Part shown: one piece after another, positions 1 to 64,000 of the stretch
Numbering within the stretch: the stretch's first letter is position 1
How the letters are laid out: each line of letters opens with the position of its first letter
DNA from: a virus
IMG/VR virus record: IMGVR_UViG_3300037245_001419
Span: 147,778 to 211,777 of that record
Length of the DNA: 64,000 bases
Direction: 5' to 3' (one strand)
Made by a program: the position numbers and the translations under genes
The notes under the pieces: generated by a model
The model's database searches: none
The model's input: only the letters and a program-made list of their open reading frames with translations
Told to the model about the DNA's origin: nothing

Positions 1-141
1 ATCGTACCGCACAAGATTGTCATTCAACATCATGTATTTGTAGTTGCCAACCAACAAGTTAAAATGAACCCCATCTTTTGAATCACGAGGATGGCTTAGC
101 AGCCATCTTAAATTAATTTTTCTATCATCAAGATTAGCCAT
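1..141 (-). CDS. Hypothetical protein, cut by window edge
   Basis: The first 47 residues are visible, starting MANLDDRKIN; the rest lies beyond base 1. The start overlaps the end of the upstream gene in an ATGGCTAA overlap, so the two are translationally coupled. No family recognised. Confidence 0.6.
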   Translation of the reverse strand, partial: MANLDDRKINLRWLLSHPRDSKDGVHFNLLVGNYKYMMLNDNLVRYD

Positions 142-592
142 TTTCAGCCTCCTTAGATTTTTTAGTTGCTAGATACTCAAGAGAGTATTTAATGTTATCG
201 GTTACTTCAGTTACATTAGAAAACAACATGTCTACCTTGTGGTAGTTATTATCATAAATCTTGTATAGCCGAAGACCGTCATCAAATATAATTAATGAAT
301 GCTGAGGGTATTGCTTCAATATTGTTTCAGTGTACTTCAAATCCATTAACGTCTGGTCTAGGTATGCTGCCTCGTGATTCTCCTCAAGTGTGTAATGCAT
401 GGGGGAACTATCACGTACTTTTTCACGCTTAATGTTTTCACATTTATTTTTAGTAATACGTTGTTGTATGCCAAAGCTGTTACCACGCTTATCAATAAGC
501 ACAAAGTTCATCTTAACACGAGTGTGTATTAAGTTATAACACGCTGAAAGCATCTTAGATGATTCGCTTAGTGTAAAATACCGTTCTGTCAT
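134..592 (-). CDS. Hypothetical protein, 152 aa
   Basis: Unrecognised soluble protein with no membrane segment. ATG start overlaps the upstream stop (ATGA), and its own end overlaps the next gene by 8 bases, so it sits in a tight leftward operon. The gene holds one ACTTCAGT motif. Confidence 0.75.
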   Translation of the reverse strand: MTERYFTLSESSKMLSACYNLIHTRVKMNFVLIDKRGNSFGIQQRITKNKCENIKREKVRDSSPMHYTLEENHEAAYLDQTLMDLKYTETILKQYPQHSLIIFDDGLRLYKIYDNNYHKVDMLFSNVTEVTDNIKYSLEYLATKKSKEAENG

Positions 593-813
593 GTTTCACC
601 CTCATAAGAGTTTATTATGTTTACCGCCTCTTCCATGCTATACGTTGGACTAGACTCACTGTCTCTATTTTTATCCATCCTAGCTACTTTCCAATAGTCC
701 GCAGTTCTAGAATTCTCAATATCATCTTCGGTTATTGTGCGTAATGCATCATTTAACCCAATCTGGCCGATCTTATAACACAAGTCATAGTCGGTTAACT
801 TTTTTACATCCAA
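589..813 (-). CDS. Hypothetical small protein, 74 aa
   Basis: Unrecognised. The in-frame start is TTG, chosen because GAGAGG lies 8 bases upstream; the nearby ATG is out of frame. Ends in an ATGA overlap with the next gene. Confidence 0.65.
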   Translation of the reverse strand: MDVKKLTDYDLCYKIGQIGLNDALRTITEDDIENSRTADYWKVARMDKNRDSESSPTYSMEEAVNIINSYEGET

Positions 814-841
814 TCCATTGACCTCTCCAACCCAGTGATTA

Positions 842-1078
842 TTATTCTTCCACGCTCTCTTTTACTACTTTAGTTTGATCTTCCTGACTGTCAATATACA
901 GCTGAAGCATACCACCGACAACGGCATCAAATGATACACTATAACCATCACATACAGTCATGATATGATCTATAGTTTCGTCGCTTATAGTAACATCTAT
1001 CTCTGATACTTTAGTCATGGATAGATGTTTTTCATACAATTTAAAGTATGATTTTTCTGGTACTTTTGGTGTATCCAT
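842..1078 (-). CDS. Hypothetical small acidic protein, 78 aa
   Basis: Unrecognised acidic protein. Starts in a TAATG overlap with the upstream gene. The C-terminal codons for TKVV contain the iterated motif ACTAAAGT (plus-strand ACTTTAGT near 876). Confidence 0.7.
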   Translation of the reverse strand: MDTPKVPEKSYFKLYEKHLSMTKVSEIDVTISDETIDHIMTVCDGYSVSFDAVVGGMLQLYIDSQEDQTKVVKESVEE

Positions 1079-1485
1079 TAATGCTCCTTCTCAGTGACTT
1101 CATCAACGAATTCCCATTTTTTGTCGGATGTATTGAATCTGTATATCATAACATCTTGATACTCAACTGCAATCTCAAGTATACCACTACGTATCATTTT
1201 ACCGCTAGTGATTGATTCGAAATACGCAAGTATCTCATCAACATCACTATAGTCTCTGAGATCACCATAGAAGATAACCGCACGACATGCAAGAGCGTTC
1301 TCAGTACCTGTCTTGATAAGCTTGTATTCCAGGCTACCTTCACTACCACACGGCAGTATAGTGTCTTCTACATCATTCTCCCATGTAGATATTTCACCTA
1401 GTTCTTTTTCTGTTATGATGGGTATACCTAGGGCAGGTATTCCGTCATATCTAATTGATGCATTTACATGAGTCCATTGGGACAT
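1078..1485 (-). CDS. Hypothetical protein, 135 aa
   Basis: Unrecognised soluble protein. ATG start two bases after the upstream stop and TAATG overlap with the downstream gene: part of the same leftward operon. Confidence 0.75.
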   Translation of the reverse strand: MSQWTHVNASIRYDGIPALGIPIITEKELGEISTWENDVEDTILPCGSEGSLEYKLIKTGTENALACRAVIFYGDLRDYSDVDEILAYFESITSGKMIRSGILEIAVEYQDVMIYRFNTSDKKWEFVDEVTEKEH

Positions 1486-1486
1486 A

Positions 1487-1768
1487 TTATTCCTCGTCTT
1501 TGTTGAATATTTCTATAACCTGTTTTACCTTGTCGATCATATGAAGATCATCGCAATAAAATACCCCATCACCAACAAACTCACGCTGTTGAGTAAGATA
1601 AAAGTCAGGAACTTTATCCACTTTAGTTACTTCCTTCAAGACATTAGCTAAAGCAATCATTTTATACTTATCATCCATTTTTGTATCTTCACATACATCA
1701 GTACAAGAAGTAAAAGCTAAAGCACCGATTATTAACTGTGCTTCTTTTTTAGTAATTTCTATTTTCAT
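1487..1768 (-). CDS. Hypothetical protein, 93 aa, operon head
   Basis: First gene of the leftward operon covering the left end. Starts MKIEITKKEAQ. No family recognised. A divergent promoter region lies immediately upstream. Confidence 0.75.
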   Translation of the reverse strand: MKIEITKKEAQLIIGALAFTSCTDVCEDTKMDDKYKMIALANVLKEVTKVDKVPDFYLTQQREFVGDGVFYCDDLHMIDKVKQVIEIFNKDEE

Positions 1769-1799
1769 AAGTTATTTCACAAAAGTGGCGTATATGTAA

Positions 1800-1828
1800 T
1801 AAAATAACAAAATAAAAGTTATTGTCAA
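1800..1828 (-). promoter_or_regulatory. Promoter of the left-end leftward operon
   Basis: On the minus strand TTGACA, a 17-base spacer and ATTTTA. The -10 is poor, so the exact position is uncertain. Confidence 0.5.
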
Positions 1829-1840
1829 TGTATTTTTTTA

Positions 1841-1869
1841 TTGAAATTAATAATTATATTTACTATACT
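1841..1869 (+). promoter_or_regulatory. Promoter of the rightward ligase operon
   Basis: TTGAAA, 17 bases, TATACT, about 35 bases ahead of the zinc-ribbon gene; TTGGAGTTAAT supplies its ribosome site. It stands back to back with the leftward promoter. Confidence 0.65.
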
Positions 1870-1904
1870 TATTATATAATATATGTACTAAGATTGGAGT
1901 TAAT

Positions 1905-2105
1905 ATGATTATTTGTGTTGAGTGTCACACAGAGATGAAAGTTGAGAAAAATGGTGTTGTTGTCCGCTATGGTGGAAACCACTGTTACTCAGGAGACAGT
2001 TGGAAATGCCCTACATGCGGTAAAATGGTAATCAATTGCAATAACAGCCCGTACCCTTCAGATGAACCTTTAGATCCGAAACACGATATCGAAATGAATC
2101 AATGA
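1905..2105 (+). CDS. Zinc-ribbon protein, 66 aa
   Basis: Cys4 and Cys7 (CVEC) with Cys35 and Cys38 (CPTC) form a likely zinc ribbon; Cys27 is an extra cysteine. Role unknown; nucleic-acid binding is plausible. It opens the rightward operon and overlaps the ligase start (ATGA). Confidence 0.8.
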   Translation: MIICVECHTEMKVEKNGVVVRYGGNHCYSGDSWKCPTCGKMVINCNNSPYPSDEPLDPKHDIEMNQ

Positions 2106-3124
2106 TAAAAATAGTAGATGACTTACTGTACATGATTCGCCAGTTGAAAGCAGTTGAATTGTCAATAGACAAGCTAGACATTATAGAGAAATATCCTCAA
2201 TGTAGAAATTTATTGGAGATAACCTATAATCCTTTTAAGCACTTCGCAGTTGGTACAAAACAGATAGATAAAGAGTTAGAATCTACTTTAGTTGATATTC
2301 CGAAAATAGATAAGCCGTACATCATGATCCATCACTTCTACAATTTTTTAAACGATTCGTTGCTTAACAAAAGATACAGTCGTTCTGTAGGAATCAAAGC
2401 GATAAAGAGATGGTGTACAATATTTCCCGAATATGAGACCCTTATTATCAACATTTTCAATAAGAACTTGAAGTGTGGAATAGATGCTCAGCTTATCAAT
2501 TGTATCTATCCGAAACTTATACCAATGTTTAACCCTACACGACCCAAAATTTGGGATACGATGTGTCCTAAGAGGGTCTTTTCTGAGTACGTTACAATGG
2601 AGAAGGTTGAGGGCGAACTGGTCTACATGAGCATTAGAAACCGAAAGGTGAACATATATAGCAAGCACACCATACCTATTGTCACATTGAATTACCTTAA
2701 GGATGAAGTACAGTCATTTATCGACATTACTGATATTGATAATATCATGATTGAAGGTCATGTATTCATAGGCAACCAGAGCTTTGATGAGTCTCACCAG
2801 AGCATCGTTAGAGGCAGTAAGAAGTTAACTAATATAATATTTAAAGTGTATGACATACTAACCCTCGATGAGTTCGAGGTGTATTACGACGAGTCAAAAA
2901 AATACACAGATCGACATAAGAGATTCGCAGAGATGGGTTTCTCTAATTTAAGTATGATACAAGTCGTACCATACCAGCAGTATGATCCAAACGGTGAACA
3001 CATACTATCACACATGAAAACAACAATTTCCGATAACAATTGGAAAGGAGCAATTCTTCGTAAGAACATACCTTACGACATTAAAATTTCGTATAACATA
3101 ATTAAAGTATACCCCAATTCGTAA
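2102..3124 (+). CDS. ATP-dependent DNA ligase-like nucleotidyltransferase
   Basis: Would seal nicks through a lysyl-AMP intermediate. Seen: YNPFKHFAVG near residue 42, a phage-ligase N-terminal signature; candidate adenylated Lys168 in EKVEGEL, where the usual KxDG is KxEG; MIEGHVF (motif III, about 216); KVYDIL (about 248); KGAILRK (motif IV, about 315). The 340-residue chain stops just after the motif V region, so the C-terminal OB-fold domain of DNA ligases is not visible. It could act on RNA ends or need a partner; DNA ligase remains the best call. Confidence 0.75.
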   Translation: MIKIVDDLLYMIRQLKAVELSIDKLDIIEKYPQCRNLLEITYNPFKHFAVGTKQIDKELESTLVDIPKIDKPYIMIHHFYNFLNDSLLNKRYSRSVGIKAIKRWCTIFPEYETLIINIFNKNLKCGIDAQLINCIYPKLIPMFNPTRPKIWDTMCPKRVFSEYVTMEKVEGELVYMSIRNRKVNIYSKHTIPIVTLNYLKDEVQSFIDITDIDNIMIEGHVFIGNQSFDESHQSIVRGSKKLTNIIFKVYDILTLDEFEVYYDESKKYTDRHKRFAEMGFSNLSMIQVVPYQQYDPNGEHILSHMKTTISDNNWKGAILRKNIPYDIKISYNIIKVYPNS

Positions 3125-3140
3125 TTTTACGGAGGTAAAT

Positions 3141-3629
3141 ATGAAAACAATAATTAGTACAGGACTTCGAGGCGCAAGCCAAGGAGCTGTAGGAGCAGCA
3201 TTTATTAATGAGATAGCTGTAGATGGATATTGTCCAAAAGGATTTATCTTGCCAACAGGCAAGCAACCAGAACTCGCATCAATGGGACTCAAAGAGCATG
3301 AGTCAGACTCGGTTGTAGAGTGTTTTGAAGATAACATGAACGCATCAGACGGCACAATATTTTTCTTTATGGAGAGCCTGGTAGACCAACTCGATAAAGA
3401 GTTAATGGACATCGTTGAAGCGTCAAACACACCATCACTACTGATAGACCTTGATAGCCCTTTGGACGTAAGAATCGTTGAGAAATTTATCCAGAAAAAT
3501 GACATAGAGACCTTGCACGTAGACGGCTGTCAAGACTCGCCCCACGATAAAACCATATATAAGTTTGTGTGTGGATATGTAACTAAAGTAGTTAAGAACC
3601 TAAAACATGAGGCTTTATTCGAGCACTAG
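3141..3629 (+). CDS. SLOG-superfamily, molybdenum-carrier-like protein
   Basis: Resembles the putative molybdenum carrier family (MoCo_carrier, SLOG Rossmann fold): an ISTGLRGASQGAVGAA nucleotide-binding loop near the N-terminus, then DGYCPKGF, then an SDGTIFF strand. In phages such proteins probably bind nucleotides rather than cofactor. Strong ribosome site ACGGAGG. Length (162 aa) fits the family. Confidence 0.7.
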   Translation: MKTIISTGLRGASQGAVGAAFINEIAVDGYCPKGFILPTGKQPELASMGLKEHESDSVVECFEDNMNASDGTIFFFMESLVDQLDKELMDIVEASNTPSLLIDLDSPLDVRIVEKFIQKNDIETLHVDGCQDSPHDKTIYKFVCGYVTKVVKNLKHEALFEH

Positions 3630-3636
3630 GAGCAAC

Positions 3637-4125
3637 ATGAGCAAACCCTCACTACTAAGAAAAGAGATGGAAGACAGACGTATAGAGATGAAAGGAAAAT
3701 TAAATGCAGTTGAAGTAGAATTAGTACAGATACCAAATACCCACTTTAAGTCTGAAGAATGTCAACGTCTAAACTCCACAAAGAGATTATTAATTAAAGA
3801 ACTAAACAAATTAACTATAGGGATTAAGAATATCATGGAACTCGAATCAGACCCTAATGTAGTAAAACAAATGGATGACATCTATAAAAAACTTGAATCT
3901 GGCGAGATGTCACCATCTGACTTGCAGAACATGGTAGTCAAGATGGAGGGCGGTGTTGAAAATGACGATGATACCCCAGACTGGCTAACTGAAGTAGACG
4001 ATGATGAGAATGAAGATTCAGACACTATTGAACCAAAAAAAGAGGAAGAGGACGAAAAAGGAGTAAATACCGCTTCAGACGATGATATATCTCAATCTGT
4101 AGACGATCTACTCGACAATTTATAA
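3637..4125 (+). CDS. Acidic coiled-coil protein, 162 aa
   Basis: Starts MSKPSLL, chosen because AGGAGC precedes it; an upstream in-frame ATG lies inside the previous gene. The N-terminal half is charged and probably helical; the C-terminal third is very acidic and looks disordered. Function unknown; the composition resembles phage scaffold or inhibitor proteins, but this is only inference. Confidence 0.75.
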   Translation: MSKPSLLRKEMEDRRIEMKGKLNAVEVELVQIPNTHFKSEECQRLNSTKRLLIKELNKLTIGIKNIMELESDPNVVKQMDDIYKKLESGEMSPSDLQNMVVKMEGGVENDDDTPDWLTEVDDDENEDSDTIEPKKEEEDEKGVNTASDDDISQSVDDLLDNL

Positions 4126-4160
4126 ATAATTTCATAAACACCATATATCTAGGAGACAAG

Positions 4161-4562
4161 ATGAAAATAATCTGGAAAGATATAAAAGGGTTTGAAGGAA
4201 TTTATAAAATATCAAATACTGGCAGAGTAGTTCACAGTAAAACTCAAGCAGAACTCACAGGGCCGGACGTTACCTTAACTAAGAACAATACACGTTCAAA
4301 AGTTAAGATAACAAATATTATGAAGACTCACTACCCAGAGTTATTCGTAGTAAAAGAAATAGTTACAGATACTTTAGTTGAGACTTTAGTTGATGTGTTA
4401 GTGAAGGACATAACAGGCGAACAAAAACTTCTTGTCTTGTCCATCGAAGGAATTGAGTACACTTCTTATAGAGAAGCATCCGACAAATTGAACTTGAAAA
4501 CGTCTACCATAAAGAGACGGGTCAACTCAAAAAAGTTCGAGGCTTACTTAAGCTTAGAGTAA
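4161..4562 (+). CDS. NUMOD4/NUMOD1 DNA-binding protein without nuclease
   Basis: The N-terminus (WKDIKGFEGIYKISNTGRV, about residues 5-23) is a NUMOD4 module. The C-terminus (YTSYREASDKL...STIKRRV) matches the NUMOD1-type helix-turn-helix. These modules normally flank an HNH or GIY-YIG homing nuclease, and none is present in its 133 residues. It may be a remnant or a repurposed DNA-binding protein. Codons for DTLVETLVD carry two copies of the iterated motif. Confidence 0.75.
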   Translation: MKIIWKDIKGFEGIYKISNTGRVVHSKTQAELTGPDVTLTKNNTRSKVKITNIMKTHYPELFVVKEIVTDTLVETLVDVLVKDITGEQKLLVLSIEGIEYTSYREASDKLNLKTSTIKRRVNSKKFEAYLSLE

Positions 4563-4579
4563 CAATTTTTTCGGGAGAC

Positions 4580-4876
4580 ATGGTCATGATTATGAAAATT
4601 AATCATTATGACTTTCTAACAACATATCAACTAGATGATAGGTCTAGCTGGTATTTGTCTCTAAAACCAGAAAAGATGCAAAGAATAAATACGATTGTAT
4701 ACAGCGTATGTACATCTAATAGTTTAGCTCTTCTGTATTCGAAGTTCGAATCTAAAGAGTTTAAATATTTGAGTAACGATATAAACGAGTTGTGTAAAAT
4801 AAAGCTAAAACACAGTGAACCTATATTCATTGAAAGGAAATATAATTATGAGCAAAAAAAAAACATTCGGGATTGA
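4580..4876 (+). CDS. Small paralog family member A, 98 aa
   Basis: One of five small proteins here sharing a pattern near the C-terminus: a run like SNSLALLYSKFESKEF followed by IKLKHSEPI. Start ambiguous: GGGAGA lies close to the first ATG and fits the ATG at 4586 better. Confidence 0.7.
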   Translation: MVMIMKINHYDFLTTYQLDDRSSWYLSLKPEKMQRINTIVYSVCTSNSLALLYSKFESKEFKYLSNDINELCKIKLKHSEPIFIERKYNYEQKKNIRD

Positions 4877-5345
4877 CGATTACATTAATAAAGACCTGAA
4901 GCAGCTAGGTAAAGAAGAGGATACAACTTCTAAAAAAGCACCCAAGCTTACTATGTTACGCTATATGGTAACGCCTAGACAATTCAATCAAAACTTTGGT
5001 GAAAACAAACCAAATCTAGTTCAGCCTGTAGAAGAATTCAACATGAATAACGATGTGTACAACATGGTTTATGTTCTATTCAATCATGACAAAGAGATTT
5101 GGAGAATGTTTACCACCATGGAATCACAAGAGACTGTAGAGCTTATCAGAGATAATAAAGCTGGCCGTGTCGAGTTGATATGCCGTGAGAACTATCACGC
5201 TATCGTTAGACTTAAAGATGACAACAAAAAAATTCAAGAGCTTGCTGACTTCAAAAGAAAGTATAAGCAAAATATCGATGTGTATCATCTTGAATTAGAC
5301 TTCGCACAAGGTGTAAAGAAGTTCGTCGGTCAAGAAATAGCATAA
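4848..5345 (+). CDS. Hypothetical protein related to the small paralogs, 165 aa
   Basis: Starts MSKKKTFGIDD after GAAAGGAAA, overlapping the previous gene by 29 bases. The C-terminal half (NYHAIVRLKDDNKKIQELA, then a YKQNIDVYHLE stretch) follows the same layout as the neighbouring small paralogs, on a longer N-terminus. Confidence 0.75.
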   Translation: MSKKKTFGIDDYINKDLKQLGKEEDTTSKKAPKLTMLRYMVTPRQFNQNFGENKPNLVQPVEEFNMNNDVYNMVYVLFNHDKEIWRMFTTMESQETVELIRDNKAGRVELICRENYHAIVRLKDDNKKIQELADFKRKYKQNIDVYHLELDFAQGVKKFVGQEIA

Positions 5346-5665
5346 TGAAAACGGTCGTAAAATACGGATTCGACGACCATGGGAATAAGATAGAACCAGA
5401 AAATGTCGATGGAACCTTAAATGGTTCCGTTGGTATTTTATACTATGATATTAATGAAGGTCTTGATAGATTCACATTTTACCACCACGATGAAATAGAA
5501 TTAGCACAAGATATAATGGAATCTGGCAACTTGATTTCGTCTATATTAAACATCCGCAATAATAATAAATACATTTGTAGGTTGTGTGAATGGAGACTAA
5601 AGAATCGTAAGATTAAATTAGTATATGGTGATGAGAAATCCTATAACCCAAGTCTGTCTTGTTAA
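5345..5665 (+). CDS. Small paralog family member B, 106 aa
   Basis: Overlaps the upstream stop (TAATG). Carries the family pattern as LISSILNIRNNNKYICRL followed by WRLKNRKIKLV. Function unknown. Confidence 0.7.
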   Translation: MKTVVKYGFDDHGNKIEPENVDGTLNGSVGILYYDINEGLDRFTFYHHDEIELAQDIMESGNLISSILNIRNNNKYICRLCEWRLKNRKIKLVYGDEKSYNPSLSC

Positions 5666-6005
5666 GATACAAAAAATTTATACTGAAACACGATCAGTAG
5701 AGTATTTTCTTAAGGGTAAAATTACAGACGTATACAACTCAAAAAATTTCGATAACAGATTAAAAGCCTCATTTATAACTAACGATACTGGTTATAAATG
5801 GGGCTTCTTTCGTCACACCTACAGCGAAGAATTCTTTGAGCTTGTCACAGATATATGCTCCAACAATGCAATCGCAATAATCAACATGCAACATGAAGAA
5901 AAGTTTATAAGGAAGCTGGCTTGGTACAAACTGAAGTACAGGTCGTGTATTCCTATTAAGGAAAAGATAGTATTACAAACTCAAAAAAACAGACTCATGA
6001 ATTAA
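5625..6005 (+). CDS. Small paralog family member C, 126 aa
   Basis: Overlaps member B by 41 bases. Family pattern NNAIAIINMQHEEKFIRKLA followed by YKLKYRSCIPI. Function unknown. Confidence 0.7.
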   Translation: MVMRNPITQVCLVKIQKIYTETRSVEYFLKGKITDVYNSKNFDNRLKASFITNDTGYKWGFFRHTYSEEFFELVTDICSNNAIAIINMQHEEKFIRKLAWYKLKYRSCIPIKEKIVLQTQKNRLMN

Positions 6006-6007
6006 GA

Positions 6008-6241
6008 ATGTTCGTTACTATTCTTGTCAATTCAGTTTTGTTTAAACTGGTTAAATACGATGGGGATAAATTTGCAAATAAACTTCAGTTTCAAGTAATC
6101 AAATCAGACATACCTAAGATAATTTCGATATGTAAAAACAATGCTGCAGCCTTGATACATTCAAGAGATGATAGTGAACAGATAAGAAAATTTTGTGTGA
6201 TTAAGCTTAAGCATAAAGAGATGATTAAGATATTTTATTAA
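6008..6241 (+). CDS. Small paralog family member D, 77 aa
   Basis: Last gene of the rightward operon. Family pattern NNAAALIHSRDDSEQIRKF followed by IKLKHKEMIKI. Two hairpins follow at once. Confidence 0.7.
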   Translation: MFVTILVNSVLFKLVKYDGDKFANKLQFQVIKSDIPKIISICKNNAAALIHSRDDSEQIRKFCVIKLKHKEMIKIFY

Positions 6242-6270
6242 GGGAGAGGATGCGAGTGACACCCTCTCCC
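6242..6270. terminator. Hairpin after the rightward operon
   Basis: GGGAGAGG and CCTCTCCC pair over 8 bp between convergent operons. There is no clear T run, so the mechanism is uncertain. Confidence 0.6.
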
Positions 6271-6272
6271 TT

Positions 6273-6300
6273 ACACTGACCGAGGGTAAGAGGTCAGTGT
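6273..6300. terminator. Second hairpin between convergent operons
   Basis: ACACTGACC pairs with GGTCAGTGT, a perfect 9-bp stem that overlaps the end of the leftward membrane-protein gene. Confidence 0.55.
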
Positions 6301-6641
6301 TGAGGCTCTTCTTTACAATGTTTAACACGCCCACGCAAGTCTGTCATGACGATAAAATTTTCTCTTCCATAAGACTTGTATAGGTAATAATTAACTTTAT
6401 TTTTACAAACTATAATGGTATTTTGTTGTTTCTCAACATGAACATGCATTAACCCATGATGAGTATGTTCACCATTTACATTATCGACTGTCCTATTTTT
6501 GACACTTAAAGGAGATTCTACTGAATATAAAATAAGACCCCACAAAATTAAACCTATAAATGCAAAAATAATAGAATATTTTTTAAGTTTGTCACTCTCT
6601 TCTTTATTAACATCAAACATATATTTTAAATACCCTATCAT
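6294..6641 (-). CDS. Single-pass membrane protein, 115 aa
   Basis: One hydrophobic helix (YSIIFAFIGLILWGLILYSV, about residues 22-41) preceded by a charged stretch; the rest holds a His-rich patch (HTHHGLMHVHV). Last gene of the 6.3-8.3 kb leftward operon. Function unknown. Confidence 0.7.
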   Translation of the reverse strand: MIGYLKYMFDVNKEESDKLKKYSIIFAFIGLILWGLILYSVESPLSVKNRTVDNVNGEHTHHGLMHVHVEKQQNTIIVCKNKVNYYLYKSYGRENFIVMTDLRGRVKHCKEEPQH

Positions 6642-6653
6642 CAGTCACACCAA

Positions 6654-6875
6654 TTACTTGCCACGTCTTTTACGTCTTTCTCTTTTCTCTCGATTCTTTC
6701 TTTTGCCAGTAAATATCTTACCTAGCTCTGATCGGTTGTCATGCTTGCTGACTTGCATTAACTCTTCCTGTTTTGCTGTCATCTGCTCTCTATGCACTCG
6801 TTCATAACGCTCAGGGTCTAACCCTTTCATTTCTTCTTTGCTGAATTGCTCAATCATTCCTGTTCTTGTATCCAT
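6654..6875 (-). CDS. Small basic protein, 73 aa
   Basis: Very basic C-terminus (KNREKRERRKRRGK), which suggests nucleic-acid binding or disorder. No family recognised. Confidence 0.65.
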   Translation of the reverse strand: MDTRTGMIEQFSKEEMKGLDPERYERVHREQMTAKQEELMQVSKHDNRSELGKIFTGKRKNREKRERRKRRGK

Positions 6876-6886
6876 ACTTTACTCCT

Positions 6887-7234
6887 TTAACACCAACACG
6901 ATTCTAAACTTATTTTACTTAATGTTTCTTTATCTGTAACTACTTCTACTTCGATATTAAGTAACTTTCGTATATCGAACCCTTCTTTTCTTCTAAATGC
7001 CCTTGCCCAATAACCAACTTCGGAAGCTCGTATGAGAAGCTTGTTGTTATCAGCTATTTCTATTTCATTAACAGAAAAATAATGCACTTCTTTTTCATAG
7101 CACATTTTTAATTTGTCATTTTGCTTTAAAGTATCTTCTGAATGAAATTCTATTACACATCCATCTAAACCAATCATTCGTCCAGACCGTCTGTCACGCT
7201 CAGCAACTTTTATAGAAGCATTAATTATTTTCAT
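6887..7234 (-). CDS. Hypothetical protein, 115 aa
   Basis: Start taken at MKIINAS, which overlaps the upstream stop as ATGA just after GAGGAG. Predicted soluble, mostly beta. No family recognised. Confidence 0.7.
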   Translation of the reverse strand: MKIINASIKVAERDRRSGRMIGLDGCVIEFHSEDTLKQNDKLKMCYEKEVHYFSVNEIEIADNNKLLIRASEVGYWARAFRRKEGFDIRKLLNIEVEVVTDKETLSKISLESCWC

Positions 7235-7776
7235 GACTCCTCTTCCCCTATCCACTTCCTGTCTTGCAACAATTTAATAATCTCTTCTGCACTAGGTGAC
7301 TTAGGCATCGGCTTCCACAAAATGATCGGGTCGCATCGCTCTATACGATTTTCAGTGAGTTTTCCATCTTTTTCGAAACCATACGCACTAGTCATTTTAA
7401 ACCCGTCTTTTTTACGAAAAAACTCTTGATGTACGCTGGGCCTGTTTAACATAGTACCAGTCCAACAAGGATCATAATCAATAGCCAAAACATATGTACC
7501 AAATCTACCTTCTTGAATTTCTGGTAGTTGATCATCAACGAATATCCACTCGTCTTTTACCTTGTCCGCTATTGCTTCAGCTATGATTTCATCAGACCGT
7601 TTCTTTCTAGCTTCCCATGCTGAACCACCACAATCCTTACAAACCATTTTGTCGTGAAATTTAATTGGAATTATGAAAGCACTGGAAGAAATACAATGTG
7701 GATTGCCGCACTTGTAATAAACTTCTTCGGCTGCCAGTTCTTCTTTTACGATGGCTAGTATTTCTTCTTTATTCAT
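7231..7776 (-). CDS. DUF551-like protein with N-terminal zinc motif
   Basis: Start taken at MNKEEILAIV; the longer frame reads through the upstream gene. Two CxxC-type pairs (CGNPHC, CKDC) suggest a zinc ribbon. The C-terminal half (WIFVDDQLPE ... ILWKPMPKSP) matches the DUF551 layout common in phages. Role unknown. Confidence 0.7.
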   Translation of the reverse strand: MNKEEILAIVKEELAAEEVYYKCGNPHCISSSAFIIPIKFHDKMVCKDCGGSAWEARKKRSDEIIAEAIADKVKDEWIFVDDQLPEIQEGRFGTYVLAIDYDPCWTGTMLNRPSVHQEFFRKKDGFKMTSAYGFEKDGKLTENRIERCDPIILWKPMPKSPSAEEIIKLLQDRKWIGEEES

Positions 7777-8059
7777 AAGCAATAGGATATTGAGATTTAG
7801 GCTTGCACTGTATGATCTTGCTGTCTGTACCAAACTTTGCAGATAAAGAAAATATGTGGACACCAGCACTATAAACATATGTAACACCGTCTATACAAGC
7901 TGTTTTGCTATAGTGCTCTATTTGATTAATAAGTCTTTCCTCAGCTCTTTCACGTTCTTTTTTTGAATCGAAACCTTCGCACGCAACAGCGCAGAATAAT
8001 GCAACTATCAATATCACGATTAATGATAGTTGCAGATTAGGATGATCATTAATACACAT
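7769..8059 (-). CDS. Membrane-anchored or lipoprotein-like protein, 96 aa
   Basis: ATG in a TGATG overlap with the upstream gene. An N-terminal hydrophobic helix ends in VALFCAVAC followed by a charged region, so it is either a signal anchor or a weak lipobox. Confidence 0.65.
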   Translation of the reverse strand: MCINDHPNLQLSLIVILIVALFCAVACEGFDSKKERERAEERLINQIEHYSKTACIDGVTYVYSAGVHIFSLSAKFGTDSKIIQCKPKSQYPIAYE

Positions 8060-8328
8060 CAATTAAACTCATCAGGAACAGTAACTAACAGAGCATTCCC
8101 TATTATACAATCCATGTTAAAATATTTCCTAACATATTCAGTAGCCCTCAGATTGATTTGTTGGTCTTGTTTTAATCTACTCTCTTCATCAACCAGAAGA
8201 ACTGTGTCTTCGTCAATAGTGATCGCTTCCACCATCTCACAACCTATCAAATCGTAGTATGATTTCAGATGATCTTCACCAATTTCAACTGAAGTAACTT
8301 CACCATTTGTATTGTACAAAGTCGCCAT
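8059..8328 (-). CDS. Hypothetical protein, 89 aa, operon head
   Basis: First gene of this leftward operon, with AAAAGGAAATAAC ahead of ATG. No family recognised. Contains one ACTGAAGT motif. Confidence 0.7.
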   Translation of the reverse strand: MATLYNTNGEVTSVEIGEDHLKSYYDLIGCEMVEAITIDEDTVLLVDEESRLKQDQQINLRATEYVRKYFNMDCIIGNALLVTVPDEFN

Positions 8329-8425
8329 GTTATTTCCTTTTTATTTGCGTTCCCACATTAAATATAACTAAAAAATATTAATTGTGTTATACTTTTTTAA
8401 TAACAGATAAAAACGGAGTAAGATT

Positions 8426-8770
8426 TTGATAACTAAAGTACATAAAACCGTATTAAGAGTGGCAGATATAACTGACACGGACGTTGATGAGCGCTTATAT
8501 AATTATGTCAGATATAAATCTGACGATATGGAGTTCACTACACATGCAGTATTTGACGGTATTGTAGAGGAAATATTAACTAACAAGAGCTTTGCAATCT
8601 TGTATTCAAGGGATAGAGACAAAAACATTCGTGACTTGGTGAATTACTCAATGAGAAACAAATGCGAGTTTGAATTGGTAAAGGAAGAAGCCGTGTCTTG
8701 CCATGTAGACATGTATGACTGGGAATCTTTATATGTGTCAACATTTTCAGAGACTGCTTTAGCTGTCTAA
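8426..8770 (+). CDS. Small paralog family member E, 114 aa
   Basis: Starts at TTG after ACGGAG. The middle segment (NKSFAILYSRDRDKNIRDL followed by YSMRNKCEFEL) matches the small paralogs of the 4.6-6.2 kb operon, so it is a detached member. The motif AACTAAAGTA overlaps codons 3-5. Confidence 0.7.
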   Translation: MITKVHKTVLRVADITDTDVDERLYNYVRYKSDDMEFTTHAVFDGIVEEILTNKSFAILYSRDRDKNIRDLVNYSMRNKCEFELVKEEAVSCHVDMYDWESLYVSTFSETALAV

Positions 8771-8842
8771 GATGCTGTGTATTGCTGTTTTAAGGTGTCT
8801 CTAAGGCACTTTCTCTCAGCCTTGGTGTTTAGCTATAGATAC

Positions 8843-8894
8843 AAAAAAACCCCTGCCATTTATCAATAGTTAAGTCAACAGGGCAGGGGTTTTT
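8843..8894. terminator. Bidirectional terminator
   Basis: AAAAACCCCTGCC and GGCAGGGGTTTTT form a stem between two convergent genes, with A and T runs suiting both directions. Confidence 0.85.
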
Positions 8895-8911
8895 CAATAG
8901 GGTTGTTGCTA

Positions 8912-9484
8912 TTAAGCAACAGCCTTTTGAGCCCGACTTTTCTTTAAAGACCTGTTTTCTTTTTCAAGCTTTGCAATATTAGCCTTCATTGTGTCATGTT
9001 CATCAGCACGACTAATATCTTCCATAACAGCGACAATGCTACTAGGGGTTTCTTCAATCTCTTTAGCAAGCTTATCAGATTCAATCTTTTTACGCATTAC
9101 TGAATTAATTAACTCTTTATGCTCTTTGGTGAAGCTATCAGAACCTTTTGTAAGCTCGTATAACGCCATGAATTTGCTAAGATCGAAACGTCCTTCACCT
9201 TTAGGCATGCTGTATACAGGCTTGCTGTAATCCGAACCTATAGCAAACTGAGCCTTGATCTCTTGTGCGCTATAGCCTTGATCAGCCATGAGAACAACTG
9301 CATCTCTTCTCGTTTTAGCTTCTTCGATTGTTTCCATTGTACCAAAATAATCTTGAGTTTTGCCAACTTTTTTAATTATACGAAACTTACCATTCCAGTC
9401 TACAATATATTTCATCGTAGGGTCTTTTTTTGCTTTTTTTTCTTGGGAGGCGATTGCGTTTTCTGATTTGTTAGATGCGCTCAT
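8912..9484 (-). CDS. AP2-like DNA-binding family protein, 190 aa
   Basis: Residues about 24-75 (KYIVDWNGKFRIIKKVGK, QDYFGTMETIEEA) resemble the AP2/Arm-type DNA-binding module of phage proteins. The same block occurs in the genes at 9749 and 28262. The C-terminus is a likely coiled coil. Possibly a regulator. Confidence 0.65.
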   Translation of the reverse strand: MSASNKSENAIASQEKKAKKDPTMKYIVDWNGKFRIIKKVGKTQDYFGTMETIEEAKTRRDAVVLMADQGYSAQEIKAQFAIGSDYSKPVYSMPKGEGRFDLSKFMALYELTKGSDSFTKEHKELINSVMRKKIESDKLAKEIEETPSSIVAVMEDISRADEHDTMKANIAKLEKENRSLKKSRAQKAVA

Positions 9485-9523
9485 GTTTACCTTTCCTTTT
9501 GAGTAAATTATCTTTCTTTACTA

Positions 9524-9552
9524 AAGATAGAATATAATTACTAAGAAGTCAA
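9524..9552 (-). promoter_or_regulatory. Promoter of the AP2-like gene
   Basis: TTGACT, 17 bases, TATCTT. The spacer lacks the perfect palindrome of the later modules. Confidence 0.7.
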
Positions 9553-9613
9553 ATATTATTTACAGAAATAATATTTTTTATGCATTTTTATTATTAAGAT
9601 GAAATAGTACATA

Positions 9614-9703
9614 TTATTTTTCGCTGTCTTTCAGCTTTTTAAGCTCTAAATACCAATGTAATACAGTTTCTTTGATTTTCTTTGGAGTTTTTTTAATAGA
9701 CAT
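9614..9703 (-). CDS. Possible 29-aa basic peptide
   Basis: MSIKKTPKKIKETV..., Lys-rich, with AAGG ahead of the ATG. It fills the gap between two AP2-like genes and sits in the right orientation; it may not be translated. Confidence 0.35.
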   Translation of the reverse strand: MSIKKTPKKIKETVLHWYLELKKLKDSEK

Positions 9704-9718
9704 ATTATACCTTAAACG

Positions 9719-9746
9719 AAAAAAGGAGTGCCGAAGCACTCCCTTT
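9719..9746 (-). terminator. Rho-independent terminator
   Basis: GGAGTGC and GCACTCC with a 4-base loop, followed on the minus strand by a run of T. It ends the transcript of the 9749 gene. Confidence 0.85.
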
Positions 9747-9748
9747 TA

Positions 9749-10465
9749 TTACACAGCTAATTTTTTTTCAGCTCGTGTTAGTCGATTTTGAAGTGACTTC
9801 TTATCCTTCGCCAGAACCTTTGCTTCATTCTTATAGAATAGTAGTTCAGCATGAGGTAAATGTTCTTCCAGACGACTGTTAAGACGGTCTATAGTACCAT
9901 TGATGGTGTCGAGGTCATCAAAGATTTCATCAAAACGCTTAGTATCCTGTTCTGACATATCCAGAGACTTAAGGGTCGCATACATGTTTGAGAATTGTTT
10001 GAGACTTTCAGCATTGAGACTTGTAAAAGATACCAGTTGAGTTTCTGTATTTGCAGTAACATCAATATTCTCAGACTCTAACACACCAGAGTCGGCACTG
10101 GTAGATTGTGTTTCAGTCGCTAGGATTTCTTCGGGTGGTATAAAATCTGAATAATCAGAAGTTTCATCTGCAGAGCTTGCAGACCCTTCAGCTTCAGCAA
10201 CTTTCTCACTTAACGATTCTAAGAAAAGCTTTGCCACTTTTAACTTAGAGAAGTCCATTGATCTAATCTGTGTTTTGATCACATCAACATCATTCCCTGC
10301 ATCAAGCATAGCAACAGTAACATCACGCATACGTTGAACCTGTTTCAATGCGTTGTCTTTCTTATGATTCACACTTCCGAAGTAAATCTGCTTACCTTCA
10401 ATAGTCCTTATAATTTGATAGCATGTAAGCATCTTTGTAATGTATTTCATATTCTTTTTACTCAT
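9749..10465 (-). CDS. AP2-like family protein, 238 aa
   Basis: N-terminus (KYITKMLTCYQIIRTIEGK, QIYFGSVNHKKD) is related to the AP2-like protein at 8912. An acidic Ser/Thr linker follows, then a C-terminal helical coiled coil. It lies just downstream of the XRE regulator, so the two may form a regulatory pair. Confidence 0.65.
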   Translation of the reverse strand: MSKKNMKYITKMLTCYQIIRTIEGKQIYFGSVNHKKDNALKQVQRMRDVTVAMLDAGNDVDVIKTQIRSMDFSKLKVAKLFLESLSEKVAEAEGSASSADETSDYSDFIPPEEILATETQSTSADSGVLESENIDVTANTETQLVSFTSLNAESLKQFSNMYATLKSLDMSEQDTKRFDEIFDDLDTINGTIDRLNSRLEEHLPHAELLFYKNEAKVLAKDKKSLQNRLTRAEKKLAV

Positions 10466-10484
10466 ATGGCATTCCTTTTATTTG

Positions 10485-10883
10485 TTATTGTGTTTTTGTA
10501 TTGTAGTTAAGTAATTCTCCGTTACCTTCTTGTCTAAACAGAAGGTATTCCGCTTGATCAACAACAGTTTTTCTGTTTTTAGTTGATAGCTGTGCGTATA
10601 GATTGTTAATTTTTGATTTCTCTGAAGTCTTAGTGATGTACCCAATAAGTTCATTCACATCGACATTATAAACATTTGCCAAGTCTACTAAAATCATAAT
10701 AGAAGGTTTCTGCTTATCGTTCTCATATGCTGACAATGTTGGAGGTTGGACGTGTATAGCATCAGCAACCTCTTCTTGTGTTAAACCTCGATTGATACGA
10801 ATCTTTTTAAGGATAGTACCAAAATCATATTCAACACCGTACTCAACCTTGTTTCTTTTTATCTTAGTTTTAGCTTTAGCCAT
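10485..10883 (-). CDS. XRE-family transcriptional regulator
   Basis: Start at MAKAKTKIKR, preceded by AAGGAATTTG. The HTH is clear at about residues 24-79: ILKKIRINRGLTQEEVADAI then PPTLSAYENDKQKPS. The C-terminal 50 residues may mediate dimerisation. It is the only obvious repressor in the window and so a candidate reader of the palindrome in the leftward promoters; this is inference. Confidence 0.85.
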   Translation of the reverse strand: MAKAKTKIKRNKVEYGVEYDFGTILKKIRINRGLTQEEVADAIHVQPPTLSAYENDKQKPSIMILVDLANVYNVDVNELIGYITKTSEKSKINNLYAQLSTKNRKTVVDQAEYLLFRQEGNGELLNYNTKTQ

Positions 10884-11166
10884 TTTCAAATTCCTTGTTG
10901 AATTGTTCTCTCGTATAAATGTGCTCCAACTCCATCTTATTACATTTAATAATAACTTTCTTACTATCAAATATAACTATAAAACTAATATCTGTCAAGT
11001 TATTTTCTAAGTTATATAGTTTCTTAGCTAATATTTCTGCGCTAATGACCGATCTATATTGCTTTATATACCTCACACCTAACAGGTTAATAACGTGTGT
11101 TACCTCCTGTATAGATACTTTAGTTAGCCAAATTAAGAGTGTCTTCCATTTCGTTAATCTTATCAT
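10876..11166 (-). CDS. Hypothetical protein, start uncertain
   Basis: Ends in an ATGGCTAA overlap with the XRE gene. From the first ATG it overlaps the upstream gene by 46 bases. A strong AGGAGG (plus-strand 11103-11108) instead points to a start near 11089-11094, where only GTT or ATT is in frame. Function unknown. Confidence 0.55.
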   Translation of the reverse strand: MIRLTKWKTLLIWLTKVSIQEVTHVINLLGVRYIKQYRSVISAEILAKKLYNLENNLTDISFIVIFDSKKVIIKCNKMELEHIYTREQFNKEFENG

Positions 11167-11488
11167 TTGTATAGTCTCCGAGTGCCTTAATAGTTTGGCT
11201 GACTACATCCTGTACATCTTTAACATCCATAACATTTTCATGGTGAAACTCTATTGCAATCAAAGCATACATAATACTCTGCAATGAGTTATTAGTAGTT
11301 TCAATATTGAGATTAATATATTCTGTATTCCAACCGTCTTTACCAAAGATGCATGATAGTTCAAAGTCATGTTTCTTCGATAGTTCTTCTGCTTTAGCTA
11401 AAAGCTTGTGACACTTTTCCAATGCAGACTTTTTAGCAAAGCTTTTTTCTGCATTAATTTTCGCATATATCCGTTTACTTTTTCTCAT
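11120..11488 (-). CDS. Hypothetical protein, 122 aa
   Basis: Start taken at MRKSKRIYAK after CAGGAAAACACG; the longer frame is a shadow of the small zinc protein upstream. A helical N-terminal half (EKCHKLLAKAEELSKKH) resembles phage DUF2786-like starts, weakly. Confidence 0.65.
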   Translation of the reverse strand: MRKSKRIYAKINAEKSFAKKSALEKCHKLLAKAEELSKKHDFELSCIFGKDGWNTEYINLNIETTNNSLQSIMYALIAIEFHHENVMDVKDVQDVVSQTIKALGDYTNDKINEMEDTLNLAN

Positions 11489-11615
11489 CGTGTTTTCCTG
11501 CTCTAGCCGTTTTGTAACAAATAGTGGAGCAAGTATCGTGTATAAACGGCTTGCTCCCATACTTGTTAATTGATTCACTTACATTGAAGTCTGCCTTACA
11601 TACTTTGCAAATCAA
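11475..11615 (-). CDS. Small zinc-finger protein, 46 aa
   Basis: Begins with TTG in a TTGA overlap with the upstream stop, with AAGAGG ahead. Cys3 and Cys6 (CKVC) and a later CSTIC form a CxxC...CxxxC zinc knuckle of the type seen in many phage zinc proteins. Confidence 0.65.
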   Translation of the reverse strand: MICKVCKADFNVSESINKYGSKPFIHDTCSTICYKTARAGKHDEKK

Positions 11616-12469
11616 TCATCATCCTCTTCATCTTCTTTGTATTTGTACTCACCATCTACCAATTCATAGTAATCTTTATTACTGGGAATAACTTCAAACG
11701 CAAGCTCGTAAGCCTCAATAGAACAATTTTCTGGAATAACTTCAGTTGATAATTTACCTTCATCATACGTTAAGCGACCACAATTGCAACCAGTGTCCTC
11801 ATCTGCATATACATATTCAATTAATACAGTTGGAAATTTTTCAGCCATTTTACCAATCATGTCTGGCACACTGCTCCATGCAGTTTGAATTTCAAAAATA
11901 ATTTCGGTTGCAGAATCATGTTTTTTACATGAGTATGAATTCCACTTAGTACCCCAATTTTTAATAGCCCAATCATACCATGTTGTATGACCATATTTTG
12001 CCTTATTGTCAATGTATTGTTGACCAACCTTTAAAGCTTTTTGTTGGTCTTCTTCAGACAATCCCGCAAACCGCTTACGCAATTCTTCATCACCTAAAAA
12101 TGTACTCCCACCAGTACCATTTATGATATACTGCCCAAGTTCACCCTGTGATCCAGAAGAGATATTAAGCTCTTCTGGCATAGGAATAATTTTATTGAAA
12201 TCTGGAAAACGTGTCCATGCTTCAGTCATAAGAGGCTCATAATCTTCGGGAACACCTATAGCTGTATCACCACCCTTAATTTGAAACTCCTTAGTCTTTT
12301 CGTCAAGCCACCCATAACCATGATCCGTACCAATCTTTTTGTATATAAGACGTTCGTCATAACCTCTATCGTGTTCAGACTTATAGTGAGTACTGTATTG
12401 AGCGACCAGTTTATCAATTTCGATCTGTTCACCAGATAGTTTAAGTATGTTTGTTATGTGATTTGGCAT
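11612..12469 (-). CDS. Api92-like phage protein (ferredoxin-like domain)
   Basis: Opens with MPNHITNILKLSG and carries FPDFNKIIPMPEE, the hallmark layout of the Api92/YubB-like (DUF1281) family of phages and plasmids. 285 aa is normal for the family. Biochemical role unknown. The C-terminus is acidic. Confidence 0.8.
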   Translation of the reverse strand: MPNHITNILKLSGEQIEIDKLVAQYSTHYKSEHDRGYDERLIYKKIGTDHGYGWLDEKTKEFQIKGGDTAIGVPEDYEPLMTEAWTRFPDFNKIIPMPEELNISSGSQGELGQYIINGTGGSTFLGDEELRKRFAGLSEEDQQKALKVGQQYIDNKAKYGHTTWYDWAIKNWGTKWNSYSCKKHDSATEIIFEIQTAWSSVPDMIGKMAEKFPTVLIEYVYADEDTGCNCGRLTYDEGKLSTEVIPENCSIEAYELAFEVIPSNKDYYELVDGEYKYKEDEEDDD

Positions 12470-12496
12470 TTTTACTCCTTTAATTATCTATTATTA

Positions 12497-12525
12497 AAGT
12501 TAACTAATTAACTAAAGTATGTCAA
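12497..12525 (-). promoter_or_regulatory. Leftward promoter module, copy 1
   Basis: TTGACA, 17 bases, TAACTT. The spacer holds the iterated motif TACTTTAGTT running into TTAATTAG. Drives the Api92-like gene. Confidence 0.8.
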
Positions 12526-12902
12526 TAGAATTTACGTATCCCTAAAACTTTTTGTATTTCTTCTAATTTGTCATCACACCCATCAGTATAGGCTTCATTT
12601 TTTACGTTGCTCATTATAACTTTGATGCGAGGTAATAATTTCGATGGAGTTATTTTTCTCAATATAAGACGATCCAACCACTCTTGTATGGCATTAACCT
12701 TAACATTCTTATTTAACAGGCCAGTAAGGTGTTCACCTTCTTTAGTATCCTTATAGATGGTGATACCTAAATCAAGAATACAATCATCGCACCAGTAACT
12801 TTGTGAGTTTTGTGAAATAGTTGTTATCTCATGACTAACACCACCTGCCGAATTCATCTTTCTACCGTTAGGTTCACCAATTATAATATCATCCCATGAC
12901 AT
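12522..12902 (-). CDS. Hypothetical protein, 126 aa
   Basis: Starts MSWDDIIIGEP with AGGGATT ahead. A CDDC pair may bind metal. The gene ends inside the -35 box of the next promoter. Function unknown. Confidence 0.7.
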   Translation of the reverse strand: MSWDDIIIGEPNGRKMNSAGGVSHEITTISQNSQSYWCDDCILDLGITIYKDTKEGEHLTGLLNKNVKVNAIQEWLDRLILRKITPSKLLPRIKVIMSNVKNEAYTDGCDDKLEEIQKVLGIRKFY

Positions 12903-12907
12903 AATCC

Positions 12908-13984
12908 CTACTTTACTAAATATTGTTTCTGGTTAATCTCTTCTAGCATGCCCTTACCCTTTGTGTATGGCTCGATCCACTTCATACGTCGATCAGTCAT
13001 TTTAATACCACAAGCTTGACTACGCCAATGACCTCTTACAAGCCATTTGGGACACGACACAACGTTCTTTAAGTTTGTCAGGCAACTATACTCATCATCA
13101 GTCAAACGTCTGTTAGAACCTATTACAATGCGACCTATCTTAGACAAATCTTTGTTCTTTTCAGCTACTTTAGTTGCTTCTTTTAACCGATTAGCTTTAG
13201 TCTTTTTCTTCTTAGTAACATATCGCTTAGCAGGGGTATGATTAAACGATTCCATTGAGCAGATATATAACAGAGAATTGATAATGAAACTATAATGCCT
13301 TCTGTATATTGTTTCGTCATCATTAAAGTCAATGTCGGTCATTTTTTTATCTTTAGATGTTTTACGGGCTAATAATACATCGTCAAGACTTAGTTGGATC
13401 ATATCTTCAACTGAAGTACAGTTAAGTCTTAATGACATTCCAGACTGTTCCAACATACGTTGATCGCCCTTTCGCCCTTCTCCGAACGATTGGGCAAGGA
13501 TAGAGTTTTCAGCTTCATTGTATGTCAATACAATGTCTTTAAAAACCATAACTAAATCACCACTAGCTTGAACCTCTAGTGAAGGGATAGACAACACCAT
13601 GTTATCAAAAGGCATTTTAATTAATTCTGGATTGATATTTTTTATCTCTGTATTAACAAGCTTAAAGAATAAGTCTTCAGTTATATTAAACACTTTTGCT
13701 TTACGCATACCCAGATATATTGATGCAAAAGTAGATTCAAACAATGGATTGTTATGAAAAAACATATCCCCATATACTTTGATCATTGCAAAACTACAAA
13801 ACAGCAAACGACTAATGTCAGTAGGGTATGATTCATTGACAAATTTGTTGCCAAACGCATCGGCCCTTTCATCTGATATTGCAGGAAGAGCTTCATCCAT
13901 TTGAGCTATAATATCTATACCTTTATCCTTAAAGTATTCGCATATCTCTTCAATGTGTAAAGGTTCAAATTTCTTAGCTTCCAT
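12908..13984 (-). CDS. Phage/plasmid protein with HWRxQ C-terminal motif, 358 aa
   Basis: ATG at MEAKKFEP fits AGGAT spacing better than the TTG before it. The C-terminus has VRGHWRSQACG then KWIEPYTKGKG. From memory, that motif is shared by many phage and plasmid hypotheticals, including relatives of the anti-CRISPR AcrVA2. The remainder is unrecognised, so an anti-defence role is speculative. Confidence 0.6.
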   Translation of the reverse strand: MEAKKFEPLHIEEICEYFKDKGIDIIAQMDEALPAISDERADAFGNKFVNESYPTDISRLLFCSFAMIKVYGDMFFHNNPLFESTFASIYLGMRKAKVFNITEDLFFKLVNTEIKNINPELIKMPFDNMVLSIPSLEVQASGDLVMVFKDIVLTYNEAENSILAQSFGEGRKGDQRMLEQSGMSLRLNCTSVEDMIQLSLDDVLLARKTSKDKKMTDIDFNDDETIYRRHYSFIINSLLYICSMESFNHTPAKRYVTKKKKTKANRLKEATKVAEKNKDLSKIGRIVIGSNRRLTDDEYSCLTNLKNVVSCPKWLVRGHWRSQACGIKMTDRRMKWIEPYTKGKGMLEEINQKQYLVK

Positions 13985-13988
13985 CAAT

Positions 13989-14549
13989 TTATCCTACAAT
14001 AAACTTTGTTTCGGTTTCAATTTTGACTTGTGCTTCGATAGCCTTAAGAAGAACTTTTGCATCAAAGTTTTTCTTTGGCTCGATAAATGAAGTACCCTCA
14101 TTCCACGTCTCAACACAAATCTTATTGCTGGTAACAATGATCTTACCAGCGTCGCCAGTTTCTTCACCAGAGTAGAGAATCGTACCATCTAACTGCCTAT
14201 CTAAAGGCATGAAAACTTTTGTTATGAGGTATTCTATCCACTCAGTATAAGCATAGAACTTTTCACTACCACCCCACTCTAAAGTTGTACCATCTTCAGA
14301 AATTTCCCACCTTAACCAAAGACTAGGTTGTGTTCTAGGGGGTTGATTATAATCAGCTATATTGAGTTCATTGTCTTGACCTGCAAAACCCTTACCAATA
14401 TAGAACTCGCCCTGTACTCCATAAATTGATTCGTCAACATTTCTAGCCATTCTACGAGTATCCGCAAGCTTGTTAAGAAACACTACTTGTTGTGGTTCCA
14501 GTGCAGGTGTTATAGTCATTTTGCCTTCAAAATCAGTAGTATATCCCAT
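13989..14549 (-). CDS. Conserved phage protein (MGYTTDF family), 186 aa
   Basis: MGYTTDFEGKMTI, then LADTRRMARN, then LRWEISEDGTTLEW and FYAYTEWIEYLI: a widespread phage and bacterial hypothetical family of unknown function and matching length. Confidence 0.75.
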   Translation of the reverse strand: MGYTTDFEGKMTITPALEPQQVVFLNKLADTRRMARNVDESIYGVQGEFYIGKGFAGQDNELNIADYNQPPRTQPSLWLRWEISEDGTTLEWGGSEKFYAYTEWIEYLITKVFMPLDRQLDGTILYSGEETGDAGKIIVTSNKICVETWNEGTSFIEPKKNFDAKVLLKAIEAQVKIETETKFIVG

Positions 14550-14572
14550 GCGTTCTCCTTAAGTTTTAATAA

Positions 14573-14601
14573 AAGATAGTTATTTAGTTAATTTTTGTCT
14601 A
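14573..14601 (-). promoter_or_regulatory. Leftward promoter of the MGYTTDF gene
   Basis: TAGACA, 17 bases, TATCTT. The spacer keeps the TTAACTAAATAAC-type sequence. Confidence 0.65.
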
Positions 14602-14638
14602 TACTTTAGTTAATATTATTCATAAAATATAACTAAAG

Positions 14639-14902
14639 CTACTTGTGTTCAGCTCGTATCTTTTCAGCTAATAAAGACTGTTTTTCGGGAGAAAAGAACA
14701 CATCATCATGTGGTATCTGTTCAGCAGCTTGATCTTGAACTTCATCTAAAAAATGAATTATCCCATTAAGAGTATCATCCTCCGCTTTAGTCAAGTCATT
14801 AGATCTACTCAACAACTCAAGTATAATAAGCTTTTGACCGCTTAGCATCTCCCAGTCCATGTGCTTTAGTTCTACATTTACTACTTTATTAATGTTTGCC
14901 AT
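14639..14902 (-). CDS. Hypothetical protein, 87 aa
   Basis: Starts MANINKVVNV; probably helical. No family recognised. Single-gene unit under its own promoter module. Confidence 0.7.
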   Translation of the reverse strand: MANINKVVNVELKHMDWEMLSGQKLIILELLSRSNDLTKAEDDTLNGIIHFLDEVQDQAAEQIPHDDVFFSPEKQSLLAEKIRAEHK

Positions 14903-14930
14903 GTTATTCTCCGTTGCTTATCTATTATAT

Positions 14931-14959
14931 AAGATAGCTAATTAACTAAGTCTTGTCAA
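14931..14959 (-). promoter_or_regulatory. Leftward promoter module
   Basis: TTGACA, 17 bases, TATCTT; spacer TTAGTTAATTAGC. Drives the gene starting at 14902. Confidence 0.8.
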
Positions 14960-14986
14960 CAAAAAAAGATGGAATTAACCACCTTT

Positions 14987-15205
14987 TTAAAAAACCATCT
15001 TTGGTTCTGTCATTGGGAACTGTTTACTAGTTTTTGTAATTTTGTACAGCTCAAAATGAACTATAAACTCTTTATGACAGTCAGGGTTTAAACACGCCAC
15101 ACACCACTCAACGCCACCATGAGACATACTGAACATAGGGGCGCTGACCCCTTGAGTACGCTTGTCATTACCACAGTGCGGACACTTGACTACTTTAGTT
15201 TTCAT
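14987..15205 (-). CDS. Zinc-ribbon protein, 72 aa
   Basis: CPHC (residues 8-11) and a CLNPDC pair near the middle make a zinc ribbon. TKVV near the start is encoded by the iterated motif. Overlaps the upstream gene by 11 bases. Confidence 0.7.
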   Translation of the reverse strand: MKTKVVKCPHCGNDKRTQGVSAPMFSMSHGGVEWCVACLNPDCHKEFIVHFELYKITKTSKQFPMTEPKMVF

Positions 15206-15455
15206 CGTTAACCTTTACCGTATGCCTATCTATTGATACACGCTTGATATTGCGGAAACCTAAAGTATATTCTGCTTCAGCTTGAACGTCTATCTCTTCT
15301 TCATAGTTACTTTCGAGATAGTGCTGTTTTTTCACTGTTGCGTACTCGTAAGCAGTTTTAATCGCTTCCGTCACTTCAGCTACTGTTTCAGTACCTTCAG
15401 CCATGTAAAGCCCTAAGGCTTCACCGTTTGCATTTACTACTTCAATTAAGTGCAT
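15195..15455 (-). CDS. Hypothetical protein, 86 aa
   Basis: Starts MHLIEVVNANG; mixed alpha/beta. Overlaps its neighbours on both sides by about 10 bases in a three-gene operon. Confidence 0.7.
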   Translation of the reverse strand: MHLIEVVNANGEALGLYMAEGTETVAEVTEAIKTAYEYATVKKQHYLESNYEEEIDVQAEAEYTLGFRNIKRVSIDRHTVKVNDEN

Positions 15456-15637
15456 GATTTTACTTCCTTCTCGACAACGCCATAGTCGTTACTCTCTTGC
15501 TCATAATCATAAGAGATTGGACATTCTTCATCAACACAAGGGTCACATACAAAATATTCACCATCAGAAAATATACATGCATTGTCATAATTGACTACTA
15601 ATCCACATTGTGCACATTTAACAGTTTGTATTTTCAT
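15446..15637 (-). CDS. Zinc-binding protein, 63 aa
   Basis: CAQC and CDPC pairs, with further cysteines (CPIS, C-terminal SCT), suggest a small zinc ribbon. Heads the three-gene operon. Confidence 0.7.
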   Translation of the reverse strand: MKIQTVKCAQCGLVVNYDNACIFSDGEYFVCDPCVDEECPISYDYEQESNDYGVVEKEVKSCT

Positions 15638-15662
15638 ATGATCTCCTTGTTATCTATTATTA

Positions 15663-15691
15663 AAGATAGTTAATTAACTAAGCGTTGTCAA
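15663..15691 (-). promoter_or_regulatory. Leftward promoter module (reference copy)
   Basis: TTGACA, 17 bases, TATCTT; the spacer contains the perfect palindrome AGTTAATTAACT ending at the -10. Leader AATAATAGATAACAAGGAG. Confidence 0.85.
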
Positions 15692-15700
15692 TGTAAAAGA

Positions 15701-16465
15701 TTAGATTTTCCCAGATTTATCATACTGAAGTTGTTTCATATCAGCAAATGCATCAGCATCTTCTTTATTGAACACAATGCCGACAACTTCATCATTAGTA
15801 GTAGTAAATTCACCAGTAAATCTTATCTCAAAATTTACATCAGTTTCTACAACATAAAAAATTGACAGATACTTTTTTTGCAATTCTTTCATGTCACAAA
15901 TTTTTGAACCCTTTAGGTAAAGCCCTTCATCGTCTGGACAAACATCATGTAGTCGCTGTACCAAGCCTTCAATGATAGTTGTTTGAGATAGCTTCTTAAG
16001 GTCTGCCTTATCAAATGCAACTTCAATGTTACAACTATCACATCCGGCATCTTCTTTTCCAGAGTGGCCACCATCGGGACTATTTGGATCGTGAAGATAA
16101 ATGTCAATATGAATATCTTTAGCTTTTTTAAGAATGTCTTCATCTGAAGTTCCTGTAACGTCCCATGAATGAGTAACTTGAGCTTCAGTAACTTGATAGT
16201 ATACTGTTTTTGTAAACTTCCTTGGCGTAGGGGTATGGGTCTCTTGCTCACCTACCAAGCCCCACTCTTCTGATTCTCTGATAGCAGACCATGTAGAATA
16301 GCTGTTCTTAAAGTGGTTCGTGATAACAGCATCATCTAAACACTTGTCGCACAGATCAACAGTTTCATTTGTTTCTTGAATTAGAGTGCCGTGTATACTG
16401 CCTTCGTGTGATTCTAAATCTACACCAGTGTTTTGTAGGTCGTTTAAGTGTTTACAAATTCTCAT
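15701..16465 (-). CDS. Hypothetical protein, 254 aa
   Basis: Starts MRICKHLNDL. An early CDKC pair and a CDSC pair may bind metal. No family recognised. Single-gene unit. Confidence 0.75.
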   Translation of the reverse strand: MRICKHLNDLQNTGVDLESHEGSIHGTLIQETNETVDLCDKCLDDAVITNHFKNSYSTWSAIRESEEWGLVGEQETHTPTPRKFTKTVYYQVTEAQVTHSWDVTGTSDEDILKKAKDIHIDIYLHDPNSPDGGHSGKEDAGCDSCNIEVAFDKADLKKLSQTTIIEGLVQRLHDVCPDDEGLYLKGSKICDMKELQKKYLSIFYVVETDVNFEIRFTGEFTTTNDEVVGIVFNKEDADAFADMKQLQYDKSGKI

Positions 16466-16493
16466 AATAGTTTCTCCGTTGAGGTCTTTAATA

Positions 16494-16522
16494 AAGATAG
16501 TTAATTAACTAAGAGCTGTCAA
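16494..16522 (-). promoter_or_regulatory. Leftward promoter module
   Basis: TTGACA, 17 bases, TATCTT, palindrome AGTTAATTAACT in the spacer. Drives the gene starting at 16465. Confidence 0.85.
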
Positions 16523-16530
16523 GTTAAATA

Positions 16531-17028
16531 TTACCATTCCCAAAGAATAGCAACATCTTTGTGTTGTTCTTTTACAGAAACGTATGTACGGTTATCATCA
16601 GACCTATTCAACATGTCGTCAACATTCGCCCAATTGTTAATAATCAATTTGTCAGAATCATCCACAAATGGAATGTCTTTGTGGTGCTCAAACAATTTTC
16701 CTAAAGTAGGAAAAGAAAATTGGTGTTGTTTCTGAAATTTTTCAAAGTCTGCATCAACTTGTTCTTCAAACTTTGGTATGTGCTTGAAAACATAGTCAGC
16801 TAAAAAATGTATCACTGAAATTTTAACAACAGCACCATGTGTGATAGCAGTAATACTATCAACAGCATTGTATATGTCATCACCAGTTTGATAAGCTTCA
16901 CCGCTCCAATTCTCGATACTTTTTATGTCAGCATCAATCGCATCAACTTTACCTTTGAGTATTTCTACAAGGGCTTCAATAGTTGGGTCGTTTGATACTT
17001 CTAAAATTTTGTTAAGTACAGTTATCAT
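16531..17028 (-). CDS. Hypothetical protein, 165 aa
   Basis: Start taken at MITVLNKILEV, preceded by GGAGAAAAT; the longer frame overlaps the Cys-rich gene. Largely helical. No family recognised. Confidence 0.7.
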   Translation of the reverse strand: MITVLNKILEVSNDPTIEALVEILKGKVDAIDADIKSIENWSGEAYQTGDDIYNAVDSITAITHGAVVKISVIHFLADYVFKHIPKFEEQVDADFEKFQKQHQFSFPTLGKLFEHHKDIPFVDDSDKLIINNWANVDDMLNRSDDNRTYVSVKEQHKDVAILWEW

Positions 17029-17042
17029 ATTTTCTCCATCGA

Positions 17043-17189
17043 TTAATAACATTGGCATTCAACATCATCATTACAGCAATGATTGAGCCACATTTCACAA
17101 CATGAACACCAATCCATTAACCCACCACAAGCACAGCAATATTCATCGCCTTCTTCATATTCATAGTGTAATTTATAGTCTTCATTCAT
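17043..17189 (-). CDS. Cys-rich 48-aa peptide, possibly leaderless
   Basis: Ten cysteines in 48 residues (YCCACGG, WCSCCEMW, HCCNDD, CQC): a metal-binding or disulfide-rich mini-protein. The ATG lies about 8 bases past the -10 box, close to the expected transcript start, so the message may be leaderless. Confidence 0.6.
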   Translation of the reverse strand: MNEDYKLHYEYEEGDEYCCACGGLMDWCSCCEMWLNHCCNDDVECQCY

Positions 17190-17196
17190 ATTATAT

Positions 17197-17225
17197 AAGA
17201 TAGTTAATTAGTTAAGTATTGTCAA
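17197..17225 (-). promoter_or_regulatory. Leftward promoter module
   Basis: TTGACA, 17 bases, TATCTT; spacer AACTAATTAAC. Almost abuts the Cys-rich gene. Confidence 0.8.
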
Positions 17226-17416
17226 GTATTCTTTATACAATTAATACAATATTTTTTTCCTTTAACGACACCACCCAAATGAGATTTCACGGGGTAGTAT
17301 CGTTTAAACGGAATTTTACTTTGACAATTGTAACATGAAAATAACTCTGTAAGTTTTCTAGCCTTTCTAATAACATATCTTATAGGCTCCCTTAGTGCAG
17401 AGTTATTAACAGTCAT
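17222..17416 (-). CDS. Zinc-finger protein, 64 aa
   Basis: CYNC and CINC pairs about 28 residues apart form a zinc ribbon. Basic N-terminus. Its stop overlaps the -35 box of the next promoter. Confidence 0.7.
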   Translation of the reverse strand: MTVNNSALREPIRYVIRKARKLTELFSCYNCQSKIPFKRYYPVKSHLGGVVKGKKYCINCIKNT

Positions 17417-17418
17417 TA

Positions 17419-17925
17419 CTATTCGTCCATTTCTTCAATTACTTCATCTTGTGGGAACTCAGGTTTTCGAATTTCAATAAACAGTTCATCAATAGACTTC
17501 TGAGTTTTTCGAGACTTAAGACAATGTAGAACATACAGCTCATACCCTTCTCTAAGCTCACCTCTATCACCATCACTGGTAAAGCTCAGTGCATCACCCA
17601 AATGGTGTTTGTACACACACAATGAGGCAACAACAATAGCATCGTAATTCTTCCGAGCAGTTTTACAGAACGCAAATTGACCATCCCATTCCTCTTCAAA
17701 TACCATGCCCTCATGACTTTCATCACCAATACCATTGAACGCTACATATTTTTTATCAGCATCAATTACAGGGTTAGTATCTTTTGTACCATGACCATCA
17801 GCCAATATATTAGGCATATCTTTATTGGCCCATTTCAAAAACGATCTTACAGCTTTAATAGAAGACATTTTCTTTGCATCTGTTAAAGGCTTGCTTCCCT
17901 CTTCCCAGTAGTGTGTATAACCCAT
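17419..17925 (-). CDS. Conserved phage protein (MGYTHYW family), 168 aa
   Basis: Start at MGYTHYWEEG after GGAGAATAAC. Matches a widespread phage and bacterial hypothetical family with FNGIGDESHE and FCKTARKNYD. Function unknown. Confidence 0.8.
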   Translation of the reverse strand: MGYTHYWEEGSKPLTDAKKMSSIKAVRSFLKWANKDMPNILADGHGTKDTNPVIDADKKYVAFNGIGDESHEGMVFEEEWDGQFAFCKTARKNYDAIVVASLCVYKHHLGDALSFTSDGDRGELREGYELYVLHCLKSRKTQKSIDELFIEIRKPEFPQDEVIEEMDE

Positions 17926-17963
17926 GTTATTCTCCAATGTTATAGTTAATGTTTCTTATACTT

Positions 17964-17992
17964 AAGTTAGTTAAATAGCTAACCAATGTCAA
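17964..17992 (-). promoter_or_regulatory. Leftward promoter module, divergent copy
   Basis: TTGACA, 17 bases, TAACTT; spacer TTAGCTATTTAAC. Drives the MGYTHYW gene. Confidence 0.7.
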
Positions 17993-17998
17993 CAAAAA

Positions 17999-18024
17999 AA
18001 CCCATTAAAATTAATTAATGGGTT
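17999..18024 (-). terminator. Terminator after the CCA-enzyme operon
   Basis: AACCCATTAA pairs with TTAATGGGTT over 10 bp, followed on the minus strand by seven T. The next promoter starts directly after it. Confidence 0.8.
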
Positions 18025-18046
18025 TAAATTTACTTTAGTTTACAAT

Positions 18047-18223
18047 CTAAAGACGAATATACTTATCTGAAAACTCTGATTCATATGTAGATTTCCATCC
18101 ACAACTAGGGCATATAAATTGCCCAGACTCTTTTTTAGTTCGTGGCATCTTACGACAATTAACACTCCCACAATAAGGACGGTAATTAGGGTCGGCTATA
18201 ATATTTTCCCGAACTATGCTCAC
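18047..18223 (-). CDS. Small zinc-ribbon protein, 58 aa
   Basis: GTG start overlaps the upstream stop as TAGTG. Seen: YCGSVNC then CPSC, a zinc ribbon. Last gene of the operon that contains the CCA-adding enzyme. Confidence 0.65.
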   Translation of the reverse strand: MSIVRENIIADPNYRPYCGSVNCRKMPRTKKESGQFICPSCGWKSTYESEFSDKYIRL

Positions 18224-18609
18224 TATTTAGCCTTCCTTAATTCGTCACACTTTTCCCAACAAACACTTTCAGTCACATCTTTAATAACTTCAAATGCTTC
18301 ATTCAATTTATCTAATGCGTCATAGTATTTTTCATTAAACTTATCCATAGGGGCGTTTACTTTAGTTGATAGAATCGCTTCTGCTCTTCTGTCAGCAGTG
18401 GTATCCATTTGATTCCATAATTCGTCGAAAAAGAATTTAGGATTAACATCAATACCATCAATCTGCATGGTAATATCATATGACTTGTTGGATTTATTTT
18501 TGTCTAACCATTCACCGTTAAGTTCTTTAAGCATACCAACAGCTTGTAAAAAGAAGTGACCCATAAGCTCTTTATTGTTGTGCAATAGTTCTTCTCTATC
18601 AAATTTCAT
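18223..18609 (-). CDS. Hypothetical protein, 128 aa
   Basis: Helical, acidic. Start overlaps the end of the CCA-adding enzyme by one base. No family recognised. Confidence 0.7.
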   Translation of the reverse strand: MKFDREELLHNNKELMGHFFLQAVGMLKELNGEWLDKNKSNKSYDITMQIDGIDVNPKFFFDELWNQMDTTADRRAEAILSTKVNAPMDKFNEKYYDALDKLNEAFEVIKDVTESVCWEKCDELRKAK

Positions 18610-19976
18610 TACGCCTCCAAACTAAAGTTTTTTATGTAGTCTCTGATTGCATCCATGTTGTCAAGGTCAACCATGTTGTCGTATATCCATTGCTTAGTAC
18701 CTTTAATGATAACCCCAAGCTCTTTACAGGGTTTATCAATACCAGTAATTTCCATTACAAGCTTACCAGATACAAGTTTATCAACAGGCATATTGTTACG
18801 GTTAACAGGGTCGTTATACTTCTTAATAACAAAGTTAACATACTCCATCTTATTATCCCATGCCGATTGAGGAGATAGCTGTTCACCCCTGCACATTTCA
18901 TCACAAAACGCAACCTTTACTAGTGCATCCCAGTTCACATTGTCAGTGAGAGTAATCAGCTTTGATACTCTCATTCCCTTCAGTCTATGGAATTTCATAT
19001 GATTAACACAAGGGTAAACTAAAGTAGCCCTAGTCTTATTATCGATTTTAAGGCGGTCACAGATGGCGTTAACAATAGCCTCCCCTGCACCCTCATGGCA
19101 GTGATAAGTGTTCTTACCGTCCTTTACAACGTGCGTAAGAGCCTTTCCTACATCGTGTAATAGTATAGCCATGTTGATAACAGGATTTTCTTCTTTATTA
19201 ACAGCTAAAGCACTCATAGTATGCAACCATGCGTTTGCACCTTCTGGATGTGAACTTAAATCATGGGGAAATTGATCTAATATGTCAACTTCTGGTAAGA
19301 TATACTTCAGTAGGTTAGAAGTTTTCAATAACTCTAATGCATATGCAAAGCGTTCGCCAGTCTGTTCAGCCATTTTAAACAGCTCTTTTGCGATACGTTC
19401 TTGAGCTACTTTAGTTATGTTGTGGGCGAGTTCTTGAATGGCTTCCATTGTATCATTTTCGATTACAAAATCCATTCTACTTGCAAATCGAATAGCTCTT
19501 AACATTCTTAAATAGTCTTCAGCAAACCGCTCTTTAGGGTCTCCAACAGTTCTAATAATTTGATTTTTAATATCACATTTACCATTATGATAATCAATTA
19601 CACCATAGTCTTTTCTTAAACCCATAGAATTAATAGTAAAATCTCTTCTTTTAGTATCCTCTTCAAAGGTTACACCCAGTACTACATTGTCCGGTCTTCT
19701 ACCATCAGAATATTCACCATCAGTTCTGAATTGAGCAACCTCAAAGTGATCGTCTTTATATTCTACAACAACAATACCAAAGACTTTGTTCTTACCAATA
19801 TCATGAGTGGGGAATAACGATTCTATCTTATCCATGGGAACATTGGTTGCAATATCAATATCAGATGCAATTCTATTCATCAATGAATCTCTAACAGCAC
19901 CACCAACAATATAAGCTTCCCCATACTCTGATAGAAGTTTTATTATTTCCATTCCTTTAGATAATGCATTACTCAT
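18609..19976 (-). CDS. cca: tRNA nucleotidyltransferase (CCA-adding enzyme)
   Basis: Adds or repairs the 3' CCA of tRNAs. Class II polymerase-beta fold: IVGGAVRDSL with the GG at residues 25-26, DID catalytic pair at Asp39 and Asp41, then KRRDFTINSMG and the RRPD motif region. An HD domain follows (AILLHDVGKALTH). 455 aa is normal. Ribosome site GAGGTAGT. The tRNA-like gene 2.6 kb away lacks an encoded CCA, so the enzyme may serve it as well as host tRNAs during degradation. Confidence 0.95.
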   Translation of the reverse strand: MSNALSKGMEIIKLLSEYGEAYIVGGAVRDSLMNRIASDIDIATNVPMDKIESLFPTHDIGKNKVFGIVVVEYKDDHFEVAQFRTDGEYSDGRRPDNVVLGVTFEEDTKRRDFTINSMGLRKDYGVIDYHNGKCDIKNQIIRTVGDPKERFAEDYLRMLRAIRFASRMDFVIENDTMEAIQELAHNITKVAQERIAKELFKMAEQTGERFAYALELLKTSNLLKYILPEVDILDQFPHDLSSHPEGANAWLHTMSALAVNKEENPVINMAILLHDVGKALTHVVKDGKNTYHCHEGAGEAIVNAICDRLKIDNKTRATLVYPCVNHMKFHRLKGMRVSKLITLTDNVNWDALVKVAFCDEMCRGEQLSPQSAWDNKMEYVNFVIKKYNDPVNRNNMPVDKLVSGKLVMEITGIDKPCKELGVIIKGTKQWIYDNMVDLDNMDAIRDYIKNFSLEA

Positions 19977-20007
19977 ACTACCTCACAATTAACAGTTAAT
20001 ATCTTCA

Positions 20008-20253
20008 TTAATGCTCTATTCCATAACGGAAGGTTTTTCGTTGTATTAAAATATAACCCAAAAACAGATTTTTACATTCATAACCAGCATATCTATAACT
20101 TCCACCTTCCCATTTGGATTTAGCTTCTTTTATACATGATTCGTAAGATAAGGAATTACTTTTTTTTCCTTTATTAACGAAATTAGAATTACTTTTTACG
20201 GCACAGCCAACTAAAGTAACCGATATGAGTAAACATAATATTATATATTTCAT
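20008..20253 (-). CDS. Small lipoprotein, 81 aa
   Basis: Signal peptide ending in the lipobox TLVGC (Cys17), then a polar domain. The TLVG codons contain the iterated motif. First of four exported proteins in a row. Confidence 0.75.
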   Translation of the reverse strand: MKYIILCLLISVTLVGCAVKSNSNFVNKGKKSNSLSYESCIKEAKSKWEGGSYRYAGYECKNLFLGYILIQRKTFRYGIEH

Positions 20254-20282
20254 TTTATTCCTTCTATATGATTACATTATTA

Positions 20283-20311
20283 AAGTTAGTTAATTAAATA
20301 AGTTATGTCAA
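20283..20311 (-). promoter_or_regulatory. Leftward promoter module
   Basis: TTGACA, 17 bases, TAACTT; spacer TTATTTAATTAAC. Drives the lipoprotein at 20253. Confidence 0.75.
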
Positions 20312-20340
20312 TATAAAACTGAAGTATTTGGCGAATTGAT

Positions 20341-20976
20341 CTAATAAGATTTTTTTATTTTTTTCAACTTATAGCGTCCTTCGATATTTTTTGGAAAATT
20401 TGCGAAGTAATTTAATAAAACTTTTTGACTGGAATTATTCCATATTTTCTTATCTATGCCTATTTTACCTTCCCAAGCCTTATATGAATTAGAAACTCTA
20501 TTTACTGGATACATATCTAACCAAACATGTTTTGTATTGATAATACGTTCGTATGGAACATAAGAAGTTGTTTTTGTAGTTGTCTTATAATTTTTATTTT
20601 TATAGATTGATACATCAACTTCACCTAATTTTGTCTGGTTGGGAGTATTCAATTTACCCTTAGTTGTACTGTAGTTAGTTACGGGTCTAACTCCTGTTTG
20701 TTTTGTAGTTGATTCGCTTGTACTAACAAACATAAGATAATCAGCCTTTAAGGTTTTAGTATATACTTGAAACCCTAAACCATTCATTGCTTCGTATACA
20801 TCATAAACCAAATTTCTGTCTTCAATACTACTATTATCCAAAGTAACAATTAGGATTTTAGAATCTTGGTTAATAGATATAGATTTGTCCGATCGGCCTA
20901 AAAAATATGCAGATTTTGTTTTATGGTGAGTACAGTTCATTAATAACAATGTGAGTAGTAATAATAGAATTTTCAT
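20341..20976 (-). CDS. Lipoprotein, 211 aa
   Basis: Signal peptide MKILLLLLTLLLMNC with a Cys at 15. The body is polar and Thr/Lys-rich with an ADYLMFVSTSES strand, loosely like TraT or DUF4410-type lipoproteins. Function unknown. Confidence 0.7.
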   Translation of the reverse strand: MKILLLLLTLLLMNCTHHKTKSAYFLGRSDKSISINQDSKILIVTLDNSSIEDRNLVYDVYEAMNGLGFQVYTKTLKADYLMFVSTSESTTKQTGVRPVTNYSTTKGKLNTPNQTKLGEVDVSIYKNKNYKTTTKTTSYVPYERIINTKHVWLDMYPVNRVSNSYKAWEGKIGIDKKIWNNSSQKVLLNYFANFPKNIEGRYKLKKIKKSY

Positions 20977-20979
20977 AAT

Positions 20980-21765
20980 TTAGTTCTCCTTGTTAAAAGA
21001 AATATGTTGGCACGGATATACTTTAGTTTCATCGGATGAGCTATAGTAGTATAAACTCCCTATGACAACAATGCTATCGAATTGTGATATTGCAGATATA
21101 CTAGCATACAGATGATGATCACTAAGGTCGTAAGTACTATAATCTCTTGTTCTATCGAACTCCATTAGTTCACCGTCTAGATAGCGGATATAGTCGTCGT
21201 ATATTGTTAACGGGTGCTTAAGGAGTAAATAAGATTCATCACCAATAAAAGCTTCAACTAAAGTATCTGGTAAAAACATCAGTTCCTTATTTTCTAGTTC
21301 ACCTTTTACAGAGTGAAAATAATATTTCAAAACAGAATCACCAATAAGCATAGCAACATCATATTCTGTTGTAGAATCGTATTCGTCGCTGTACACTGTA
21401 AGGCTAAAGAATGTTGTATCACCAAACGTTGTATCAAATACCATATTCCCTAGACTAAGTGTTGTATCAATAGTGAATCCTTCAGATTTGTGATGTATGC
21501 TAGTGTAATTTGCATAGTCTGTTGAGTCATCTGCATTCCAATATCTAGGGTTATTATCTAGACCAAATTCGACAGGATAAAAGCCGATAGAATCGGATAT
21601 TACCAGTTCCCAATTATGTTTTACTGTACCGTCTACAATTTCTGATTCTGAACAGTAGCCATGTATAATAGGGTCTTGTTTAGGCTTAGATGAATATGTT
21701 ATTTTGTCGGAGCACCCAACTAAAGTAATCGACAACACTAGTAGTGTCATAATACATAATTTCAT
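20980..21765 (-). CDS. Lipoprotein, 261 aa
   Basis: Signal peptide with lipobox TLVGC; the mature part is rich in beta strands and Asp/Ser/Tyr. Starts two bases after the upstream stop. No family recognised. Confidence 0.75.
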   Translation of the reverse strand: MKLCIMTLLVLSITLVGCSDKITYSSKPKQDPIIHGYCSESEIVDGTVKHNWELVISDSIGFYPVEFGLDNNPRYWNADDSTDYANYTSIHHKSEGFTIDTTLSLGNMVFDTTFGDTTFFSLTVYSDEYDSTTEYDVAMLIGDSVLKYYFHSVKGELENKELMFLPDTLVEAFIGDESYLLLKHPLTIYDDYIRYLDGELMEFDRTRDYSTYDLSDHHLYASISAISQFDSIVVIGSLYYYSSSDETKVYPCQHISFNKEN

Positions 21766-21766
21766 A

Positions 21767-22072
21767 TTACCAAGAACTTTTTGCTAATATACGAGAAGAA
21801 CTTTGATTGACAATTGATACTACAATTGAAGAACCTACTCGTTTCACATAAACATCCTTAATCAAATTTGCCATATCTTCAAGTTCTTCTTTAGATGAAT
21901 CGTATTGAGAACTTGATAGCTGAACCCACAGAGAATTATTTCCAGCATAATAACACTCTATAACTGGCGAGTTTGATATTATATAATCTCCAAATTCTTT
22001 CTGTGTTGATGAAGGTGTGTATGCATACGTCATAGAGACTAAACATATGGTAATAAATATTATTTTTAACAT
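21767..22072 (-). CDS. Secreted protein, 101 aa
   Basis: Signal peptide with cleavage expected after TYA near residue 17. The mature domain is small and mixed. Heads a short exported-protein operon. Confidence 0.7.
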   Translation of the reverse strand: MLKIIFITICLVSMTYAYTPSSTQKEFGDYIISNSPVIECYYAGNNSLWVQLSSSQYDSSKEELEDMANLIKDVYVKRVGSSIVVSIVNQSSSRILAKSSW

Positions 22073-22093
22073 GGTATATCCTTTTTGTTACTA

Positions 22094-22122
22094 AATTTAA
22101 TTAATTATACATAAATTGTCTA
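22094..22122 (-). promoter_or_regulatory. Promoter of the exported-protein operon
   Basis: TAGACA, 17 bases, TAAATT on the minus strand; spacer not palindromic. Confidence 0.5.
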
Positions 22123-22124
22123 TA

Positions 22125-22158
22125 AAAACTGAAGTACCCTCTCAAATACTTCAGTTTT
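22125..22158. terminator. Terminator built from two inverted motif copies
   Basis: AAAACTGAAGTA and TACTTCAGTTTT form a 12-bp stem: two inverted copies of the iterated motif with A and T runs. Confidence 0.8.
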
Positions 22159-22170
22159 GCTGTCTGCAAT

Positions 22171-22476
22171 TTACTTTTCAACACCAAAAACTAAATCACC
22201 ACCATCGAATAATCTAGGTAGGTTGTGGGTTTCATCGATCAGAAAATTTGAATCGTCTCTAATGTCAATAGCATAAACTTCTTGTTTATCCCATCGATCT
22301 CTTACAAACACATTAGATACAATATGAAAAGATTCGTCAGATTCAACAGTTATACAAACTGCATTAGAATCTGAAGAACATTGTTCACAACTTTGTTGAC
22401 TGTGAGGCTTAGCACCTCCACAATTTCTAGCTTCACTGCAATTTCTTCTCATAGCACAAATAACTTCATCACTCAT
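22171..22476 (-). CDS. Cys-rich hypothetical protein, 101 aa
   Basis: The N-terminal 40 residues hold six cysteines (CAMRRNC, NCGG, SCEQC, VC); the C-terminal half is a plain beta/alpha domain. No family recognised. Confidence 0.65.
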   Translation of the reverse strand: MSDEVICAMRRNCSEARNCGGAKPHSQQSCEQCSSDSNAVCITVESDESFHIVSNVFVRDRWDKQEVYAIDIRDDSNFLIDETHNLPRLFDGGDLVFGVEK

Positions 22477-22501
22477 AGATTCTCCGTTTGATTATATAAC
22501 T

Positions 22502-22530
22502 AATATAGCTAAATAGATAAGTTACGTCAA
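22502..22530 (-). promoter_or_regulatory. Leftward promoter module
   Basis: TTGACG, 17 bases, TATATT; spacer TTATCTATTTAGC. Confidence 0.7.
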
Positions 22531-22563
22531 CAGTTTTTGTGTAAGTTCTGTTATTTGTTACTT

Positions 22564-22590
22564 AAAAAAATACCCCCTCCGTCGAGGGGG
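22564..22590 (-). terminator. Terminator after the tRNA-like gene
   Basis: CCCCCTC and GAGGGGG pair over 7 bp with a 4-base loop, followed on the minus strand by TATTTTTTT. Confidence 0.9.
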
Positions 22591-22595
22591 ATTAT

Positions 22596-22717
22596 TCAAT
22601 TAGATGGGATTCAAACCCATACATTCCCACACTATAGACCTTTGCCAAAGATAACCCTTTGTAGTCAATAATGTGTTGGCTCTAAACCAGATACGCTATC
22701 AGTTGCGCCACTAATTA
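22596..22717 (-). tRNA. tRNA-like gene, anticodon TAG (Leu?), very long variable arm
   Basis: On the minus strand: a 7-bp acceptor (TAATTAG with CTAATTG), a D arm with GCGC/GCGT, an anticodon loop TTTAGAG giving anticodon TAG, and a T arm ATGGG-TTTGAAT-CCCAT. The anticodon stem has only three solid pairs. The variable region is about 54 nt, far beyond class II tRNAs, and folds on itself. No CCA is encoded. The 5' end overlaps the stop codon of the upstream gene. It may be a divergent tRNA-Leu, an interrupted tRNA or a tRNA mimic. Confidence 0.55.
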
Positions 22718-23347
22718 AATATCAAAACCATAATCCCATTTAGCTTTCTGCTCTGCTATCCATTCAGATAAAGAAAAGTCAAGTTCTTTATCCTCATCTT
22801 TATTTACTGGTCTCTCAAACGCCTTCAGCTTTACCATAAGCTTTCTAAGGTCTTCAGATACACCACCAAACCAATCTTTTGCTTGATTTATATCACCATC
22901 TTTAAATGACTTCTCAACACCTTCCATACACTTACGCAAATAAGAAAAAGAATGTATGAACTCTTGCATCACTTCACCCTTATGGGTTTTCGGGTGTGCA
23001 GACTCAACCACTTGACCATATTGTGCACCATAAGTAAGAATGCTACCAACTAAAGTTTCAATAGGCTTTCTACCTTGATCTACATCACTGAAAGCAACGT
23101 GATCTTTTTGTAAATTAACAGGTAGTGGGTAAGAATAAGATAGACCACCGTTGTGACCTTTAAACTCATCCATAAGACCTTTTTCATCAACCTTGTCACA
23201 TTCAAATTCGTCATGATTTTTAACCGCTTCAGCATACCCTTTAGGCTCTACAGAGATATCCCAGTACTTCTTTAGATACTCTAGTATTGCTTCAGCATGG
23301 AATTCAAAATTCTTTACTTTAGTTTCTTTTGATATGTCATAAGCCAT
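22715..23347 (-). CDS. Hypothetical protein, 210 aa
   Basis: Helical, soluble. Ends at the first bases of the tRNA-like gene. Overlaps the upstream gene by one base. TKVK near the start is motif-encoded. No family recognised. Confidence 0.75.
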   Translation of the reverse strand: MAYDISKETKVKNFEFHAEAILEYLKKYWDISVEPKGYAEAVKNHDEFECDKVDEKGLMDEFKGHNGGLSYSYPLPVNLQKDHVAFSDVDQGRKPIETLVGSILTYGAQYGQVVESAHPKTHKGEVMQEFIHSFSYLRKCMEGVEKSFKDGDINQAKDWFGGVSEDLRKLMVKLKAFERPVNKDEDKELDFSLSEWIAEQKAKWDYGFDI

Positions 23348-23550
23348 TATAAATCCTCATTTAATTCAAGGTACTCAACTTCTCTGTAGTTCCAATACCA
23401 TGTACGTTCAGCAGATAGTTGTCTGCTTAACCATAAAGTCAAGTCTCTTTCAGATTCTTCCAATAATTCGGGATCGTCACTCATTCCGGCACGACCTATA
23501 GCACTAAGCACGTTAAAGCGTACTTTTTTAGTGATACGTCTTTTAGCCAT
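23347..23550 (-). CDS. Small basic protein, 67 aa
   Basis: Starts MAKRRITKKVRFN; basic N-terminus and acidic C-terminus. One-base overlaps on both sides place it firmly in the operon. Function unknown. Confidence 0.7.
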   Translation of the reverse strand: MAKRRITKKVRFNVLSAIGRAGMSDDPELLEESERDLTLWLSRQLSAERTWYWNYREVEYLELNEDL

Positions 23551-23855
23551 TAGAAAAAGTCCTTTATGTCACCTTCAGTGAAAATACTATCAATAGGGTA
23601 AGGCAAATCGTCTTTACTATTAACCCCCCAACTATCACAAAACAACAAACAGTCAGTACCATACTCTTTTTTAATCTGTTCTTTAACTGAAGTAATGTTT
23701 TCTTTAGCCCATTTCTTACAGATTTCAATATCGGTATCCATAAAAACACTCATTGTACCATACTGTTCACCAGTGTCAACAGCCACTTCAAACCATACAC
23801 ACAAATAACCTTGTTTTTCTATTTGAGTGTGAATAAAATTGTTTTGAGCTATCAT
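23550..23855 (-). CDS. Hypothetical protein, 101 aa, paralog of 23921 N-terminus
   Basis: Shares WFEVAVD, ICKKWAKEN and LLFCDSW with the N-terminal part of the next protein upstream, so the two come from a duplication. Function unknown. Confidence 0.75.
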   Translation of the reverse strand: MIAQNNFIHTQIEKQGYLCVWFEVAVDTGEQYGTMSVFMDTDIEICKKWAKENITSVKEQIKKEYGTDCLLFCDSWGVNSKDDLPYPIDSIFTEGDIKDFF

Positions 23856-23884
23856 ATTATTCTCCGAGTGCTTATCTATTATTA

Positions 23885-23913
23885 AAGATAGTTAATTAAC
23901 TAACCTTTGTCAA
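23885..23913 (-). promoter_or_regulatory. Leftward promoter module
   Basis: TTGACA, 17 bases, TATCTT with AGTTAATTAACT in the spacer. Drives 23855 and the genes down to the tRNA-like gene. Confidence 0.85.
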
Positions 23914-23920
23914 GTGTTTT

Positions 23921-24598
23921 TTATTTTACAAATATGTTTTCATTGTGGGCTTTATAATAAGCTTTATAATAAGCTTTAATCTTATCCTTATTGGCCTCTC
24001 GATAAGCTTTAATCTTATCCTTATTGGCCTCTCGATAAGCTTTATTATAAGCTTTAATCTTATCCTTATTGGCCTCTCGATAAGCTTTAATCTTATCCTT
24101 ATTGTTCTCTCGACAATCTTTATGATAAGCTTTAATCTTATCCTTATTGGCCTTTTGATAATCTTTCTGGAAAGCTTTAATCTTATCCTTATTGGCTTCT
24201 CGATAATCTTTCTGGGAAGCTTTAATCTTATCCTTATTGGCTTCTCGATAATCTTTCTGGGAAGCTTTAATCTTATCCTTATTTTTGGCATAATAATCTT
24301 TATTATATGCTTTATTATAATCTTTAATCTTATCTATTAATTTTGGATTGTAATTAAAAATTGCTTCTCCATGCGTCTGTACACTTGACTCTGTCTTCAT
24401 AGTCCACTCATCACAAAATAAATATCCCTCTTCTTTGTAAGACTCTTTATTGTCATCAGCCCATTTTTTACAAACATCAAGGTCATCGTCACTAAAAATA
24501 GTTTCTGTACCACCACCATTTTCATCATCATCGTCATACCATGAAATAGCTACTTCATACCATGAATAAGGATATACTACTTTTTCTTCATCTGCCAT
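23921..24598 (-). CDS. Protein with REANKDKIKAY repeats, 225 aa
   Basis: The N-terminus (YEVAISWYDD, VCKKWADDN, LFCDEW) is homologous to the 23550 protein. From about residue 90 to the end it is a chain of about ten near-identical 11-16-residue units of the type REANKDKIKAY with KDY or KAY linkers. Such Lys/Tyr repeats are known from phage proteins with HNH or zinc modules, and here no nuclease is fused. Probably helical and nucleic-acid binding. Confidence 0.75.
   Translation of the reverse strand: MADEEKVVYPYSWYEVAISWYDDDDENGGGTETIFSDDDLDVCKKWADDNKESYKEEGYLFCDEWTMKTESSVQTHGEAIFNYNPKLIDKIKDYNKAYNKDYYAKNKDKIKASQKDYREANKDKIKASQKDYREANKDKIKAFQKDYQKANKDKIKAYHKDCRENNKDKIKAYREANKDKIKAYNKAYREANKDKIKAYREANKDKIKAYYKAYYKAHNENIFVK
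23950..24310 (-). repeat. In-gene tandem repeats, 33-nt core
   Basis: The core AAGCTTTAATCTTATCCTTA (plus strand) recurs about ten times, with 33-, 36- and 48-nt periods, all in frame in the 23921 gene. Copy number is likely to vary by slippage. Confidence 0.85.
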
Positions 24599-24765
24599 TA
24601 CATTCCATCCGAATCAAAATTAATGTCAACCTGTCCATCAATGTCGTCGTCAACCATAGAGAATTCCACACGACCACCTGTAGTTTGATCGTATGCATAG
24701 ATAGGGACTGTTTTGTCTTCCACTTGTTGTAGTTCGTCAATCATATCTTGTACAGTTTTAATCAT
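24598..24765 (-). CDS. Small acidic protein, 55 aa
   Basis: Starts MIKTVQDMIDEL; acidic C-terminus (DDDIDGQVDINF). Stop and next start overlap as TAATG. Heads the repeat-protein unit. Confidence 0.7.
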   Translation of the reverse strand: MIKTVQDMIDELQQVEDKTVPIYAYDQTTGGRVEFSMVDDDIDGQVDINFDSDGM

Positions 24766-24794
24766 AATGTTCTCCGTGTTCTTACCTATTATTA

Positions 24795-24823
24795 AAGATA
24801 GTTAATTAACTAAAGTCTGTCTA
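24795..24823 (-). promoter_or_regulatory. Leftward promoter module
   Basis: TAGACA, 17 bases, TATCTT, with the palindrome in the spacer. The -35 overlaps the end of the upstream membrane-protein gene. Confidence 0.8.
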
Positions 24824-24997
24824 TAAAAAAATCATCATTAAGAATAAAATTAAGATAGACACATAATAAACTAGGCTCAATTTAGTATTGTATCGTATTC
24901 GCTTATAAGTACCGACTATAACTATTATACAACACATTATTTGCAACAGTAAGTCGATACTTTTAATAATTTTTAATACATAATCTAAATATTCCAT
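24821..24997 (-). CDS. Small membrane protein, 58 aa
   Basis: Two hydrophobic helices (LLLQIMCCIIVIVGT and YYVSILILFLMMIFL) with a basic loop. AAGGAT precedes the ATG. Its stop lies in the next promoter. Confidence 0.6.
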   Translation of the reverse strand: MEYLDYVLKIIKSIDLLLQIMCCIIVIVGTYKRIRYNTKLSLVYYVSILILFLMMIFL

Positions 24998-25009
24998 AAA
25001 TAATCCTTA

Positions 25010-25249
25010 TTAATATATTTCGATTACAGAGCCTAATGTAACACATTCAGCAATTTCTAGTTTGTCTCTAGCCAATAGTTCTTTTGCATTGATTGAACTG
25101 CATACTTCTGTTCTTAATCCTTTAACATTAGCAGTCCAAGAATATGCACCTGATCCAAGCATATGTATTCCTGCATAAGTTCTGCTAAAATTAACAAGCT
25201 CCCAACCAGTGTCTTTTTTGATTTTTTCTGCCAGCTTTTTAAAACTCAT
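25010..25249 (-). CDS. Hypothetical protein, 79 aa
   Basis: Starts MSFKKLAEKIKKD; soluble, alpha/beta. No family recognised. Own promoter. Confidence 0.7.
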   Translation of the reverse strand: MSFKKLAEKIKKDTGWELVNFSRTYAGIHMLGSGAYSWTANVKGLRTEVCSSINAKELLARDKLEIAECVTLGSVIEIY

Positions 25250-25271
25250 ACAGGCTCCTTATCTATTATAT

Positions 25272-25300
25272 AATATAGTTAATTAACTAAACATTGTCAA
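25272..25300 (-). promoter_or_regulatory. Leftward promoter module
   Basis: TTGACA, 17 bases, TATATT, palindrome AGTTAATTAACT in the spacer. Confidence 0.85.
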
Positions 25301-25304
25301 CAAA

Positions 25305-25751
25305 TTATTTATATACATTATGCCAGTTATCTCTATCACCTCTATTATCATCTAACATCCTGTCTATAATAATTTTGTGACCTATACTAGTAATATTTGC
25401 AATGATATATCCCATATTATAATCATTAAACATGCCTTCATTAATAAGCAGGTCATAGTTTACACACATCCAATACATACTTTCAACCGTGATTGTGAAT
25501 GAATCACTATAGTTCTTACAATTGTGTGTAATATTGACATATTCACGCCAGAAATTTTGGATAAATACGTTATTATCAAGGTACACTATGTTAAATATAG
25601 TAATTAAATCATAACCTTCAGCAGTCCCATTAATTATATCCTTAAAATCAATATAATCAAGTTTTTCACCCCAGTTAAAGGTGTCACAGCTTCTTATATA
25701 AGCTATAGTAACAGCTAAACTACAGCTTAATTTTTCATCCATAAGGTTCAT
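25305..25751 (-). CDS. Hypothetical protein, 148 aa
   Basis: Starts MNLMDEKLS after AAGGAG. Helical, rich in Tyr/Asn/Ile. Single-gene unit. No family recognised. Confidence 0.7.
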   Translation of the reverse strand: MNLMDEKLSCSLAVTIAYIRSCDTFNWGEKLDYIDFKDIINGTAEGYDLITIFNIVYLDNNVFIQNFWREYVNITHNCKNYSDSFTITVESMYWMCVNYDLLINEGMFNDYNMGYIIANITSIGHKIIIDRMLDDNRGDRDNWHNVYK

Positions 25752-25779
25752 GGTTAACTCCTTATTGTATCTATTATTA

Positions 25780-25808
25780 AAGATAGCTTATTAACTAAAG
25801 TATGTCAA
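25780..25808 (-). promoter_or_regulatory. Leftward promoter module
   Basis: TTGACA, 17 bases, TATCTT; the spacer starts with the iterated motif TACTTTAGTT and ends TTAATAAGC. Confidence 0.85.
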
Positions 25809-25816
25809 CGAAAAAA

Positions 25817-25863
25817 ACTGAAGTATAAAAGAAAAATGGGTAAGATTCCTAATATACTTCAGT
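25817..25863. terminator. Terminator from inverted motif copies
   Basis: ACTGAAGTATA and TATACTTCAGT form an 11-bp stem, with A run and T context, just before a promoter module. Confidence 0.65.
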
Positions 25864-25877
25864 CTGCATTGGAGTGT

Positions 25878-26321
25878 CTATTTAAACATATCTATGTAAT
25901 CGACACTAGATATACCTACATACCGTGCATAGTTGTAGCCCTCTGTATTGATATACAGAGTCAACTTATCTTTAGATTCAAGCTTAACCACTTCAGCATA
26001 ACAAAACTTTCTAAACTCATTAGAAAGTTTTTCATTTGAAAACCAAAATTTACCTTCAGCATCTTGTTTACAAATCTCTTTGTAAATGTCAGGGTCAATG
26101 TCAGTACCTTCTACATCTTGCCCTCCAATATTATCCCATATTGGATTGTCAGATAACAAACTATTTGTAATCAAATTGTAATCAGTGCTGTCAACAGTTA
26201 AAGTTTTCATAACTCTAGCTTTGGCGCTTGAATAACCTTCTTTCAAAGCTTTATTATTATCTCTAAGACTGTCATTCTTATTTAGACTAGGAAATCTTAC
26301 ATTTACAAGTTCAATAGACAT
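25878..26321 (-). CDS. Hypothetical protein, 147 aa
   Basis: Starts MSIELVNVRF; soluble. No family recognised. Unit bounded by its own promoter and a motif-stem terminator. Confidence 0.7.
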   Translation of the reverse strand: MSIELVNVRFPSLNKNDSLRDNNKALKEGYSSAKARVMKTLTVDSTDYNLITNSLLSDNPIWDNIGGQDVEGTDIDPDIYKEICKQDAEGKFWFSNEKLSNEFRKFCYAEVVKLESKDKLTLYINTEGYNYARYVGISSVDYIDMFK

Positions 26322-26351
26322 TTTAATTACTCCACTTGTTATCTATTATTA

Positions 26352-26380
26352 AAGATAGTTAATTAGCTAATCACTGTCAA
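26352..26380 (-). promoter_or_regulatory. Leftward promoter module
   Basis: TTGACA, 17 bases, TATCTT; spacer TTAGCTAATTAAC. Confidence 0.85.
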
Positions 26381-26635
26381 CTAAAAAGATATACATTTTG
26401 AAAATTTTGTTTCATCGACAATATTCATCACTATGAAAACATTTACATCGTCAAATGAAGGGCTTAAGCGAACACAACCATTGCTAACGTCAAGTGTTCT
26501 GTTTTCAAAGTCAATAGATAACACTATACAACGTTGTGGGTCGGGCGTTCGGTTTTTAAACTCACATTCGTAAGGTATTTGTAAGTGGCCGTACAGCCTT
26601 GTGAGATTGGCCTTGTTTATGTATGGTTTATCCAT
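26381..26635 (-). CDS. Hypothetical protein, 84 aa
   Basis: Start taken at MDKPYINKAN in an ATGGATAA overlap with the upstream gene; the longer frame reads inside that gene. Beta-rich. No family recognised. Confidence 0.7.
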   Translation of the reverse strand: MDKPYINKANLTRLYGHLQIPYECEFKNRTPDPQRCIVLSIDFENRTLDVSNGCVRLSPSFDDVNVFIVMNIVDETKFSKCISF

Positions 26636-26837
26636 GTTTCCACCATCCGCTATAATCCTGCTCTTCACCATCAACTAAAACTGAAGTATGCAATTCACCT
26701 TCAGTATAACCGTGTTGAATCATTTGGTTTGCACGTTCAACAGCTTGTGTTCTAAAATGGTCTGCATGTTCTTTTAACACACAACACTCAACATCAAACC
26801 AATTATATGAAACCTTACCTTGCATTGTACAATTCAT
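26628..26837 (-). CDS. Hypothetical protein, 69 aa
   Basis: Starts MNCTMQGKVSYNW. TSVLV is encoded across a motif copy (ACTGAAGT). Middle gene of a three-gene operon. Confidence 0.7.
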   Translation of the reverse strand: MNCTMQGKVSYNWFDVECCVLKEHADHFRTQAVERANQMIQHGYTEGELHTSVLVDGEEQDYSGWWKHG

Positions 26838-26840
26838 GTG

Positions 26841-27032
26841 TTAATCCTTAATTAGCTTATCTTGCATTTTTCCACAACGTGAACACGTTCTACGTTGTCT
26901 TAGTTCTTCACCTTTATAAGTCTTACCTCTCATTTCTTTTGGGGCTAAAATTCCCCCTATGAATGAATAAGACTCAATGTATTGTTTCCATTTACTCCAC
27001 TGGTGAAATAATATACACACAAAATACTCCAT
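26841..27032 (-). CDS. Small zinc-binding protein, 63 aa
   Basis: An N-terminal HQWSKWKQY and a C-terminal RRTCSRCGKMQ give the familiar phage layout of a small zinc finger. Operon head. Confidence 0.65.
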   Translation of the reverse strand: MEYFVCILFHQWSKWKQYIESYSFIGGILAPKEMRGKTYKGEELRQRRTCSRCGKMQDKLIKD

Positions 27033-27048
27033 TGCTTAACTATTATTA

Positions 27049-27077
27049 AAGATAGTTAATTAACTATTAATAGTCAA
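27049..27077 (-). promoter_or_regulatory. Leftward promoter module
   Basis: TTGACT, 17 bases, TATCTT with AGTTAATTAACT. The -35 overlaps the C-terminal codons of the upstream gene. Confidence 0.85.
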
Positions 27078-27378
27078 CCTTTATATCACCAATTTCTGCA
27101 ATATCACCTAATTTATAGAGTACTCTATTTTTGTATGCATCATCTAAAGTGATTCCATCAGAGGTTTTAGAAACCTTGTTTAGAGTTATTGAAATACTAG
27201 TGATAATATCGCCATTAACAGGACTTTTAAAGAATATAACATTCAAACTACACTTAAAACCTTTGTGTGGTGCAACCGCAACATATAGTTGACCACCTAA
27301 GATTTCCCTTTTAACGTCCTCTAAGGTCTTTTGATGAATCTCACACCCTATAGGCTCTTGAATACTAAATACTGCCAT
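27067..27378 (-). CDS. Hypothetical protein, 103 aa
   Basis: Starts MAVFSIQEPIG; beta-rich. Its last codons (VDY) are the -35 region of the next promoter. TAATG overlap with the upstream gene. Confidence 0.7.
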   Translation of the reverse strand: MAVFSIQEPIGCEIHQKTLEDVKREILGGQLYVAVAPHKGFKCSLNVIFFKSPVNGDIITSISITLNKVSKTSDGITLDDAYKNRVLYKLGDIAEIGDIKVDY

Positions 27379-27545
27379 TATTTACCCTCTTTAATTTCAA
27401 TATCATTATCACCTGTATCAAGTGCTCTTCCCAAGTTCTTACAAATGTCAATAGCTGCTTCTTTTTCAGATACACGCTGTATAAATTCGCCATTAATTTT
27501 AATTTCCCATTCGTAATTATGAGTATACTCAATAAAAAAATTCAT
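27378..27545 (-). CDS. Small protein, 55 aa
   Basis: MNFFIEYTHNYEWEIKI...; short alpha/beta protein. It begins directly after the stop of the 27546 gene, with no spare bases. Function unknown. Confidence 0.7.
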   Translation of the reverse strand: MNFFIEYTHNYEWEIKINGEFIQRVSEKEAAIDICKNLGRALDTGDNDIEIKEGK

Positions 27546-28208
27546 TTATTCATCATCCTTAGCTTTGATAGCTTCTAAAACATCAGAAGGGGTAGCCTTT
27601 TCATCAAAGGTATAGTAATCACATAAACTGTTATTACCGCCCCAATCAGCAACATGATCATAGTCTTCTTTTGTATCACACTCATTGTCATAAATGAATT
27701 CCAGTATACATGAAATTTGCGTTTCATCACTCTTTAAATTATCAGCAACTAAAGTCTTATACCAATCTTTAGCTTCATTAGAATACAACGGGCAAAACCC
27801 GTCACTAGACGTAAATTTTGCGGTGAGATAATCTTGAAAGTCTTCATTGTGGTCTTCAATATATTCTACAATCTTTGCATAGTTATTGTTGGTTATAATA
27901 ATTTCAACATATATTTGGTCTGTAGAATAATTGTAGTATTTTGGGGATTTAACCTTTTGAAATTTCATTGAGGTTATGAAACCACCATCTACCAATTCAG
28001 TTTCAACTTCACCTGCATAGTATTTGGCTATTGATTCTTGATATTTCTTTTGGTCAAAATTTAAGTAGTCAAAATTAATGTCAATACCAAAATGTTCACT
28101 TTCACTGGTCAAATGACATTCCCAATCACCACCCCAGGCAGTCTCATAGAATCCTGAAAATGATGGACATACACCATCTACTACTTTAGTTTCTGTTATA
28201 TAAACCAT
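27546..28208 (-). CDS. Hypothetical protein, 220 aa
   Basis: Starts MVYITETKVVDG, where TETKVV is motif-encoded. Acidic and Tyr/Asp-rich. No family recognised. Heads a three-gene operon. Confidence 0.75.
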   Translation of the reverse strand: MVYITETKVVDGVCPSFSGFYETAWGGDWECHLTSESEHFGIDINFDYLNFDQKKYQESIAKYYAGEVETELVDGGFITSMKFQKVKSPKYYNYSTDQIYVEIIITNNNYAKIVEYIEDHNEDFQDYLTAKFTSSDGFCPLYSNEAKDWYKTLVADNLKSDETQISCILEFIYDNECDTKEDYDHVADWGGNNSLCDYYTFDEKATPSDVLEAIKAKDDE

Positions 28209-28236
28209 GTTAATACTCCGTTACTTCCTTATTATA

Positions 28237-28265
28237 AAGATAGTTAATTAACTAAGCCATGTCAA
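28237..28265 (-). promoter_or_regulatory. Leftward promoter module
   Basis: TTGACA, 17 bases, TATCTT with AGTTAATTAACT. Confidence 0.85.
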
Positions 28266-28462
28266 GTGTTTTTATGGTAAGGATACAAATTTAATTCTTT
28301 TTTTATTTCATCTGTATTTAAACCCTGCTCAATAAGAACCTCTACCTTATCTAATACATCGCAAGCCTCTTGTCTGGTATCATACGTACCAAAATATTGC
28401 ACCGCTTTATCAACAGTTTTTAATACTCTAAACTTGTATTCCCATGTTATAATATTTCTCAT
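28262..28462 (-). CDS. AP2-like minimal domain protein, 66 aa
   Basis: WEYKFRVLKTVDKAVQYFGT then YDTRQEACDVLDKV is the same module as in the 8912 and 9749 proteins, here alone. Likely DNA binding. Confidence 0.65.
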   Translation of the reverse strand: MRNIITWEYKFRVLKTVDKAVQYFGTYDTRQEACDVLDKVEVLIEQGLNTDEIKKELNLYPYHKNT

Positions 28463-28492
28463 TCTGGTTGCTCAGTTTATTCGTTATTATAT

Positions 28493-28521
28493 AATATAGT
28501 TAATTAACTAAGTCTTGTCAA
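28493..28521 (-). promoter_or_regulatory. Leftward promoter module
   Basis: TTGACA, 17 bases, TATATT with AGTTAATTAACT. Confidence 0.85.
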
Positions 28522-28836
28522 GGGTTTTTCTAGCTTAAATGTTTTTGGGTCATAATAAGTATCTAACAACTCAATGCTAAAGCGTTCACTTTCATTGCCA
28601 TGAGCCTTATCCCAACTATTATTACTAACTTGATCGTCTGTTAAAAAAACTCTATAAACTCTACCCTGCAAACTCTTTTCAGATACCCATTTTGAACCGC
28701 TATAACCTGTACCATCCCTACCATAAGAAAACACACATAGAAAAGCCCTTCCTGTTCTATCATCTAAATTGTCTCTATCAAATTCTGCCTTTAATCTGAT
28801 AGCTAAATCAATAGACTTTAGTTTGTCCTTATTCAT
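28504..28836 (-). CDS. Hypothetical protein, 110 aa
   Basis: Start at MNKDKLKSID after GGGGGTGAT. The upstream extension is out of the neighbour's frame and is discarded. The stop lies in the next promoter. No family recognised. Confidence 0.7.
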   Translation of the reverse strand: MNKDKLKSIDLAIRLKAEFDRDNLDDRTGRAFLCVFSYGRDGTGYSGSKWVSEKSLQGRVYRVFLTDDQVSNNSWDKAHGNESERFSIELLDTYYDPKTFKLEKPLTRLS

Positions 28837-28837
28837 A

Positions 28838-29407
28838 TCACCCCCAAAAAAATTCAAATCCACACGTCTGGAAAAAGTAAACACCATTACAACTAAAGTA
28901 TTTTATTTCATCACCAGTCGAATCTCTGTACTGCTCCCATGTTTCACCGTCATCTAAAATATCAGCTTTGTACATATCGACGTTCTTTAAAAAATGATCC
29001 TCACTGCATGGGCGCTTATGTTTCATTAAGCGCTTCCACCACCGCTCCCAGTGTGAAGAGTCACGTCTTAATTTGTCGCACTGTCCAAGATACTTTAGTT
29101 TGGGTGTTGAAACAATAACATATTCAATTGTAACATGTTCGGGTATTGTATATTGCTCGTTTGTATATCCATAATTCCGTGTTGTTTTAAACTCATGGGT
29201 AATCGTACGGTCACAATTTTTATACTCAATGATAGGGTACTCTATACCACAAATACAATGTGTTTGGACTTGCTTGTTTATAGTAACTTTACAAGATTTT
29301 GGGTCAATATGTATATATTCGTCACACTTACACTTAAGTGAGTGATATACTATCAACTGTTTTTTAGCATCATGTGTGACATTTCTATGAATGTAAAATC
29401 CTGCCAT
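28838..29407 (-). CDS. Cys-rich hypothetical protein, 189 aa
   Basis: CKCDEY and CICG pairs in the first 55 residues suggest a zinc domain; the C-terminus is aromatic (FFQTCGFEFFWG). Function unknown. Confidence 0.7.
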   Translation of the reverse strand: MAGFYIHRNVTHDAKKQLIVYHSLKCKCDEYIHIDPKSCKVTINKQVQTHCICGIEYPIIEYKNCDRTITHEFKTTRNYGYTNEQYTIPEHVTIEYVIVSTPKLKYLGQCDKLRRDSSHWERWWKRLMKHKRPCSEDHFLKNVDMYKADILDDGETWEQYRDSTGDEIKYFSCNGVYFFQTCGFEFFWG

Positions 29408-29408
29408 A

Positions 29409-29669
29409 TTATATTGCCTCCATCATATCACACAATCCAGTTACTTCAAAAAATAAAAATTGGCTCACTTTATCAGTAGTCATATTCGTTCGCTCGACAA
29501 GGGATTTAAAATCATTTACACCATTAATAGTTTCTTTGATTAAAGCAATTTTAACAGGGTGTATTTCATCTTTCAAACGTTTCTTTAACTTTTTTAAGGT
29601 TTTACCTATAGCATCGTTCGCTATTGGTTCATCCTTTTGATTGATAGACATATTAATAATATATGACAT
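29409..29669 (-). CDS. Small helical protein, 86 aa (pair with 31249)
   Basis: Shares LKKLKKRLKDE, VKIALIKETI and the C-terminal LCDMMEAI layout with the 31249 protein; clear paralogs. Function unknown. Confidence 0.7.
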   Translation of the reverse strand: MSYIINMSINQKDEPIANDAIGKTLKKLKKRLKDEIHPVKIALIKETINGVNDFKSLVERTNMTTDKVSQFLFFEVTGLCDMMEAI

Positions 29670-29702
29670 AAGTTTATTTACTCCTTATCTTACCTATTAT
29701 TA

Positions 29703-29731
29703 AAGATAGCTTATTAACTAAAGTATGTCAA
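29703..29731 (-). promoter_or_regulatory. Leftward promoter module overlapping a coding end
   Basis: TTGACA, 17 bases, TATCTT. The -35 and motif TACTTTAGTTAA are also the last codons (LTYFS, stop) of the upstream membrane protein. Confidence 0.85.
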
Positions 29732-29890
29732 CCATTTTTCTTTAAACCAGAATAAAAACTTTCCTATTTGTTTTCCTATTTCCCACCATATAACACAATA
29801 CACACAAAAAACCACAATACATATTATACCAAATGGTATATAGATAACGCACATACCTAAGAATTCTAGTAAACTTAAATCGCTCAACAT
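29714..29890 (-). CDS. Small membrane protein, 58 aa
   Basis: A long hydrophobic segment (CVIYIPFGIICIVVFCVYCV) with an aromatic-basic C-terminus. Its final six codons double as the next gene's promoter. Confidence 0.65.
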   Translation of the reverse strand: MLSDLSLLEFLGMCVIYIPFGIICIVVFCVYCVIWWEIGKQIGKFLFWFKEKWLTYFS

Positions 29891-29894
29891 ACAA

Positions 29895-30113
29895 TTACCA
29901 AAAGAAAGGTATTACAATAGGTGCTTTAGCTTGTGACCAATCAATAGTACGTCTATTACCTACAAAGATACCCATTGATATACCCCATATACCCATTACA
30001 GGCAAATGAAAATATAAGAAGTTTTCGTGCAACGGTATACCTGCTTTCCAACAAATAAACATACCTATATGCATGCCAATTACAAAAAACGTTAAACAAA
30101 TCATTTTTAACAT
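29895..30113 (-). CDS. Small membrane protein, 72 aa
   Basis: Two hydrophobic helices (MICLTFFVIGMHIGMFICW and FHLPVMGIWGISMGIFV). One of three membrane proteins in a row. Confidence 0.7.
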   Translation of the reverse strand: MLKMICLTFFVIGMHIGMFICWKAGIPLHENFLYFHLPVMGIWGISMGIFVGNRRTIDWSQAKAPIVIPFFW

Positions 30114-30397
30114 ATAACACTTCCTTTTAATACAATTAAATTTGCACTCAATGTATTTCGCTTCTCTTCAACTTGTTGTCTTGTTAGGTTATTACTATTC
30201 AAGTCATTAATTATCCATAGAGTATTAAAATACATATCCCATACATCTGGTGATAAATTACAAGCCTTCATATTTCGCACTTCAATAGAATCGTTATAAG
30301 CTTTTACATTACTAATAGTTTTGGTTACACTATTGTACATAAATATCATGAACACCATGAACGCAACTAACAACACACCTACAATATATTCACCCAT
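30107..30397 (-). CDS. Membrane-anchored protein, 96 aa
   Basis: N-terminal helix (YIVGVLLVAFMVFMIFMY) then a soluble helical domain. TAATG overlap with the upstream gene. Confidence 0.7.
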   Translation of the reverse strand: MGEYIVGVLLVAFMVFMIFMYNSVTKTISNVKAYNDSIEVRNMKACNLSPDVWDMYFNTLWIINDLNSNNLTRQQVEEKRNTLSANLIVLKGSVIC

Positions 30398-30597
30398 TAG
30401 TTAACCTCTTCATATACTTTAGTTAAAATCTTATCAACATACCGCTCTATGTTAGTTTCATCAACCCCTATTATGTTTAGTGATTTGACAGTGTTGTATT
30501 TGAGTATGTAGTGTCGAGTGTCTTTTTTACGTATCTTTGCAAATTTTAAATGCTCAATACGTTCTCTTACTACACATAACCCATTATATCCAACCAT
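30397..30597 (-). CDS. Hypothetical basic protein, 66 aa
   Basis: Starts MVGYNGLCVV. Basic middle (FAKIRKKDTRHYIL). LTKVYEE is motif-encoded. Heads the membrane-protein operon. Confidence 0.7.
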   Translation of the reverse strand: MVGYNGLCVVRERIEHLKFAKIRKKDTRHYILKYNTVKSLNIIGVDETNIERYVDKILTKVYEEVN

Positions 30598-30625
30598 GTT
30601 TAACTCCTTACCTTACCTATTATTA

Positions 30626-30654
30626 AACATAGCTAATTAACTAAGCATTGTCAA
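30626..30654 (-). promoter_or_regulatory. Leftward promoter module overlapping a coding end
   Basis: TTGACA, 17 bases, TATGTT. The -35 codes the last residues (VDNA) of the upstream zinc protein and its stop TAG is in the spacer. Confidence 0.8.
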
Positions 30655-30838
30655 CAGAAAAAGTGATAGTTTTACAAATAGTACATATTGCTCTACCATT
30701 ACCGCCCATTTCTTGAGAATGACTTTTTGGGCACGTACACATATTAAGTGCATCCTGTTCTAGTTTTCTAGATTTTGCATTAAGCTTGTGAGCTTCATTT
30801 ATCATTGCAGTAACTTTTTTAATATCTGATTGTCTCAT
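30641..30838 (-). CDS. Zinc protein, 65 aa (pair with 34251 C-terminus)
   Basis: A helical segment then MCTCPKSHS and AICTICKT. The same helix-CTCP-CxxC block ends the 34251 protein. Function unknown. Confidence 0.7.
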   Translation of the reverse strand: MRQSDIKKVTAMINEAHKLNAKSRKLEQDALNMCTCPKSHSQEMGGNGRAICTICKTITFSVDNA

Positions 30839-30848
30839 GTTTTCCTTT

Positions 30849-31247
30849 TTAAGCTAGTACATAGCCCAAGAATAAATTGTTAAGGGAGTGGTTTAATTGA
30901 ACGTCTTTAGAGACTGTAGGGGACATTAGAGGACATTCTTTGTCGTGCTCTATGTCATAGCAAGCGTGTAATAATTCATGGTACACAACATGCTTTAATA
31001 TTTCTGGTTTGGCTACTGTATTTTCTGGAATCCATATTATATTGCCATTACGAACACCCATACCCAAACACTCATTAGAAGCATGAGCGATACGTACTTT
31101 AACAGTGGGTAGTATGATCTTATAGTCTGCTAAAAATGATTTAAGATAGGTTATGTGAACCTTAACGATATTAGCCAGTTTTGTCCGTTCTTTAGATTTA
31201 GGCATTAACTTTAATGTTACACCGTCACAACTTGTTGCACTTGCCAT
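30849..31247 (-). CDS. Metzincin-like zinc metallopeptidase, 132 aa
   Basis: Start at MASATSC, one base after the upstream stop. HELLHACYDIEH (His90, Glu91, His94, His101) then CPLMSP resembles a metzincin zinc site with Met-turn, with the third His one residue later than usual. No signal peptide, so it is probably cytoplasmic. Substrate unknown. Confidence 0.7.
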   Translation of the reverse strand: MASATSCDGVTLKLMPKSKERTKLANIVKVHITYLKSFLADYKIILPTVKVRIAHASNECLGMGVRNGNIIWIPENTVAKPEILKHVVYHELLHACYDIEHDKECPLMSPTVSKDVQLNHSLNNLFLGYVLA

Positions 31248-31248
31248 A

Positions 31249-31452
31249 TTAAACAGCGTCCAGTGTATCACATAGTGTTGTTGTTTCATCCATTAAGAAT
31301 GCACTGATTTTATCTGAAGAAAATTTACATCTATCTGATAGCTGTTTAAATTCTTCTACACTTATGATAGCTTTTTTGATTAGAGCAATGCGAACATAGT
31401 CGCACTCATAGCTCAATTTTTCTCTTAATTTCTTTAACGTCCGTTCAATCAT
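31249..31452 (-). CDS. Small helical protein, 67 aa (pair with 29409)
   Basis: LKKLREKLSYE, VRIALIKKAI and LCDTLDAV match the 29409 protein. Precedes the metallopeptidase gene in the same operon. Confidence 0.7.
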   Translation of the reverse strand: MIERTLKKLREKLSYECDYVRIALIKKAIISVEEFKQLSDRCKFSSDKISAFLMDETTTLCDTLDAV

Positions 31453-31480
31453 TTGGCACTCCTACCGTTATCTATTAATA

Positions 31481-31509
31481 AATATAGCTTATTAGCTAAT
31501 CATTGTCAA
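31481..31509 (-). promoter_or_regulatory. Leftward promoter module
   Basis: TTGACA, 17 bases, TATATT; spacer TTAGCTAATAAGC; leader ends GGTAGGAGTGCCAAATG. Confidence 0.85.
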
Positions 31510-31516
31510 CAAAAAA

Positions 31517-31546
31517 GAGGTACACTAATTAATTTTAGTGTACCTC
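31517..31546. terminator. Terminator hairpin
   Basis: GAGGTACACTAA with TTAGTGTACCTC, 12 bp, flanked by A and T runs, between the 31560 stop and the next promoter. Confidence 0.85.
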
Positions 31547-31559
31547 TTTTCGGTCGGAG

Positions 31560-31772
31560 TTAAAAATCCTCTATTTCGCTGTCTGTGCCTTCTAAAGCTT
31601 CTTGTATAATATGATATTCGTTTTCACTCATACCTTTATCGACACCCAAGGTTTTAAACACTTCAGCCATTGATAACATTTCATCAATACAAGAATTGCG
31701 TAAAAATTCTTTTGCGTGTCCACACTCTTCCAAAGACTCTTTAACAGATTCTACTAGTTCAGCTCTATTCAT
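31560..31772 (-). CDS. Small acidic helical protein, 70 aa
   Basis: ATG (MNRAELV) overlaps the upstream stop as TAATG; the TTG four codons earlier is less likely. The stop is followed by the conserved CTCCGACC and a terminator. Confidence 0.7.
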   Translation of the reverse strand: MNRAELVESVKESLEECGHAKEFLRNSCIDEMLSMAEVFKTLGVDKGMSENEYHIIQEALEGTDSEIEDF

Positions 31773-31882
31773 TAGTTTTTCCAATTTTTAAAAAGTTTAT
31801 GTGCAATGAGTTGAATTGCAAAACCTGATACAATACCTAGTATAGTAAAGGTTACATCTACATGATACCCAAACAATTCCAT
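31772..31882 (-). CDS. 36-aa single-pass membrane peptide
   Basis: MELFGYHVDV then a hydrophobic helix and a basic tail (HKLFKNWKN). TAATG overlaps on both sides. Confidence 0.6.
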   Translation of the reverse strand: MELFGYHVDVTFTILGIVSGFAIQLIAHKLFKNWKN

Positions 31883-32229
31883 TATTTTTTAAATTGGTAA
31901 CAAATATTATTAGCTACTGTTAAACCGCCACATTTAATAGGGTCTCTAACAAGTTTACAACAACCTTGATAAATAAGCTTGTCTAGTATCCGTTTGATAC
32001 TTTTCTTCTTATTCTGTATGAGAGCACTCTCCATATAAGTAGGGACTTTAGGCTCTTTAAAGATAATACCAAATATTTGGCTGATTGAAAAGATAGTATC
32101 ATTCGTAAAGATGATAGTTCTTACTTTTCCGTACAATTCATCATTTGGTATACGATAACTCAAATTAACTTGACTATCCTTAAAGTATTGATCCTTGACA
32201 TAATTAGGTTTTGTTTGTTCTTTATGCAT
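31882..32229 (-). CDS. Hypothetical protein, possibly winged-helix, 115 aa
   Basis: A basic helical segment (NKKKSIKRILDKLIYQG) followed by a strand pair is compatible with a winged helix; inferred only. Heads a three-gene operon. Confidence 0.65.
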   Translation of the reverse strand: MHKEQTKPNYVKDQYFKDSQVNLSYRIPNDELYGKVRTIIFTNDTIFSISQIFGIIFKEPKVPTYMESALIQNKKKSIKRILDKLIYQGCCKLVRDPIKCGGLTVANNICYQFKK

Positions 32230-32256
32230 TGTTACTCCTTACCGTTTCTATTATTA

Positions 32257-32285
32257 AAGATAGTTAATTAGCTATCCTTTGTCAA
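32257..32285 (-). promoter_or_regulatory. Leftward promoter module
   Basis: TTGACA, 17 bases, TATCTT; spacer TAGCTAATTAAC. Confidence 0.85.
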
Positions 32286-32295
32286 CAACTAAATG

Positions 32296-32709
32296 TTAAA
32301 ATCTTAAAGAGTATTTGAAAATGTCAGCTATGCTGTTAAGCTTATTTGATTTTTTGGTTAGGTCTTCAATAGTTATCAATTGATTACATAGTTCAGATAA
32401 ATCGGTTGGTGAAATATCGTCGGTTTCATATAAAGTAATATTCTCTTTATACAGATCTCTCAGTTTTGCAAATGATAAAAATATTGTGGCATGTTTCGCT
32501 GTTATATGCTTTATGATTTGCTTATCACCCTGCATAATTTGAAAGAATGGGTATATTAAATCTACACCAAAATGAGACTCTTCTATTAAAACATGGACAC
32601 CGTCAAAGTATTCTCCAATGATAGCATATTTGAAAGAAGGTGTTATATCGACTACTTCATTGCAGTAAACTATTGCGTAACACTTCTTAATTTCAAATGT
32701 TTTTTTCAT
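32296..32709 (-). CDS. Hypothetical protein, 137 aa
   Basis: Starts MKKTFEIKKC; soluble. No family recognised. Own promoter. Confidence 0.7.
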   Translation of the reverse strand: MKKTFEIKKCYAIVYCNEVVDITPSFKYAIIGEYFDGVHVLIEESHFGVDLIYPFFQIMQGDKQIIKHITAKHATIFLSFAKLRDLYKENITLYETDDISPTDLSELCNQLITIEDLTKKSNKLNSIADIFKYSLRF

Positions 32710-32741
32710 AAATTATTCCTACAGTTTAACTATTATAAAGA

Positions 32742-32770
32742 TAGATAGTTAATTAGTTATGTACTGTCAA
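32742..32770 (-). promoter_or_regulatory. Leftward promoter module, shifted
   Basis: TTGACA, 17 bases, TATCTA; AACTAATTAACTATC shifted by four bases through a duplicated GATA. Confidence 0.75.
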
Positions 32771-32773
32771 CAA

Positions 32774-33058
32774 CTAAAGTAATATTTTAACAATGTAAAA
32801 TACAATTTTACGTTTAAAGTCAATTGGGTATAAATGGTTGATTGTAATTAACACCATGCTTTTATAGCTCTCTTTTATGGTAATGGTCGGTGCACAAACA
32901 TGATGATCTTTTACAATATCGTTTCTAATGAGTGTTATACCTGCTTGAACGTCCGATAAATAAGAGCCTTCTTTAGTTTGTGCCTTAACCAGTTTAGGTG
33001 CTTTACGGTCTCTGTGAGCTGTTTTAATTGCCTGTATAATGTTCTTAATAATATCCAT
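32774..33058 (-). CDS. Hypothetical protein, 94 aa
   Basis: Starts MDIIKNIIQAIK; basic. It follows a motif-stem terminator with no promoter module between, so its expression may depend on read-through. Confidence 0.65.
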   Translation of the reverse strand: MDIIKNIIQAIKTAHRDRKAPKLVKAQTKEGSYLSDVQAGITLIRNDIVKDHHVCAPTITIKESYKSMVLITINHLYPIDFKRKIVFYIVKILL

Positions 33059-33074
33059 GTTTACCTATAAAGAA

Positions 33075-33118
33075 ACTGAAGTATACTATAAACGGAATAA
33101 CATATAGTATACTTCAGT
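33075..33118. terminator. Motif-stem terminator or attenuator
   Basis: ACTGAAGTATACTATA pairs with TATAGTATACTTCAGT over 16 bp. It lies between two genes of one unit. Confidence 0.75.
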
Positions 33119-33132
33119 CGGTCGGGTCGGAG

Positions 33133-33768
33133 TTAATATTGTGATTTGCCTGTAACAATGTTTCTTATCGTTTCATTTTGGGTTAGATCAGGTTCTGCTG
33201 TATCAATTAAACCCCACCATGATCCAAACTTAGTCTCTAAAATTATTTCGTTGTGTTCCTTGAGTGCCTTGAGTATGTGGTCACTAACTAAATACCATCG
33301 CTTAACCGTGTAACTTTCTGAATCTAGACCCTTTAGAGTGGTTAGTTTGTCTTCTATCGTGGATTCAATATCCTCTTTTTCATCTAAACAAGTTCTTACA
33401 TTTGAAACGTCTTCAAGTAATTGTGTTAACTTGTCATCATTGGTCATAGTAGGTTCAATACAGTCCTCAATAGCTTCTAAATCGCTCTTCAGTTGATATA
33501 CTTCAGTTGATACATTGTCTAAATCCTGTACGTACTGTTCAATCAAATCTGTAACGTCATCATTGCTGAGTTGTTCACCTTCCCACATATAATACTCAGT
33601 ATTGATAGCGTCATTTTCTAAATGTGGATTACAATTAATTAAATATTCAACTAAAGTACTTTGATCTTTGTAAACCTCTTCTCTGATAAGTTCATAAATC
33701 CTGTAAACAATGTTACTCTCTTTAAATGATGCTTTAACTACTGCATTGCTTTCGTTTGTATGTGACAT
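33133..33768 (-). CDS. Acidic helical protein, 211 aa
   Basis: Start at MSHTNESNAV after GGAGAAAAT. A long helical, coiled-coil-like middle. TLVEYL and STEVYQ codons include motif copies. No family recognised. Confidence 0.75.
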   Translation of the reverse strand: MSHTNESNAVVKASFKESNIVYRIYELIREEVYKDQSTLVEYLINCNPHLENDAINTEYYMWEGEQLSNDDVTDLIEQYVQDLDNVSTEVYQLKSDLEAIEDCIEPTMTNDDKLTQLLEDVSNVRTCLDEKEDIESTIEDKLTTLKGLDSESYTVKRWYLVSDHILKALKEHNEIILETKFGSWWGLIDTAEPDLTQNETIRNIVTGKSQY

Positions 33769-33796
33769 AATTTTCTCCAACTCTTAACCTGTATTA

Positions 33797-33825
33797 AATA
33801 TAGCTAATTAGTTAACCCCTGTCAA
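33797..33825 (-). promoter_or_regulatory. Leftward promoter module
   Basis: TTGACA, 17 bases, TATATT; spacer TTAACTAATTAGC. Confidence 0.85.
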
Positions 33826-33833
33826 CAAAAAAA

Positions 33834-33866
33834 GAGATACACCAAAATTAATTAGTGTACCTCTTT
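33834..33866. terminator. Terminator hairpin
   Basis: Imperfect stem GAGATACAC.. with ..GTGTACCTC flanked by A and T runs; near copy of the one at 31517. Confidence 0.8.
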
Positions 33867-33876
33867 TCGGTCGGAG

Positions 33877-34188
33877 TTATAGTCTTTCGTAATTTTCAAT
33901 CTCACCATTTGAGACATAAAATTTAATTCTGTCAATCTCTTTTTTAGTTTCTTCAATACCAATACCCATAACTAAATTATCAGAGTAGTTTTTGAGGATT
34001 GCTACAATATACTTTAGTTTTTTGTTTAGCTTGTCGGTATCTCTTAACAATATTTCATCTTGTTCCAGTACATTAAATTGTTTACCTTCTGAAATAGTTG
34101 TATTAATTGTTTCTTGATTTATAGCTATACTACATTGCAATTCACAAATTAAATCTATTGCTGTTCTATTCGCTTTAATGCTACTCAT
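33877..34188 (-). CDS. Hypothetical helical protein, 103 aa
   Basis: ATG at MSSIKANRTA; the GTG three codons earlier lies in the conserved GGTAGGAGTGCCAAAC leader. Likely coiled coil. No family recognised. Confidence 0.7.
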   Translation of the reverse strand: MSSIKANRTAIDLICELQCSIAINQETINTTISEGKQFNVLEQDEILLRDTDKLNKKLKYIVAILKNYSDNLVMGIGIEETKKEIDRIKFYVSNGEIENYERL

Positions 34189-34218
34189 GTTTGGCACTCC
34201 TACCGTTATCTATTATTA

Positions 34219-34247
34219 AATATAGCTTATTAACTAAAGTATGTCAA
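34219..34247 (-). promoter_or_regulatory. Leftward promoter module
   Basis: TTGACA, 17 bases, TATATT; spacer is motif TACTTTAGTTAATAAGC. Confidence 0.85.
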
Positions 34248-34250
34248 CCC

Positions 34251-34640
34251 TTATTGTGATTTGTGACATACTAAACAAATATTATGACCTTCAATATAGA
34301 TAAAACGTCTAGGGGGACACGTACACATTTTTCTAGCTTCCGCTTCCATCTCTCTAGCTTGTTTAATTAGCTTTTGTGCAGTAACAAACATCCCTTTAAT
34401 TTTATTAGCTTTATCGTCTGTCATTTCACGTTTAAGCCATACTTCAGTTTGATTCTCTATTATGTCAATAACAGATAAACGTATACCCATACTATCATCA
34501 TCAACCGTTACACTGTCAACATCTTGTCTATCAACATCTAACTCTAAGTTAAGATCATTATATACTTCTCTTAAGTGCATAGCTAAATCATGTTTGGCTA
34601 TATCGGGGTAGTTTAACGGTAATACTATAGTTAAATTCAT
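34251..34640 (-). CDS. Hypothetical protein with C-terminal zinc block, 129 aa
   Basis: The N-terminal domain is unrecognised. The C-terminus (AREMEAEARKMCTCPP ... CLVCHKSQ) is a paralog of the 30641 zinc protein. Confidence 0.7.
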   Translation of the reverse strand: MNLTIVLPLNYPDIAKHDLAMHLREVYNDLNLELDVDRQDVDSVTVDDDSMGIRLSVIDIIENQTEVWLKREMTDDKANKIKGMFVTAQKLIKQAREMEAEARKMCTCPPRRFIYIEGHNICLVCHKSQ

Positions 34641-34656
34641 TCGTTGCTCCTACCGT

Positions 34657-34848
34657 TTAATCTGCAAAATTTGCTGTTATGGTATTACATTCAATATCGA
34701 TTGTGATTTCAGTAAAGCCTAAACCTTTAACATAGCCTTGATAAGTAGGTTTTTCTTTAAACTTTTCTACCGCTTCTTTACAAGTTTTACGTTGTTCAGT
34801 TGAGCACAAATATTCACCGTTCTTAAAGATGTTTATTTTTCTAGCCAT
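34657..34848 (-). CDS. Hypothetical protein, 63 aa
   Basis: Starts MARKINIFKNGEYL; small alpha/beta protein, loosely like phage arm-type domains. Function unknown. Confidence 0.65.
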   Translation of the reverse strand: MARKINIFKNGEYLCSTEQRKTCKEAVEKFKEKPTYQGYVKGLGFTEITIDIECNTITANFAD

Positions 34849-34876
34849 TATTTACTCCAATTCTTAACCTGTATTA

Positions 34877-34905
34877 AAGATAGTTAATTAACTAAGCACT
34901 GTCAA
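34877..34905 (-). promoter_or_regulatory. Leftward promoter module
   Basis: TTGACA, 17 bases, TATCTT with AGTTAATTAACT. Confidence 0.85.
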
Positions 34906-35251
34906 CAATAAAAGGTTTAAATTCACAAATATATTCTTTTTTAACCTCTTCAACTAAAGTCAAAAGCTCATTACTAAAGTAAGTACTATCATTTTGAGCC
35001 ATTGAGTCAAGTGCCTTGACAAATGTCAAAATAATTTGATCTTTGGTTGTGATACTTTTTCCAACTTCTAAAATACTTGTCTTAGTAGCAAGCAATAAAT
35101 CTAAAACAGTGCTCTCCAGATTCTTACTGATAATATCATTAATATTAATATCGTCATACTTTTCAGAAAATCTTAGTATACAAGATATACCACTAATAGA
35201 ATTGCTAATATGTGAACCACAATTAGAGTCACTGATTGAACCAATATTCAT
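34892..35251 (-). CDS. Hypothetical protein, 119 aa
   Basis: Starts MNIGSISDSNCG; helical. Its last codons (FIVDSA) overlap the -35 of the next promoter. Two motif copies lie in the 3' part. Confidence 0.7.
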   Translation of the reverse strand: MNIGSISDSNCGSHISNSISGISCILRFSEKYDDININDIISKNLESTVLDLLLATKTSILEVGKSITTKDQIILTFVKALDSMAQNDSTYFSNELLTLVEEVKKEYICEFKPFIVDSA

Positions 35252-35269
35252 AATATACTCCCTGTATTA

Positions 35270-35298
35270 AATATAGTTAATTAACTAAGCAATGTCAA
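35270..35298 (-). promoter_or_regulatory. Leftward promoter module
   Basis: TTGACA, 17 bases, TATATT; AGTTAATTAACT in the spacer. Confidence 0.85.
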
Positions 35299-35303
35299 CA
35301 AAA

Positions 35304-35340
35304 ACTGAAGTATACCAAAAATAAATTAGTATACTTCAGT
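35304..35340. terminator. Motif-stem terminator
   Basis: ACTGAAGTATAC with GTATACTTCAGT, 12 bp, A and T runs on the two sides. Confidence 0.8.
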
Positions 35341-35355
35341 TTAGGCGGTTTGGAG

Positions 35356-36063
35356 TTATTCTTCTATTACTAACTGCATCACTTTAGCAAGTTTCAAAGA
35401 TTGAGATACTGATAGCTTAGTATTGTAAACCTCAATCTTGATAGTGTCATCTTTAACGTGAATACATAAAGAATTATTTTCATCTGAGTAATAATAATTT
35501 TTGTGTTCAATGTATCTACCATTGGGAAAAGCTATTGTAAGAGCCTCAACCGTTTCGGTCTTGAAATTTTTGATTTTAAGAGCTTCCTGCTCCTGTTTTT
35601 CTTTTACGTCCAGTTCCCATTGATTTTCTCTATCTAACCATGTACACAAATCTGTAAGCTTTGTTTTAAGGGTAACAAGATTTTTAAGAAACAAATTGAT
35701 GGTTTTAGGTCGTTCTTCTATTTCGTCACTGTATTGTTTTGAGTTGTTATTGAATTTAGCAACCCGATACAATGTAAACCTGGGGAATTGTTGACACGCA
35801 CAAAAGAACTTATACTTACCATCTAAGACAAGTTCGTTTGAGTTGTCATTGTATTTTGGATTGTTTAACGTGCTTTCAATGGTAGTGAAAAATTGACTAA
35901 AGAATTGTCTGTATACTTCATTTTGTTCTAGTTCGCATAAATTATCCCAAACTCTCATTGAAGGATTTTTCACTAAATACTCAGCAATATCCGAGCGGTT
36001 TGGATATTTTTTAGTCATCATGTGAATTTTATTGACAGAAAGAATAGTTTCAAAAGATCTCAT
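35356..36063 (-). CDS. Hypothetical protein, 235 aa
   Basis: ATG at MRSFETILSV after the conserved GGTAGGAGTGCCAAAC leader. Soluble, helical core. No family recognised. Confidence 0.75.
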   Translation of the reverse strand: MRSFETILSVNKIHMMTKKYPNRSDIAEYLVKNPSMRVWDNLCELEQNEVYRQFFSQFFTTIESTLNNPKYNDNSNELVLDGKYKFFCACQQFPRFTLYRVAKFNNNSKQYSDEIEERPKTINLFLKNLVTLKTKLTDLCTWLDRENQWELDVKEKQEQEALKIKNFKTETVEALTIAFPNGRYIEHKNYYYSDENNSLCIHVKDDTIKIEVYNTKLSVSQSLKLAKVMQLVIEE

Positions 36064-36094
36064 GTTTGGCACTCCTACCGTTTATCTATTAATA

Positions 36095-36123
36095 AATATA
36101 GCTTATTAATTAATACCTGTCAA
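36095..36123 (-). promoter_or_regulatory. Leftward promoter module
   Basis: TTGACA, 17 bases, TATATT; spacer TTAATTAATAAGC. Confidence 0.85.
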
Positions 36124-36141
36124 CAACTAAATCACTTTAGT

Positions 36142-36348
36142 TTATAATATTTCTTGTCTTATTATTTGATGCAATGTATTGTAGTCTCCTTTTCTATACC
36201 TTGCATCCGTATACAAAACCCCTTTGACTTTTCTTTTTGCCTCATGGTCATTATCAGCCATAAATGGTATTATGGTGTTTTTACTGACATTACCACCCAT
36301 TACAACATCAAATTCTACAATATTGTATGTTAATTCATAGTGATTCAT
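36142..36348 (-). CDS. Hypothetical protein, 68 aa
   Basis: Starts MNHYELTYNIVEF; basic middle. Motif copy just after the stop. Function unknown. Confidence 0.7.
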   Translation of the reverse strand: MNHYELTYNIVEFDVVMGGNVSKNTIIPFMADNDHEAKRKVKGVLYTDARYRKGDYNTLHQIIRQEIL

Positions 36349-36378
36349 GTTTGGCGCTCCTACCGTTATCTATTATTA

Positions 36379-36407
36379 AATATAGTTAATTAACTAACCC
36401 TTGTCAA
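36379..36407 (-). promoter_or_regulatory. Leftward promoter module
   Basis: TTGACA, 17 bases, TATATT; AGTTAATTAACT in the spacer. Confidence 0.85.
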
Positions 36408-36415
36408 CAAAAAAA

Positions 36416-36445
36416 GAGATACACCAAAATTAATTAGTGCACCTC
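36416..36445. terminator. Terminator hairpin
   Basis: Imperfect stem GAGATACAC.. with ..GTGCACCTC; near copy of those at 31517 and 33834. Confidence 0.75.
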
Positions 36446-36458
36446 TTTTCGGTCGGAG

Positions 36459-36746
36459 TTAAAAGTGTAAAAATAGTTTTGTTGTTTGCTCAAATGTACT
36501 AACCAATTGATCATTATAGATATTTTCAAATCTATCAACTATCGGAGCGTTTTTGCCATGAATTTTAATGAAGTCGATATCATATAAATCCATGCCATTT
36601 AAAGTTATTTTACAGTAGTTTGAGTGACGACTACCCTTGAATCTAAACATTAGGGAGTTATCATCTTTTAAGAATTGTTTCACCCCCAAGAAGTGACTAA
36701 TTCTTGATCCACCCAATTGCTCTAAAATTGTTTCTGCTACTTCCAT
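36459..36746 (-). CDS. Hypothetical protein, 95 aa
   Basis: Starts MEVAETILEQLGG; alpha/beta. No family recognised. Own promoter and terminator. Confidence 0.7.
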   Translation of the reverse strand: MEVAETILEQLGGSRISHFLGVKQFLKDDNSLMFRFKGSRHSNYCKITLNGMDLYDIDFIKIHGKNAPIVDRFENIYNDQLVSTFEQTTKLFLHF

Positions 36747-36774
36747 TTGGTACTCCTACCGTTAACTTATATTA

Positions 36775-36803
36775 AATATAGTTAATTAACTAAAGTATGT
36801 CAA
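36775..36803 (-). promoter_or_regulatory. Leftward promoter module
   Basis: TTGACA, 17 bases, TATATT; motif TACTTTAGTTAATTAAC fills the spacer. Confidence 0.85.
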
Positions 36804-37213
36804 GCGTTTTTTAATGCAAAGTAAATTAAATCTTCAATAGTTTTGCAGTCCTCTATTAATGAGTAGATAGTGTGATTAATATCACTACTACTTATACCTT
36901 GACCACTACCCTCAAAATCGCTTTCAAGTTGTTTTGATGCAATGTCACGTATTGCTGTTTGTATTATCTTATTTGATGATCTATAGAGCTTAAAAACACG
37001 TTTCCAATTTTCGGCGTGTGTTAATTCTTTAACAGGTCTTACAATATCACAAGTGATGCATTCACTCATTACTTCTTTAGGAAATGACTCTGTATTAAAC
37101 ATTTGTCCAACAAAATACTTTTTTATTTCAAAATCTGAACTATCACCATTAACTGAAGTTTTCCAACTGTGACCATTTTCACACGTAAGTGTTGCACTAA
37201 TAAGATTTGACAT
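36800..37213 (-). CDS. Zinc-binding hypothetical protein, 137 aa
   Basis: TCENGHSW near the start and CITCD later give a split zinc ribbon; the rest is helical. The stop abuts the next -35. Confidence 0.7.
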   Translation of the reverse strand: MSNLISATLTCENGHSWKTSVNGDSSDFEIKKYFVGQMFNTESFPKEVMSECITCDIVRPVKELTHAENWKRVFKLYRSSNKIIQTAIRDIASKQLESDFEGSGQGISSSDINHTIYSLIEDCKTIEDLIYFALKNA

Positions 37214-37244
37214 ATTTGGTACTCCTACCGTTTATCTATTAATA

Positions 37245-37273
37245 AATATAGCTTATTAATTAACCGTTGTCAA
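37245..37273 (-). promoter_or_regulatory. Leftward promoter module
   Basis: TTGACA, 17 bases, TATATT; spacer TTAATTAATAAGC. Confidence 0.85.
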
Positions 37274-37286
37274 TGGATTATACAAA

Positions 37287-37544
37287 TTAATAATTAATTT
37301 TATAACCTTTTCTTAAAATTATATCTCTAACCAATTCCCTGTCTATTGTATCACCATCAAAATCTAGGTCGGGTAGTTCTTCAGCTCTAATTTCAATAGC
37401 TTCTCTAATATCACTATCTTTTAAACCGTCAATTGGATAAATCCCCTCTATAGAGTAAAAGCTATTAAAGTATTCTATAAACTTCTTTATACAATGTTCT
37501 TTTTTATCAGCCTCTGTCATACCATTCAAAATCTCTAAAGTCAT
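37287..37544 (-). CDS. Acidic hypothetical protein, 85 aa
   Basis: Starts MTLEILNGMTEAD; acidic, helical. No family recognised. Confidence 0.7.
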   Translation of the reverse strand: MTLEILNGMTEADKKEHCIKKFIEYFNSFYSIEGIYPIDGLKDSDIREAIEIRAEELPDLDFDGDTIDRELVRDIILRKGYKINY

Positions 37545-37574
37545 AATTGTAACCCGTTAGTTAACTATATAATA

Positions 37575-37603
37575 AATATAGCTTATTAATTAACCTTTGT
37601 CAA
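37575..37603 (-). promoter_or_regulatory. Leftward promoter module
   Basis: TTGACA, 17 bases, TATATT; spacer TTAATTAATAAGC. Confidence 0.85.
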
Positions 37604-37850
37604 TAAGTTTCTGTATTTCGTCGGTAATAATAATATTATTTTGTGACCTGTTTTTTTCCCAATGTGCACTGTCTGGCAATACACTATTTTTACCGTCATT
37701 TGTCCATATAGTATATTTTGACTTAAAAGGTTTTTCCTTTAAAACAATATTACCTTGTAATGGGAATGTAACCTCATTGTTACAACTATTAAATTTATTG
37801 TACCCATGGATAATAACTCTTTTGCCACCAACTGTTTTAGTCTCAATCAT
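37590..37850 (-). CDS. Hypothetical protein, 86 aa
   Basis: Starts MIETKTVGGKRV after AAAGGC. It follows a motif-stem terminator without its own promoter module; its C-terminus overlaps the next -35. Confidence 0.65.
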   Translation of the reverse strand: MIETKTVGGKRVIIHGYNKFNSCNNEVTFPLQGNIVLKEKPFKSKYTIWTNDGKNSVLPDSAHWEKNRSQNNIIITDEIQKLIDKG

Positions 37851-37867
37851 AATAAGCCTTTAAAAAA

Positions 37868-37913
37868 ACTGAAGTACACTATACCAATGTCAAAAAATAT
37901 AATGTACTTCAGT
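37868..37913. terminator. Motif-stem terminator or attenuator
   Basis: ACTGAAGTACACTATA pairs imperfectly with TATAATGTACTTCAGT; placed between two genes of one unit. Confidence 0.65.
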
Positions 37914-37923
37914 CGGGTCGGAG

Positions 37924-38187
37924 TTAAATTACTTTAGTTAGTGTATCGGTAAGGTACTGATTAAAATCCTTTACACTTATATCCATTAATGAGCCGTCAA
38001 CTTCAACCCCGTCAACATAACAACGTTGCACCCAAGTTCTATAACACTTCATAACAACATTTTTACCGTTCAACTCAAATTTTGGATAATACCAACTATC
38101 TTTGTCCTGTTTTCTCACGGTGTTAATGTGCTTTACCGCATCAATTACTGTTTTAATCGGGGTCAATGTAATTGCTTCTTTAATCAT
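37924..38187 (-). CDS. Hypothetical protein, 87 aa
   Basis: ATG at MIKEAITLTPI after the GGTAGGAGTGCCAAAC leader. LTKVI at the C-terminus is motif-encoded. No family recognised. Confidence 0.7.
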   Translation of the reverse strand: MIKEAITLTPIKTVIDAVKHINTVRKQDKDSWYYPKFELNGKNVVMKCYRTWVQRCYVDGVEVDGSLMDISVKDFNQYLTDTLTKVI

Positions 38188-38217
38188 GTTTGGCACTCCT
38201 ACCGTTATCTATTAATA

Positions 38218-38246
38218 AATATAGCTAATTAACTAAGTACTGTCAA
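38218..38246 (-). promoter_or_regulatory. Leftward promoter module
   Basis: TTGACA, 17 bases, TATATT; spacer TTAGTTAATTAGC. Confidence 0.85.
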
Positions 38247-38253
38247 CAAAAAA

Positions 38254-38289
38254 ACTGAAGTATACCAAATAAATTCAATATACTTCAGT
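38254..38289. terminator. Motif-stem terminator
   Basis: ACTGAAGTATA with TATACTTCAGT, 11 bp, flanked by A and T runs. Confidence 0.8.
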
Positions 38290-38300
38290 TTGGGTCGGAG

Positions 38301-38714
38301 TTAATTTCTAACTTCAAATCCATTTGTTGATGGATTATATTCCATACGCTTAATATTTTTATGTTTAAGGTAGTTTAATAGCATTCCAAACTGTGTAGTC
38401 GCTTTATATTTAGCAGTGCAAGGGTGTTGCATTGCTTTGATCTTAAAGATCTCAAACCCTCTTATAAGCTTCTGAAAATCCACTATCTTATCATCACTAT
38501 AATCAAATAATACTTTAGGGGCGTAAGGCATAAAATAGTCATCACTTGATTGAAACGTAAATTTGCATATTTCTACTAAACAGTGACGATTTTTATCAAA
38601 TGATCTAATTAAAATAGAGTGCTCTCTAATATCCTTAAGAAATCGATTACTATGTGTACTACTTCCATAACTGAAGTAAATTTTCCCTAATTTCAATTGA
38701 ACATAATCTAACAT
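38301..38714 (-). CDS. Hypothetical protein, 137 aa
   Basis: Starts MLDYVQLKLGK; IYFSYGSS is encoded over a motif copy. Soluble, Phe/Lys-rich. No family recognised. Confidence 0.7.
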   Translation of the reverse strand: MLDYVQLKLGKIYFSYGSSTHSNRFLKDIREHSILIRSFDKNRHCLVEICKFTFQSSDDYFMPYAPKVLFDYSDDKIVDFQKLIRGFEIFKIKAMQHPCTAKYKATTQFGMLLNYLKHKNIKRMEYNPSTNGFEVRN

Positions 38715-38746
38715 TTTTTGGCACTCCTACCGTTTATCTATTAATA

Positions 38747-38775
38747 AATATAGCTAATTAACTAAAGTATGTCAA
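38747..38775 (-). promoter_or_regulatory. Leftward promoter module
   Basis: TTGACA, 17 bases, TATATT; spacer is motif TACTTTAGTTAATTAGC. Confidence 0.85.
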
Positions 38776-38785
38776 CCCCTAAACG

Positions 38786-39109
38786 CTAATAACCTTTATT
38801 TTTTAACATGGTTGAAATACCACCTGTATTAGCTAAACCTTCTTTTTTAATTAGACCGTTAATACTTTTATTTAATCCTGTTATAGCTTGCTTTGCTTGA
38901 CTTTCTATTATAGCCGTAAATACTTCAGTTATAACCGTTTTTTTACGCTTTCCTACTTTGCCATTTCGAGCCATTTCAGCTACTCTATAAGCATAAAAAT
39001 CATCAAGCTCCTTTATATCACCACACTCATTAAGATACTTTGTAGATACCTTATTAGCCTTTAAAACTACTGTTATGTTCTTGAATACTTTAGTTTGTAT
39101 AGTAACCAT
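38786..39109 (-). CDS. Basic hypothetical protein, 107 aa
   Basis: Starts MVTIQTKVFKNI; basic (ARNGKVGKRKKTVI). Two motif copies in frame (TKVF, TEVF). Function unknown. Confidence 0.7.
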   Translation of the reverse strand: MVTIQTKVFKNITVVLKANKVSTKYLNECGDIKELDDFYAYRVAEMARNGKVGKRKKTVITEVFTAIIESQAKQAITGLNKSINGLIKKEGLANTGGISTMLKNKGY

Positions 39110-39118
39110 AAATAACCC

Positions 39119-39352
39119 CTAAATACAATTAACTAACATTTTCTTAAGCTTCTTTCTTACTTCAGTTTTGCCGAAAAAATCCCCTTTAATGTGACCTTTT
39201 GGTGCCAGTGATATACTAAATTGAATATTATTAGGTATATCATTACATTTAGTATGTTTACGTATGTATTTTACTCTCAATAAATGACCCTGTTTAGTAT
39301 CAATCATTTTAGTAATAACATGCTTTGTTTTGGTACGTGTAACAGTTTCCAT
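39119..39352 (-). CDS. Basic hypothetical protein, 77 aa
   Basis: Starts METVTRTKTKHVI; strongly basic with a C-terminal KTEVRKKLKKM that includes a motif copy. Possible nucleic-acid binder. Confidence 0.7.
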   Translation of the reverse strand: METVTRTKTKHVITKMIDTKQGHLLRVKYIRKHTKCNDIPNNIQFSISLAPKGHIKGDFFGKTEVRKKLKKMLVNCI

Positions 39353-39364
39353 TTTAAGCCCCTT

Positions 39365-40471
39365 TTAAGCTACTATTTTACATCTGGTTATTTTGGTCTG
39401 CTTTTGTTCTTTGTAGGTGCTGTGCTCTTTTATAGTCCCTGTAATAGTACCTTTTGTGCCATTGTCAAAAAACTTATTTGTAGACCATGAAAAGATATAA
39501 TTTTCTTTAGATTGAATAGTGTAAATAAAAGTAGTACCATATTTTGTATCAAAAGAACTTACCCTTATTATTTCACATTCAAAAGATATTTTGTCTTTAA
39601 CCGCTCCAAAAAATTCATTGACGGTTACTTTAGTTTCTTTTTTCTTGATTAACTCAGTACCGTTTAATAGGTAATCAAAAACAGAATAAACAACTAAACC
39701 CTTTTTAGTACTCATAGTAGTGAGTGATAAGAATATATTACGGGTAAATTCTGAATTGTCGGTTTTGATTTTATTTGTCCAGTATTCATAAAACGAATCA
39801 ATATTAAACAGCTTTATAACCGCTTCAAAATCATCTATCTTTTGAACTACAATAGCGTTTACTATATCTATTGTAGTCATACCGTTATTATCGGGTTTTG
39901 CTTTTGAGTAATACCGCTTATCGTTATAGATGACATAAAAAGCTTTGTTTAAAATTTCATCAATACATTCAACGTGTTTAAAATATTCTACCTCTTCTAA
40001 ATTCTGAATACTTACAAACAGCTTTGTATAGTTATCTAACTGCATTGCAATATTAACACCAAAATACTCTTTTGCACAACTACTGGCAATTTGAATAATC
40101 TCTTTTGTTTCGGTATCTTGAAACAAGTGTACTTTTTTACGGTCTCGAATAGTATTACAGTGATCACAGTAAAATTTAACATCAAAGTAGCTACTCAAAT
40201 CAAGATCATTGTCACTTCTAAAAACCATGTTGCCACCTTCAGTTTTTTCAAGTGTAGCAATATATTCAAAGTTTTCATACTGTATTAAAACCGTATCATA
40301 ATTAACCTTAACTATATAATATGATTCTAACTGAAAATCAATCTTTTCATACTTTAGTTCAGATATTTCATAGCTTAGATTAAGGCCATGCTTTAAAGCG
40401 GTTTTAATCAATTTGCCTATCTTATGCTCAAAGCTTTCTCTTAAATCGGGTGATAATTTTAATTCTTTCAT
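39365..40471 (-). CDS. Conserved mobile-element protein, zinc motif plus OB-like domain
   Basis: 368 aa. The middle (FYCDHCNTIRDRKKVHLF, then IIQIASSCAKEYFG) is a recognisable zinc-binding block of a phage/plasmid hypothetical family. The C-terminal 85 residues (ISFECEIIRV ... YIFSWSTNKFFD) look like an OB fold, suggesting single-strand nucleic-acid binding. Heads a three-gene operon. Confidence 0.7.
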   Translation of the reverse strand: MKELKLSPDLRESFEHKIGKLIKTALKHGLNLSYEISELKYEKIDFQLESYYIVKVNYDTVLIQYENFEYIATLEKTEGGNMVFRSDNDLDLSSYFDVKFYCDHCNTIRDRKKVHLFQDTETKEIIQIASSCAKEYFGVNIAMQLDNYTKLFVSIQNLEEVEYFKHVECIDEILNKAFYVIYNDKRYYSKAKPDNNGMTTIDIVNAIVVQKIDDFEAVIKLFNIDSFYEYWTNKIKTDNSEFTRNIFLSLTTMSTKKGLVVYSVFDYLLNGTELIKKKETKVTVNEFFGAVKDKISFECEIIRVSSFDTKYGTTFIYTIQSKENYIFSWSTNKFFDNGTKGTITGTIKEHSTYKEQKQTKITRCKIVA

Positions 40472-40499
40472 CTTTAGGCTCCAACCTTATGTGCTAATA

Positions 40500-40528
40500 A
40501 ATATAGCTCTTTAACTAACTAAAGTCAA
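40500..40528 (-). promoter_or_regulatory. Leftward promoter module, altered spacer
   Basis: TTGACT, 17 bases, TATATT; spacer TTAGTTAGTTAAAGAGC. Confidence 0.75.
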
Positions 40529-40711
40529 CCTATTTTTTATTATTTTAAAATTAACTTTGCATTTTTTAAAATCGCCTTTAACTTCAAATATATTTAAGGT
40601 ATGTTTAATATTTTCAATAGTCAATTTTTTGTTAACCGCAAATTTATTAAACACCTGTATTAATTGGCTATTGTCTTGTATCATGCGATATAATATGTTT
40701 GTATCTTTCAT
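40511..40711 (-). CDS. Hypothetical protein, 66 aa
   Basis: Starts MKDTNILYRMIQD; basic. Ends within the spacer of the next promoter. Function unknown. Confidence 0.65.
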   Translation of the reverse strand: MKDTNILYRMIQDNSQLIQVFNKFAVNKKLTIENIKHTLNIFEVKGDFKKCKVNFKIIKNRLTLVS

Positions 40712-40718
40712 ACTATGT

Positions 40719-40746
40719 AATATAGCTATTCAACTAATAATGTCAA
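40719..40746 (-). promoter_or_regulatory. Leftward promoter module, 16-bp spacer
   Basis: TTGACA, 16 bases, TATATT; preceded by GCCCCC. Confidence 0.65.
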
Positions 40747-40789
40747 GGGGGCAAAGAGAAATAAACCTAGATTATTATATTAGCATGTA

Positions 40790-40859
40790 CTAATGAAAAA
40801 CCTTCACTCTCCCCCGTCTTTTAAAGATAGTAGTCAACCGTGGGGTATATTAAATATAG
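40790..40859 (+). repeat. Inverted repeat, left copy
   Basis: About 70 bases matching 47082-47160 in inverted order; the best core is AGTAGTCAACCGT followed by GGGGTAT, with CTTCACTC and CCCCGT also kept. It sits in the only gene-free stretch here (40747-40915), which holds nothing else recognisable. Confidence 0.8.
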
Positions 40860-40915
40860 AAACTTTTTTGTGTAATTGCAACCAATAAGCACAAAAAAGA
40901 TTAATTAAATATACT

Positions 40916-41236
40916 TTAGTTATCGTTTTTACTATACATCACAGTACAAAATAAACGTACCAATGCACTACGGGGAATTGACATTTTTGCAGTCTCTAAA
41001 GCCTTATCATCTAAACAATTAGTTAAAGCTATAATATTTAGTGTAACAATGTTTTTATTGTCAATATGATCTAAAATATAATCAACAACATCATACTTAT
41101 TTTTTAGCTTTGTTACCCATATTAATTCTAATTTTGATAACCTATAATCAATAGTATTAACCCATTCGCTAAAAATCTGATTATAGCCCATAGCTAGAAT
41201 ATCGATACTAGTATAAAATGTTTTGGGTGTACTCAT
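40916..41236 (-). CDS. Hypothetical protein, 106 aa (pair with 41833)
   Basis: TSIDILAMGYNQI, YRLSKLELIWV and SALVRLFCTVMY align with the 41833 protein, so the two are paralogs. Its stop lies in a motif copy (AACTAAAGT). Confidence 0.7.
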   Translation of the reverse strand: MSTPKTFYTSIDILAMGYNQIFSEWVNTIDYRLSKLELIWVTKLKNKYDVVDYILDHIDNKNIVTLNIIALTNCLDDKALETAKMSIPRSALVRLFCTVMYSKNDN

Positions 41237-41266
41237 CTGAATAACTCCTTAACCTATCTATTAACT

Positions 41267-41295
41267 AATTTAGCTTAAAAGCTATAACCTGTCAA
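41267..41295 (-). promoter_or_regulatory. Leftward promoter, diverged module
   Basis: TTGACA, 17 bases, TAAATT; spacer ends TTTTAAGC. Confidence 0.7.
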
Positions 41296-41638
41296 TGCTT
41301 ATCGGTGGTTTCAGCCAATTAATACTATTGCTATCAATATTCTTTACAACATCACCTACCAATTGACCGTCAATAGCATTAGATACATCTTGAAAATAAT
41401 GAACATAACGTTCTATGATTTCACTGGTTTTTTCAACTTCAAAGCTATCTAAGACCCCTTTAATGTAATCGGTTACAATGGTTTCGTTAACACATAAAGG
41501 AGCTGTTAAGGGTGTCGTATCAGCAAATAAATCTGTATATGTATTAACTACATAATCATATTGATAATTAGATACAACACCCTTAATATTATTTTTGATC
41601 TCTTTTTTAATCTTTGATGTAACTAATTGACAATACAT
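41282..41638 (-). CDS. Hypothetical protein, 118 aa
   Basis: Starts MYCQLVTSKIKKE. It follows a motif-stem terminator with no module promoter, so read-through or an unseen promoter is needed. No family recognised. Confidence 0.65.
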   Translation of the reverse strand: MYCQLVTSKIKKEIKNNIKGVVSNYQYDYVVNTYTDLFADTTPLTAPLCVNETIVTDYIKGVLDSFEVEKTSEIIERYVHYFQDVSNAIDGQLVGDVVKNIDSNSINWLKPPISIDRL

Positions 41639-41661
41639 AATAATCCTTTTATATAAAAAAA

Positions 41662-41703
41662 ACTGAAGTATAATATATCGGAGTAAATATAAAATACTTC
41701 AGT
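41662..41703. terminator. Motif-stem terminator
   Basis: AACTGAAGTAT and ATACTTCAGTT with a 20-base loop, flanked by A and T runs. Confidence 0.65.
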
Positions 41704-41741
41704 TTATCTGATAGGGTAGATAAGTTATCAGAGTAATTTTT

Positions 41742-41800
41742 TTGTCTTAATCAAACCATGGCTTAATAAAATCTTGTCTTAATCAAACCATGGCTTAATA
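41742..41800. repeat. Perfect 27-bp direct repeat, two copies
   Basis: 41742-41768 and 41774-41800 are identical (TTGTCTTAATC... CCATGGCTTAATA) with 5 bases between. They lie between a terminator and the 41833 stop; a binding site or a recombination scar is possible. Confidence 0.85.
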
Positions 41801-41832
41801 GTGAGCTGTTTAGGTAGTGACCTGTTTAGCTG

Positions 41833-42159
41833 TTATTCGTCGTCGTCGTCGGTTTCTGTGTACCCACAAAAGAATAATCTTTGTAGTGCACTATCTTCGC
41901 TTAACATTGGAGCCATTCCAGCCCCTTTATTATCACCATCTAAAACTTTTGAAAATTCATAAGAATCAAGCTCTATAATATTTTCATCGTTAGCATTTTC
42001 TAGTATGTGTTCAGCAATAGAGTAGTTACCCTTAACAAAATTAGCCCATTCAATTTCACCTTCAGTCAATTTGTAGGTAACATTTCCCTCAAATAGACCA
42101 CAAACCTCTTCAGTTTCCATGCCTAAAATCTCTTCACTTGTATAAATTTTCGTATCCAT
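41833..42159 (-). CDS. Hypothetical acidic protein, 108 aa (pair with 40916)
   Basis: SEEILGMETEEV, YKLTEGEIEWA and SALQRLFFCGY match the 40916 protein; the acidic tail (ETDDDDE) is extra. Confidence 0.7.
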   Translation of the reverse strand: MDTKIYTSEEILGMETEEVCGLFEGNVTYKLTEGEIEWANFVKGNYSIAEHILENANDENIIELDSYEFSKVLDGDNKGAGMAPMLSEDSALQRLFFCGYTETDDDDE

Positions 42160-42184
42160 TCTTGACTCCCTGTGACCTGTATTA

Positions 42185-42213
42185 AATATAACTCTTTAGT
42201 GAATACCTGTCAA
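42185..42213 (-). promoter_or_regulatory. Leftward promoter, diverged module
   Basis: TTGACA, 17 bases, TATATT; the spacer palindrome is lost (TTCACTAAAGAGT). Confidence 0.75.
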
Positions 42214-42254
42214 TAAGATATTAACTAAAGAGCTAAATAAATTAGCTCTTTACT

Positions 42255-42620
42255 TTAGTTTACATTCAAGTGTTTTAAAATACGTTTCAATTGTGATTTG
42301 TTAAAAACCTCTAAATGTATACAATAAGTGACCTCTTCAGATTTTTCATAATCTTCTGTAAAGCTTTGACCATAAAAGGAAGGTTTTTTATCATCTATTT
42401 GTATATTAGATTGATTTGAAATTTGTAAATCTCTACAATATTCTAAAAACGTTTTTACATTTGACTCAATAGCATAAAATTCCTTATCATCTACTAAATC
42501 AATACTATCATTAATCGGTTTATGTATAGGTGATGGAATGTAACTAAATCCATTTTCTGAAGTTTCGCCATTTTCAGCGCTTTCTGGTGTAACATAATCA
42601 TATGTTATATAATATTTCAT
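42255..42620 (-). CDS. Hypothetical protein, 121 aa
   Basis: Starts MKYYITYDYVTPE; SENGETSENG is a small internal repeat. Motif copy just after the stop. No family recognised. Confidence 0.7.
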   Translation of the reverse strand: MKYYITYDYVTPESAENGETSENGFSYIPSPIHKPINDSIDLVDDKEFYAIESNVKTFLEYCRDLQISNQSNIQIDDKKPSFYGQSFTEDYEKSEEVTYCIHLEVFNKSQLKRILKHLNVN

Positions 42621-42650
42621 TGCGTTAACTCCTTAACTTATCTATGAACT

Positions 42651-42679
42651 AAGATAGCTTATTATATAACACCCGTCAA
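42651..42679 (-). promoter_or_regulatory. Leftward promoter module, class B leader
   Basis: TTGACG, 17 bases, TATCTT. The leader TTCATAGATAAGTTAAGGAG is shared by most units from 42 to 47.5 kb. Confidence 0.8.
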
Positions 42680-42890
42680 CAATTAAATACATAAAAGATT
42701 AAATAAATTAAATACTGTTTTAAACACCCTATAAGCCCCGATAATTTAAGCCATACAATCACACTAGAAAACAAAAACACCCCGTTTAAATAGCTTTAAA
42801 ACACATATAAACAGTAGTTAACCACCCTATAACACCCACAACATCACCTGGTTAATGTACAAAATACACTAAGGTATATAGACGTAAAAA

Positions 42891-42909
42891 AGCCCCTGTT
42901 TAGGGGGCT
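42891..42909 (-). terminator. Terminator hairpin
   Basis: AGCCCCT with AGGGGGCT over 7 bp, then a T run on the minus strand. The 180 bases between it and the upstream promoter hold no gene. Confidence 0.8.
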
Positions 42910-42930
42910 TAATATACTTTAGTTTGGGGC

Positions 42931-43476
42931 TTATAGTGTACCCTCTAACATTTTTCCCTTAATAGTCACTATATTATCAATAGATTCATAATTTAGAGCG
43001 TTAAAAAGTCTATTACAATTACTTTTTAATGACATAATAGCCCGTTTACATTTAGCTTGATAAGCAATATTACTTGATTCGCTTATTTCTTCAGTAAGTT
43101 GAATAATAGTATTAATTGCAACCAAATTAGAGTTAATACATTCAAGCTTAGAAGGTTTAAACACTTCAGTAACTAAATTATTAACATAGCGGACAAATAA
43201 GCGGTATATGTCAAATACCCGAAAATTTAAGCGGTATTGGTTCCCGTTGCTATCTAAAGCCCCTGCATTATGGCACGGGTACATACTTACACAATTTTGT
43301 ACTTTGTATTGATCCCATAAATCTTGGGGTATGGCGTAATCAATTGTATATTTTTCAAAACCTAATATTTTTACTATTTCGCATTTACTCATTCCATTTA
43401 ATAAAGCAACCTGTGTTGCTTCCTTTGTGTAATCGGCCTGTTTATATCGTGTTGCTACTGATTTTAAATCTGTCAT
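42931..43476 (-). CDS. Hypothetical protein, 181 aa
   Basis: Starts MTDLKSVATRYKQ. The ATQVALLNGMSKCEIVKILGF segment could be a helix-turn-helix. VTEVFKP is motif-encoded. Possible DNA-binding protein. Confidence 0.7.
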   Translation of the reverse strand: MTDLKSVATRYKQADYTKEATQVALLNGMSKCEIVKILGFEKYTIDYAIPQDLWDQYKVQNCVSMYPCHNAGALDSNGNQYRLNFRVFDIYRLFVRYVNNLVTEVFKPSKLECINSNLVAINTIIQLTEEISESSNIAYQAKCKRAIMSLKSNCNRLFNALNYESIDNIVTIKGKMLEGTL

Positions 43477-43506
43477 TTCGTTAACTCCTTAACTTATCTA
43501 TGAACT

Positions 43507-43535
43507 AATATAGTTCATTAACTAAAGTATGTCAA
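43507..43535 (-). promoter_or_regulatory. Leftward promoter module, class B leader
   Basis: TTGACA, 17 bases, TATATT; spacer starts with motif TACTTTAGTTAATG. Confidence 0.8.
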
Positions 43536-43634
43536 CACCTAAACACAAAAAAGAATAAATAAATTGCTTTAGCTTTTAAACACCCTATAAGCTCACTATA
43601 TACAAGGTGATACCATATCACCAAACACAAAAAA

Positions 43635-43653
43635 AGCCCCTTGATAGGGGGCT
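43635..43653 (-). terminator. Terminator hairpin
   Basis: AGCCCC with GGGGGCT and a 6-base loop, then a T run on the minus strand. Confidence 0.8.
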
Positions 43654-43679
43654 TATAACGGCTTAAATAGTACTTTAGT

Positions 43680-43922
43680 TTATACTAAATGTATCCTAAA
43701 GTTTGCTTTACTTTTATAATAATATTTATCGGGGTAATTTTCAGCTTTAACTTCCCTATGTTCTTTTAACATTGCTAAAACTTCAGTCTCAATATGTGCA
43801 CCTATACAATTTTGATATGTAGCATCGCCCACTAAATGCGGTATATTCTTTTTAATCACATATACGGTAAACTCTGTAAATTTGTCGGTCACTTTTGTGA
43901 TACTAACTATAAAATTTTTCAT
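43680..43922 (-). CDS. Hypothetical protein, 80 aa
   Basis: Starts MKNFIVSITKVTD; beta-rich N-terminus. ETEVLAM is motif-encoded. No family recognised. Confidence 0.7.
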   Translation of the reverse strand: MKNFIVSITKVTDKFTEFTVYVIKKNIPHLVGDATYQNCIGAHIETEVLAMLKEHREVKAENYPDKYYYKSKANFRIHLV

Positions 43923-43953
43923 TGTCGTTAACTCCTTAACTTATCTATGAACT

Positions 43954-43982
43954 AAGATAGCTTATTAAATAACCGTTGTCAA
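43954..43982 (-). promoter_or_regulatory. Leftward promoter module, class B leader
   Basis: TTGACA, 17 bases, TATCTT; spacer TTATTTAATAAGC. Confidence 0.8.
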
Positions 43983-44018
43983 CATAAAAGAGAAAATACT
44001 TTAGTTTAGACAATAAAA

Positions 44019-44041
44019 AACCGCTCTAAATTAGAGCGGTT
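44019..44041. terminator. Terminator hairpin
   Basis: ACCGCTCTAA with TTAGAGCGGT, 10 bp, loop of one base as drawn (shorter stem in practice), T run on the minus strand. Confidence 0.8.
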
Positions 44042-44068
44042 AACGAATCAAGATATACTTTAGTTATT

Positions 44069-44590
44069 TTAGGCTGCGATTTGTCCCTGTCTACTTTTAC
44101 CCGCTTTTGCTGAGTCGTGAACGTCTCGAATTTTATTCATTGACCAACTTTTGCGGTTATAACATTTATACCAATTCGGCTTAAACGTCCACGATTTTTT
44201 ACCTTTATTCCAATAAAAGCCTAAAGCTTTAAATAATTGGCCGTTGGTTTTATACTCTTCAATATTTGTTATATACATGTATATACCGCAAATTTCAACA
44301 TCAAAGGTAAAATTACCAAAAAACTGTTTTACTTTCTGATATACATCAAAAATCTCTAAATCCACTGAAGCGCAAAAATCCTCAAAATTCTCAATAGTTG
44401 CACTTTCAGCGCTCCCAATATCGGAACCGATATTTTTACTTAGATACTCGAATTCTGCAAAAATCGCTTGAAAATCCTTAACACTTCCCCCTTTGTCGGG
44501 GTGATTCTTAACGGCTAAATTCTTATATTCCATTTTTAATTCAAATGCATCAAATCCGCTCTTTAGTTCTGTAAAATATTTAATATCCAT
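44069..44590 (-). CDS. J-domain protein of mobile elements, 173 aa
   Basis: N-terminal J domain with the HPD triad in NHPDKGGSVKDFQAIFAEFEYL (about residues 29-50), which would stimulate Hsp70 ATPase. The C-terminus (LFKALGFYWNKGKKSWTFKP) is the module that accompanies J domains in phage and plasmid proteins. It probably recruits host DnaK. Confidence 0.8.
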   Translation of the reverse strand: MDIKYFTELKSGFDAFELKMEYKNLAVKNHPDKGGSVKDFQAIFAEFEYLSKNIGSDIGSAESATIENFEDFCASVDLEIFDVYQKVKQFFGNFTFDVEICGIYMYITNIEEYKTNGQLFKALGFYWNKGKKSWTFKPNWYKCYNRKSWSMNKIRDVHDSAKAGKSRQGQIAA

Positions 44591-44620
44591 TTTGTTAACT
44601 CCTTAACTTATCTATGAACT

Positions 44621-44649
44621 AAGATAGCTTATTAATTAACACCCGTCAA
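44621..44649 (-). promoter_or_regulatory. Leftward promoter module, class B leader
   Basis: TTGACG, 17 bases, TATCTT; spacer TTAATTAATAAGC. A further TTGACA with TATCTT lies upstream at about 44724-44753, inside an ATATCGGGG / CCCCGATAT inverted repeat. Confidence 0.75.
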
Positions 44650-44773
44650 CATAATAATAACAATTAATAAAAATAAATTACTTTAGTTATTTGGGTTATT
44701 TAATATCGGGGGTCTCACTAAAGATACAAATAAAACCCCGATATTGTCAAGGGGTAAAGAGAAATAATATACT

Positions 44774-44992
44774 TTATACTATTTTATATGTGACTTTACG
44801 ATTATTGATATAATCTAAAGAGAAACTATTTTTATGGTTTTCTGAATACTCTATAGTATTCTCAATATGTTTATTAACCGCTTTCATCCTTAAGGTGCTA
44901 AACTCTGTTAAGGTTGCGCTTTCTTTAATGATTAAAGTATCACTATATACTTTTGAACCTTTAATCTTTGAAGTAATTCTTATAATATTCAT
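44774..44992 (-). CDS. Hypothetical basic protein, 72 aa
   Basis: Starts MNIIRITSKIKGS; basic, alpha/beta. Last of four small genes in one operon. No family recognised. Confidence 0.65.
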   Translation of the reverse strand: MNIIRITSKIKGSKVYSDTLIIKESATLTEFSTLRMKAVNKHIENTIEYSENHKNSFSLDYINNRKVTYKIV

Positions 44993-45012
44993 ACTTTAGT
45001 TAATCCCTATAG

Positions 45013-45165
45013 TTAGTTGTATATGTGTATTAATTCGGTTTTAAGGGGTATAGAATCAACTTTACCCGATACATTAATATAGTGTGTAGATGTAATCTTT
45101 TTACCGCTTAAAGGCATGTTTAAACCCTTGAAATTTTCACCAATTGTCAACCGCTCAAAAGTCAT
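45013..45165 (-). CDS. Small protein, 50 aa
   Basis: MTFERLTIGENFKGLNMPL...; reading frame fills the gap between neighbours with a normal start. Function unknown. Confidence 0.6.
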   Translation of the reverse strand: MTFERLTIGENFKGLNMPLSGKKITSTHYINVSGKVDSIPLKTELIHIYN

Positions 45166-45175
45166 AATAAACCCC

Positions 45176-45289
45176 CTATGAAACTAATCTTTCAACATAT
45201 GTTATAGTTACATTGACATATTGTGAACCTTGACAATACAACATATATAGACCATATATAGCTAAACCAATAATAATAATTCTTAACAT
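45176..45289 (-). CDS. 37-aa membrane peptide
   Basis: MLRIIIIGLAIYGLYMLY... is a single hydrophobic helix followed by a short polar tail. AAGGAG precedes the ATG. Confidence 0.6.
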   Translation of the reverse strand: MLRIIIIGLAIYGLYMLYCQGSQYVNVTITYVERLVS

Positions 45290-45301
45290 CCTAATAACTC
45301 C

Positions 45302-45454
45302 TTATATCGGCTTAACATCACAGTAAGACAATTTACCCTCTAAAACGTTAATCATAGCGTTATACTCTTCATTACTGCTTATAGTCCTATAATAGTCTAA
45401 AGTAATGTTAAGGGGTAATTCTACGATATTTTGAGGTAATTCAGCAATTGTCAT
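45302..45454 (-). CDS. Small protein, 50 aa
   Basis: MTIAELPQNIVELPLN...; first gene of the four-gene small-protein operon. Function unknown. Confidence 0.6.
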   Translation of the reverse strand: MTIAELPQNIVELPLNITLDYYRTISSNEEYNAMINVLEGKLSYCDVKPI

Positions 45455-45491
45455 ATTTAAACCATTTAACTAATTAACTTATCTATTATTA

Positions 45492-45520
45492 ATAATAGCT
45501 AATTAACTAAGTTATTACAA
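45492..45520 (-). promoter_or_regulatory. Leftward promoter module with weak -35
   Basis: TTGTAA, 17 bases, TATTAT; AGTTAATTAGCTA in the spacer. Confidence 0.7.
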
Positions 45521-45573
45521 GTAAAAAATGCATAACATACAAAATAAATACACTTTAGTTGTAAACACAAAAA

Positions 45574-45592
45574 AGCCCCTAAACAGGGGGCT
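45574..45592 (-). terminator. Terminator hairpin
   Basis: AGCCCCT with AGGGGGCT, loop AAAC, then a T run on the minus strand. Confidence 0.8.
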
Positions 45593-45612
45593 AATCTAAA
45601 GTACTTTAGTTA

Positions 45613-45849
45613 TTATGCTAAAAAATAAGAGGGTTTTGGTAATTTAGTAAATAACTGTTTAAATTCGGATTCTGTAAAATAACCCAAATCAATTATTTTA
45701 TTAGTTTCAATATCAGTATATTGCACTCTAATGTTGTCTAAATGCAAAGTAACTCTAATTTGTATCTCATTAAAATACAAATGTTTAGGCTCAATAGTAT
45801 CTACTTTAAACCCTTGACCCTTAAACGCTGTAATTGTTAAATTTTTCAT
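45613..45849 (-). CDS. Hypothetical protein, 78 aa
   Basis: Starts MKNLTITAFKGQG; alpha/beta. Motif copy follows the stop. No family recognised. Confidence 0.7.
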   Translation of the reverse strand: MKNLTITAFKGQGFKVDTIEPKHLYFNEIQIRVTLHLDNIRVQYTDIETNKIIDLGYFTESEFKQLFTKLPKPSYFLA

Positions 45850-45879
45850 ATTGTTAACTCCTTAACTTATCTATGAACT

Positions 45880-45908
45880 AATATAGTTAATAAACTAACT
45901 AAAGTCAA
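45880..45908 (-). promoter_or_regulatory. Leftward promoter module, class B leader
   Basis: TTGACT, 17 bases, TATATT; spacer TTAGTTAGTTTATTAAC. Confidence 0.8.
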
Positions 45909-45940
45909 CATAATTTACAATATATCCTTAAACACAAAAA

Positions 45941-45958
45941 AACCCCTAAACAGGGGCT
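45941..45958 (-). terminator. Terminator hairpin
   Basis: CCCCT with AGGGG, loop AAAC, T run on the minus strand. Confidence 0.7.
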
Positions 45959-45979
45959 ACATAAGAGATTAAATATACT

Positions 45980-46291
45980 TTAGTTTATACGGGCGAATTC
46001 AACACTTTTTACAATTAATACGTTATCGGGGTACATTTTATTATTTGAGCTATGTTGATTATTAATAGAAGTGTACACTTCATACTCAAAGTACAATTTA
46101 AAACCGTTGGGGCCGTCCGTATAGTTAAAGAAACGTACCCCGTTTTTATTCCAGTTATCAGATAAATATTTGCTCCATAAAGCAAAAAACGTTTCTTTTT
46201 CATACAATGAATCAATAGAGGTTAAAACAGAATTTAACGACTCAATAACACCCCTATTAAAATGTACACTTTCCGACAACACAACACACAT
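45980..46291 (-). CDS. Hypothetical protein, 103 aa
   Basis: Starts MCVVLSESVHFNRG; soluble. Downstream partner of a 45-aa gene. No family recognised. Confidence 0.7.
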   Translation of the reverse strand: MCVVLSESVHFNRGVIESLNSVLTSIDSLYEKETFFALWSKYLSDNWNKNGVRFFNYTDGPNGFKLYFEYEVYTSINNQHSSNNKMYPDNVLIVKSVEFARIN

Positions 46292-46302
46292 AATATAAAC
46301 CC

Positions 46303-46440
46303 CTATCCTTTAACGATTGACTGAAGTTGTGACGATATAGCTATATATTCAGCTACATTTTGAGGTGTACTATTTGCGATACATTCCGCTTTCAATTCGT
46401 TCTTTCTTACATTTAATTCGTTTAATTCTAAAACTGACAT
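46303..46440 (-). CDS. Small helical protein, 45 aa
   Basis: MSVLELNELNVRKNELKAE...; a single amphipathic helix region. QLQSI is encoded at a motif copy. Function unknown. Confidence 0.6.
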   Translation of the reverse strand: MSVLELNELNVRKNELKAECIANSTPQNVAEYIAISSQLQSIVKG

Positions 46441-46479
46441 TTGATTAACTCCTTAATCTGTGTAACTTATCTATGAACT

Positions 46480-46508
46480 AAGATAGCTTATTATATAACA
46501 CCCGTCAA
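46480..46508 (-). promoter_or_regulatory. Leftward promoter module, class B leader
   Basis: TTGACG, 17 bases, TATCTT; near-identical to the copy at 42651. Confidence 0.8.
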
Positions 46509-46562
46509 CATAATAATGCATAAAAGATAAAATAAATTAATTTATACCCATAGACACAAAAA

Positions 46563-46586
46563 AAGCCCCCTACATAGTAGAGGGCA
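46563..46586 (-). terminator. Terminator hairpin
   Basis: GCCCCCTAC with GTAGAGGGC, one mismatch, then a T run on the minus strand. Confidence 0.65.
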
Positions 46587-46611
46587 AAATAGAAACGTGA
46601 TATACTTTAGT

Positions 46612-46725
46612 TTATAATAAACCGTTAACCTTTGATTGATTCACCTTTGAACGGGGAGCAGTGCACAAATTGAAAGATGTAATAGATTTGCGAGCGATTG
46701 AGATTTTTTGAATAGATTTAAACAT
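46612..46725 (-). CDS. Possible 37-aa basic peptide
   Basis: MFKSIQKISIARKSI...; basic, amphipathic. AAAGG precedes the ATG and a module promoter lies upstream. Confidence 0.5.
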   Translation of the reverse strand: MFKSIQKISIARKSITSFNLCTAPRSKVNQSKVNGLL

Positions 46726-46762
46726 ATGTGATACCTTTTAGTTATTAACTTATCTATGAACA

Positions 46763-46791
46763 ATAATAGCTTATTCATTAATATAATACAA
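46763..46791 (-). promoter_or_regulatory. Degenerate leftward promoter module
   Basis: TTGTAT, 17 bases, TATTAT; palindrome partly lost. Confidence 0.5.
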
Positions 46792-46805
46792 GGGGAAAAT
46801 ATACT

Positions 46806-46967
46806 TTAGTTATAAACAGGCTTTACATGATACCTATATGCACCATATATATTATCTAATTTATCGGCTCGATTACGGGCGGTTTTTCGTTGGTGTGATT
46901 TATATTCTTTCAATACCTTTTTTGTGTGACCATCAATCAAAGTATAGCCTATTATCTCATTACTCAT
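46806..46967 (-). CDS. Small basic protein, 53 aa
   Basis: Start at MSNEIIGYTL after GTAGGTATAAT; basic helix (HQRKTARNRADKL). Its stop TAA lies in a motif copy. Confidence 0.65.
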   Translation of the reverse strand: MSNEIIGYTLIDGHTKKVLKEYKSHQRKTARNRADKLDNIYGAYRYHVKPVYN

Positions 46968-46996
46968 ATTATACCTACAAAGTTTATTATGTAACA

Positions 46997-47025
46997 AATA
47001 TAGCTTATTAACTAAAGTATAGTAC
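46997..47025 (-). promoter_or_regulatory. Degenerate leftward promoter module
   Basis: TATATT with motif TACTTTAGTTAATAAGC upstream, but the -35 position has no TTGACA. Confidence 0.5.
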
Positions 47026-47081
47026 ATATAATTTTATTTAATCAATCGCCCCGATATACTACACAACATAAGATTATTATA

Positions 47082-47160
47082 GTATATTTAAGATACCCCA
47101 ACGGTTGACTACTATATCTCATTTCGAGAACAACGGGGAGGAGTGAAGACTATTCATTAG
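47082..47160 (-). repeat. Inverted repeat, right copy
   Basis: Partner of 40790-40859 in opposite orientation, about 6.3 kb apart. Core ACGGTTGACTACTAT preceded by ATACCCC. Confidence 0.8.
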
Positions 47161-47197
47161 AATATAAACATATACTAATATACTTCAGTTAAAAAAA

Positions 47198-47220
47198 AAG
47201 CCCCGTATATACTAGGGCCT
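47198..47220 (-). terminator. Possible terminator hairpin
   Basis: AGCCC and GGGCC with a 12-base AT loop, long T run on the minus strand. Weak stem. Confidence 0.4.
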
Positions 47221-47232
47221 ATTTACTTTAGT

Positions 47233-47478
47233 TTAAATATTATGTTTAATCTTATCTTGAGTAATTAAATTCTCAGTCATATATACACCGCTCAAAGCTT
47301 GATTCTTAAGTTCATTACTAATAAAACCGCTTTCAGCCATTACTAGTAATATCTTATCGTTAGAGCGTGAATTTATTACACGGGCCGTTAATGAAGGCCA
47401 CCGCTTATCAATACAATCATTTAAACGTCTTATATCTGCTTTTGATAACTTGATTGATTTCTTTTCTAAAACTGCCAT
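47233..47478 (-). CDS. Hypothetical protein, 81 aa
   Basis: Starts MAVLEKKSIKLSK; a helical N-terminal half then LLVMAESGFISNEL. Last gene before the long non-coding stretch. No family recognised. Confidence 0.7.
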   Translation of the reverse strand: MAVLEKKSIKLSKADIRRLNDCIDKRWPSLTARVINSRSNDKILLVMAESGFISNELKNQALSGVYMTENLITQDKIKHNI

Positions 47479-47508
47479 TTAATTAACTCCTTAACTTATC
47501 TATGAATA

Positions 47509-47536
47509 AAGATAACATATTAACTAAGATATACAA
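47509..47536 (-). promoter_or_regulatory. Degenerate leftward promoter module
   Basis: TTGTAT, 16 bases, TATCTT. Rightmost copy of the module in the window. Confidence 0.5.
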
Positions 47537-48094
47537 GGGGAAAATATACTTCAGTTACACGGGACAATCTAAAGAGATTAAACATACAATATATTAAGCC
47601 ATATAAGAGCATATACACCCACTAAAATAGATCTTTAATACCATAGGATACAAAAGCCATAAAAGAGCTTATATACACCTTAAAATAGAAACTAGATATA
47701 CTTCAGTTATAAACGCATAAACAAAACATATTATATACAAGGGAAAAACAGCGTATACTTTAGTTATTTGAGCCAGTTCTCAATGAGCACCAAAAACTAA
47801 AAAAACTAAACATAGCTAATTAACGATGCTCATAATTAGTTAATAAGCTAATAGGATATACTAGAGTTATTATAGTTACTTTAGTTATTAGACCCCCTAT
47901 GTAAACTAAAGTAAAATAAACCTTCATATAACGTACATTATGTAAACTACTCATATGTGCACTTGACAAACTCAAAAAAGTATTACATACCATATAAGAA
48001 GCAAACTAAAGTATTTTATACCGTTTTTACTCTGTCCCCACACAATCCACCAGCACAGTATATTATATAACGCTAATATAGATAGATTCGTAAG

Positions 48095-48364
48095 TTGTAA
48101 CCACTACAAAGATATATTCATAACCATAAGCTAAAGCACTTTAGTTTGTAACCAATACAACAAAGGAATCAATCTATATCAGTATATGCTAATATGTAAT
48201 CATACTTCAGTTGTACCCGTAACAACTTGTAATGAGTACAATGTAACATACACCACCGCCATGGTACGATGACAAGATGTAACCAATACAACTTAGTACA
48301 CACCACATATATGTAACACACTTTAGTTTGTACTCATTACAACGTAACATTGTAACCATTACAT
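48095..48364. repeat. Array of seven TTGTA-N5-TACAA sites
   Basis: Sites at 48095, 48146, 48211, 48227, 48277, 48328 and 48350, each 15 bp. Four are perfect in both arms (48095, 48146, 48227, 48328) and three have one mismatch. Four spacers are ACCAA, ACCAC or ACCAT. Several are preceded directly by the iterated motif. Iteron-like binding sites. Confidence 0.8.
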
Positions 48365-48585
48365 GTATACACTAAAAGAACACTAATAACTAAAGTAAAT
48401 GTCATATGTACAGTAAGGTACGAAAACTTTAGTTTCTTTAGGCGATTAAAGCTCAAAAACAGCACATTTGCGCTGACGGTACTTTCAGGCCGTGTCCTAT
48501 GTGATTATACCCAACCCCCTACAAAAGCCCTTAAGCACACCTTAAAACGTATTTAAAGAGCTATGCAACTTAGCTACAAACTAAA

Positions 48586-48814
48586 GTAGTATATGATGAT
48601 ATACTTACGGACTAATCAACATAAACCCTTTATGTCAATACGACAGTATGTACTTAATGTACAATATACATACAGATCTACTTTAGTTTACCATCATATT
48701 ATAATATTAGTATATCATCATACAGTCATGGATTACTTTAGTTTATTAGTATATGATGATATTAGCATACAGTGATATACTCATGCACCTATATTAGTAT
48801 ATCATAATATACTG
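48586..48814. repeat. Cluster of TATATGATGATATA-type palindromes
   Basis: Four or more variants of TATATGATGATA or TATATCATCATA in both orientations, very AT-rich. Could act as a DNA unwinding element. An open reading frame across it (48593-48775) is a product of the repeats. Confidence 0.6.
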
Positions 48815-48825
48815 TGTCTTGCAAA

Positions 48826-48940
48826 CCTTAGTGTCAGACTTACACTAAGGTAGGGTCCCCAGGGGTGATGGTTTCCCCCTCCTCCACGAGAGCCAATATA
48901 AGTCTCTCAGAGGGTGGCCGACTCTATATAATTCCGTTTC
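48826..48940. other. GC-rich hairpin-dense island, possible structured RNA
   Basis: CCTTAGTGT pairs with ACACTAAGG (9 bp, 48826-48850); GAGAG pairs with CTCTC inside a CCTC/GAGG stem near 48880-48920. Base composition differs sharply from the surroundings. Strand unknown. Confidence 0.5.
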
Positions 48941-49266
48941 TCTAAAAAAATTTTAGAATAAAAAATTACTGCAGGGGTCGATGTACAAACTAAAGTAGTT
49001 TTAGTCGCAACTGAAGTAGTTCTTATTGTTAACTGAAGTATAACATTTACTCCATTATTGCCGGATACTGGCAAATTCAGCGTAATACTTATATATCCCT
49101 TGTATTTGCTGTTTAAGACGTTTCTAAAGCAATCTAAAGATACTCACCCATCTGTATTGTAAGAACTGACTAAGGGCCTGGAAGGGTATCTAAAGTGTCT
49201 AATTCGTCTATTGCTGTCCGACATTGTCTATTGTATTAGTCTAAGGCCAAAGGAGTAGAAGATACT

Positions 49267-49563
49267 TTAGTTTACTTCCCATGGTTCTTCAGATGATGGT
49301 GTAAGGAACTCAAATAAGATATTCTTAAGTAATTGAATATAGTCTTCATTTGAGATATTTGGATCGAACTTAACAATACCATTAGTTATTTGATCAACAG
49401 CGTAGTACATGAAATCATCGAACTGAGAGTTATCACTGGCTTTGTGTAGATCTGGTTCTTCCAGATATGTGTCAACTAAAGTAGCATACCTGTTGTAAGT
49501 TACTACAAAAGCTTTCGTCTTGTCAGAAGGCCCCACCAATCTATCTAGAGATTCAACATTCAC
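49267..49563 (-). CDS. HLDTLVGP/PWEV family member 1, 98 aa
   Basis: GTG start directly after the upstream stop (TAAGTG). Diverged head ESLDRLVGP, tail EEPWEVN. The middle is unrelated to other members. GGGAGG in the upstream gene's tail codons gives the ribosome site. Confidence 0.7.
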   Translation of the reverse strand: MNVESLDRLVGPSDKTKAFVVTYNRYATLVDTYLEEPDLHKASDNSQFDDFMYYAVDQITNGIVKFDPNISNEDYIQLLKNILFEFLTPSSEEPWEVN

Positions 49564-49743
49564 TTAGTTAACCTCCCATGGTTTGTTGTTAACGCCTTCT
49601 AACTCTGCATGAGTATAAAGTCTTGGTTTGAAAATGCTTGGAATAGTCATACCTGGTGTAGGGTTGCGATTAAACTCTTCTGCAGCACAGAACACAGGTT
49701 TTGTTTTAACGAGCGCATCCAGGTGTTTGACTAGATCAATCAC
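49564..49743 (-). CDS. HLDTLVGP/PWEV family member 2, 59 aa
   Basis: GTG start overlapping the upstream stop (GTGA) with AAGGA ahead; an ATG three codons earlier is badly placed. Head VKHLDALVKT, tail NKPWEVN. Shortest member. Confidence 0.65.
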   Translation of the reverse strand: MIDLVKHLDALVKTKPVFCAAEEFNRNPTPGMTIPSIFKPRLYTHAELEGVNNKPWEVN

Positions 49744-50069
49744 GGAGGACATCCTTCGTCATAATCATATGTGTGTGGCCCATCTTCGCCAGCTTTCATT
49801 TCGACCACCCAATCCAGATATTCTTTAGATGGTTCATCTAGATCAAAGCGATGATCAATCGTTCCGTCTCTCCATTTCGCTACAGATATGAGAACCTTCG
49901 TACCTTTTGCTATACGAGCACATTGATCCATGACCCATGTCTTATGATGTTCTCCATCGATTCCACCATACTTCTCAATCCAAAGTAACATCCAATCATG
50001 TATCTTGTAAGAGCTATATTCATTTGGATCAGCCATTGGGAATTCCCCTAAGTAATTTTCTTCAGACAT
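49740..50069 (-). CDS. Hypothetical acidic protein, 109 aa
   Basis: Starts MSEENYLGEFPM after AAAGGAAACTCA. Trp-rich middle (HDWMLLWIEKYGG). Not an HLDTLV member. No family recognised. Confidence 0.7.
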   Translation of the reverse strand: MSEENYLGEFPMADPNEYSSYKIHDWMLLWIEKYGGIDGEHHKTWVMDQCARIAKGTKVLISVAKWRDGTIDHRFDLDEPSKEYLDWVVEMKAGEDGPHTYDYDEGCPP

Positions 50070-50143
50070 TGAGTTTCCTTTAGGTTGTAAAAAAGCTCCA
50101 GGCTGAGTACTATTACCCTAGTACAGCCCAAAAGCACATTACT

Positions 50144-50323
50144 TTAGTTATTGATCTTCAATGGGCATTTGATAGATTCTCCTGACAATGCACTTGCTAA
50201 AAATCTTTTTACTTTTGGATGACTGCAATATGATGCAGTTCCACTTGTACACCCATAATTGAACCGTTTGATGCCACCATATTGGCACACTCCGGTTTTG
50301 GATAATTCGCACGGATAACTCAT
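50144..50323 (-). CDS. Conserved phage Cys-rich protein, 59 aa
   Basis: ATG after GGGAGAAAT. MSYPCELSKTGVCQYGGIKR then GCTSGTASYCSHP matches a small phage protein family of unknown role with conserved cysteines. The stop TAA lies in a motif copy. The overlapping frame 50148-50348 is rejected. Confidence 0.7.
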   Translation of the reverse strand: MSYPCELSKTGVCQYGGIKRFNYGCTSGTASYCSHPKVKRFLASALSGESIKCPLKINN

Positions 50324-50358
50324 ATTTCTCCCAGGTAAACCCGATCATTTTAAACTAA

Positions 50359-50387
50359 AGTATAATAGAAACTTATAGACGTGTCAA
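50359..50387 (-). promoter_or_regulatory. Leftward half of a divergent promoter
   Basis: TTGACA, 17 bases, TATACT, where the -10 runs into the motif (TATACTTTAGTT). Confidence 0.8.
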
Positions 50388-50404
50388 TAGAATAAATGTA
50401 CTTT
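50376..50404 (+). promoter_or_regulatory. Rightward half of a divergent promoter
   Basis: TAGACG, 17 bases, TACTTT from the motif. The two -35 boxes are adjacent (TAGACGTGTCAA). Drives the lipoprotein at 50441. Confidence 0.65.
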
Positions 50405-50440
50405 AGTTAACTCTATTAATTTAAACATAAGGAATGCTAA

Positions 50441-50869
50441 ATGAGAGTTTTATTACTAAGCATAATAACAATCATGATTGGTTGTGCTGGAATACCTGTA
50501 AACTACCATAACGATCATCCTCGGCTGAACGGATCTAAACACACATATATAGGACAAGACATATACTTTGAAGAGTTCATTATCGGAGAGGGTGATTATT
50601 CAGGTTATATTTTTGGTAACAGTTGTCGTTATGAGCTTATTCTTATGATGGTATCAAAGTCAAAGGTTGTCATAGAATATAATGAATATATAAAATCTAG
50701 TTCCTATGGTGAGTTTCGCATGGATGGGCCTTGGCTCATAAGACAAGGATTCACTAAACAATTCGAATATGAACTTACAGATGGAAAAGGTGAGATCGCA
50801 TATAAAAAATTAAGATTTGTTATTGTTGGGGTTGAAAATCACGGAATATCAACTATTAGGTCAAACTAA
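50441..50869 (+). CDS. Lipoprotein, 142 aa
   Basis: Signal peptide with lipobox MIGC (Cys15). Beta-rich mature part. Ends at SN in AACTAAAGT, so the stop is in the motif. AAGGAATGCTAA ribosome site. Confidence 0.75.
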   Translation: MRVLLLSIITIMIGCAGIPVNYHNDHPRLNGSKHTYIGQDIYFEEFIIGEGDYSGYIFGNSCRYELILMMVSKSKVVIEYNEYIKSSSYGEFRMDGPWLIRQGFTKQFEYELTDGKGEIAYKKLRFVIVGVENHGISTIRSN

Positions 50870-50886
50870 AGTAAAAAGGAAATAAC

Positions 50887-51939
50887 ATGAAGATAATAAT
50901 ACTATTAGTATTATCAATTTTGTCGGCTGTAAGTGGCGCAAACATAGATGAAGATTATTTAATTTGTCGAGAATTTGAAAAGAAAAAGGATTGGCCTAAA
51001 GTAATTGATTATTGTGACAAATCTATAAAAAACAAGCCTGAAGGCAACAACCCATATTATAAGTTATGTCTAGCACATAGTATGGTAGGCAATAATGAGA
51101 AAGCTCTTGAAAATTGCACCATAGTTATAGTTCGTAAAAAATTAAGTCTAGATTTACAATACTCGTCATATTATTATAGAGCGTTGGCAGGTTATAATTT
51201 AAAGTATTATGATAAAGCTATATCTGATATAGATAATGCTATCACATTAAACAAAAAAGGTATGGCGCAATATATATTACAAGGTAAAATTAGATATAGT
51301 TTAAGTGAATATAAAAAAGCGGATATAAGTTTTTCTCATGTTATCAACCAGGATCGCAATAATTACACTGCAACATATGGTAGATATCTTGCAAGGTTAA
51401 AGTTAGGTAATTACAAAGGTGCATACACTGATATAACATATGCCATAGATATTAATAAAACCAAAGAAATATCCAAGTTATATGTATTACGTGGCATAGT
51501 ATCGAGTAAATTGTCTAGGCACAAGCAGTCATTTGCTGATTTTGATCACGCACTTAGTATAGATTCTACAAATTATAACTCACATATTGGAATAGCAAAA
51601 CTTAAACATAAATTGTGCGACTATTACGGTGCTATTCGTTCATATAACCATGCTATAAAATTAAGTGTCAATAATTCATCAATTTTAACACATCGTGCAG
51701 ATTCATGGTCGGAATTAGGTGAATATAAAAAAGCATTCGCAGACTGCAACCTTGCTATTAAAATAGATGCTAACTACGCAGAAGCATATTATATGCGTGG
51801 TATTATACAATTAAAACGAAATATACTAGACAATAAAGGGTTATATGATTTGTCTATAGCTGCAAATTTGGGTATGTTTGAGGTATATAAAGTTTTAAGT
51901 GAAATACACAATGAACGAAAATCAATCAAACTAAAGTAG
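50887..51939 (+). CDS. Secreted TPR-repeat protein, 350 aa
   Basis: Signal peptide (cleavage near VSGA), then eight or so TPR units, for example YYRALAGYNLKYYDKAISDI and AYYMRGIIQLKR. Likely a periplasmic or surface protein-interaction scaffold. Ends LK at CTAAAGTAG. Confidence 0.85.
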   Translation: MKIIILLVLSILSAVSGANIDEDYLICREFEKKKDWPKVIDYCDKSIKNKPEGNNPYYKLCLAHSMVGNNEKALENCTIVIVRKKLSLDLQYSSYYYRALAGYNLKYYDKAISDIDNAITLNKKGMAQYILQGKIRYSLSEYKKADISFSHVINQDRNNYTATYGRYLARLKLGNYKGAYTDITYAIDINKTKEISKLYVLRGIVSSKLSRHKQSFADFDHALSIDSTNYNSHIGIAKLKHKLCDYYGAIRSYNHAIKLSVNNSSILTHRADSWSELGEYKKAFADCNLAIKIDANYAEAYYMRGIIQLKRNILDNKGLYDLSIAANLGMFEVYKVLSEIHNERKSIKLK

Positions 51940-51965
51940 TATAAATATTGGTAAAAGAGGTACAG

Positions 51966-52127
51966 ATGGCTTACTATCCTAATCATCCACCTACGCTATA
52001 TGGTGACGATGCAGATTATTTTTTAAACAAGTTAGATGAGATTGCTAAGCTTCCTAAGCAAGTAATATCTGATGAAAAGCGTAAGAAGTTTGAAGAGTTA
52101 TTCAGAAGATCCGGTATGCGACTCTAA
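51966..52127 (+). CDS. Small protein, 53 aa
   Basis: MAYYPNHPPTLYGDDADYF...; soluble, charged C-terminus. Stop overlaps by 4 bases the stop of the convergent family member 3, both within CTAAAGTAC. Function unknown. Confidence 0.65.
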   Translation: MAYYPNHPPTLYGDDADYFLNKLDEIAKLPKQVISDEKRKKFEELFRRSGMRL

Positions 52128-52468
52128 AGTACTTCCCATGGATCACACTCACGTTGATCATTGTTCATCATATATCTGCAGAGGTTATCGATATTAGCTG
52201 AAGTATCGTAACCAGGTTTGTAGTTATATTGTTTTAGTACATTGGAGTATAGTTTGCTACCATCGTAAACCCTATTTCTATTTTTGTATTCAACTGTGTA
52301 TAAGCAGTTATTAGGATCAGCCATATCAACCCATCGTCCAATCTTGATATCACCATCAACTAAAGTATAATTCATTTTCAGTGTATAGGCTTTTAACATA
52401 GCGTTATACAATCTATCACATTCAGGAGTTCTTGGCCCAACTAAAGTATCCAGGTGTTTAGGGTTCAT
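52124..52468 (-). CDS. HLDTLVGP/PWEV family member 3, 114 aa
   Basis: ATG at MNPKHLDTLVGP in an ATGA overlap with member 4; the four codons before it belong to the tail of member 4. Tail CDPWEVL with stop TAG in the motif. Variable middle. Confidence 0.75.
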   Translation of the reverse strand: MNPKHLDTLVGPRTPECDRLYNAMLKAYTLKMNYTLVDGDIKIGRWVDMADPNNCLYTVEYKNRNRVYDGSKLYSNVLKQYNYKPGYDTSANIDNLCRYMMNNDQRECDPWEVL

Positions 52469-52668
52469 GTTACTTCCCATGGTTCGTTGTATGAATCTGA
52501 GAAGGATATGACACTAATATCACATCCTTCTGGACATAGATATTCGAGAGTTTTTGATATTCCATCTGGGGTATATTCTAAGTATGTAAGCATAAGTTTA
52601 AATTGTATATGATGGATTTTGCAATGATCGCAAGGCCCAACTAAAGTATCAAGGTGTTCTATATTCAC
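52465..52668 (-). CDS. HLDTLVGP/PWEV family member 4, 67 aa
   Basis: GTG start one base after the upstream stop (TAA-A-GTG inside the motif). Head EHLDTLVGP, tail NEPWEVT. CDHC pair after the head. Confidence 0.75.
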   Translation of the reverse strand: MNIEHLDTLVGPCDHCKIHHIQFKLMLTYLEYTPDGISKTLEYLCPEGCDISVISFSDSYNEPWEVT

Positions 52669-52669
52669 T

Positions 52670-53020
52670 TTAGTTTACTTCCCATGGTTCATAAGAACTA
52701 TCCGTATTGCGAGCAAGCATTTTACATTTCTCATCTAAAGACGTAAATCCAATATCGTCAGTAGTACCATTGATATCATGAGTTATATTATCATCGAACA
52801 CCCATATACACCCTGATGTATCCGTTTTAAATACCCTAAGCATTTTAGAACTAACTATGCCAGGGTTATCAATTTTTACTTCGATTGTAAATATACCATC
52901 AGATATAACATCCCCTACTACACAATCATAATACGTTAATAATATAAATTTGTGTAGTTTTTTATATAGATGGCACTTCGGCCCAACTAAAGTATCAAGG
53001 TGTTCAACTAGTTCATTCAC
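52670..53020 (-). CDS. HLDTLVGP/PWEV family member 5, 116 aa
   Basis: GTG start (VNELVEHLDTLVGP) one base after the stop of member 6. The ATG ten codons earlier lies within member 6's tail. The end resembles member 8 (LDEKCKMLAR). Tail YEPWEVN. Confidence 0.75.
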   Translation of the reverse strand: MNELVEHLDTLVGPKCHLYKKLHKFILLTYYDCVVGDVISDGIFTIEVKIDNPGIVSSKMLRVFKTDTSGCIWVFDDNITHDINGTTDDIGFTSLDEKCKMLARNTDSSYEPWEVN

Positions 53021-53021
53021 T

Positions 53022-53330
53022 TTAGTTAACTTCCCATGGGTTCGAGACATAGGTTAGAGAACTCGGTCTATAACGGCATGAGTACACATAGACAACAGCA
53101 TCAAATATTTCTGCTTTAATATCTTTGCGGACTTCGAAACGATCACAACCTACTTCAGTTATAAATCCTTCCTCGATAAGCCTATCTCTTGTGCTCTCGA
53201 TAATCTTTACTCGATTCTGAGATGGGAATAGAACTTCCCGTTCGACATCTCTATAGAACTTATCCCATATGATTCTCTCATACCCATCGGGTTTAACTAA
53301 AGTATCAAGGTGTTTAATGAGATCAACCAT
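53022..53330 (-). CDS. HLDTLVGP/PWEV family member 6, 102 aa
   Basis: Head IKHLDTLVKP, tail SNPWEVN. The centre (STRDRLIEEGFI) resembles members 9 and 12. Starts inside the end of the upstream zinc gene. Confidence 0.75.
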   Translation of the reverse strand: MVDLIKHLDTLVKPDGYERIIWDKFYRDVEREVLFPSQNRVKIIESTRDRLIEEGFITEVGCDRFEVRKDIKAEIFDAVVYVYSCRYRPSSLTYVSNPWEVN

Positions 53331-53511
53331 ACCACTCCATATCTAGAGTACATATTATTTTAACTCCACAGTTGGGACATTTACCATAAGCGTCTTTCAT
53401 GTAATATATTGTACCTTTTGGATAAGATTCTTTAATCTTCAGTACTTTAAACTTTACATACTTCCTGCAGTTCTCACATGTCTTTTCAGCATATTCTTTT
53501 TCAATTTCCAT
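53323..53511 (-). CDS. Zinc-ribbon protein, 62 aa
   Basis: CENC and CPNC pairs. Starts ATG one base after the stop of member 7; GGGAAG in that gene's tail codons plus TACTTTAGT form its leader. Confidence 0.75.
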   Translation of the reverse strand: MEIEKEYAEKTCENCRKYVKFKVLKIKESYPKGTIYYMKDAYGKCPNCGVKIICTLDMEWYG

Positions 53512-53512
53512 A

Positions 53513-53836
53513 CTAAAGTACTTCCCATGGTATTGGTTTAATATATATTCCCATAATAAGAAGTGCTTTAGCTTCTGTTCGGATTTTTTCAGGAGAATGG
53601 CATATCATACGATAGCTATCATATTCATACGTTATTACATTTTCACTATCTGACATATATTCACAATGTATTACTATACGTCCATTGTGTTGATTATAGA
53701 TTCTAATGGTATCCGTATTGATAATCTGTCTGTTACTATGCATAGCCTTTTTAAAGTCTTCACATACGTCATTAATTCGTATGGTACGCTCGTCCGGCCC
53801 AACTAAAGTATCCAGGTGTGTTATTCTACTGTCCAC
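53513..53836 (-). CDS. HLDTLVGP/PWEV family member 7, 107 aa
   Basis: GTG start overlapping member 8's tail codons (CCGTGGAC). Head ITHLDTLVGP, tail IPWEVL, stop TAG in the motif. Confidence 0.75.
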   Translation of the reverse strand: MDSRITHLDTLVGPDERTIRINDVCEDFKKAMHSNRQIINTDTIRIYNQHNGRIVIHCEYMSDSENVITYEYDSYRMICHSPEKIRTEAKALLIMGIYIKPIPWEVL

Positions 53837-54186
53837 GGCTCACTGATTCCTTTAGATCTAATCAACATCCTACATTTATCATCGAGGTCAACCAATCCCT
53901 TTCCTTCTCTAGATATATTAGTAGAAATATTACTTTTAAATATGTACAATTGTACTTTAGTTTCGACATTAGTAATTATGTAACAAAGTTCATTCCTGGT
54001 TACATTACCGTTAAAATCTGCAGTATCAGCTAAAGCACCAACGCACATGTGATATGGATATTCATCAATAACATCATCTGCTTTAAGATCCATGGCTGGA
54101 AACTGAAGTATAAAGTCATACAGTTTTTGATGATGTGGGGATCTGCTCCCAACTAAAGTATCAAGGTGTTTTACAATCTCGTACAT
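53821..54186 (-). CDS. HLDTLVGP/PWEV family member 8, 121 aa
   Basis: Head VKHLDTLVGS, tail SEPWTVE (diverged). LDDKCRMLIR near the end is shared with member 5. The start overlaps the upstream gene by 26 bases. Confidence 0.75.
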   Translation of the reverse strand: MYEIVKHLDTLVGSRSPHHQKLYDFILQFPAMDLKADDVIDEYPYHMCVGALADTADFNGNVTRNELCYIITNVETKVQLYIFKSNISTNISREGKGLVDLDDKCRMLIRSKGISEPWTVE

Positions 54187-54613
54187 ACTGCCCCAGGTTG
54201 TTATTTAGATCAGCGATGTAATCAGCTAGTTCCTTCCCTATGACACCATAAGGAAATAGTTCTTCACCGTGTTCAGTCTCTATAACTTTGCACCAACAGT
54301 CCTTCCCATCAAAGCAATCTTTAACTATCCACTTGCAAATGAACGGCTCTATATTCTTAAGGACAAACTCTGCAGTATCTTCATCCATATCGGTCAATAC
54401 TTTAGTTACCTTCATATTGTGTATATCAGTGATGTATTTAGCCATCTCTTTAGGCATACAGAAGTACTCGAACACTTCATAATCATTATCAGGCCATTGA
54501 TCCGTTACAACCAGATCTACATGGTCTCCATACTTATTAATACAACCTACGACCCACTTTAGTTTATATGAGTCTTCTTGTTGTTTAATGTATTTCTTCT
54601 CGTCCCAGGTCAT
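54161..54613 (-). CDS. Hypothetical protein, 150 aa
   Basis: Starts MTWDEKKYIKQQ in an ATGA overlap. Cys/Trp-containing soluble protein whose last codons (CKTP) are the HLDTLV coding region of member 8 in another frame. No family recognised. Confidence 0.75.
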   Translation of the reverse strand: MTWDEKKYIKQQEDSYKLKWVVGCINKYGDHVDLVVTDQWPDNDYEVFEYFCMPKEMAKYITDIHNMKVTKVLTDMDEDTAEFVLKNIEPFICKWIVKDCFDGKDCWCKVIETEHGEELFPYGVIGKELADYIADLNNNLGQYVRDCKTP

Positions 54614-54990
54614 ACAACCTCATATATGTATATGGTGTTTTTAACAATGTCATCCCAGTATCGTTCAAGAGCAGGAGGATATATAACCATAGCACCTTTT
54701 TCTGTCGTAGCCACAGCTATAATATTTGCAGGATCTAGGCTTTGTATTACGTTGGTTGCAATCACGTCATCAACGTCATCACAGTTAACAATCTTATTAA
54801 TTGGCGTAAGTTCCATTAACTTTAGTTTCTCTTCCAGGGTCTCGACTTCTGGCAAATCTTTGACAAGTTTTTCGATAGAATCTGTCATTAATACTGGACG
54901 CATATCAACCGTAGCGTCAAGATCTAACGCATAACGGAATTTGTTATCTGAGTTTGTAACAACCAGATTTGCAACTATATATTTTTTCAT
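54610..54990 (-). CDS. Hypothetical protein, 126 aa
   Basis: Start taken at MKKYIVANLV, after GGGAGA and a motif copy (TACTTTAGTTATG); a GTG six codons earlier is the alternative. No family recognised. Confidence 0.7.
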   Translation of the reverse strand: MKKYIVANLVVTNSDNKFRYALDLDATVDMRPVLMTDSIEKLVKDLPEVETLEEKLKLMELTPINKIVNCDDVDDVIATNVIQSLDPANIIAVATTEKGAMVIYPPALERYWDDIVKNTIYIYEVV

Positions 54991-55008
54991 AACTAAAGTA
55001 TCTCCCAC

Positions 55009-55398
55009 TTAGTCTTCTAGATAATGGATTTCAGGTTCTGCAGATTCTTCATACATGACAATAGCGTACATATCTCTCATACCGGAACCATCAGCTATAT
55101 GTGGTTTGATCCAATCGAGGAATGTTTCTATCTCATCCTCATAATTTTTTATATTGCATCTACTAGATAAGTGCCATGCCTTCGATATTTTGTCAAACCA
55201 CATCTTTGCAACTGGATCTATTACACCGAAGTAATAACTTCCAGATCCATTCACAGGGTTCCTCATATCACAAAAATCTTGTATGACTTTAGATTTATCG
55301 TGGTCAATATCAAAGAGATACTTGCATGTTTCTATAATTTCTGGTGGGGTATTTTCGTGAAGTCTTGCCCCAAATATTAGTTCTGTGTACATTCCCAT
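55009..55398 (-). CDS. Conserved phage protein (MGMYTE family), 129 aa
   Basis: MGMYTELIFGARLHE then TPPEIIETCKYLF: a widespread phage hypothetical family. Strong GGAGGAATT ribosome site. Function unknown. Confidence 0.8.
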   Translation of the reverse strand: MGMYTELIFGARLHENTPPEIIETCKYLFDIDHDKSKVIQDFCDMRNPVNGSGSYYFGVIDPVAKMWFDKISKAWHLSSRCNIKNYEDEIETFLDWIKPHIADGSGMRDMYAIVMYEESAEPEIHYLED

Positions 55399-55417
55399 AA
55401 TTCCTCCGGTTAACTAA

Positions 55418-55446
55418 AGTATAATAGAAACTTGTAGACGTGTCAA
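55418..55446 (-). promoter_or_regulatory. Leftward half of a divergent promoter
   Basis: TTGACA, 17 bases, TATACT; near copy of the one at 50359. Confidence 0.8.
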
Positions 55447-55463
55447 TAGAATTAATGTACTTT
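55435..55463 (+). promoter_or_regulatory. Rightward half of a divergent promoter
   Basis: TAGACG, 17 bases, TACTTT. Points at the structured leader. Confidence 0.65.
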
Positions 55464-55469
55464 AGTTTC

Positions 55470-55618
55470 AGCCGGAGAATCGGAATACAGGTGATTCTCT
55501 AAGAGAGTCTGCGACATGGCATAACATCTGAACGGTTTCTATAGAAGTAGGTGCAAGTTATATAGAGGTGCTAGTAAGATGGCCTAGGATAGTTGTACTC
55601 TGTCCTCCCAGACTCTTT
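55470..55618 (+). ncRNA. Structured leader or small RNA
   Basis: Starts about where the rightward promoter should initiate. GAGAATC pairs with GATTCTC early; GAGTCTG near 55506 pairs with CAGACTC near 55610, followed by a T run. Could be a small RNA or a regulatory leader of the 55644 gene. Confidence 0.45.
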
Positions 55619-55643
55619 TTTAAACTAAAGTAAATAGGAAGTT

Positions 55644-56309
55644 ATGAAAACGATATTAATATTAATAGTGCTGCTATCATCTATGGGTTTTTCAAATCAG
55701 TGCATTAGACTTGACGATTCAGATGCTTATGTCGATTGTTTAATTAAGGCAAATGAGGGTAAAGAAGAACCAGAATCTAAACAAGTAGAGTATATAGAAG
55801 ATTATTATACACATAATGAGGATTCATTAAGAATATATACACTTGTCGGAGCTGGTTATACACAGGGAACCTTTACTAGTTTTAGTAAAATTAACATGTT
55901 TATTGGCGTTATACCAGAAGGTTGGAATAACGGAATTATGTTCAGTGTTAAGATTTCAAATACAAAACCATCTAATATAAAAGATACATCACCACATAAT
56001 TCTAAAGTTTACCGCATTGTCGATGGTGAGATACTTCAACTAAATTTAGGTTTTCCATTCCCATTGCATAATAATATATTTTTGATTCCTATTGTGGGAG
56101 TGGCATCGGTAGAGAGATACACCCAAATCCTCGATGGGGATGATGGTACATATCATGTAAAAAAAGATAGAGACTCTTATAATGTTTTTGGTATGGGGTT
56201 CTTATTTAAAACTAATCGTTTTATTTGGGGAGTTGACATTGAATATCCTTTTGATAGATTCCCAACGATAGGAATTAATATAGGATTATTTATTACGGAG
56301 TTAAACTAA
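55644..56309 (+). CDS. Secreted, possible outer-membrane beta-barrel protein, 221 aa
   Basis: Signal peptide (cleavage near GFS). The mature part has alternating strands (LNLGFPFPL, IFLIPIVGVAS, VFGMGFLF) and ends in a short strand, like small porin-type barrels. Stop TAA lies in a motif copy. Confidence 0.65.
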   Translation: MKTILILIVLLSSMGFSNQCIRLDDSDAYVDCLIKANEGKEEPESKQVEYIEDYYTHNEDSLRIYTLVGAGYTQGTFTSFSKINMFIGVIPEGWNNGIMFSVKISNTKPSNIKDTSPHNSKVYRIVDGEILQLNLGFPFPLHNNIFLIPIVGVASVERYTQILDGDDGTYHVKKDRDSYNVFGMGFLFKTNRFIWGVDIEYPFDRFPTIGINIGLFITELN

Positions 56310-56320
56310 AGTAGGTTACG

Positions 56321-56500
56321 ATGAAAGATATTAAGAAAGGTTACTACTGGGTAAAGTTTTACAACCATGATGTAATGCAAGTAATGTTATTTAATGGCAA
56401 GAATTTTGAAGGCTTCAAGAGTGACAAATTAATTCATGATGAGATAGAGGGTTACGAGTATATTGATTACCCACCAGTTGACTTGTGTATCGACAACTAA
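56321..56500 (+). CDS. Small protein, 59 aa
   Basis: MKDIKKGYYWVKFYNHD...; beta-rich. Ends DN at AACTAAAGT; the same motif copy supplies the stop of the convergent member 9. Function unknown. Confidence 0.7.
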   Translation: MKDIKKGYYWVKFYNHDVMQVMLFNGKNFEGFKSDKLIHDEIEGYEYIDYPPVDLCIDN

Positions 56501-56814
56501 AGTACTTCCCATGGCCCACCCTTCGATGGAGTACTCCACGATAGTGTAAAATACTTGGTTGCTAGTTCAGTAATATCGTCATGCATATATAGTAGAACAT
56601 AATATGGTCGTGAGGGTTCCCAGTATTTAGATTTCTCTAAGACATTTTTGTCTATAAGAACGATCCTCATATCGACAAACACTTCGTTATTGTAGAAATT
56701 ATGGAAAGGATCAGTAAGAGCCTTCACTATTTGCTTTACTAGTTTACCGTATATCTTAGATGCGAACTCAGAGGGTTCAACTAAAGTATCAAGGTGTTTA
56801 ATAATTTCAGTCAT
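56497..56814 (-). CDS. HLDTLVGP/PWEV family member 9, 105 aa
   Basis: ATG overlapping the upstream stop (ATGA). Head IKHLDTLVEP, tail GGPWEVL. Centre (FYNNEVFVDMRIVLI) is related to member 12. Confidence 0.75.
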   Translation of the reverse strand: MTEIIKHLDTLVEPSEFASKIYGKLVKQIVKALTDPFHNFYNNEVFVDMRIVLIDKNVLEKSKYWEPSRPYYVLLYMHDDITELATKYFTLSWSTPSKGGPWEVL

Positions 56815-57005
56815 ACTTTAATATCTTTTTTATTGGCTATTACTAGTCCATTATCATTCAGTGTTTTAATAAATTCATGCCACTCTATGGTATATGGTGG
56901 AGCGTAATCGTACCCATCATTAAACAATTCACCTTCAACTACCATTTCCATCTTAGGAAATAATCGTTTTAACCGTTCAATCAATAATCTATGCTGGTTT
57001 TTCAT
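56811..57005 (-). CDS. Hypothetical protein, 64 aa
   Basis: Starts MKNQHRLLIERLKR, three bases after the stop of member 10; GGGAGG in that tail serves as ribosome site and the motif spans the junction. Function unknown. Confidence 0.7.
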   Translation of the reverse strand: MKNQHRLLIERLKRLFPKMEMVVEGELFNDGYDYAPPYTIEWHEFIKTLNDNGLVIANKKDIKV

Positions 57006-57008
57006 ACT

Positions 57009-57311
57009 TTAGTTTACCTCCCATGGTGGGCATATTAAATAAAGTGTAGTAATTGATTTACAATAACTGTCTAATATGATATTAGCTATAGAACTTCCAT
57101 CATAATCAATTACAAATGGTTTTGCATTCTTGTATGTTATCTCAAAACGTTTAATATGATTATCAGTCACGTTGACAATTTTAATATTATTATCAGAATA
57201 TGTACAATCTTTAATTGATAGCTTATCAAATGTAGAAGTTAATAGATTGTGTAAATCTATGTATTCCTGGGGTATCGGCCCAACTAAAGTATCCAGGTGT
57301 TGTATATTCAC
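57009..57311 (-). CDS. HLDTLVGP/PWEV family member 10, 100 aa
   Basis: GTG start one base after the stop of member 11, both in the motif. Head QHLDTLVGP, tail PPWEVN. Confidence 0.75.
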   Translation of the reverse strand: MNIQHLDTLVGPIPQEYIDLHNLLTSTFDKLSIKDCTYSDNNIKIVNVTDNHIKRFEITYKNAKPFVIDYDGSSIANIILDSYCKSITTLYLICPPWEVN

Positions 57312-57312
57312 T

Positions 57313-57702
57313 TTAGTTTACCTCCCAGGGCTTCATAGAATCAATGTTTTTAATTCTATATGTATGATGAGTTCCCAGATGGGTGTTCGCTTGTGTCATA
57401 TAGCTGTTCTCAACCAATGATATGTAATGTTCCACATCACAATCTTCAAATATTATCATCACTTCACCCTCACCAGTTTTCATAAAGGTTGCATGTCCAT
57501 CATCTACTACAAGGTGCTTAATCTCAGTAAGACTACGCTCATAAAATGAGTGGTATAGTTCCATATCGGCATATACTTCATAAACAAACAATGGCTGATT
57601 TAAAAAATCATCCACAATGGTTGATAGATAGTGATAATATATTGGTGGTACACTACCAGATATTATCGGCCCAACTAAAGTATCCAGGTGATCGACATTC
57701 AA
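57313..57702 (-). CDS. HLDTLVGP/PWEV family member 11, 129 aa
   Basis: TTG start one base after the stop of member 12 (TAA-A-TTG, a motif variant). Head DHLDTLVGP, tail MKPWEVN. Confidence 0.75.
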   Translation of the reverse strand: MNVDHLDTLVGPIISGSVPPIYYHYLSTIVDDFLNQPLFVYEVYADMELYHSFYERSLTEIKHLVVDDGHATFMKTGEGEVMIIFEDCDVEHYISLVENSYMTQANTHLGTHHTYRIKNIDSMKPWEVN

Positions 57703-57703
57703 T

Positions 57704-58015
57704 TTAGTTTACTCCCCATGGATCACCATACGGTTTAGCATCTACTAGCATCATTAGAGTTTCAGTTATATATCTATCTGCAGCAGGATTTATGCGATAC
57801 ACAGGGTTTCTAGATGAGTATCGTCCTTTCATGGACTTAGTTACAAGCTTAAGTTTTATAAGTCTTTCCCTAAGTTCCACCACAGTACAATCGCTATAGA
57901 ACATAGCGGATGGATCTGTCAGTCCTGCTTTGATTAAAGGGCACATACTTTCTTGTCTGTCCGCATGTCTAGTACATGGTTTAATTAAAGTATCAAGATG
58001 TTTAATATCATTCAT
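57704..58015 (-). CDS. HLDTLVGP/PWEV family member 12, 103 aa
   Basis: ATG overlapping the upstream stop (ATGA). Head IKHLDTLIKP, tail GDPWGVN (diverged). Centre MFYSDCTVVELRERLI related to member 9. Confidence 0.75.
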   Translation of the reverse strand: MNDIKHLDTLIKPCTRHADRQESMCPLIKAGLTDPSAMFYSDCTVVELRERLIKLKLVTKSMKGRYSSRNPVYRINPAADRYITETLMMLVDAKPYGDPWGVN

Positions 58016-58127
58016 CTGGTGGTCGGTTCCTTATTTCTTCCATGATTTGTTCCGAGCGGCATCTACTTAGCCCACCGAGGATATTAAGGATAAAGAATGC
58101 GGCGAATATCAATAGGAACAGTTCCAT
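58008..58127 (-). CDS. 39-aa membrane peptide
   Basis: MELFLLIFAAFFILNILGGL then a polar tail. Starts one base after the upstream stop, with the motif at the junction. Confidence 0.6.
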   Translation of the reverse strand: MELFLLIFAAFFILNILGGLSRCRSEQIMEEIRNRPPDE

Positions 58128-58128
58128 A

Positions 58129-58236
58129 CTAAAGTACATCCTTACCAGTCATAGCAGAGAATGCCCATGTGATAGCGACAATGAGTACAACGGTTTCCCA
58201 CAGATGTGAGTAAATAAATTCTATAACTTCCAACAT
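58129..58236 (-). CDS. 35-aa membrane peptide
   Basis: One hydrophobic helix (TVVLIVAITWAFSAM). Stop TAG lies in GTACTTTAGT, followed one base later by the next ATG. Confidence 0.6.
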   Translation of the reverse strand: MLEVIEFIYSHLWETVVLIVAITWAFSAMTGKDVL

Positions 58237-58258
58237 AATGTCTCCTAGGTGTAACTAA

Positions 58259-58287
58259 AGTATATTTTAAATATGTACTATTGTCAA
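58259..58287 (-). promoter_or_regulatory. Leftward promoter of the member 12 unit
   Basis: TTGACA, 17 bases, TATACT running into the motif. Confidence 0.8.
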
Positions 58288-58295
58288 TAAAAATA

Positions 58296-58324
58296 TAGAC
58301 AGATACATGGAATATATTTACTTT
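58296..58324 (+). promoter_or_regulatory. Rightward promoter
   Basis: TAGACA, 17 bases, TACTTT from the motif; expected start about 58331. Confidence 0.65.
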
Positions 58325-58331
58325 AGTTAAA

Positions 58332-58404
58332 ACGTAAGGGAGCAAGAGACTTTCACACTCGGACGATTGAGACCTCTCATAACATGAAGATAGCGTTCCC
58401 TTAT
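58332..58404 (+). ncRNA. Possible structured leader
   Basis: TAAGGGA (58335-58341) pairs with TCCCTTA (58397-58403) and closes a 70-nt element that begins at the predicted transcript start, ahead of the 58426 gene. Confidence 0.4.
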
Positions 58405-58425
58405 TTTAAACTAAAGTAGGATTAT

Positions 58426-58668
58426 ATGAAAGAATACGAATATATTGAACAGAATCATCATGTTGAAACTGATACTTCAGTTAAATCTCTTAATAATGGG
58501 CCATGTATAGCTGAGATTCAACTATATGGTGGTGAAGAAACTCACTTCATCCTGAATACTGGTCATGAGGATAAATTTGTAATTGCAGTTGAGGGATACG
58601 ATGGCTTAGAGATCCGACACTTCGGAAAAGCTAGATTGTTCCCTGTTTATGGTCTGCGGTTAAAGTAA
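58426..58668 (+). CDS. Hypothetical protein, 80 aa
   Basis: Starts MKEYEYIEQNHH after motif-TAGGAT. Beta-rich; TSVKS is motif-encoded. Function unknown. Confidence 0.7.
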   Translation: MKEYEYIEQNHHVETDTSVKSLNNGPCIAEIQLYGGEETHFILNTGHEDKFVIAVEGYDGLEIRHFGKARLFPVYGLRLK

Positions 58669-58671
58669 TTA

Positions 58672-58700
58672 TAGACAATTCAATTGAAAATATGTACTTT
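58672..58700 (+). promoter_or_regulatory. Rightward promoter
   Basis: TAGACA, 17 bases, TACTTT from the motif, about 32 bases before the 58732 gene. Confidence 0.65.
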
Positions 58701-58731
58701 AGTTGATACAGTACTTTAAATTGGATCATTT

Positions 58732-59043
58732 GTGAAATATTTAATAATTTTAATACTATGTATGTCGTTTGGATCTGCTTTAGCTGATGACACTGAAGAT
58801 ATTACTCTTGATGAGTTGTGTAAATATGCTGGATATGCGTACATGTTAGGTGATGTGTCTGTATATAATGAGGTACTGCAGCAAGCGTTTGAACAAATAC
58901 AAGTACCACCAGGTGACAGCCTTGAAATAACAACACGTAGATGTTGGGATTTGGTTGATAATAGTAAAAAACTAGGTCTTCCTATCAGTGAAAGTGATGC
59001 AATAGCAAAAAAATTAGTTCGTCTTAACAATCAACTAAAGTAG
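58732..59043 (+). CDS. Secreted protein, 103 aa (pair with 62410)
   Basis: GTG start. Signal peptide cleaved near GSALA. LCKYAGYAYM, GDSLEITTRRC and KKLGLP align with the 62410 protein; two conserved cysteines may form a disulfide. Ends LK at CTAAAGTAG. Confidence 0.75.
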   Translation: MKYLIILILCMSFGSALADDTEDITLDELCKYAGYAYMLGDVSVYNEVLQQAFEQIQVPPGDSLEITTRRCWDLVDNSKKLGLPISESDAIAKKLVRLNNQLK

Positions 59044-59050
59044 TATTGAT

Positions 59051-59149
59051 ATGATTCAAAATTGTTATGCTTGCAATAATTATGACACAAAAAAATGCGA
59101 TGGATGTCGCCATTATTCAAATCATAGTGACAACAACAAAACTAAGTAG
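59051..59149 (+). CDS. Cys-rich 32-aa peptide
   Basis: MIQNCYACNNY then KKCDGCRHY: two CxxC pairs, probably zinc binding. The stop TAG and the next GGATATAATG follow the usual junction pattern. Confidence 0.55.
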   Translation: MIQNCYACNNYDTKKCDGCRHYSNHSDNNKTK

Positions 59150-59155
59150 GATATA

Positions 59156-59896
59156 ATGAGTAAATATAATATACTAGTAACACCAGAAGATAAGCATTAC
59201 GGTGCTGTATGGTTGGATGCGTTAAGAGGGAAGTTATATTACTTTTTCCGTGAGGAAGAGATACCGGAAGAATCTTTGTTAGATTATATCGAGAACGAGA
59301 AGCATGGCATCATAGATAATCTAACAACCTTCAGTAAGTATTCATTATTTAATGCTAGAAGTGTTGTAGAGGCTGAAGGTTATGCTATGTGTAAACAGAT
59401 TGACGGTAGTCTACCAAATACAGTTTACAAGTTTTGGCCGTTCGAAGCCCTTAAGGATATCTGTAAAGAGCCTTCACTTGATAGACGGGAGTTTGAAAGA
59501 GTCATACACATTGAGCGTTCAGTGGCAAAGGGAGGGGCTTTTGTATCTCATACTGGACATGAAAGTGGTGCATGTTCATTAGGATTCAGATATGAGAGAA
59601 TAATTCGGTGCGCTGATAAGAGTGTGCAAGGTGATTATCAATATTTTGAGCTTCCACACCAGGAAGATTTTCTTACATACAAGCCTAAGAATTCTGACAA
59701 GCGAAATAGACCTAACATCTATGGCTCAGTAGTTAAATACACTGCAGAACTATATGAAATGATTGAACAGACAGCTATGAGTTTTAGAGAGTTAAACGAT
59801 AGACTGTTAGATATAATAAAACCTGAGAGTCTTATATCTATATCTGATAGTGGTGTTAAAGTGCTGCCACTTACAACTAAAGTAGGATCAGAATGA
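59156..59896 (+). CDS. Hypothetical protein, 246 aa
   Basis: Starts MSKYNILVTPEDKH. Soluble, no recognised motif. Ends in an ATGA overlap; TTKVGSE at the end spans the motif. Confidence 0.75.
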   Translation: MSKYNILVTPEDKHYGAVWLDALRGKLYYFFREEEIPEESLLDYIENEKHGIIDNLTTFSKYSLFNARSVVEAEGYAMCKQIDGSLPNTVYKFWPFEALKDICKEPSLDRREFERVIHIERSVAKGGAFVSHTGHESGACSLGFRYERIIRCADKSVQGDYQYFELPHQEDFLTYKPKNSDKRNRPNIYGSVVKYTAELYEMIEQTAMSFRELNDRLLDIIKPESLISISDSGVKVLPLTTKVGSE

Positions 59897-60174
59897 AGGA
59901 CGTAATTGGTTGGATTGTATTTGTAGTGTTGTTTTGTATTGTATTATATGTAATTGGCTGGCTTATGGTTGTCAATTTCGGCCCAGAAGCTCAGAACGAT
60001 GAGATTAAGAACCGAGATTACAAGTACGAGGTGACGTGTAGTGTTAACGGTAAAACGGTAACAAAGCATTTTTTGGATTGTTACTCTGGTGAAAGTGGAT
60101 TGCGGTGTGGTAATAGCCGTAGTACTTCATTTTTATGTCAGGGTAATTACAGTTACATACTAGTTCCAAGGTAG
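59893..60174 (+). CDS. Membrane-anchored protein, 93 aa
   Basis: N-terminal helix (IVFVVLFCIVLYVIGWLMVV) and a C-terminal domain with four cysteines (CSVNG, DCYSG, RCGNS, LCQGN), probably exported. Confidence 0.7.
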   Translation: MKDVIGWIVFVVLFCIVLYVIGWLMVVNFGPEAQNDEIKNRDYKYEVTCSVNGKTVTKHFLDCYSGESGLRCGNSRSTSFLCQGNYSYILVPR

Positions 60175-60180
60175 GATATA

Positions 60181-60567
60181 ATGATTATACCATTTCAAAT
60201 GAAAATATTTAATGAAGAAGATTTTCTTTCATATCCTCGTCATAAAAGTACGATTGTAATTATTAGCATGTGTTATAAAGGATTTGGCTTGAAACTGCCA
60301 AACTTCACGCAATGTGAAGTTGAATGGTATTGGCATGGATGTGTCGATGGCGTTCATGCAGGAGATACACAAGAATTTTCTACAAACGACACTATGGAAC
60401 AATATAAAAATAAAGGGTGGCGTTTAGTCGTTAGTATAAAACAAAATAAACGGAGTTCTCCTATACAATTGAAGGACAAATGTTTATGGCAATATGACGA
60501 ACTCTATAGAACTGATTTAGAGTTAGCTATGCATAGAGCTACACAAGGAAATCAGTATGTAAAGTAG
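60181..60567 (+). CDS. Hypothetical protein, 128 aa
   Basis: Starts MIIPFQMKIFNEE after GTAGGATATA. Soluble. No family recognised. Followed by a motif-stem hairpin. Confidence 0.7.
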   Translation: MIIPFQMKIFNEEDFLSYPRHKSTIVIISMCYKGFGLKLPNFTQCEVEWYWHGCVDGVHAGDTQEFSTNDTMEQYKNKGWRLVVSIKQNKRSSPIQLKDKCLWQYDELYRTDLELAMHRATQGNQYVK

Positions 60568-60573
60568 GACTCA

Positions 60574-60610
60574 AACTAAAGTATCCAGTTATTTAACGGT
60601 TACTTTAGTT
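60574..60610. terminator. Hairpin of inverted motif copies between convergent genes
   Basis: AACTAAAGTA and TACTTTAGTT pair over 10 bp. No strong T run, so termination is likely but unproven. Confidence 0.55.
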
Positions 60611-60794
60611 ATGCCTTCATAATACTGATATAGTTTTCCATACATTTAAGAGAGCATAGGACTATCGTATAGGGTCTTAAGCTGTGTCCGTGTATAGAAT
60701 GCTTAGTGATAGAGAACCATGACTGACCATGTCCCATAGCCTTATAATCGAACTCTGTGGTACATGCGTTGCATATTTGTTTAGAATCTTTCAC
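60609..60794 (-). CDS. Zinc-finger protein, 61 aa
   Basis: CNAC and CSLKC pairs 35 residues apart. Stop lies at the motif. ATGA overlap with the upstream gene. Confidence 0.7.
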   Translation of the reverse strand: MKDSKQICNACTTEFDYKAMGHGQSWFSITKHSIHGHSLRPYTIVLCSLKCMENYISIMKA

Positions 60795-61063
60795 TTTATT
60801 TTAAGAGTAATTTGAAACAGGACACCGTCCTTAATATACGATTCGATATCTGCGTTTCTAGATGAATGAGATGATATACGGAGATTGTTTGCTTGTAATA
60901 TAATAATTTTATTTTTTCTATAGTCGAATACAAGCAAACAAGGGTTAGGGTCATTCTCACTCATCACAGCGTATTGTGCTTTCCCTTCAGTTATATTCTT
61001 AATAACCTCATCAGCATTCCATGTAATAGTTGTTTTGTTTTGTCTAGTTATAACTCTTTTCAT
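60791..61063 (-). CDS. Hypothetical protein, 90 aa
   Basis: Starts MKRVITRQNKTT; ATGA overlaps on both sides. Alpha/beta. No family recognised. Confidence 0.7.
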   Translation of the reverse strand: MKRVITRQNKTTITWNADEVIKNITEGKAQYAVMSENDPNPCLLVFDYRKNKIIILQANNLRISSHSSRNADIESYIKDGVLFQITLKIK

Positions 61064-61317
61064 TGGTCATCCTCTAATACGTTTGGATATGTCATATTAT
61101 TGTGTGCATCTACTTCATGATCCCACAAGATAGCTTGCAGCATTTCAGTTGAGATACTTTCTTGTGAATATGGTCTGCATATAGTTTTAGTCTCTTTCAG
61201 AAATGTTTTGTACAGCTGAGCATGAGTAGAAGCTGTGATAGTTTTAACTACATGGCCCCAATCTAAAGAGCAGAAGTATTTAAATGTTATCTGGTATGTT
61301 GGTTTAATTTCTTTCAT
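61060..61317 (-). CDS. Hypothetical protein, 85 aa, possibly leaderless
   Basis: ATG at MKEIKPTYQI begins seven bases after the -10 (TATACT), where transcription should start, and no ribosome site is seen. The upstream in-frame ATG lies within the promoter. Function unknown. Confidence 0.65.
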   Translation of the reverse strand: MKEIKPTYQITFKYFCSLDWGHVVKTITASTHAQLYKTFLKETKTICRPYSQESISTEMLQAILWDHEVDAHNNMTYPNVLEDDQ

Positions 61318-61323
61318 AACTAA

Positions 61324-61352
61324 AGTATAATAGAAAGTTATAGACATGTCAA
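61324..61352 (-). promoter_or_regulatory. Leftward half of a divergent promoter
   Basis: TTGACA, 17 bases, TATACT; third copy of the 50359 type. Confidence 0.8.
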
Positions 61353-61369
61353 TAGAAAGTAATTACTTT
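61341..61369 (+). promoter_or_regulatory. Rightward half of a divergent promoter
   Basis: TAGACA, 17 bases, TACTTT from the motif. Drives the 61398 gene. Confidence 0.65.
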
Positions 61370-61397
61370 AGTTAATAACGTTATATAAGGAGTTATT

Positions 61398-61832
61398 ATG
61401 GCAAAGAAGTTAGTAGTTAAGAAAGGTTATACAGTTGAAGTTGTCTCATGGGAGAATGATGGAGACCATTACAGCACTATGTCAAAGACTTATGACACTG
61501 CAGAAAAGGCGTTATGTGTAAAGAAGCTGTGTAACGAGTTGTTTTCTTGTTATCACTCTGGTGCTGAAATTGGCATTGGAAATATATGTGACGACTATGA
61601 AATGGCACGAGATAGAACGCTGGTGTACTTAAAAAAGAACCTTAATGTTCTAAAGTTATTTGCAACACGAGCGGATATAGAACTTAAAGATGAAGAAACA
61701 CTCGTTCAGATAGTAATGAATATTAACTTTGATCTACTGGGTGGTTCAGATGTTTATAATTCACGGATATGTGAAAGATGTGAAGTATCCTACTCTGCAG
61801 AAGATATTCACGTAGAAGTTATCAACAAGTAA
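61398..61832 (+). CDS. Conserved phage protein, 144 aa
   Basis: KGYTVEVVSWENDGDHYSTM is a recognisable N-terminus of a phage hypothetical family; ICERCEVSY near the end may bind metal. AAGGAG ribosome site. Confidence 0.7.
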   Translation: MAKKLVVKKGYTVEVVSWENDGDHYSTMSKTYDTAEKALCVKKLCNELFSCYHSGAEIGIGNICDDYEMARDRTLVYLKKNLNVLKLFATRADIELKDEETLVQIVMNINFDLLGGSDVYNSRICERCEVSYSAEDIHVEVINK

Positions 61833-61859
61833 TCTACACATTGAAAGAGAAGAAATAAT

Positions 61860-62225
61860 ATGTACAGTTTAAATCATACTTTAGTTTGTCAGGAATGCAG
61901 TAAAAAGTTCCTGGGTCGTCTAAACGGCAAGTTCTGTTCTGGTATATGTGGCAGGAGACATTGGAATAAGAACAACACTGAGAGGATCGCAAAGAGCCAT
62001 GATAAGTGGTATATAGCTAATCGTGATACTATTATGGAAAAGAATAAGGAGTATCGTAAAAAGAATAAAGAACCTATTTCAAAGTATCATATCGACTATT
62101 ACAAAGAGAATCGAGACTTGATTAATGATCGAGCTAAAGCATATCATAAGGATAATCGTGATAATATATTACCTCGTATGCGTGCGTATTCAGCTAACAT
62201 GCGTAAGAATAACAAACTAAAGTAG
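61860..62225 (+). CDS. Zinc-finger protein with Lys/Tyr repeats, 121 aa
   Basis: CQEC and CSGIC near the start form a zinc knuckle; the rest is a diverged run of units such as YYKENRDLINDRAKAYHKDN, the same repeat type as in the 23921 protein. Such proteins often accompany HNH nucleases; none is fused. TLVCQ is motif-encoded and the end is CTAAAGTAG. Confidence 0.75.
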   Translation: MYSLNHTLVCQECSKKFLGRLNGKFCSGICGRRHWNKNNTERIAKSHDKWYIANRDTIMEKNKEYRKKNKEPISKYHIDYYKENRDLINDRAKAYHKDNRDNILPRMRAYSANMRKNNKLK

Positions 62226-62231
62226 GGCTGA

Positions 62232-62405
62232 ATGGATCAAGAAGAGAAGGTTTGTACCTGGTCATATTCTAACAATTCATTTATGGGTTTTCGAGAGTTT
62301 GAGTATAACACTAGTTGTAATAGAAATTATGACGCTGATATAATCAGACCAATTAATCCTAAGCACTGCCCTAATTGTGGTGGTAAAATAAAACATAGTA
62401 AGTAG
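62232..62405 (+). CDS. Small zinc-binding protein, 57 aa
   Basis: MDQEEKVCTWSYSNN... with CPNCGGK near the end. Starts after motif-TAGGGCTGA. Function unknown. Confidence 0.6.
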   Translation: MDQEEKVCTWSYSNNSFMGFREFEYNTSCNRNYDADIIRPINPKHCPNCGGKIKHSK

Positions 62406-62409
62406 GAAT

Positions 62410-62697
62410 ATGAAAACAATTATATTAATGGTGCTGATATGTACTTCAGTTTATTCATCTGACTTTAGCGAGTACGAAACAAAGTCTCTATGTGCATATG
62501 CAGGTTATGCTATTCATGTAAAAGACAAGTTTATGGCATCCGTGTCTCTTAGAATTGCTACCCATAGAGGTGACAGTATAGTATTTGATTGTGGACAGAT
62601 AGCATTGAAGGTAGTTGTATCTAAGAAGATGCCTAGTGGTTTTGATGAGTATCAAAATGACTTCTATAACATCGTTACATATAAATTATTAAACTAA
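62410..62697 (+). CDS. Secreted protein, 95 aa (pair with 58732)
   Basis: Signal peptide cleaved near VYSS. LCAYAGYAIH and GDSIVFDCGQ align with the 58732 protein. The stop TAA lies in AACTAAAGTA. Confidence 0.75.
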   Translation: MKTIILMVLICTSVYSSDFSEYETKSLCAYAGYAIHVKDKFMASVSLRIATHRGDSIVFDCGQIALKVVVSKKMPSGFDEYQNDFYNIVTYKLLN

Positions 62698-62715
62698 AGT
62701 ATTTTACGTAAAATG

Positions 62716-62744
62716 TTGACAATATAACAGATTTGTTATATTAT
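62716..62744 (+). promoter_or_regulatory. Promoter of the Ser-rich lipoprotein with internal operator
   Basis: TTGACA, 17 bases, TATTAT. AATATAACA and TGTTATATT (62721-62742) form a 9-bp inverted repeat that fills the spacer; a third AATATAACA lies just downstream. A dedicated repressor site is likely. Confidence 0.7.
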
Positions 62745-62772
62745 TACTATAAAATATAACAATAGGTTACGT

Positions 62773-64000: not shown

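What the first reader, a model, noticed from the sequence alone, without database searches (positions are those of the whole stretch)
49267..58015. Twelve-member gene family with fixed ends and variable middles (HLDTLVGP ... PWEVN)
Twelve small proteins begin within about 15 residues with HLDTLVGP and end with PWEV plus N, L or T, while the 40-110 residues between are mostly unrelated. The head codons contain the motif (GATACTTTAGTT) and the tail codons contain CCATGGGAAGT, which doubles as ribosome site of the next gene. This looks like a cassette family in which a core is exchanged between constant ends, or rapidly diverging effectors or anti-defence proteins. I recognise no described family.
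Basis: partly seen in the sequence, partly recalled or inferred. Interest (0 to 1): 0.88.

Follow-up and report, generated by a model that had tools for sequence, protein, structure and literature searches.

The report
Phage protein family with constant ends
A large T4-like bacterial virus carries twelve small proteins that share the same short head and tail but have mostly unrelated middles, and the shared head contains a 9-letter DNA signal that the virus repeats about 330 times across its genome; I found no described match for either the proteins or the signal.

Summary
Twelve minus-strand genes (49267-58015) share an N-terminal ..HLDTLVGP and a C-terminal PWEV. The middles are at background DNA identity, and only three pairs (F5/F8, F1/F4, F3/F10) are detectably related. 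Family libraries, PDB, named phages and bacterial genomes give no relatives. One related virus (DNA polymerase 77% identical) has two members, so the ends are a conserved protein feature.

GATACTTTAGTT in the heads and AACTAAAGT/ACTTTAGT at the tails are copies of one element, ACTT[T/C]AGTT. It occurs about 330 times in this genome (roughly 8 expected). Inside orthologous genes it is conserved far beyond codon expectation (12 of 15 versus 2.1).

All twelve genes lie towards the distal end of three operons, each headed by a promoter-like site whose -10 overlaps the element. Low-confidence structure models give two different core folds between low-confidence ends.

Best reading: a fast-diversifying array of early accessory proteins (host takeover or counter-defence) sharing short terminal docking peptides, under element-linked control, and able to expand by recombination at the repeated ends. 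No evidence supports a dedicated cassette-exchange machine. Function is inferred, not shown.

The parts
57704..58015 (-). family member F1 (HLDTLIKP ... PWGVN); core related to F4
57313..57702 (-). family member F2 (TTG start; HLDTLVGP ... PWEVN)
57009..57311 (-). family member F3 (GTG start; HLDTLVGP ... PWEVN); core related to F10
56497..56814 (-). family member F4 (HLDTLVEP ... PWEVL); winged-helix-like model
53821..54186 (-). family member F5 (HLDTLVGS ... PWTVE); core related to F8
53513..53836 (-). family member F6 (GTG start overlapping F5 tail; HLDTLVGP ... PWEVL)
53022..53330 (-). family member F7 (HLDTLVKP ... PWEVN)
52670..53020 (-). family member F8 (GTG start inside the element; HLDTLVGP ... 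PWEVN)
52465..52668 (-). family member F9 (short; HLDTLVGP ... PWEVT)
52124..52468 (-). family member F10 (ATG overlaps F9 stop; HLDTLVGP ... PWEVL); alpha-beta4-alpha model
49564..49743 (-). family member F11 (short; HLDALVKT ... PWEVN; head lacks the element)
49267..49563 (-). family member F12 (SLDRLVGP ... PWEVN; head lacks the element, one copy further inside)
58259..58287 (-). promoter-like site TTGACA-17-TATACT, -10 fused to the element; heads the F1-F4 run
55418..55446 (-). promoter-like site TTGACA-17-TATACT, -10 fused to the element, inverted element 20 bp upstream; heads the F5-F10 run
50359..50387 (-). promoter-like site TTGACA-17-TATACT, -10 fused to the element, inverted element 20 bp upstream; heads the F11-F12 run
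56811..57005 (-). 64-aa non-family gene between F3 and F4
53323..53511 (-). 62-aa non-family gene with two CxxC pairs between F6 and F7
52640..52675 (-). example of a bracketed gene start: AACTAAAGT and ACTTTAGTT facing each other around the GTG start of F9

Best explanation
A clade-specific family of small accessory proteins of a T4-type phage, expanded here to twelve copies. Shown: the N-terminal peptide (xHLDTLVxP) and the C-terminal peptide ([PG]W[EA]V) are conserved as protein between two phages, while the 40-112-residue cores have diverged beyond recognition except for three pairs. Shown: ten of twelve heads carry in frame (ACT TTA GTT = Thr-Leu-Val) one copy of the phage's own element ACTTYAGTT, and a second copy often lies at the preceding stop/start junction. 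Shown: all twelve lie towards the distal end of three operons, each headed by a promoter-like site whose -10 overlaps the element. Inferred: the genes are early; the ends are short docking peptides for one common partner or destination; the cores are exchangeable adaptors aimed at changing host targets (host takeover or counter-defence); an unidentified phage protein reads the element and controls these genes; the repeated 18-30 bp end sequences let T4-type recombination duplicate, delete and shuffle members.
For: Ends conserved as protein: two members in the relative with LNTLVRP/LTTLVLP and GW[AE]VD, whose tails carry neither element nor ribosome-site role; F11 and F12 keep LDxLV without the element. 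Ends also constrained as DNA: GGG 8 of 8, ACT 10 of 10, other codons concentrated. Cores diverged. Two predicted topologies with lowest confidence at the ends. Operon layout; one member of the relative lies directly behind the same promoter type. Element conserved at DNA level: 12 of 15 versus 2.1 expected, P 1.7e-8. Precedent in T4 for amplifying a counter-defence gene at 6-10 bp microhomology (PMC9391042).
Against: No function, partner, expression or structure is measured. Models are weak (pLDDT 64 and 55) and ends may be low-confidence only because alignments are shallow. No second array with different cores was found, so exchange is not shown. Orphan early genes of T4-type phages are so common that location alone says little about function.
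Confidence: 0.45

Rival explanations
1. The ends are constant mainly because the DNA is: gene junctions carry control signals (element, ribosome site, start codon) and the shared peptides are a by-product without protein function.
For: The element covers Thr-Leu-Val of the head and the stop codon of the tail; TGGGAGGT in the tail is a good ribosome site; synonymous positions are nearly fixed.
Against: Tails in the relative keep W[EA]V without element or following ribosome site; F11 and F12 keep LDxLV without the element; H, L, D, G/K, P outside the element are kept too.
Confidence: 0.15
2. Virion-packaged internal proteins like T4 IPI-III: the head is a capsid-targeting peptide on variable anti-defence bodies.
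For: Short constant N-terminus on variable bodies in a T4-type phage; T4 targeting peptides are about 10 residues (PMC9026906); a gp21-like protease gene is read next to the major head gene (by eye).
Against: The L/I-x-E cleavage logo is absent from the head in 13 of 14 members (sequence). T4 internal proteins are described as basic; most members here are acidic. A conserved C-terminus is not part of the T4 design. No head protein or other ORF held shares the head.
Confidence: 0.12
3. Site-specific cassette array (integron-like): cores are swapped by a recombinase acting on the repeated ends.
For: Several junctions repeat a roughly 50-bp tail-element-start-head block; inverted element pairs at junctions.
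Against: No Phage_integrase or Resolvase family match in the record. Element is genome-wide and conserved inside core genes. Junctions differ in spacing and overlap. A recombinase of another family is not excluded.
Confidence: 0.06
4. The family are DNA-binding regulators, perhaps readers of the element, that control their own operons.
For: The F4 model's best PDB neighbours are mostly PadR/MarR-type winged-helix proteins; family starts are bracketed by elements.
Against: Best Foldseek E is 0.095; the F10 group has another topology; the relative has as many elements per kb but only two members.
Confidence: 0.1
5. Ordinary tandem paralogues in a hypervariable early region with no shared docking role; conserved ends merely mark common ancestry and slow decay.
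For: Three core pairs are still related; T4-type phages are full of such gene clusters.
Against: The break from 0.86 to background identity within about 27 bases is too sharp for uniform decay, and synonymous sites in the ends are nearly fixed.
Confidence: 0.12

Closest known systems
T4 internal proteins IPI, IPII, IPIII
   Same: short constant N-terminal peptide on variable bodies, T4-type phage, bodies linked to anti-defence (PMC9026906, PMC9391042)
   Different: family is mostly acidic, lacks the L/I-x-E cleavage logo, has a conserved C-terminus, lies in element-controlled operons
T4 dmd-tifA segmental amplification
   Same: accessory genes of a T4-type phage multiplied by recombination at short homologies (PMC9391042)
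   Different: experimental identical copies there; here ancient, diverged copies with constant ends; recombination itself is not shown here
Stoperators of cluster A mycobacteriophages
   Same: short sites scattered over a phage genome, at promoters and in short intergenic gaps (PMC9283540)
   Different: 13-mer, more than twenty sites, orientation follows transcription; here 9-mer, about 330 sites, no strand preference, many inside genes
SPbeta repeated element bound by MrpR
   Same: repeated operator-like element of one phage genome (PMC10516654)
   Different: 15-bp motif, ten prominent peaks, all in promoter regions
Start-associated sequences of cluster K mycobacteriophages
   Same: repeats tied to starts of different genes, some with inverted repeats, role unknown (PMC3203893)
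   Different: 13-bp, upstream of starts and mostly one orientation; here also inside coding sequence and at stops
Mobile regulatory cassettes of T4-type phages (Arbiol et al. 2010; known here only as a citation, and from memory)
   Same: repeated promoter modules between accessory genes, proposed to aid shuffling
   Different: here the repeat also encodes protein ends, and RNA hairpins at the junctions are not better than shuffles

Membership tests
T4 internal proteins | N-terminal targeting peptide with L/I-x-E cleavage site | tested here: not met
   only F4 (LVE) of 14 members has it in the head (sequences)
T4 internal proteins | basic protein | tested here: not met
   net charge negative or zero in 13 of 14
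T4 internal proteins | packaged in the virion | not testable with these tools
   needs virion proteomics
Integron-type cassette array | tyrosine recombinase in the genome | tested here: not met
   no Phage_integrase match in the record; control genomes all ring
Integron-type cassette array | same ends with different cores in other genomes, exact breakpoints | tested here: inconclusive
   one relative has two members with other cores, but no shared flanks; no near-identical array found
Stoperator system | repeated short site at promoters and short intergenic gaps | tested here: met
   41% of sites within 30 bp of a stop codon, 44% intergenic; overlap with -10 of four promoter-like sites
Stoperator system | site orientation follows transcription | tested here: not met
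   33 same strand, 43 opposite between co-directional genes
Stoperator system | repressor that binds the sites | not testable with these tools
   no binder identified; one HTH protein of the window has no match in the relative's partial record
Any catalogued protein family | profile match in Pfam, PHROGs, NCBIfam, PADLOC or PDB sequences | tested here: not met
   only isolated single-member weak hits, best E 0.0068; none in PADLOC or PDB

The most novel reading that the evidence does not exclude
The phage clade uses a genome-wide 9-bp address (ACTTYAGTT, about 330 copies) read by an unknown DNA-binding or recombination protein, and the constant heads of this family are coding copies of that address; the array is a built-in diversity generator whose cores are exchanged between addressed, constant ends that dock on one partner.
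Probability: 0.13. Interest if true: 0.85.

Novelty: new variant of a known kind. Interest (0 to 1): 0.57.

Why it matters
Small early proteins of T4-type phages are a rich source of unknown host-takeover and counter-defence functions. A family recognisable by its two ends, whatever the core, would give a handle for testing a dozen such proteins together. The element is a second, separate result: a strict 9-bp sequence kept by selection inside genes of a T4-type phage clade, with no known reader, raises a testable question about how these phages organise transcription or recombination.

Tried and rejected
RNA stem-loops at the junctions: not better than dinucleotide shuffles in five junctions. 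A fixed promoter geometry around all element sites: no constant -35 or -10 signal. Intrinsic terminators in the region: none. Relatives in viral contigs by head pattern, head DNA, one member of the relative and one core pair: only the 104-kb relative. Contigs found by the inverted-pair pattern: four are chance hits with one pair each. Phages with roughly 50% identical head protein: neither family nor an excess of the element. Named phages with three members as protein queries: no credible hit. Bacterial genomes: three pattern matches, none confirmed. Fold comparison: no significant match in PDB or viral models. An HTH protein of the window as a clade-wide element reader: no match in the relative, whose record is partial.

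Full report
What the window is. The window is bases 147778-211777 of a 211777-base virus record. The record encodes T4-type genes: DNA polymerase, UvsX-like recombinase, DnaB-like helicase, primase and single-strand binding protein, portal, major head protein, terminase and tail sheath. Best named polymerase hits are cyanophages and a pelagiphage at about 30-33% identity. The nearest informative record is a 104-kb contig with a 77% identical polymerase.

The observation. Twelve ORFs on the minus strand carry head and tail as described, and a profile of them finds no further member in the record. DNA identity among the twelve is high only over about 27 bases at the head and 18 at the tail and is at background on both sides. 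With ends removed, three pairs of cores are significantly similar; profile comparison of cores adds no link.

Protein or DNA? Both. The relative has two members, L085:8042-8398 (minus) and L085:10001-10372 (plus), with KKLTTLVLP...GWEVD and HLNTLVRP...GWAVD. The profile of the twelve alone finds them at 2e-4 and 1.5e-3; the later scores of about 1e-20 include them by construction. Their tails carry no element and do not serve as a ribosome site, so W[EA]V is kept as protein. F11 and F12 keep LDxLV without the element. Synonymous positions in the heads are nearly fixed, with rare codons (GGG 8 of 8), so the DNA is constrained or recently homogenised as well.

The element. ACTTTAGTT occurs 120 times in the window. 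Single-base neighbours of the 10-mer TACTTTAGTT have a median of one copy; the main exception is the T-to-C variant, ACTTCAGTT, with 44 copies. Over the pieces held, ACTTYAGTT totals about 330 in this record and 160 in the relative, 0.6-2.6 per kb, on both strands. My estimate from base composition is about 8 for this record. In 92 orthologous gene pairs, sites with unchanged residues are conserved 12 of 15 times against 2.1 expected from per-codon conservation (P 1.7e-8), and the variant 7 of 7. In the window 44% of sites are intergenic against 20% of random positions, and 41% lie within 30 bp of a stop codon against 14% (this rests on a simple gene caller of my own). More distant relatives show no excess. 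A text search for the 9-mer in papers gave no phage-element report in its listed results.

Operon layout. Four promoter-like sites in the window have -10 TATACT fused to the element: 61352, 58287, 55446 and 50387, all minus. Three head the runs that contain the family. 58287 leads to two short ORFs, F1-F3, a 64-aa gene and F4. 55446 leads to three genes, F5, F6, a 62-aa CxxC gene and F7-F10. 50387 leads to two genes, F11 and F12. One member of the relative lies directly behind the same type of site. Early expression is inferred from the sigma-70-like form; nothing here measures expression, and the region as a whole has no excess of promoter-like sites over shuffles.

Structure. The F10 model is alpha-beta4-alpha, mean pLDDT 64. 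The F4 model is winged-helix-like, pLDDT 55, with weak PDB neighbours mostly of PadR/MarR type. In both, head and tail are among the least confident parts. No match is significant. Two folds are likely, not established.

Mechanism. I favour an array of early accessory proteins whose ends dock on a common partner and whose cores face changing host targets. The repeated ends also offer short homology for duplication and exchange; T4 amplifies a counter-defence gene at 6-10 bp microhomology (PMC9391042). Docking, targets and exchange are inferences.

Verdict. Observation confirmed, interpretation partly supported. The family and its architecture are new to the libraries searched, but the kind of locus, a hypervariable accessory region of a T4-type phage, is known. 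The genome-wide element may be the more unusual part.

Noticed in passing
whole record, window 1-64000; relative contig IMGVR_UViG_3300043172_001415: Strict 9-bp element ACTTYAGTT, about 330 copies in the record and 160 in the relative, both strands, conserved inside orthologous genes; facing inverted pairs are commoner than the opposite arrangement (15 versus 5 within 60 bp). Reader and role unknown.
   Followed up: partly
window 10000-46000, minus strand: A repeated promoter-like module TTGACA-N4-TTAGTTAATTAAC-TATCTT(TAATAATAG), about thirty copies; some carry the element in the spacer.
   Followed up: no
window, 12 places: Perfect palindrome TAGTTAATTAACTA, ten of twelve copies intergenic; it belongs at least partly to the promoter module above.
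   Followed up: no
window 50441-50869, 50887-51939, 55644-56309, 58732-59043, 62410-62697: Plus-strand genes interleaved with the family operons begin with signal-peptide-like or lipoprotein-like N-termini, one with TPR-like repeats (by eye).
   Followed up: no
window 60575-60610: Element pair with the same spacing and CTGGATACTTTAGTT context as the family gene starts, but without a family gene.
   Followed up: no
window 18609-19976 and 2102-3124: ORFs that read like a CCA-adding nucleotidyltransferase and an ATP-dependent DNA ligase (by eye, untested); no tRNA genes found in the window.
   Followed up: no
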